This document shows positions 1 through 14,940 of a stretch of 14,940 bases of DNA, piece after piece. Source of the DNA: Ophryocystis elektroscirrha. Its lineage: Eukaryota > Apicomplexa > Conoidasida > Neogregarinorida > Ophryocystidae. How positions within the stretch are numbered: the first letter of the stretch is position 1; each line of letters opens with the position of its first letter. The stretch covers positions 7,469 through 22,408 of the forward strand of contig JAQIFP010000132.1 of assembly GCA_030141585.1 (NCBI GenBank). Direction: 5' to 3'. The notes beneath the pieces are model-generated. The model made no database searches and was not told the origin of the DNA. It saw only the letters and a list, made by a program, of their open reading frames with translations. Position numbers and translations under genes: made by a program.

Positions 1-4
1 TATA

Positions 5-35
<31 letters not shown>

Positions 36-200
36 TATACTTAATATATTTCAAATATATATATGTATATTATATATATATGTATATATAATATACATAT
101 ATAATATACGTGTATATACATATCCATTAATAAAGCGGTATTTATTATAATAAAGTATTACTAGAAGATATATAAATAAGAAATAAATAATTTTTTGCAG
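1..200 (+). other. 3' part of an upstream VPS15 intron
   Basis: Before the acceptor at 199-200 the sequence is TA- and TAA-type microsatellite with no open frame that could join the VPS15 exon. It is best read as the end of a long intron, so the kinase exons lie left of position 1. Confidence 0.6.
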
Positions 201-3200
201 ATATTAACAAATTCAGTCCAACATTTAGCTTTTTTTTATGATTCAAGCAATAAAAATGAAGAATCCATAGATAGAATACGAAATTATATAAGTTCACGTA
301 TGACTGTATGGAAAAAACACCGCAAGAGGCAACTAATATCTAAAGATTTACCTGATTTTGAATTGATCCCCAAAATTGACTTTAATGAATCTATACTGTA
401 TATGAAAGCTCTTTTAAGTATATGGAAAACTTTATTCAAACTACAATGTAATAGTATTCCTAGCCGTATGAGTATCTGGGCTCCCGATCCTCAAGCTTGC
501 TGTATATTTTTGTATCCAGATATATCACTTTTGGAGAATTTGCCTCCACCCTCTGGTTTATTATTTAGCGGGTATCCTGAGTTTCTTACTATACCAGTAA
601 AAAATACCGCACAAAATTTAATTACCAAAGAAAATTCAAACCCCACAGAAAATTCGAACCTCTTCGAAAATTTAAGTTCCGCTGAAAACTACGATATAAA
701 AACTTTTCAGTCGAAAGAGTTTAAGAACCTCGAAGTAAAGCTCGACATGGAAACAGAGGACTTAGATGAATTAAGTTCTTCCGATTTATCGGAAGAAGAT
801 GAAATAGCAATTAAAAATATGGAATCTGTAATGGAAGAAGATAATTTTCAGAATTATAAACCTATAGATTTATTTCTTCTGTTTATAGACAAAGAAAATT
901 GTAAAAAAATCGGAAATAAACAGGAGAAACTATTGAAACATACTGCAAGTGTGTCCTCCATCAAACCAAAGTACAGTCAGAAAATCTTTAAGTCTAAAAC
1001 GGCTAGTCTCACTAAAACAAATCTATTGCTGTCTTCCTCCATTACAGATAATTCGACTGATTCCAATACACTTGAAATATCTGACAATATTCCTTACTCT
1101 GAATATACATTTAACGAATTTTTTGACAACCAAAATCAAAATATAAGCCACTCAAATACCGAGTGTCCAATGCTTGCTCTTAAAGACAGCACCAACAGTG
1201 CAAGTTTTCCTAATAAATTGAGTGATTTTGAGGAAAAATTGAACAATACTGAAAAAAGCTCACTGCAACCAGTCGCTGTATTTTCACTGGACAATAACAG
1301 TAAAACTTTAGCAGAAAGTTCACGGGAAGTTTCTAGTAGCAATTTATATGGAAAAAATATACTGGAAAGCGTTCATAGAGAATCCTCTCTTATCAGCACC
1401 AAAAGCGTACTTGCTGCAGTAAATCCTGAGGAATTTCTTAACAAGAGATTTAGTTCAAGTTCTTTTCCAAATTATGCAAAAATAATCCATAGAGACTTTT
1501 CCATGAAAGTTTCGGGAAGAAGTAAAAGCTTGCCCGTGCAATCTAAAATGGAATCACTTGATAAATTTTATGGAAGTTTCCCGGAAAATTTGAGTATCAG
1601 TCGATTTAGAAGCTTTGAAAAATTAACCAATGTACCAGATACTATCATTGATGAACCAGTAGAGATATTAGGTGCAAATAATGGTGAAACCAATAATGAG
1701 AAATATTCTGAAGCCACAGAAGTACCATGTGGCATAAATCATATTTTTGAAGACAATTTTGAAAACAAAAAAGAAACCAAATGTTACTCGAACGATTTAG
1801 ACGAATTATTTGATTCTCTTCAATATGACAAAAGTTATAAACAAATAATATTAGAAGATGGAGACCCTACGTTTTCTTTGTATGTCATAATACTCCTTAT
1901 AAAACAACATTATGCTAAAATTTCCGAAGTAAGGGTAGAAGCTTTAAGTATATTGAAAAGGCTGCTAAATAGGCTCCCAGAGAAATTGATTCTACTACGT
2001 GTTATTCCATGCATGCAAATTATTTTAGAGTCTAATAAAGTAAACATTGTAACAGTGGCTGCTGTCAAAGTAATCTGTAAAGCAATTCAGCATATAACTT
2101 TTTATTCCGTACGGCAAGCTTTCATAAAAAAGTATTTGTTCGCTATATTCAGTCAATATTTGACTGTTCCAAATATCGCATCAGTATTGTTGAAACAGGT
2201 TTTTGCTGACGTTGTTAAAGCTTATGCAGACACCCGTCCTAGCTTAACTGATCCCGCATTTTATACTCTCTTAAAACAATTAATTGCCATATCTCATCTT
2301 GAAATGAACAAAGCCATTCTTTTTGCGGTATAACTTAAATTTCTTCATATTTACTGATTATTATAGTATTTTTTCAGCACGCTGTACATATATATTTGTA
2401 CGTTACCCTATTCACAAAAAATATGTGTGAGCTCTGTATATATAGCATCTTTATATAAACTAGGTATATATACGACATATCTATGAACTATGTATATGTA
2501 CGACACATGTATGAACTATTTATATATAGTACCTCCATATAAACTATGTATATATAGCACATGTATATGAACTTTGTACATATACGACATATGTATGAAC
2601 TATGTATATATACGACATATGTGCAAACTATGTATATATAGCACCTATATATAATTTATATATATATACAAGACTTATGTATAAACTATGTGTAAGTTTC
2701 ATGTATGTGTATATTATGTATATATAAGACTTATGTATGAACTATGTATATACAGAATGAAATAAAATAAATTGAAAACTAAATTATGTATTACTAATCA
2801 AAAACACACTTAAAACATTGTTTTTAAATAAAAATATAGACGATATATATTTATAAAATACCGTATACAGTTTTTAGAATATTTATAGTTCAAATTTATT
2901 TTCCATTCACTAATAATATTATTAAAGTTAATTTAATTGCAGTGTTCCCGGTTCCCTTTGCTTCTCACTGAAACACAACTGCTCAATGAATTTTTTCCTC
3001 GAATAATAAGTTACATGAATACTGAAGACGTTGAACTGAGAAGTTCATTTTGTTCAAATACATCTATGATGATTAAATATTCAACTTCTGTTATATTGAA
3101 GAACCAGCTTTTGCAGTTTCTGGTACCTTGCTATGGTGATTTAATGATAGACTCTTCTGAAACTGTAATGTATATATATACATCAAATATATACATATAG

Positions 3201-3567
3201 GTGGTTGAGTCAACTATAATAGGGATTCTGAGTTTAGTGAAACACATATGTCAGTATTCAAAGTCACCGGAATTGTCTCTTTTACAATTAACCACTAAGC
3301 GAGAACAGCTTAGTCATATTACTGTTCAACTTGCAGAAAAAGCCATCCCTTTGATAACCCACCCAAACTCTAACATTAATAAACTAGCCAAAAAAATTTT
3401 TCTCAGTCTCTACCACGTAATCAACAATAATATTCTCATTTCTAAACATAACTCTAGTAGTAGTATATAGTATTTGTAAAGAATTTATTTATTTTTAAGC
3501 TTGACTTTATATAATTCTTGTCTGTGCATATATTAACAACACATTTATTACTAATAAATATCATATC

Positions 3568-3599
<32 letters not shown>

Positions 3600-6014
3600 A
3601 TAATTTAAATGTAGTATTTTAGATAATCAACATTATCCTTTATAATATTGTAGTAATAACAATTATAATAATATATTAATTATACAATATATATAGATAT
3701 ATATATATATATATAAAAAGAGAGATAAAGAAAGAGCTATGATATAGTAGGCAAAGTTTATTTAAATATAATAAATATTTTTGTAAAAATGAAAACAATA
3801 AATTAATAATAACTTTAGATTTTATATGGAAAAAATATTGGACTATTTATTGCATACTTGGGACCAGCATTCAAGAACGCAGGATTTAGTTACGCTGATA
3901 TAAAATATATATTATATTTTAAAAAACAACAAGATCAAAATATGAGTAAATACATTTTGCTTGATAATCCTGAATATTATACACTAAAATCTACAAACTC
4001 ACCACAGGTAATCTAATCAATATTGACTTATAAATATTTTTATATATCTTTTTTTAATCTTGCTCATTGTTATTATAATTATAATATATAAATATAAAAT
4101 AAAATAAAATAAATACAATTAAAACTATAATATATATATATATATGTTACGTCTAATAGTATTATATATACAAGATAATATAATACTATAACGTAATAAA
4201 ATTGATATATATATATATATTTATATGTATGTATATATAAATATAATAGAGTGAATTTTTTATTTGTTAAGCTGCTTGTTAATATTTAATAAATAAATAT
4301 GATTTTATATCTTGAAAAAATAAATGTCAGTATTCATATTTCTAAATGAGAAAAATATGTAGTAATACATAATTTGTTTTTTTTTTAGATTGAAATAGAT
4401 TCACTACCATATATACCTATAGACGACGTAAACAAAAATGATGCAAACCACGAAAAAGAATTATCTCGTACAGAAGAAGATATTTTATTGCAAATAACCG
4501 AAAAAGATAGACATCCAGAGAACTATGATACTTTATGGAAACTCGAAACTCCTGATAAATCTTCTTTGTTGCCAAATAAAATTGAAAGTGCGAACAATCA
4601 AACAACTGATTTAACTAGCGATATAATCCATACATATGGTTACTACAATTTAGATTGTAAATCCTTATTACATCGAACGCTGACGCATCACAAAATTTCC
4701 CAAGAAACTTCTAACATTAAATTGGAATCACTCGAAAATAATACTAAAATGATTACAAATAATTTACAAGAAAATAATAATTATCAATATTACTATATAT
4801 GGAATATAGATTCACTATATAATTCAGTAATGCAGCAGCCATGTGAGTCTATTATAAAGCTTAATACAGAATATAAACCTAAAAATTGGATAATGGCAAA
4901 CTCAAATATAATAATAGGAAATAAATGTGGGTCTCTAGAAATATTCCACACATTGCATACTCAAAATTCAAAAACTTCAGAATTACTTGAACTGAGTGAT
5001 TTAAAAAAAGAGTCATATATGGATAACATTGACTGGACTGTTAAGCAAATATGTTCATTAAACAATAGTACTATATATACAGTACATTCCAACGGGTATA
5101 TGAACTTTTGGGACAGGAGAGTTTGCAAGAACCCCATATTGAATCATCAATTACATATAAACAGCGGAATCCCGTCAATGTTAGAGATAAGTTCTTTATT
5201 TGACGTGTATATAGGAACCGAATCAGGTTATTTATTTGGAATAGATATAAGAAATTTACATAAAGATAATTTTCGATATACTATGCAGAAAAGATTTTTA
5301 TATAAAAATAAACCAACTGGTATATCTACCAGCGTAAAATATAATAATACGTTATATTTGGGATTAATGAATGGAAATAATACTCTAATAGAATATAATC
5401 TTAATAAGTCATATATAACATTTTCATATTTTTCTTCATATATATCTTATAAACAAAAAGAAGATTATTCTACACCTAGTAAGGATACACAAAAAACTCA
5501 TTATAATAACACTTATGTATCAAACTTATTGAATTTAAATAGTAATGATCAAATTGATAGTAATAAAGATTCATTAATGTACAAAGAAGAAAATAATAAA
5601 ACAATATTTTCCCAGCATCCCACCGTTAAAGTAGAAAATATAACAAATTTGAAAAATGATTTTTCATTTTTAGACTATAATAAGCCAAATACTGAAGATT
5701 GCGTAACATCTTTGTATTGTATTAATGACAAATCTTTGCTTATGGGTAGTACAGACAAATATGTCAGAAATATTAATAGAAAAATTGATTATTGCTCTTT
5801 AATTAGTAGTAATAAAACTGCTTCATATCAATACATGAATTTCCACCCAGACAACAACATATCTATACTGGAACGAATTTTAGATTACCCAGACAATCAT
5901 GACGCTTTTCCTCATAGTGACATAATCACAAGTGTTATTGGTTTTCCGATTTTAAATTCTAATTTAATGGTAGTCACTGCAAGCAGAGACGGTCTTATAA
6001 AAGTTTGGATTTAA
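201..6014 (+). CDS. VPS15: VPS15 (PI3-kinase regulatory subunit 4), 3' part, five exons; 5' end outside window
   Basis: VPS15 is the pseudokinase scaffold that holds VPS34 on endosomal and autophagic membranes for PI3P synthesis. Exons placed by hand: 201-2327, 2943-3164, 3201-3416, 3819-4007, 4389-6014 (stop TAA). All introns are phase 0 and GT...AG, giving 1459 residues here. Exon 1 opens after the acceptor TTTTTTGCAG. Its residues from about 555, such as VRVEALSILKRLLNRLP, look like the VPS15 HEAT repeats, which continue through exons 2-4 (LLNEFFPRIISYMN, AYLGPAF). The last exon is WD40: NGYMNFWDRR (about residue 1150), LFGIDIRNL, and the C-terminus HSDIITSVIGFP...TASRDGLIKVWI, a VPS15 hallmark (human ends HHDIITDV...TASRDGIVKVWK, recalled from memory). 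Residues about 140-545 are a Ser/Asn/Glu/Lys-rich insertion unlike family members. The N-terminal kinase domain is not in the window and is expected upstream. The family call is firm; exon edges are inferred. Confidence 0.88.
2328..2942 (+). other. VPS15 intron, 615 nt, filled by a minisatellite
   Basis: Donor GTATAA at 2328, acceptor ATTGCAG ending at 2942, phase 0. Frame continuation past the donor hits TAA at once. About half of the intron is a 28-nt tandem repeat (separate entry); the rest is AT-rich with no coding signal. Confidence 0.8.
2431..2757 (+). repeat. 28-nt minisatellite, seven in-register copies plus a degenerate tail
   Basis: Copies begin at 2431, 2459, 2487, 2515, 2543, 2571 and 2599, each exactly 28 nt. 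A typical unit starts ACTATGTATATATA, continues with a CGACATATG or AGCACATG block and ends TATGA. From 2627 the period drifts but related blocks (AAGACTTATGTATGAACTATG) recur until about 2757. The units differ by several substitutions, so the array is not a recent perfect expansion. Confidence 0.85.
3165..3200 (+). other. 36-nt mini-intron in VPS15
   Basis: GTAATG donor, ATATAG acceptor, phase 0. Read through, the frame stays open until the acceptor TAG itself, which is an in-frame stop. Splicing joins SSET to VVESTIIGIL, which keeps the HEAT pattern. Confidence 0.75.
3417..3818 (+). other. VPS15 intron, 402 nt, with (AT)n microsatellites
   Basis: Donor GTAATC, acceptor CTTTAG, phase 0. It holds (AT)13 at 3568-3593 and a second TA run near 3696-3714. 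No other coding frame is seen. The next exon (3819-4007) is 63 codons and was recognised by its open phase-0 frame and the AYLGPAF segment expected near the end of the VPS15 HEAT region. Confidence 0.7.
3568..3593. repeat. (AT)13 microsatellite in a VPS15 intron
   Basis: Thirteen perfect AT dinucleotides. Similar, shorter runs lie at 1-14, 4205-4220, 8272-8288, 12934-12951 and 14631-14646, all in introns or intergenic DNA and none in exons. Confidence 0.9.
4008..4388 (+). other. VPS15 intron, 381 nt, AT-rich
   Basis: Donor GTAATC after ACCACAG, acceptor TTTTTTTTAG at 4388, phase 0. It contains TA runs near 4131-4145 and 4205-4220 and nothing else recognisable. Confidence 0.75.
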
Positions 6015-6092
6015 GCCTTAAATTCATTGTTACTCTACCTTAAAAAAAAAAAAAATTTACTTTGTGCATATAGTTTTTATATCAAGCTACAC
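6015..6092. other. 78-bp convergent gap between VPS15 and the secreted-protein gene
   Basis: Only 78 bp separate the stops of the two convergent genes. It includes an A14 run near 6043. Both 3' UTRs and poly(A) sites must lie here or overlap the opposite gene. Confidence 0.6.
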
Positions 6093-6788
6093 TTAGTATT
6101 TTTTTGAGCTGGTTCTAACAGGCTCATAAATAATGATAGGAGTTTCATGTTGTTCTTTTCCGCAATTGTTTCCGCAACCACCGTGACGGTTTTTTTTGTT
6201 TCCTCCGTGTAAATGACGGTTTGGTTGTTCGGTTGAGGAAGTTGTTGAAGATTTCTTTCCCATATTGTCTGTAGCTTCGGAAGTGCTTTCTGAACCAATT
6301 CCAGAGGCAGATCCAGAACCAATTCCAGAGTTAGTTCCTGAACCAGATCCAGAGGTAGTTCCTGAACCAGATCCAGAAGCAACTGCAGCAGTAGCTTCAG
6401 CTAATTTACGGGGATTTTTCGTACTGGTTGTAGTGCTGCTGGTAGTGCTGCTGGTAGTGCTGCTGGTAGTGCTGCTGGTAGTGCTGGATTCTTGTAAAGT
6501 GCGGGGCATTTCAAGATTTGCCTGTTCAATGGCTTTTTCTCTTAGTTCCTCAGCTTTTTCACGTGCAATAGCAGCTTTTTCACGAGCTTTTTCTTCTTCC
6601 TTTTCTGTTTTGGATTTAGTTTTTAAATCCCTGTCAGCTTCTGGAGTATGTTGAGACCCACTGAACATGTTATTGAAAGCTTCTTTAGCTTTTTCGGCCA
6701 AAGATCTTTCAGCTTGTGCAGCTTCTTGGGCAGTACTGCAGCCAAATGCGATGAGGGAGCATAAAAGAATGTTTGCTGTTAATTTCAT
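6093..6788 (-). CDS. Secreted low-complexity protein with three RxLxE motifs
   Basis: A single-exon 231-aa protein, family not recognised. It starts at ATG 6788-6786 with a clear signal peptide: KLTANILLCSLIAFGC, with likely cleavage after STA (residue 20). Then come, in order: RSLAE at 28-32; a charged helix or coiled coil at about 55-92 with repeated REKA blocks; RTLQE at 96-100; an SSTT repeat at 101-120; RKLAE at 127-131; a Gly/Ser repeat at 138-168; and a basic His/Gly/Cys-rich tail (RHLHGG, HGGCGNNCGK) ending SSKKY. No transmembrane segment or GPI signal is seen. The coding DNA is visibly richer in G+C than its neighbours, and the frame is conserved through the repeats. RxLxE resembles the PEXEL/TEXEL sites cleaved in some apicomplexan exported effectors; whether it works so here is inference. 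Secretion is likely; function unknown. Confidence 0.8.
   Translation of the reverse strand: MKLTANILLCSLIAFGCSTAQEAAQAERSLAEKAKEAFNNMFSGSQHTPEADRDLKTKSKTEKEEEKAREKAAIAREKAEELREKAIEQANLEMPRTLQESSTTSSTTSSTTSSTTSSTTTSTKNPRKLAEATAAVASGSGSGTTSGSGSGTNSGIGSGSASGIGSESTSEATDNMGKKSSTTSSTEQPNRHLHGGNKKNRHGGCGNNCGKEQHETPIIIYEPVRTSSKKY
6332..6379 (-). repeat. 24-nt coding tandem repeat (Gly/Ser region), two copies
   Basis: Two near-identical 24-nt units at 6332-6355 and 6356-6379, with looser related units down to about 6290. They encode the GSGSGT-type stretch of the secreted protein. Confidence 0.75.
6431..6488 (-). repeat. 12-nt coding tandem repeat encoding SSTT
   Basis: Four perfect copies of TAGTGCTGCTGG (plus-strand sense) at 6431-6478 and a partial fifth. 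On the minus strand each encodes one SSTT unit. Perfect identity suggests a recently changing, length-variable array. Confidence 0.9.
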
Positions 6789-6945
6789 TTTTTTCTAACT
6801 TTAACTGAACTACTATTTGAGTTGAATTAAACTGACTTTGTGCTCATTCATACTCCTAGTGTGGAGTATCACTGGTTTTGCACCTTTTTGGGACATCCAC
6901 TTAAAAACCTTAGTGGTCAATTAATAACTTTTATATACTTATTCC
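6789..6945. promoter_or_regulatory. 157-bp divergent promoter region with short palindromes
   Basis: It lies between the start codons of the secreted-protein gene (minus) and the small five-exon gene (plus). It is less AT-rich than other intergenic DNA here. It contains an inverted repeat with 7-bp arms (ATACTCC at 6850-6856, GGAGTAT at 6863-6869, 6-nt spacer) and a second with 5-bp arms (CCACT at 6897-6901, AGTGG at 6912-6916). Promoter activity is inferred from position. Confidence 0.5.
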
Positions 6946-7540
6946 ATGATTAAAATGTATTTAAAACCACATTGTAATGTTTTGAAAACCTTATGAAAAG
7001 TTTTTTCAATAAAATTTAATCGTAAAATAATTAATATTAATTAAACAATGACTCGATTCAAACAAAATATATATGCTATTTTATAAACTTTTTTTTTTAG
7101 CTGCGATTCTTGATATCATAGTTTTTGCATATTCAAATGAGCCAAGATTCTCTCAAATTGCTGAAAATAATTTTCTAGGAGATGATGGAAGAATTACACC
7201 AGTATTAAACGTGCACATAGAAGTTCCAGAAACAGAAATGTAATTAGTGCACTCAATTACATTTTCATAGGAGTTACGTAGAGCAAAAAGATTACACCAA
7301 GTTGAATGATTTGATTAGCGATTTGCATAGAAAAGTAAAAACATTAGTATTTGAGCACTCATTTTACAGATTCAAAAGGATTATGAATATAATGATTCCT
7401 TATTAAAAATGCAAGAAAAAATGGTAAATTTACAAGCTTAAGTTCATTTGGCTTTGCAGATATCCGGAATAATTAGTATGAATTCCAAAGGGAAAGCTGA
7501 AATGATAGGAAATATGCAAAATATTTTAAATGAAATATAA
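6946..7540 (+). CDS. Small protein of unknown function, five exons with mini-introns
   Basis: This gene has no long open frame and was found by splicing. Exons: 6946-6973, 7101-7239, 7271-7334, 7370-7423, 7460-7540 (TAA). Introns are 127, 31, 35 and 36 nt with donors GTAATG, GTAATT, GTAAAA, GTAAAT and acceptors TTTTTTTTAG, TTTTCATAG, TTTTACAG, TTTGCAG. Phases match at every join, giving 121 aa. The product has a mixed N-terminal part (AILDIIVFAYSNEPRFSQIA) and a helical, coiled-coil-like C-terminal half (KLNDLISDLHRKIQKDYEYN, then GNMQNILNEI). I do not recognise the family. Exons 2-5 are well supported. Exon 1 is less sure: an alternative start at 6993 with donor GTTTTT at 7000 is also phase-compatible and would begin MKTAILDIIV. 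Confidence 0.72.
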
Positions 7541-7547
7541 TGGTATT

Positions 7548-10500
7548 TTATGAAGAAACAAATAAATGCAAAACTTCATTGGGCCATAAAATCCTATCGT
7601 TAACATATAATGCTGGAACTATTGTATATTTTCCATAAGTCAGAGGAAATAACAAAATACTTATTGAATGAGGTTCATTTGGCGTAAGATTTATTTCTTC
7701 TTCACAAAATGGAGACCAATGTAGAATAGATTGCTCGCAATGATTGTAGTTGCTATTTGTATCTAGACAGGTTAGTAAAAAGAAAGTTAATTTCTGTTCT
7801 ATTTGTGATTTCATAAATACACAAATTTTGATTGTAGCCCCACATACAGCCTAAATAAGGGCTTTGTTATTGCCATATTTTACCTTTTTCTTAGTAGCGA
7901 AATAGTTTGATTCAAAGTAAAAATTAAAAAAAATCTATAATTAAATTTTATATAACAATAAATTACCTTATAATCCACACAGCTGAGCAAATATTTTGAT
8001 ATGTAGTTGTTATATAGCATTTTAATATGAAAATCTTCAATAGAAATTCTTTTTAACATATCATCATCAATAACTTTAGCAGTGATAGAGTCAAAAAGGT
8101 TTTTTACTAAATATACATACGATGAAATAGTTGTTATATATTCTGTTACCAATTAACAAACACTTCCAACCATAATATATTTTAAATTATTAAAACAAGT
8201 TTAATAATTCTATATATTTTTAAATGGATATATACTGGAAAAGTTTGACATAGTATTTTACATCAATATAGTATATATATATATATATTAATTAATTTAG
8301 TTAAACTTACATGCACTGGTTACTATAGCTTCAGAGTTTTGGATATTTCTTGTTTCTATTTTAAAATCAAATGGGAAACTCCACCTAGTAAAGCTTTAAA
8401 AAAATACTACCACATACGTCTGTAATGTAGAAGGTAAAGATATAATGTTTTGAGAATGACTGGTACATATAATTTGTTGATTTGAACCATTGTAAAACTG
8501 TATTCGTAGTAGTAAAGGGTCATTGACATTTAGGAAGGACCAGTTAGAGAAACATATATTATTGTAGTTTAGAGCGTTTTGTATAGCTAGGCGCAATTTC
8601 TTTGACATGCAGTTTAAGTTTAATAATTTCATATTAGTAAAATTTGGTTGCTTGGGAATAACACTTATTGAACTAAGATGTATCAAAGTATCATTCTTTT
8701 GCGGAAACTCTTTACTTATTATGTAATATATATACATTGATGTATTTTTTTTGTCATTTAAAGAAACTTCAAATCTGAAACTGTGGAAATAGCTGATTAA
8801 GTATTTCAAGCATATTTCTATCAATATATTGGTCTTAATAAACATAAATAAAATATTGATTATAATTATTACTAACTATAGTACAAAACAACGAATAGAT
8901 AAATTCATAGGTATTTAAATAATACTAATGTTTATAATGTAATAAGTAATTAATAATTACAACTTAATATAATTTATCTGTAAGACCTAATTACTAAGGG
9001 ATTGATTTTCAAGGGTAGACAATTACCATATGTTTAATGAGGTTCTGTTTTCTTGACATAGCTGAATAGTAAGTATATCCTTTTTCTGTAGGACTAAATT
9101 TTTCAGAGTTACAAAATTATGATTATCAGTTATTTGCATTTTCTCTTTATTTTTTTCTATTTTATTTATAATTAAATTCATTTTCGCAGACTTCTTGAAA
9201 TGATTTGCTAAATCGTGTATTGTTTTTGTATTTGAAGGGGTTCTGATATCAAAGGCATCCGGTAAACTAGTAATGCACAAAGAATCTATGGTTGCTTCAA
9301 TAAAGTCAAACGAAATATTGACGTATACATTAGATTGAAATATACAATTATTAAGATTATAGTTATTTGTATATAATGCTTTCTTTTGATCTTGCAAACA
9401 CAGATTCATTCGGAATAAAGATTTATTAGGTATTATGTATAAAGCACATAAGCAATTTTTTTTTAATAAATTACTGATGCCAATATCTCCATGATTATAT
9501 AAATAAGAGGTAATGTTTTCATCATAGTTTAATATATATAAAGGAAGTTTTAACCCATAAAACTTACAGCTAATCCCTAGTATGTATATTATCTCTTCAG
9601 CTTTATAGGGTATGAAACAAAGCTCAATTTCCTGAAATCCTGGTTTCAAATGTATAATTTCTGGGTAAGTAAATGCATTACCAAGCACAATTAATTGTGT
9701 TTTAGATAATGTAATCGTAAATTTCAAAGGGTTATATAATAAAACTTTTACATATGTTAATCTGTTTTGAAACTCATTCGAAAATTGGTCTTTATCAAGG
9801 TTGATATTATTTGAACATTTATCAAACGGATGATATATAAATACATCATCAGAATTTTTGATATTTTTATCATTATTAAGCTCCTTTATATCCAAACATA
9901 ATTTATACAAACAATCTGAACTGTGCTCGTAATATTTATTCAAGACATTTATATCCAAGAGTATAGGTATTGATATATTACTAGAATTGCATATACCCCC
10001 TATTGTATATATATTTTTAAATTTTTTGAAATTAGAAATCCCAGTTATAAATAAAGGAGCATCTATTGATTTCAAATTAGTAATAGACTTTAAATTATCT
10101 AAAAGCTGCATTAATGTTTCTTGACTTAAGTATTCATAAAATTGATTGATATAAGAATATATAGACAAAGCTTTCGAAACACTATTTTGGTTTTTAGTAA
10201 TTAATTCATTGAATATATATTCTTGTACGTATACATATAATGTTTTATTGATTAAATTTTCAAATTTAAATATTGGCTCTGTACGTAATATATACATTTC
10301 AACATCAATCTGCAGCTTATTATCGTCGTGTAATGATTCACTTTGTATTTCATTAGTTTTTTGATTTATTACTATAAAATTTGAGTTTACATTGTCTAAT
10401 CTTGAAGCTTCATTTGAATGTTTATTAGTAAAATCAGATATAGTTTCTTTTTCTATTTTGTACGTAAATTTATTATTATTTTTTGATTTATTATAATTTT

Positions 10501-12250
10501 TAGGTTTTTGCGTAACAATATATTTAAATTTATCATTATATAAAGTATTATATTTATTTATCATATTTTTGAGATTAGTAACGTTATCGTATATTTCATT
10601 ATTAGAGTATTCCACATTATTATTTCCAGTATCATTGCAATAAGATATTCTGTCAGTAGTAACATCCAAAGTTATAAGAAAAAAAAACACATTTATTTGA
10701 TAAATTAATGCTGTTACTAAAAGTAGATACATTGAATCGTGATATTTATTCGCCTCTATTAGCAAGGTGGCATAATAATTGTTTTTTTCAATAAAATTTG
10801 CGATACTAGCAGTACAAATAAAGGTTAAAAATTTCTCTACATTAGTAATTTTGCTATTTTTAGTTAATTGTATAATATCATCAATTAATTGAATACATTT
10901 AATTTTATATCCACATATAGCTAAAAAACGTGTGTATCTAATATAGAACATAATAGTATTAATATCAATGCTTAAATCGTTTATTGGAGCTTCATTAAGA
11001 ATATTTACTATCAAGTCAATACAGCATTTTGGCATGCAAGGTTTTTTATTTATAAATTCTTTATGTTCAATTAAATTTATATTACATTCTATATAATTAT
11101 TTATATCATTTATGTATTTTGTATTAATTATTTTACTATTGTTGAAGCTTTGGGACGGTGAATACCGTATACTTTCATAAAACTCATTATCTGATATATG
11201 ACTTGATGTTATATCTACGGCTTGAGACGTTTTTGCAAGTGATACGCTTTCTAAAAGTAACTGACTTGATTTTGAACTGGACATTTGATTATAAGAATAA
11301 TACTTAGTATAATCATATTTAGCAGAACAAGCAACAATTTCAAAAGATTGAATTGATTGATATATCAAAGGAATATGCCACTTTTGTGCAGTTAATTTCC
11401 GTAAAATGTCCAGTTCTGTAGGTAAAGAAATGCTGTCATTACCTGGGATACACATGGACTGAAATAATTTGAGGGTATGAAGATTTACAGCAGACGCTAT
11501 GCGCATATAACACTCAATGTGATCACTATTACTATTGCTAATATACTCAACATAATTATTTATACTTAATATAGGTAAACCAATACTCATATAAATATCT
11601 CCAACTATTTTTTTATTATTATTAATGTTATTTCTTAATAAATAGTCGCAATCTGATATTGTCTCGAATTGAAGTGAATTTACTATTATATCTTTGTGTA
11701 AGCTTTTCTTACAATTAACTTCATTTAATTCATCTATCAGCCTATCATTTTTGTAAATTGATAAAATGAATAAAATATATTCTAGTATACAAGATATCAA
11801 ATAATAAATAGAGTCATTCACGTATTTTTTATTTTTATTGTAGCACTCGAAATTAAATATAATTTTGTTATAATTAAATTGTTTTTGAATTCTTTTTTTT
11901 ATAGTTGAAGTTAATAATGTATTAACATTATTACTGTCAAATATATATAATATACCATACACAGGATTCAGTATACCGCTTGTATCCAAATCTATAACAG
12001 GAACATATTTAATATACAGCTTTGAATTTGTCGGAAACGTGGTCATTAAGCTTGTTCGTAAATTTAACAGTTTTGGATATTTCATAACAAAATGAGATAT
12101 ATCGTTGATATATAAAAATTGAAAATGTTTATTTAAATGTGAAGTTGTACTGTATAATAATTTCCTGTCTAAATGTTCACTGCATATTATTGGTATATAT
12201 AATGACCAATAATCTGTTATACTGACATCTTGAGCCAATTCTTTATGCAT
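7548..12250 (-). CDS. TRAPPC9: TRAPPC9/Trs120-like TRAPPII subunit, six exons
   Basis: TRAPPC9/Trs120 is a large TRAPPII subunit, part of the exchange factor that activates Rab GTPases for Golgi and endosomal traffic. Exons (minus, 5' to 3'): 12250-9027, 8780-8418, 8384-8311, 8106-7967, 7934-7884, 7850-7548. Introns are 246, 33, 204, 32 and 33 nt; phases agree and the product is 1384 aa, near the usual family size. Family-like segments in order: VYGILYIFD (about 97-105), ISCILEYILFILSIYKNDRL (152-171), KKIVGDIYMSIGLPILSINN (213-232), then the Ig-like part with VKVLLYNPLKFTITLS (834-849). The C-terminus, VCGATIKICVF...ISILLFPLTYGKYTIVPALY, resembles the end of human TRAPPC9 (from memory) and crosses the last splice. 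The third intron's acceptor (8107) is the least certain, because another AG makes a stop. The start is the first ATG, downstream of a T-rich tract. Asn/Lys/Ile-rich spacers (about 580-650) look like lineage-specific filling. Confidence 0.82.
8107..8310 (-). other. TRAPPC9-like gene intron, 204 nt, with a TA run
   Basis: Donor GTAAGT at 8310, acceptor TATATTTAG ending at 8107, phase 1. It contains (TA)n at 8272-8288. The alternative acceptor GGTAACAG upstream would create TAA at the junction and was not used. Confidence 0.6.
8781..9026 (-). other. TRAPPC9-like gene intron, 246 nt
   Basis: Donor GTAATT at 9026, acceptor TTCCACAG ending at 8781, phase 2. The junction codon is TGT. A nearby alternative acceptor (TTTCAG six bases on) would create TGA, so the chosen site is favoured. 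Plain AT-rich sequence otherwise. Confidence 0.7.
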
Positions 12251-12361
12251 TAAAAAAAAAAAAAGCAGGTATATCCAACTTTTTTTTTTCTAATCGGAAA
12301 AGATAAAATACTTGAATTATTCCAATATAAAAAAAAAAAAAATTGATAAATAATCAATCCT
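12251..12361. other. 111-bp spacer between ING-like and TRAPPC9-like genes
   Basis: Both flanking genes are on the minus strand. The spacer carries three poly-A runs on the plus strand (poly-T on the coding strand), near 12252, 12283 and 12329. It must hold the ING-like 3' end and the TRAPPC9-like promoter. No conserved motif is recognised. Confidence 0.5.
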
Positions 12362-13901
12362 TTAATCTATAGTTTTTTTAGGAAGTACGAGATTGGAACT
12401 GATGCAATTTAAGCAGTACCAATTGTTTCCGTCTTCTTGTATAACTTCATCGAGAGGAGATTTTTGTTTTTTAACTTTTTTTTTTTCAGGGGGCTGACAG
12501 TACCCCACACAATCAAAGTGATACCATTGATCACAAAGATCACAGGCAACCATATTTCTAGCTCCTCCTATTTCACTCTGGTTACACGCTGGACATACTC
12601 CTGACCACGGATCTTCTAGTTTTTTTTTTGGCATAAATACCGATAGGTTTTTTGACTTTTTTTTTTCTAGTATTATTTGACTGCTAGATGTTACTGCTGA
12701 AAAAAGTATTCGAATCAATACTTTTCATCAAAATGTTCATATATTAAACATTTTATGATTCAAAGTTTATTATAGCAGATATAATCATGAAACTTGATAA
12801 TGCGGCATCAATATACACAAATAATCATAAAAATACATTATTTACATTGAATATAAACATTAAAATCAAATATACATATAAATTATTTATTAAACTCAAA
12901 TATACTATATTAATAATATCAAAATAATACATCTATATATATATATATATAGTTATAATAATAAAATAAAATATATATTTACATATATATACATTTGTGT
13001 ATATCAAATCTCATATACATATTAAAAATAAATGTGAAAATGTATATATATAAATATTTTTTTATATGTACGTACAAAAATAATATTTAATTTTTTACTA
13101 CATATATAAACCACCTTATTGAACTTTTTCACTTGTATGTAACTGTAAAATAGATCATTTTTTTTTATGCTATATGAAAGAATTATTAAACATCAAATAT
13201 AGAAGGTAAACAATTAAAAATATGCATTTTCAGATATAAATATTTTAATTATTACTTAAAGAGTTTTTTAACTCGCTCTTTTGAGATAATTTACTCGGAC
13301 TATCTGGTAAATCTAAACTTGTGTTTTTGGATCCTTCATTATATGGGGAATTGGGTATTGTTGTATTTTTTCTTCGAGAATGACGACTGTTTCCTGACGT
13401 CACTGAAGATACCTCGGATGTGGCTTGTCTCAATGCGCATCCATAGATGGTAGTTTCTCCTATACCTCCAGTTGAAGTCACTGTAGCTGTGCCTCCCGTT
13501 GTAGTATGGGCTGCTCGACTTGCTCGAGTAACTAAAAACGGTTCATTAGGTGCCGAAGATGAATGATTATGTGAATTATCATTTTCTGGTTGAGAAAAAG
13601 TTTGCTTGCGTAAGAGATCCATTTTGTACTGTAAAAAAGCAACATTTTGGTCTGTAATGCTGAGTTTTTGAACCAAAAAAGAACGTTGACGATGTATATG
13701 TAATAACAAGTATTGGTATAGCGATAAATTCACATCTTTTTCACGTGATTTGAAATCTTTATTAAATAATTCAGCAGATATTTTTCGCGCTACATTTTCT
13801 GCTGATTTTGCACGGCAATCCATACTTCGTAATAACTCCACATATCGTAAAAGCCAAGGGGTAACGTCAGCTGATATATCATCTTCATTCATAACCACCA
13901 T
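12362..13901 (-). CDS. ING-like chromatin reader with C-terminal PHD finger, two exons
   Basis: ING proteins bind histone H3 methyl-lysine through a C-terminal PHD finger and sit in acetyltransferase or deacetylase complexes. Exons: 13901-13256 and 12696-12362, with a 559-nt phase-1 intron (donor GTAATA, acceptor TTTTTTCAG); the product is 326 aa, a usual ING length. Residues about 8-101 are helical and ING-like: VTPWLLRYVELLRSMDCRAK, then HRQRSFLVQKLSITDQNVAF. A Ser/Thr/Gly-rich linker follows. The PHD finger is complete C4HC3: C250, C253, C267, C270, H275, C278, C310, C313, with WYHFDCVG and WYCLNC. About 22 extra residues, KKKVKKQK-rich, lie between C278 and C310. The Cys spacing (CxxC, CxxC) is that of general PHD fingers rather than the classic ING pattern, so the ING name is tentative. 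The ATG at 13901 is the first in frame; a GTG sits four codons upstream, and a further 5' exon is possible. Confidence 0.68.
12697..13255 (-). other. ING-like gene intron, 559 nt, AT-rich
   Basis: Inferred from matching phase at the donor AA|GTAATA and the acceptor TTTTTTCAG. It holds a TA run at 12934-12951 and repeated TATATAnATA-type words. I see no exon in it. If the two flanking exons are really separate genes, this would be intergenic. Confidence 0.6.
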
Positions 13902-13913
13902 TATACGCGCCAC

Positions 13914-14224
13914 TAGGTATAATTAGAAATACCAAAATTTTAAATTTTGCAAAATCTCATTAAACGCTTTAATTTAATACTTTAGTATCCACTGTAATCA
14001 ATATACTTAATAACTTCTATGAAATTTAAAGATTTTATTTTTTCCATTCATTATTAAACTGTGCAAGCACAGAAAAAAAAAATGTAAAACAAATTTGAGG
14101 ATTATTAAATTTTTTATCAAAAAAATTTATTATTTACTACTCAGAAATTATTTAAGTTATCTTTAAGTAGATAAATATGCTGAAACTATCTCAAGAAATT
14201 TTTATTTAATTTTAATCATCGTTT
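13914..14224. promoter_or_regulatory. About 310-bp divergent intergenic region
   Basis: It separates the start of the ING-like gene (minus) from that of the small four-exon gene (plus). AT-rich, with an A10 run near 14072 and no recognised motif. Position implies shared promoter function; a non-coding 5' exon for either gene cannot be excluded. Confidence 0.4.
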
Positions 14225-14583
14225 ATGAAATTTGTTGATACGAGCAAAATCTCAATTTCTCCGAAATTCCCTTGTCAAACTGCTTCGATAAAAAATGTAG
14301 TTATTCTCTAGTGTAATGTTCTTAATATAGGATAATATTTTTGACGTTACCTCTAACTCGACTCTTAAATACTCCATCAATAAGAAACCCAAAAAGTTGT
14401 CTTCCCCTTTACTAAGTATTTTTCATATTAATTTATTCAATATTTTCAGTCAGTGAAAGATATGGATTATCCAATCCTTTTGAGCGAACTCCGAAAACTA
14501 CTAAAGCTGTAAGAATATTCAGTATTACCGCCCAAACTTAGTTTACATGTATTAAATTGATTGCACCTTATACTATGCCGTAA
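14225..14583 (+). CDS. Small basic protein of unknown function, four exons with mini-introns
   Basis: Found by splicing only. Exons: 14225-14296, 14331-14415, 14450-14508, 14542-14583 (TAA). The three introns are 34, 34 and 33 nt with donors GTAGTT, GTATTT, GTAAGA and acceptors ATATAG, TTTTCAG, ACTTAG; phases 0, 1 and 0 all agree. The 85-aa product is basic and Ser/Thr/Lys/Pro-rich. It starts MKFVDTSKISISPKFPC, has a KKPKKLSSP cluster at about 42-50 (possible nuclear signal) and ends SERYGLSNPFERTPK...KLIAPYTMP. An NPF tripeptide lies at 61-63. No signal peptide, membrane segment or known domain is seen. The start ATG is the first in this frame, but more 5' exons are possible. Codon content is less AT-extreme than the flanks, which supports real coding. 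Confidence 0.68.
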
Positions 14584-14940
14584 CTGTACTAATTATTTAG
14601 TTCCAACCTCATTCGACGTTTCAAATAATTATATATATATATATATGCATACATATTCTTGTTTGTTATACTCATGCACATGTAATCATATTCACACATG
14701 TGCATATCTATACATATATTATTTATTATATATTATTTATAATATATAATAAATCAAAAATTAGATATCATATATTATATATTATATATTATTTATAATA
14801 TATAATAAATCAAAAATTAGATATCATATATTATATATTATATATTACATATTATATATTATATATTATATATTATATATTATATATTATATATTATATA
14901 TTATATATTATATATTATATATTATATATTATATATTATA
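14584..14940. repeat. AT satellite region: TA run, hairpin, 56-bp duplication and 7-nt tandem array
   Basis: No gene is seen. Contents: (AT)8 at 14631-14646; a perfect 15-bp-arm inverted repeat with a 4-nt loop at 14721-14754; a segment of about 56 bp repeated in tandem across about 14731-14843 (both copies carry AAATCAAAAATTAGATATCA); and from about 14830 to the window end a 7-nt array of TATATAT units that continues beyond the window. Confidence 0.8.

What the first reader, a model, noticed from the sequence alone, without database searches (positions are those of the whole stretch)
3165..14541. Two intron size classes: ten mini-introns of 31-36 nt beside seven of 127-615 nt
Ten placed introns are 31-36 nt (3165-3200, 7240-7270, 7335-7369, 7424-7459, 7851-7883, 7935-7966, 8385-8417, 14297-14330, 14416-14449, 14509-14541). 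The other seven are 127, 204, 246, 381, 402, 559 and 615 nt. Such a tight short class is near the lower limit seen for spliceosomal introns and leaves little room for a branch point and pyrimidine tract. The long introns differ in carrying microsatellites.
Basis: partly seen in the sequence, partly recalled or inferred. Interest (0 to 1): 0.75.

Follow-up and report, generated by a model that had tools for sequence, protein, structure and literature searches.

The report
Uniform 32-letter mini-introns across a genome
Genes of this small, AT-rich protist genome, probably that of a gregarine-like parasite, are interrupted by two kinds of intron, a very uniform one about 32 letters long and a longer, variable one; the short kind looks real and widespread and resembles one already described in a marine gregarine.

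Summary
Two intron size classes: confirmed. All ten listed segments are GT...AG, 31-36 nt, but only 3165-3200 is strongly supported by itself; the window's own gene-finder run recovers 1 of 10. The class is genome-wide. A length-blind gene-finder on 200 kb of another contig gives 46 GT-AG introns of 30-34 nt against 4, 8, 4 and 4 for four control pairs. Spliced alignment of six conserved genes places 37 introns, 27 of 28-41 nt (median 33) and 10 of 54-403 nt; GT-AG scores best in 6 of 6. Gaps between Pfam exon matches on 27 contigs: 17 of 53 at 26-42 nt, 4 at 43-70, 31 above 70, 1 below 26. Prp8, U6 and SF1 families are present. The host is probably a gregarine-like apicomplexan (inference). 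"Near the lower limit" is overstated: shorter spliceosomal introns are published, among them a 25-30 nt class in the gregarine Porospora. Unlike there, no fixed adenine near the acceptor and no branch-point motif beyond shuffles was found. One of seven long introns (402 nt) is doubtful. New member of a known kind.

The parts
3165..3200 (+). mini-intron, 36 nt, in a divergent gene modelled as exons 300-2327, 2943-3164, 3201-3470
   Evidence: GT-AG; the one window mini-intron found by the gene-finder; 0 of 300 shuffles reach the coding score at either intron cost; retention stops the frame
7240..7270 (+). mini-intron 1, 31 nt, of a small gene (7073-7545) whose product starts with a signal-peptide-like stretch
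   Evidence: fair support for the chain of three; gene not called
7335..7369 (+). mini-intron 2, 35 nt, same gene
   Evidence: as above
7424..7459 (+). mini-intron 3, 36 nt, same gene
   Evidence: as above
7851..7883 (-). mini-intron, 33 nt, 3' part of a 1384-aa gene model (12250-7548)
   Evidence: GT-AG and keeps the frame open; no gain in coding score and not found by the gene-finder
7935..7966 (-). mini-intron, 32 nt, same gene model
   Evidence: as above; the exon between it and 7851-7883 scores -1.7
8385..8417 (-). mini-intron, 33 nt, same gene model
   Evidence: as above
14297..14330 (+). mini-intron 1, 34 nt, of an 85-aa gene model (14225-14586)
   Evidence: weak (a wrong pair reaches 8.0 against 9.6); gene not called
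14416..14449 (+). mini-intron 2, 34 nt, same gene model
   Evidence: as above
14509..14541 (+). mini-intron 3, 33 nt, same gene model
   Evidence: weakest of the three: last exon scores 0.4, retention shortens the model by 3 codons only; best chain has 2 introns
2328..2942 (+). long intron, 615 nt, holding a 28-bp tandem array
   Evidence: gene-finder; the only GT-AG pair of that length in 2200-3000; array
4008..4388 (+). long intron, 381 nt, of a gene with a weak WD40 match
   Evidence: WD40 below its cut-off
8781..9026 (-). long intron, 246 nt
8107..8310 (-). long intron, 204 nt
   Evidence: keeps the frame open; not found by the gene-finder
12697..13255 (-). long intron, 559 nt, joining an N-terminal exon to a PHD-finger exon
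   Evidence: frame stays open; PHD match; the gene-finder kept the two as separate genes
6974..7100 (+). possible 127-nt intron at the start of the small gene; an unspliced start at 7073 is an alternative
   Evidence: GT-AG pair; not tested further
3417..3818 (+). doubtful 402-nt intron that would fuse two genes
   Evidence: gene-finder fused the genes; the upstream model has its own stop at 3468-3470

Best explanation
These are ordinary U2-type spliceosomal introns of a compact, AT-rich genome whose introns fall into two length classes: a tight class of about 28-41 nt (peak 31-34) and a broad class of roughly 54-650 nt. Shown here: GT-AG segments of the tight length interrupt conserved proteins where alignment requires removal, in some genes side by side with long ones. 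Inferred: both classes are removed by the same spliceosome through intron definition, using a weak donor (AAR|GTAWDT), a short T-rich stretch and AG, with a degenerate branch point; the tight length reflects the smallest span this spliceosome handles well. The host is inferred to be a gregarine-like apicomplexan.
For: Length-blind gene-finder on 200 kb: 46 GT-AG introns in the 30-34 nt bin against 4, 8, 4 and 4 for TG-GA, AG-GT, GA-TG and GC-AG; at a stricter cost 37 against 6, 9 and 2 at 28-38 nt. Spliced alignment with free intron length: gamma-tubulin 33, 54, 32, 33, 41; beta-tubulin 40, 32, 403, 291; CDC48 32, 31, 71, 35, 148, 34, 28; actin 91; actin-like C27 34, 32, 32, 32, 32, 31, 34, 33, 29, 82, 33; actin-like C1 32, 290, 33, 344, 38, 36, 30, 208, 35. 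GT-AG scored best in 6 of 6 genes against four other pairs and needed no stop or frameshift (37 introns). Pfam exon gaps, 198 rows of five families: 17 of 53 at 26-42 nt, 4 at 43-70, 31 above 70, 1 below 26, on 27 contigs. PROCN of Prp8 E 1.4e-230, U6 E 2.6e-27, SF1-HH E 2.2e-24.
Against: No transcript data. In the window the gene-finder recovers 1 of 10 mini-introns. U2 snRNA was not found (46 of 713 candidates scored; inconclusive). The gene-finder shows no excess of long introns: 109 of 200 nt or more against 108, 111, 109 and 87 for the control pairs, so the long class rests on homology. Actin is the reference for three of six genes, and the margin for the C110 actin is small (1500 against 1468). 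Some placements lie in poorly conserved stretches (the 28-nt one of CDC48, the last ones of actin-like C1). Four further actin-like loci aligned too poorly and were dropped. Acceptors score slightly lower in mini-introns (P 0.026).
Confidence: 0.93

Rival explanations
1. Chance: AT-rich DNA holds many GT...AG pairs of this length, and the reader chose those that keep a frame open.
For: 358 GT-AG pairs of 31-36 nt in the window; six of the ten window mini-introns have weak individual support and the gene-finder recovers one.
Against: As an account of the class: the peak appears with no length preference and only for GT-AG, and in conserved proteins.
Confidence: 0.03
2. The segments are removed from DNA rather than RNA, like internal eliminated sequences of ciliates.
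For: Similar lengths are known for short ciliate elements (recalled).
Against: GT-AG boundaries beat four other pairs, though TA-TA boundaries were not tested; spliceosome genes are present; no such process is known to me in Apicomplexa (recalled, not searched).
Confidence: 0.01
3. Two separate splicing modes exist: mini-introns have their own consensus and an anchored branch point, as reported for Porospora.
For: Acceptor scores differ slightly (P 0.026); Porospora mini-introns have their own consensus (PMC9250747, passages). The highest adenine column is -12 in 118 mini-introns, and -12 is also 0.56-0.60 in the 27 mini and 10 long homology-placed introns.
Against: Donor scores do not differ (P 0.31; the score was trained on the mini-introns themselves, and only 12 long ones, six of them from the window, were compared). 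No adenine column exceeds shuffles (P 0.33 for 27, P 0.10 for 118); no motif beyond shuffles.
Confidence: 0.1

Closest known systems
Mini-introns of the gregarine Porospora cf. gigantea (PMC9250747; passages read)
   Same: Compact apicomplexan genome of about 9 Mb; a narrow mini-intron class (25-30 bp, 71-72% of introns) beside longer introns
   Different: Mode 28 there, 31-33 here; a strongly conserved adenine 6 bp upstream of the acceptor there, not found here; GC 54% there, 29% in the 200 kb sampled here
Introns of Babesia microti, 20 bp (as cited in PMC9250747)
   Same: Very short spliceosomal introns in an apicomplexan
   Different: Shorter, with a possible branch-point adenine as cited
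Introns of Gregarina niphandrodes and Cryptosporidium parvum (Table 1 of PMC9250747)
   Same: Short modal lengths, 37 and 44
   Different: Medians 95 and 65, that is, less dominated by the shortest class
Introns of Theileria parva (PMC2612703; abstract and passages read)
   Same: Bimodal intron lengths in a small AT-rich apicomplexan genome
   Different: Modes 55 and 80, closer together and longer
Paramecium introns, medians 24 and 25 nt (PMC12862383; passages read)
   Same: Tight short class, AT-rich, GT-AG, U2-type
   Different: Ciliate; annotated maximum 100 nt in P. bursaria, so no comparable long class

Membership tests
U2-type spliceosomal introns | GT-AG boundaries that interrupt a conserved reading frame | tested here: met
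   37 introns in 6 genes; GT-AG best in 6 of 6 against four other pairs
U2-type spliceosomal introns | Spliceosome encoded in the genome | tested here: met
   Prp8 family, U6, SF1; U2 not found, inconclusive
U2-type spliceosomal introns | Branch-point motif | tested here: inconclusive
   No motif beyond dinucleotide shuffles in 133 mini-introns; highest adenine column at -12 among 118, P 0.10
U2-type spliceosomal introns | Removal from mRNA | not testable with these tools
   No transcript data
Porospora-type mini-intron class | Narrow length mode that holds most introns | tested here: met
   27 of 37 at 28-41 nt. The Pfam-gap survey gives only 17 of 53; I think it undercounts short introns that an alignment reads through, as the stops inside matches suggest
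[quoted passage not shown]
   A is 0.29-0.35 at -6 to -8 in 118 and 0.22-0.41 in the 27 homology-placed mini-introns
Porospora-type mini-intron class | Splice-site consensus distinct from long introns | tested here: inconclusive
   Donor P 0.31, acceptor P 0.026, only 12 long introns
Ciliate internal eliminated sequences | TA direct repeat at both ends | not tested
   GT-AG boundaries fit; TA-TA was not tried

The most novel reading that the evidence does not exclude
In this lineage mini-introns are recognised mainly by their length, a fixed span of about 32 nt between a weak donor and the nearest downstream T-rich AG, with no sequence-specific branch point. This would be a second, different solution to mini-intron splicing within gregarine-like Apicomplexa, where Porospora anchors an adenine near the acceptor.
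Probability: 0.25. Interest if true: 0.6.

Novelty: new member of a known kind. Interest (0 to 1): 0.42.

Why it matters
An AT-rich, compact, probably gregarine-like lineage with a sharp mini-intron class, apparently without the anchored adenine reported for Porospora, gives a natural comparison for how short an intron the spliceosome can use and what replaces the branch-point signal. In practice, gene predictors and aligners with larger minimum intron lengths would split or lose such genes: keeping any one of the ten window mini-introns puts a stop before the model's own. Low gene counts published for similar genomes deserve a check with this in mind.

Tried and rejected
Branch-point search: an expectation-maximisation motif search of widths 5 and 6 on 133 mini-introns gave log-likelihood gains of 19.6 and 23.5, against up to 19.0 and 23.2 in three dinucleotide shuffles each, which got slightly fewer iterations. 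TGTAA is over-represented (18 introns against 6.4 +/- 2.8 in shuffles) but spread over -9 to -24; no reading is claimed. The 133 include 118 de novo introns of which about a fifth to a third may be false (118 against 21, 37 and 24 in controls).

Homology for the window's own genes: no Pfam match across a mini-intron in the models scanned, no relative at E 0.001 for the WD40-like protein or at E 10 for the 85-aa protein, no solved structure for the 3' part of the first gene. The window's mini-introns rest on frame and coding score only.

Organism: no match to the LDH/MDH C-terminal family, which argues against Cryptosporidium (that it has these enzymes is recalled). Genome size and composition resemble the published Ophryocystis elektroscirrha (27% GC, 8.1 Mb by k-mers, 8.6-8.9 Mb assembled; PMC10210345: abstract, part 1 of Results, three short sections, word finds), but contig number and total length do not match, so identity is not claimed. 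A retinoblastoma-family search rang nowhere, controls included, and says nothing.

Dropped rows: loci L012, L014, L015 and L016 aligned too poorly to actin and were left out of the 37. A first Pfam-gap count (17 of 52) used only part of the tables (41 of 43, 86 of 111, 3 of 9 and 11 of 22 rows); one search repeats it with all 198 rows of five families and is the one cited. The 65 WD40 rows were not used, because the repeat does not order exons. One of the four gaps at 43-70 is a 33-nt intron in the gamma-tubulin alignment, misjudged because profile positions overlap.

Full report
What was claimed.

Check of the window. All ten segments begin with GT and end with AG on the strand implied, with the stated lengths. 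Such pairs are common by chance here, 358 in both strands, so frame and coding score decide. Retaining any one of the ten puts a stop before the spliced model's own stop, though only three codons earlier for 14509-14541 (10 of 10). Support is strong for 3165-3200, fair for the three at 7240-7459, weak for the three at 14297-14541 (a wrong dinucleotide pair reaches 8.0 against 9.6, the best chain has two introns, and 12 of 300 shuffles reach the score at the higher intron cost), and not independent for the three on the minus strand, which keep a long frame open but add no coding score. A gene-finder run on the window, with a preference for short introns, recovered only 3165-3200. None could be checked by homology, since the searches found no usable relatives. 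For the seven long introns GT-AG placements exist; the 402-nt one fuses two genes and is doubtful. Tandem arrays lie in only some of them and also between genes.

Genome-wide class, without homology. The window is part of an 8.0 Mb assembly of 118 contigs. I ran a simple codon-model gene-finder on 200 kb of another contig, with introns of 12-700 nt allowed at equal cost. GT-AG gave 46 introns of 30-34 nt; TG-GA, AG-GT, GA-TG and GC-AG gave 4, 8, 4 and 4. At a higher cost the counts at 28-38 nt were 37 against 6, 9 and 2. With a preference for short introns the counts were 118 against 21, 37 and 24, so a fifth to a third of that larger set may be false. Introns of 200 nt and more showed no excess (109 against 108, 111, 109 and 87), so this test says nothing for the long class.

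Genome-wide classes, with homology. I aligned six conserved genes to reference proteins with a spliced aligner that puts a constant price on an intron of at least 12 nt, whatever its length. It placed 37 introns: 27 of 28-41 nt (median 33, commonest 32) and 10 of 54, 71, 82, 91, 148, 208, 290, 291, 344 and 403 nt. GT-AG scored above four other pairs in all six genes and needed no stop or frameshift; the margin was small for one actin gene (1500 against 1468). One actin-like gene has eleven introns, ten of them 29-34 nt; another mixes short and long ones. Independently, distances between neighbouring Pfam exon matches of chaperonin, kinase, tubulin, actin and proteasome families (198 rows) fall into two groups: 17 of 53 at 26-42 nt, 4 at 43-70, 31 above 70, 1 below 26, on 27 contigs. 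Short introns are probably undercounted there, because some matches read through stops.

Machinery and signals. The Prp8 PROCN family, U6 snRNA and the SF1-HH family are present; that PROCN marks Prp8 is recalled. U2 snRNA was not found, but only 46 of 713 candidates were scored. The mini-intron consensus is weak: AAR|GTAWDT at the donor, T-rich at -3 to -8, then AG. Donor scores do not differ from those of 12 long introns (P 0.31); acceptors are slightly weaker (P 0.026); the score was trained on the mini-introns and half of the long ones are from the window. No branch-point motif exceeds shuffled controls in 133 mini-introns. The highest adenine column is -12 in the 118 de novo introns (0.47, P 0.10) and 0.56 at both -12 and -17 in the 27 homology-placed ones (P 0.33); the two sets overlap in part. 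This is a lead, no more.

Host. Actin and beta-tubulin match best to entries that I recall as Toxoplasma. Of the 120 listed of 7998 relatives of CDC48, the best are unnamed or oddly filed proteins, then Vitrella and Cryptosporidium. A tree of 38 sequences keeps the host's CDC48 out of the Cryptosporidium, Gregarina and coccidia-piroplasm groups and beside two unnamed proteins, but on a long branch whose place the tool calls unsure. Size and composition resemble Ophryocystis elektroscirrha, but the assembly figures do not match and identity is not shown. Gregarine-like apicomplexan is therefore an inference.

Comparison. A narrow class of 25-30 bp introns making up 71-72% of introns is published for the gregarine Porospora, with a strongly conserved adenine 6 bp upstream of the acceptor (PMC9250747, passages). 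The class here is of the same kind, with a different mode and without that adenine. Introns of 15-25 nt in ciliates (PMC12862383, passages) and 20 bp in Babesia microti (as cited in PMC9250747) are shorter, so the lower-limit argument does not hold. In the Ophryocystis paper a find for intron, splice and exon gave one mention in the main text, an aligner setting. The listings of searches showed no other gregarine intron survey; only open-licence PubMed Central papers are held.

Verdict.

Noticed in passing
G000:C2:1-200000 (L017-L036): The crude gene-finder makes 96 gene models in 200 kb, about 480 per Mb, against 299 per Mb published for Ophryocystis elektroscirrha. If the two genomes are alike, annotation without mini-introns may undercount genes; the predictor is rough and the link unproven.
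   Followed up: partly
window 6093-6788, minus strand: Intronless predicted protein with a signal-peptide-like start and Ser/Thr-rich and Gly/Ser-rich repeats, mucin-like in appearance; no Pfam family over its cut-off.
   Followed up: no
window 14714-14940: The contig ends in a long 7-bp array (ATATATT, 32 copies); the window's end is the contig's end.
   Followed up: no
window 12362-13901, minus strand: N-terminal segment plus C-terminal PHD finger, reminiscent of ING proteins (recalled); only the PHD finger is matched over its cut-off.
   Followed up: partly
whole genome G000: No match to the lactate/malate dehydrogenase C-terminal family, while 13 of 14 control genomes ring.
   Followed up: no
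P0002 and P0029: CDC48 proteins filed under a lotus and an oomycete group together with full support in the tree; possibly contaminants from unnamed organisms.
   Followed up: no
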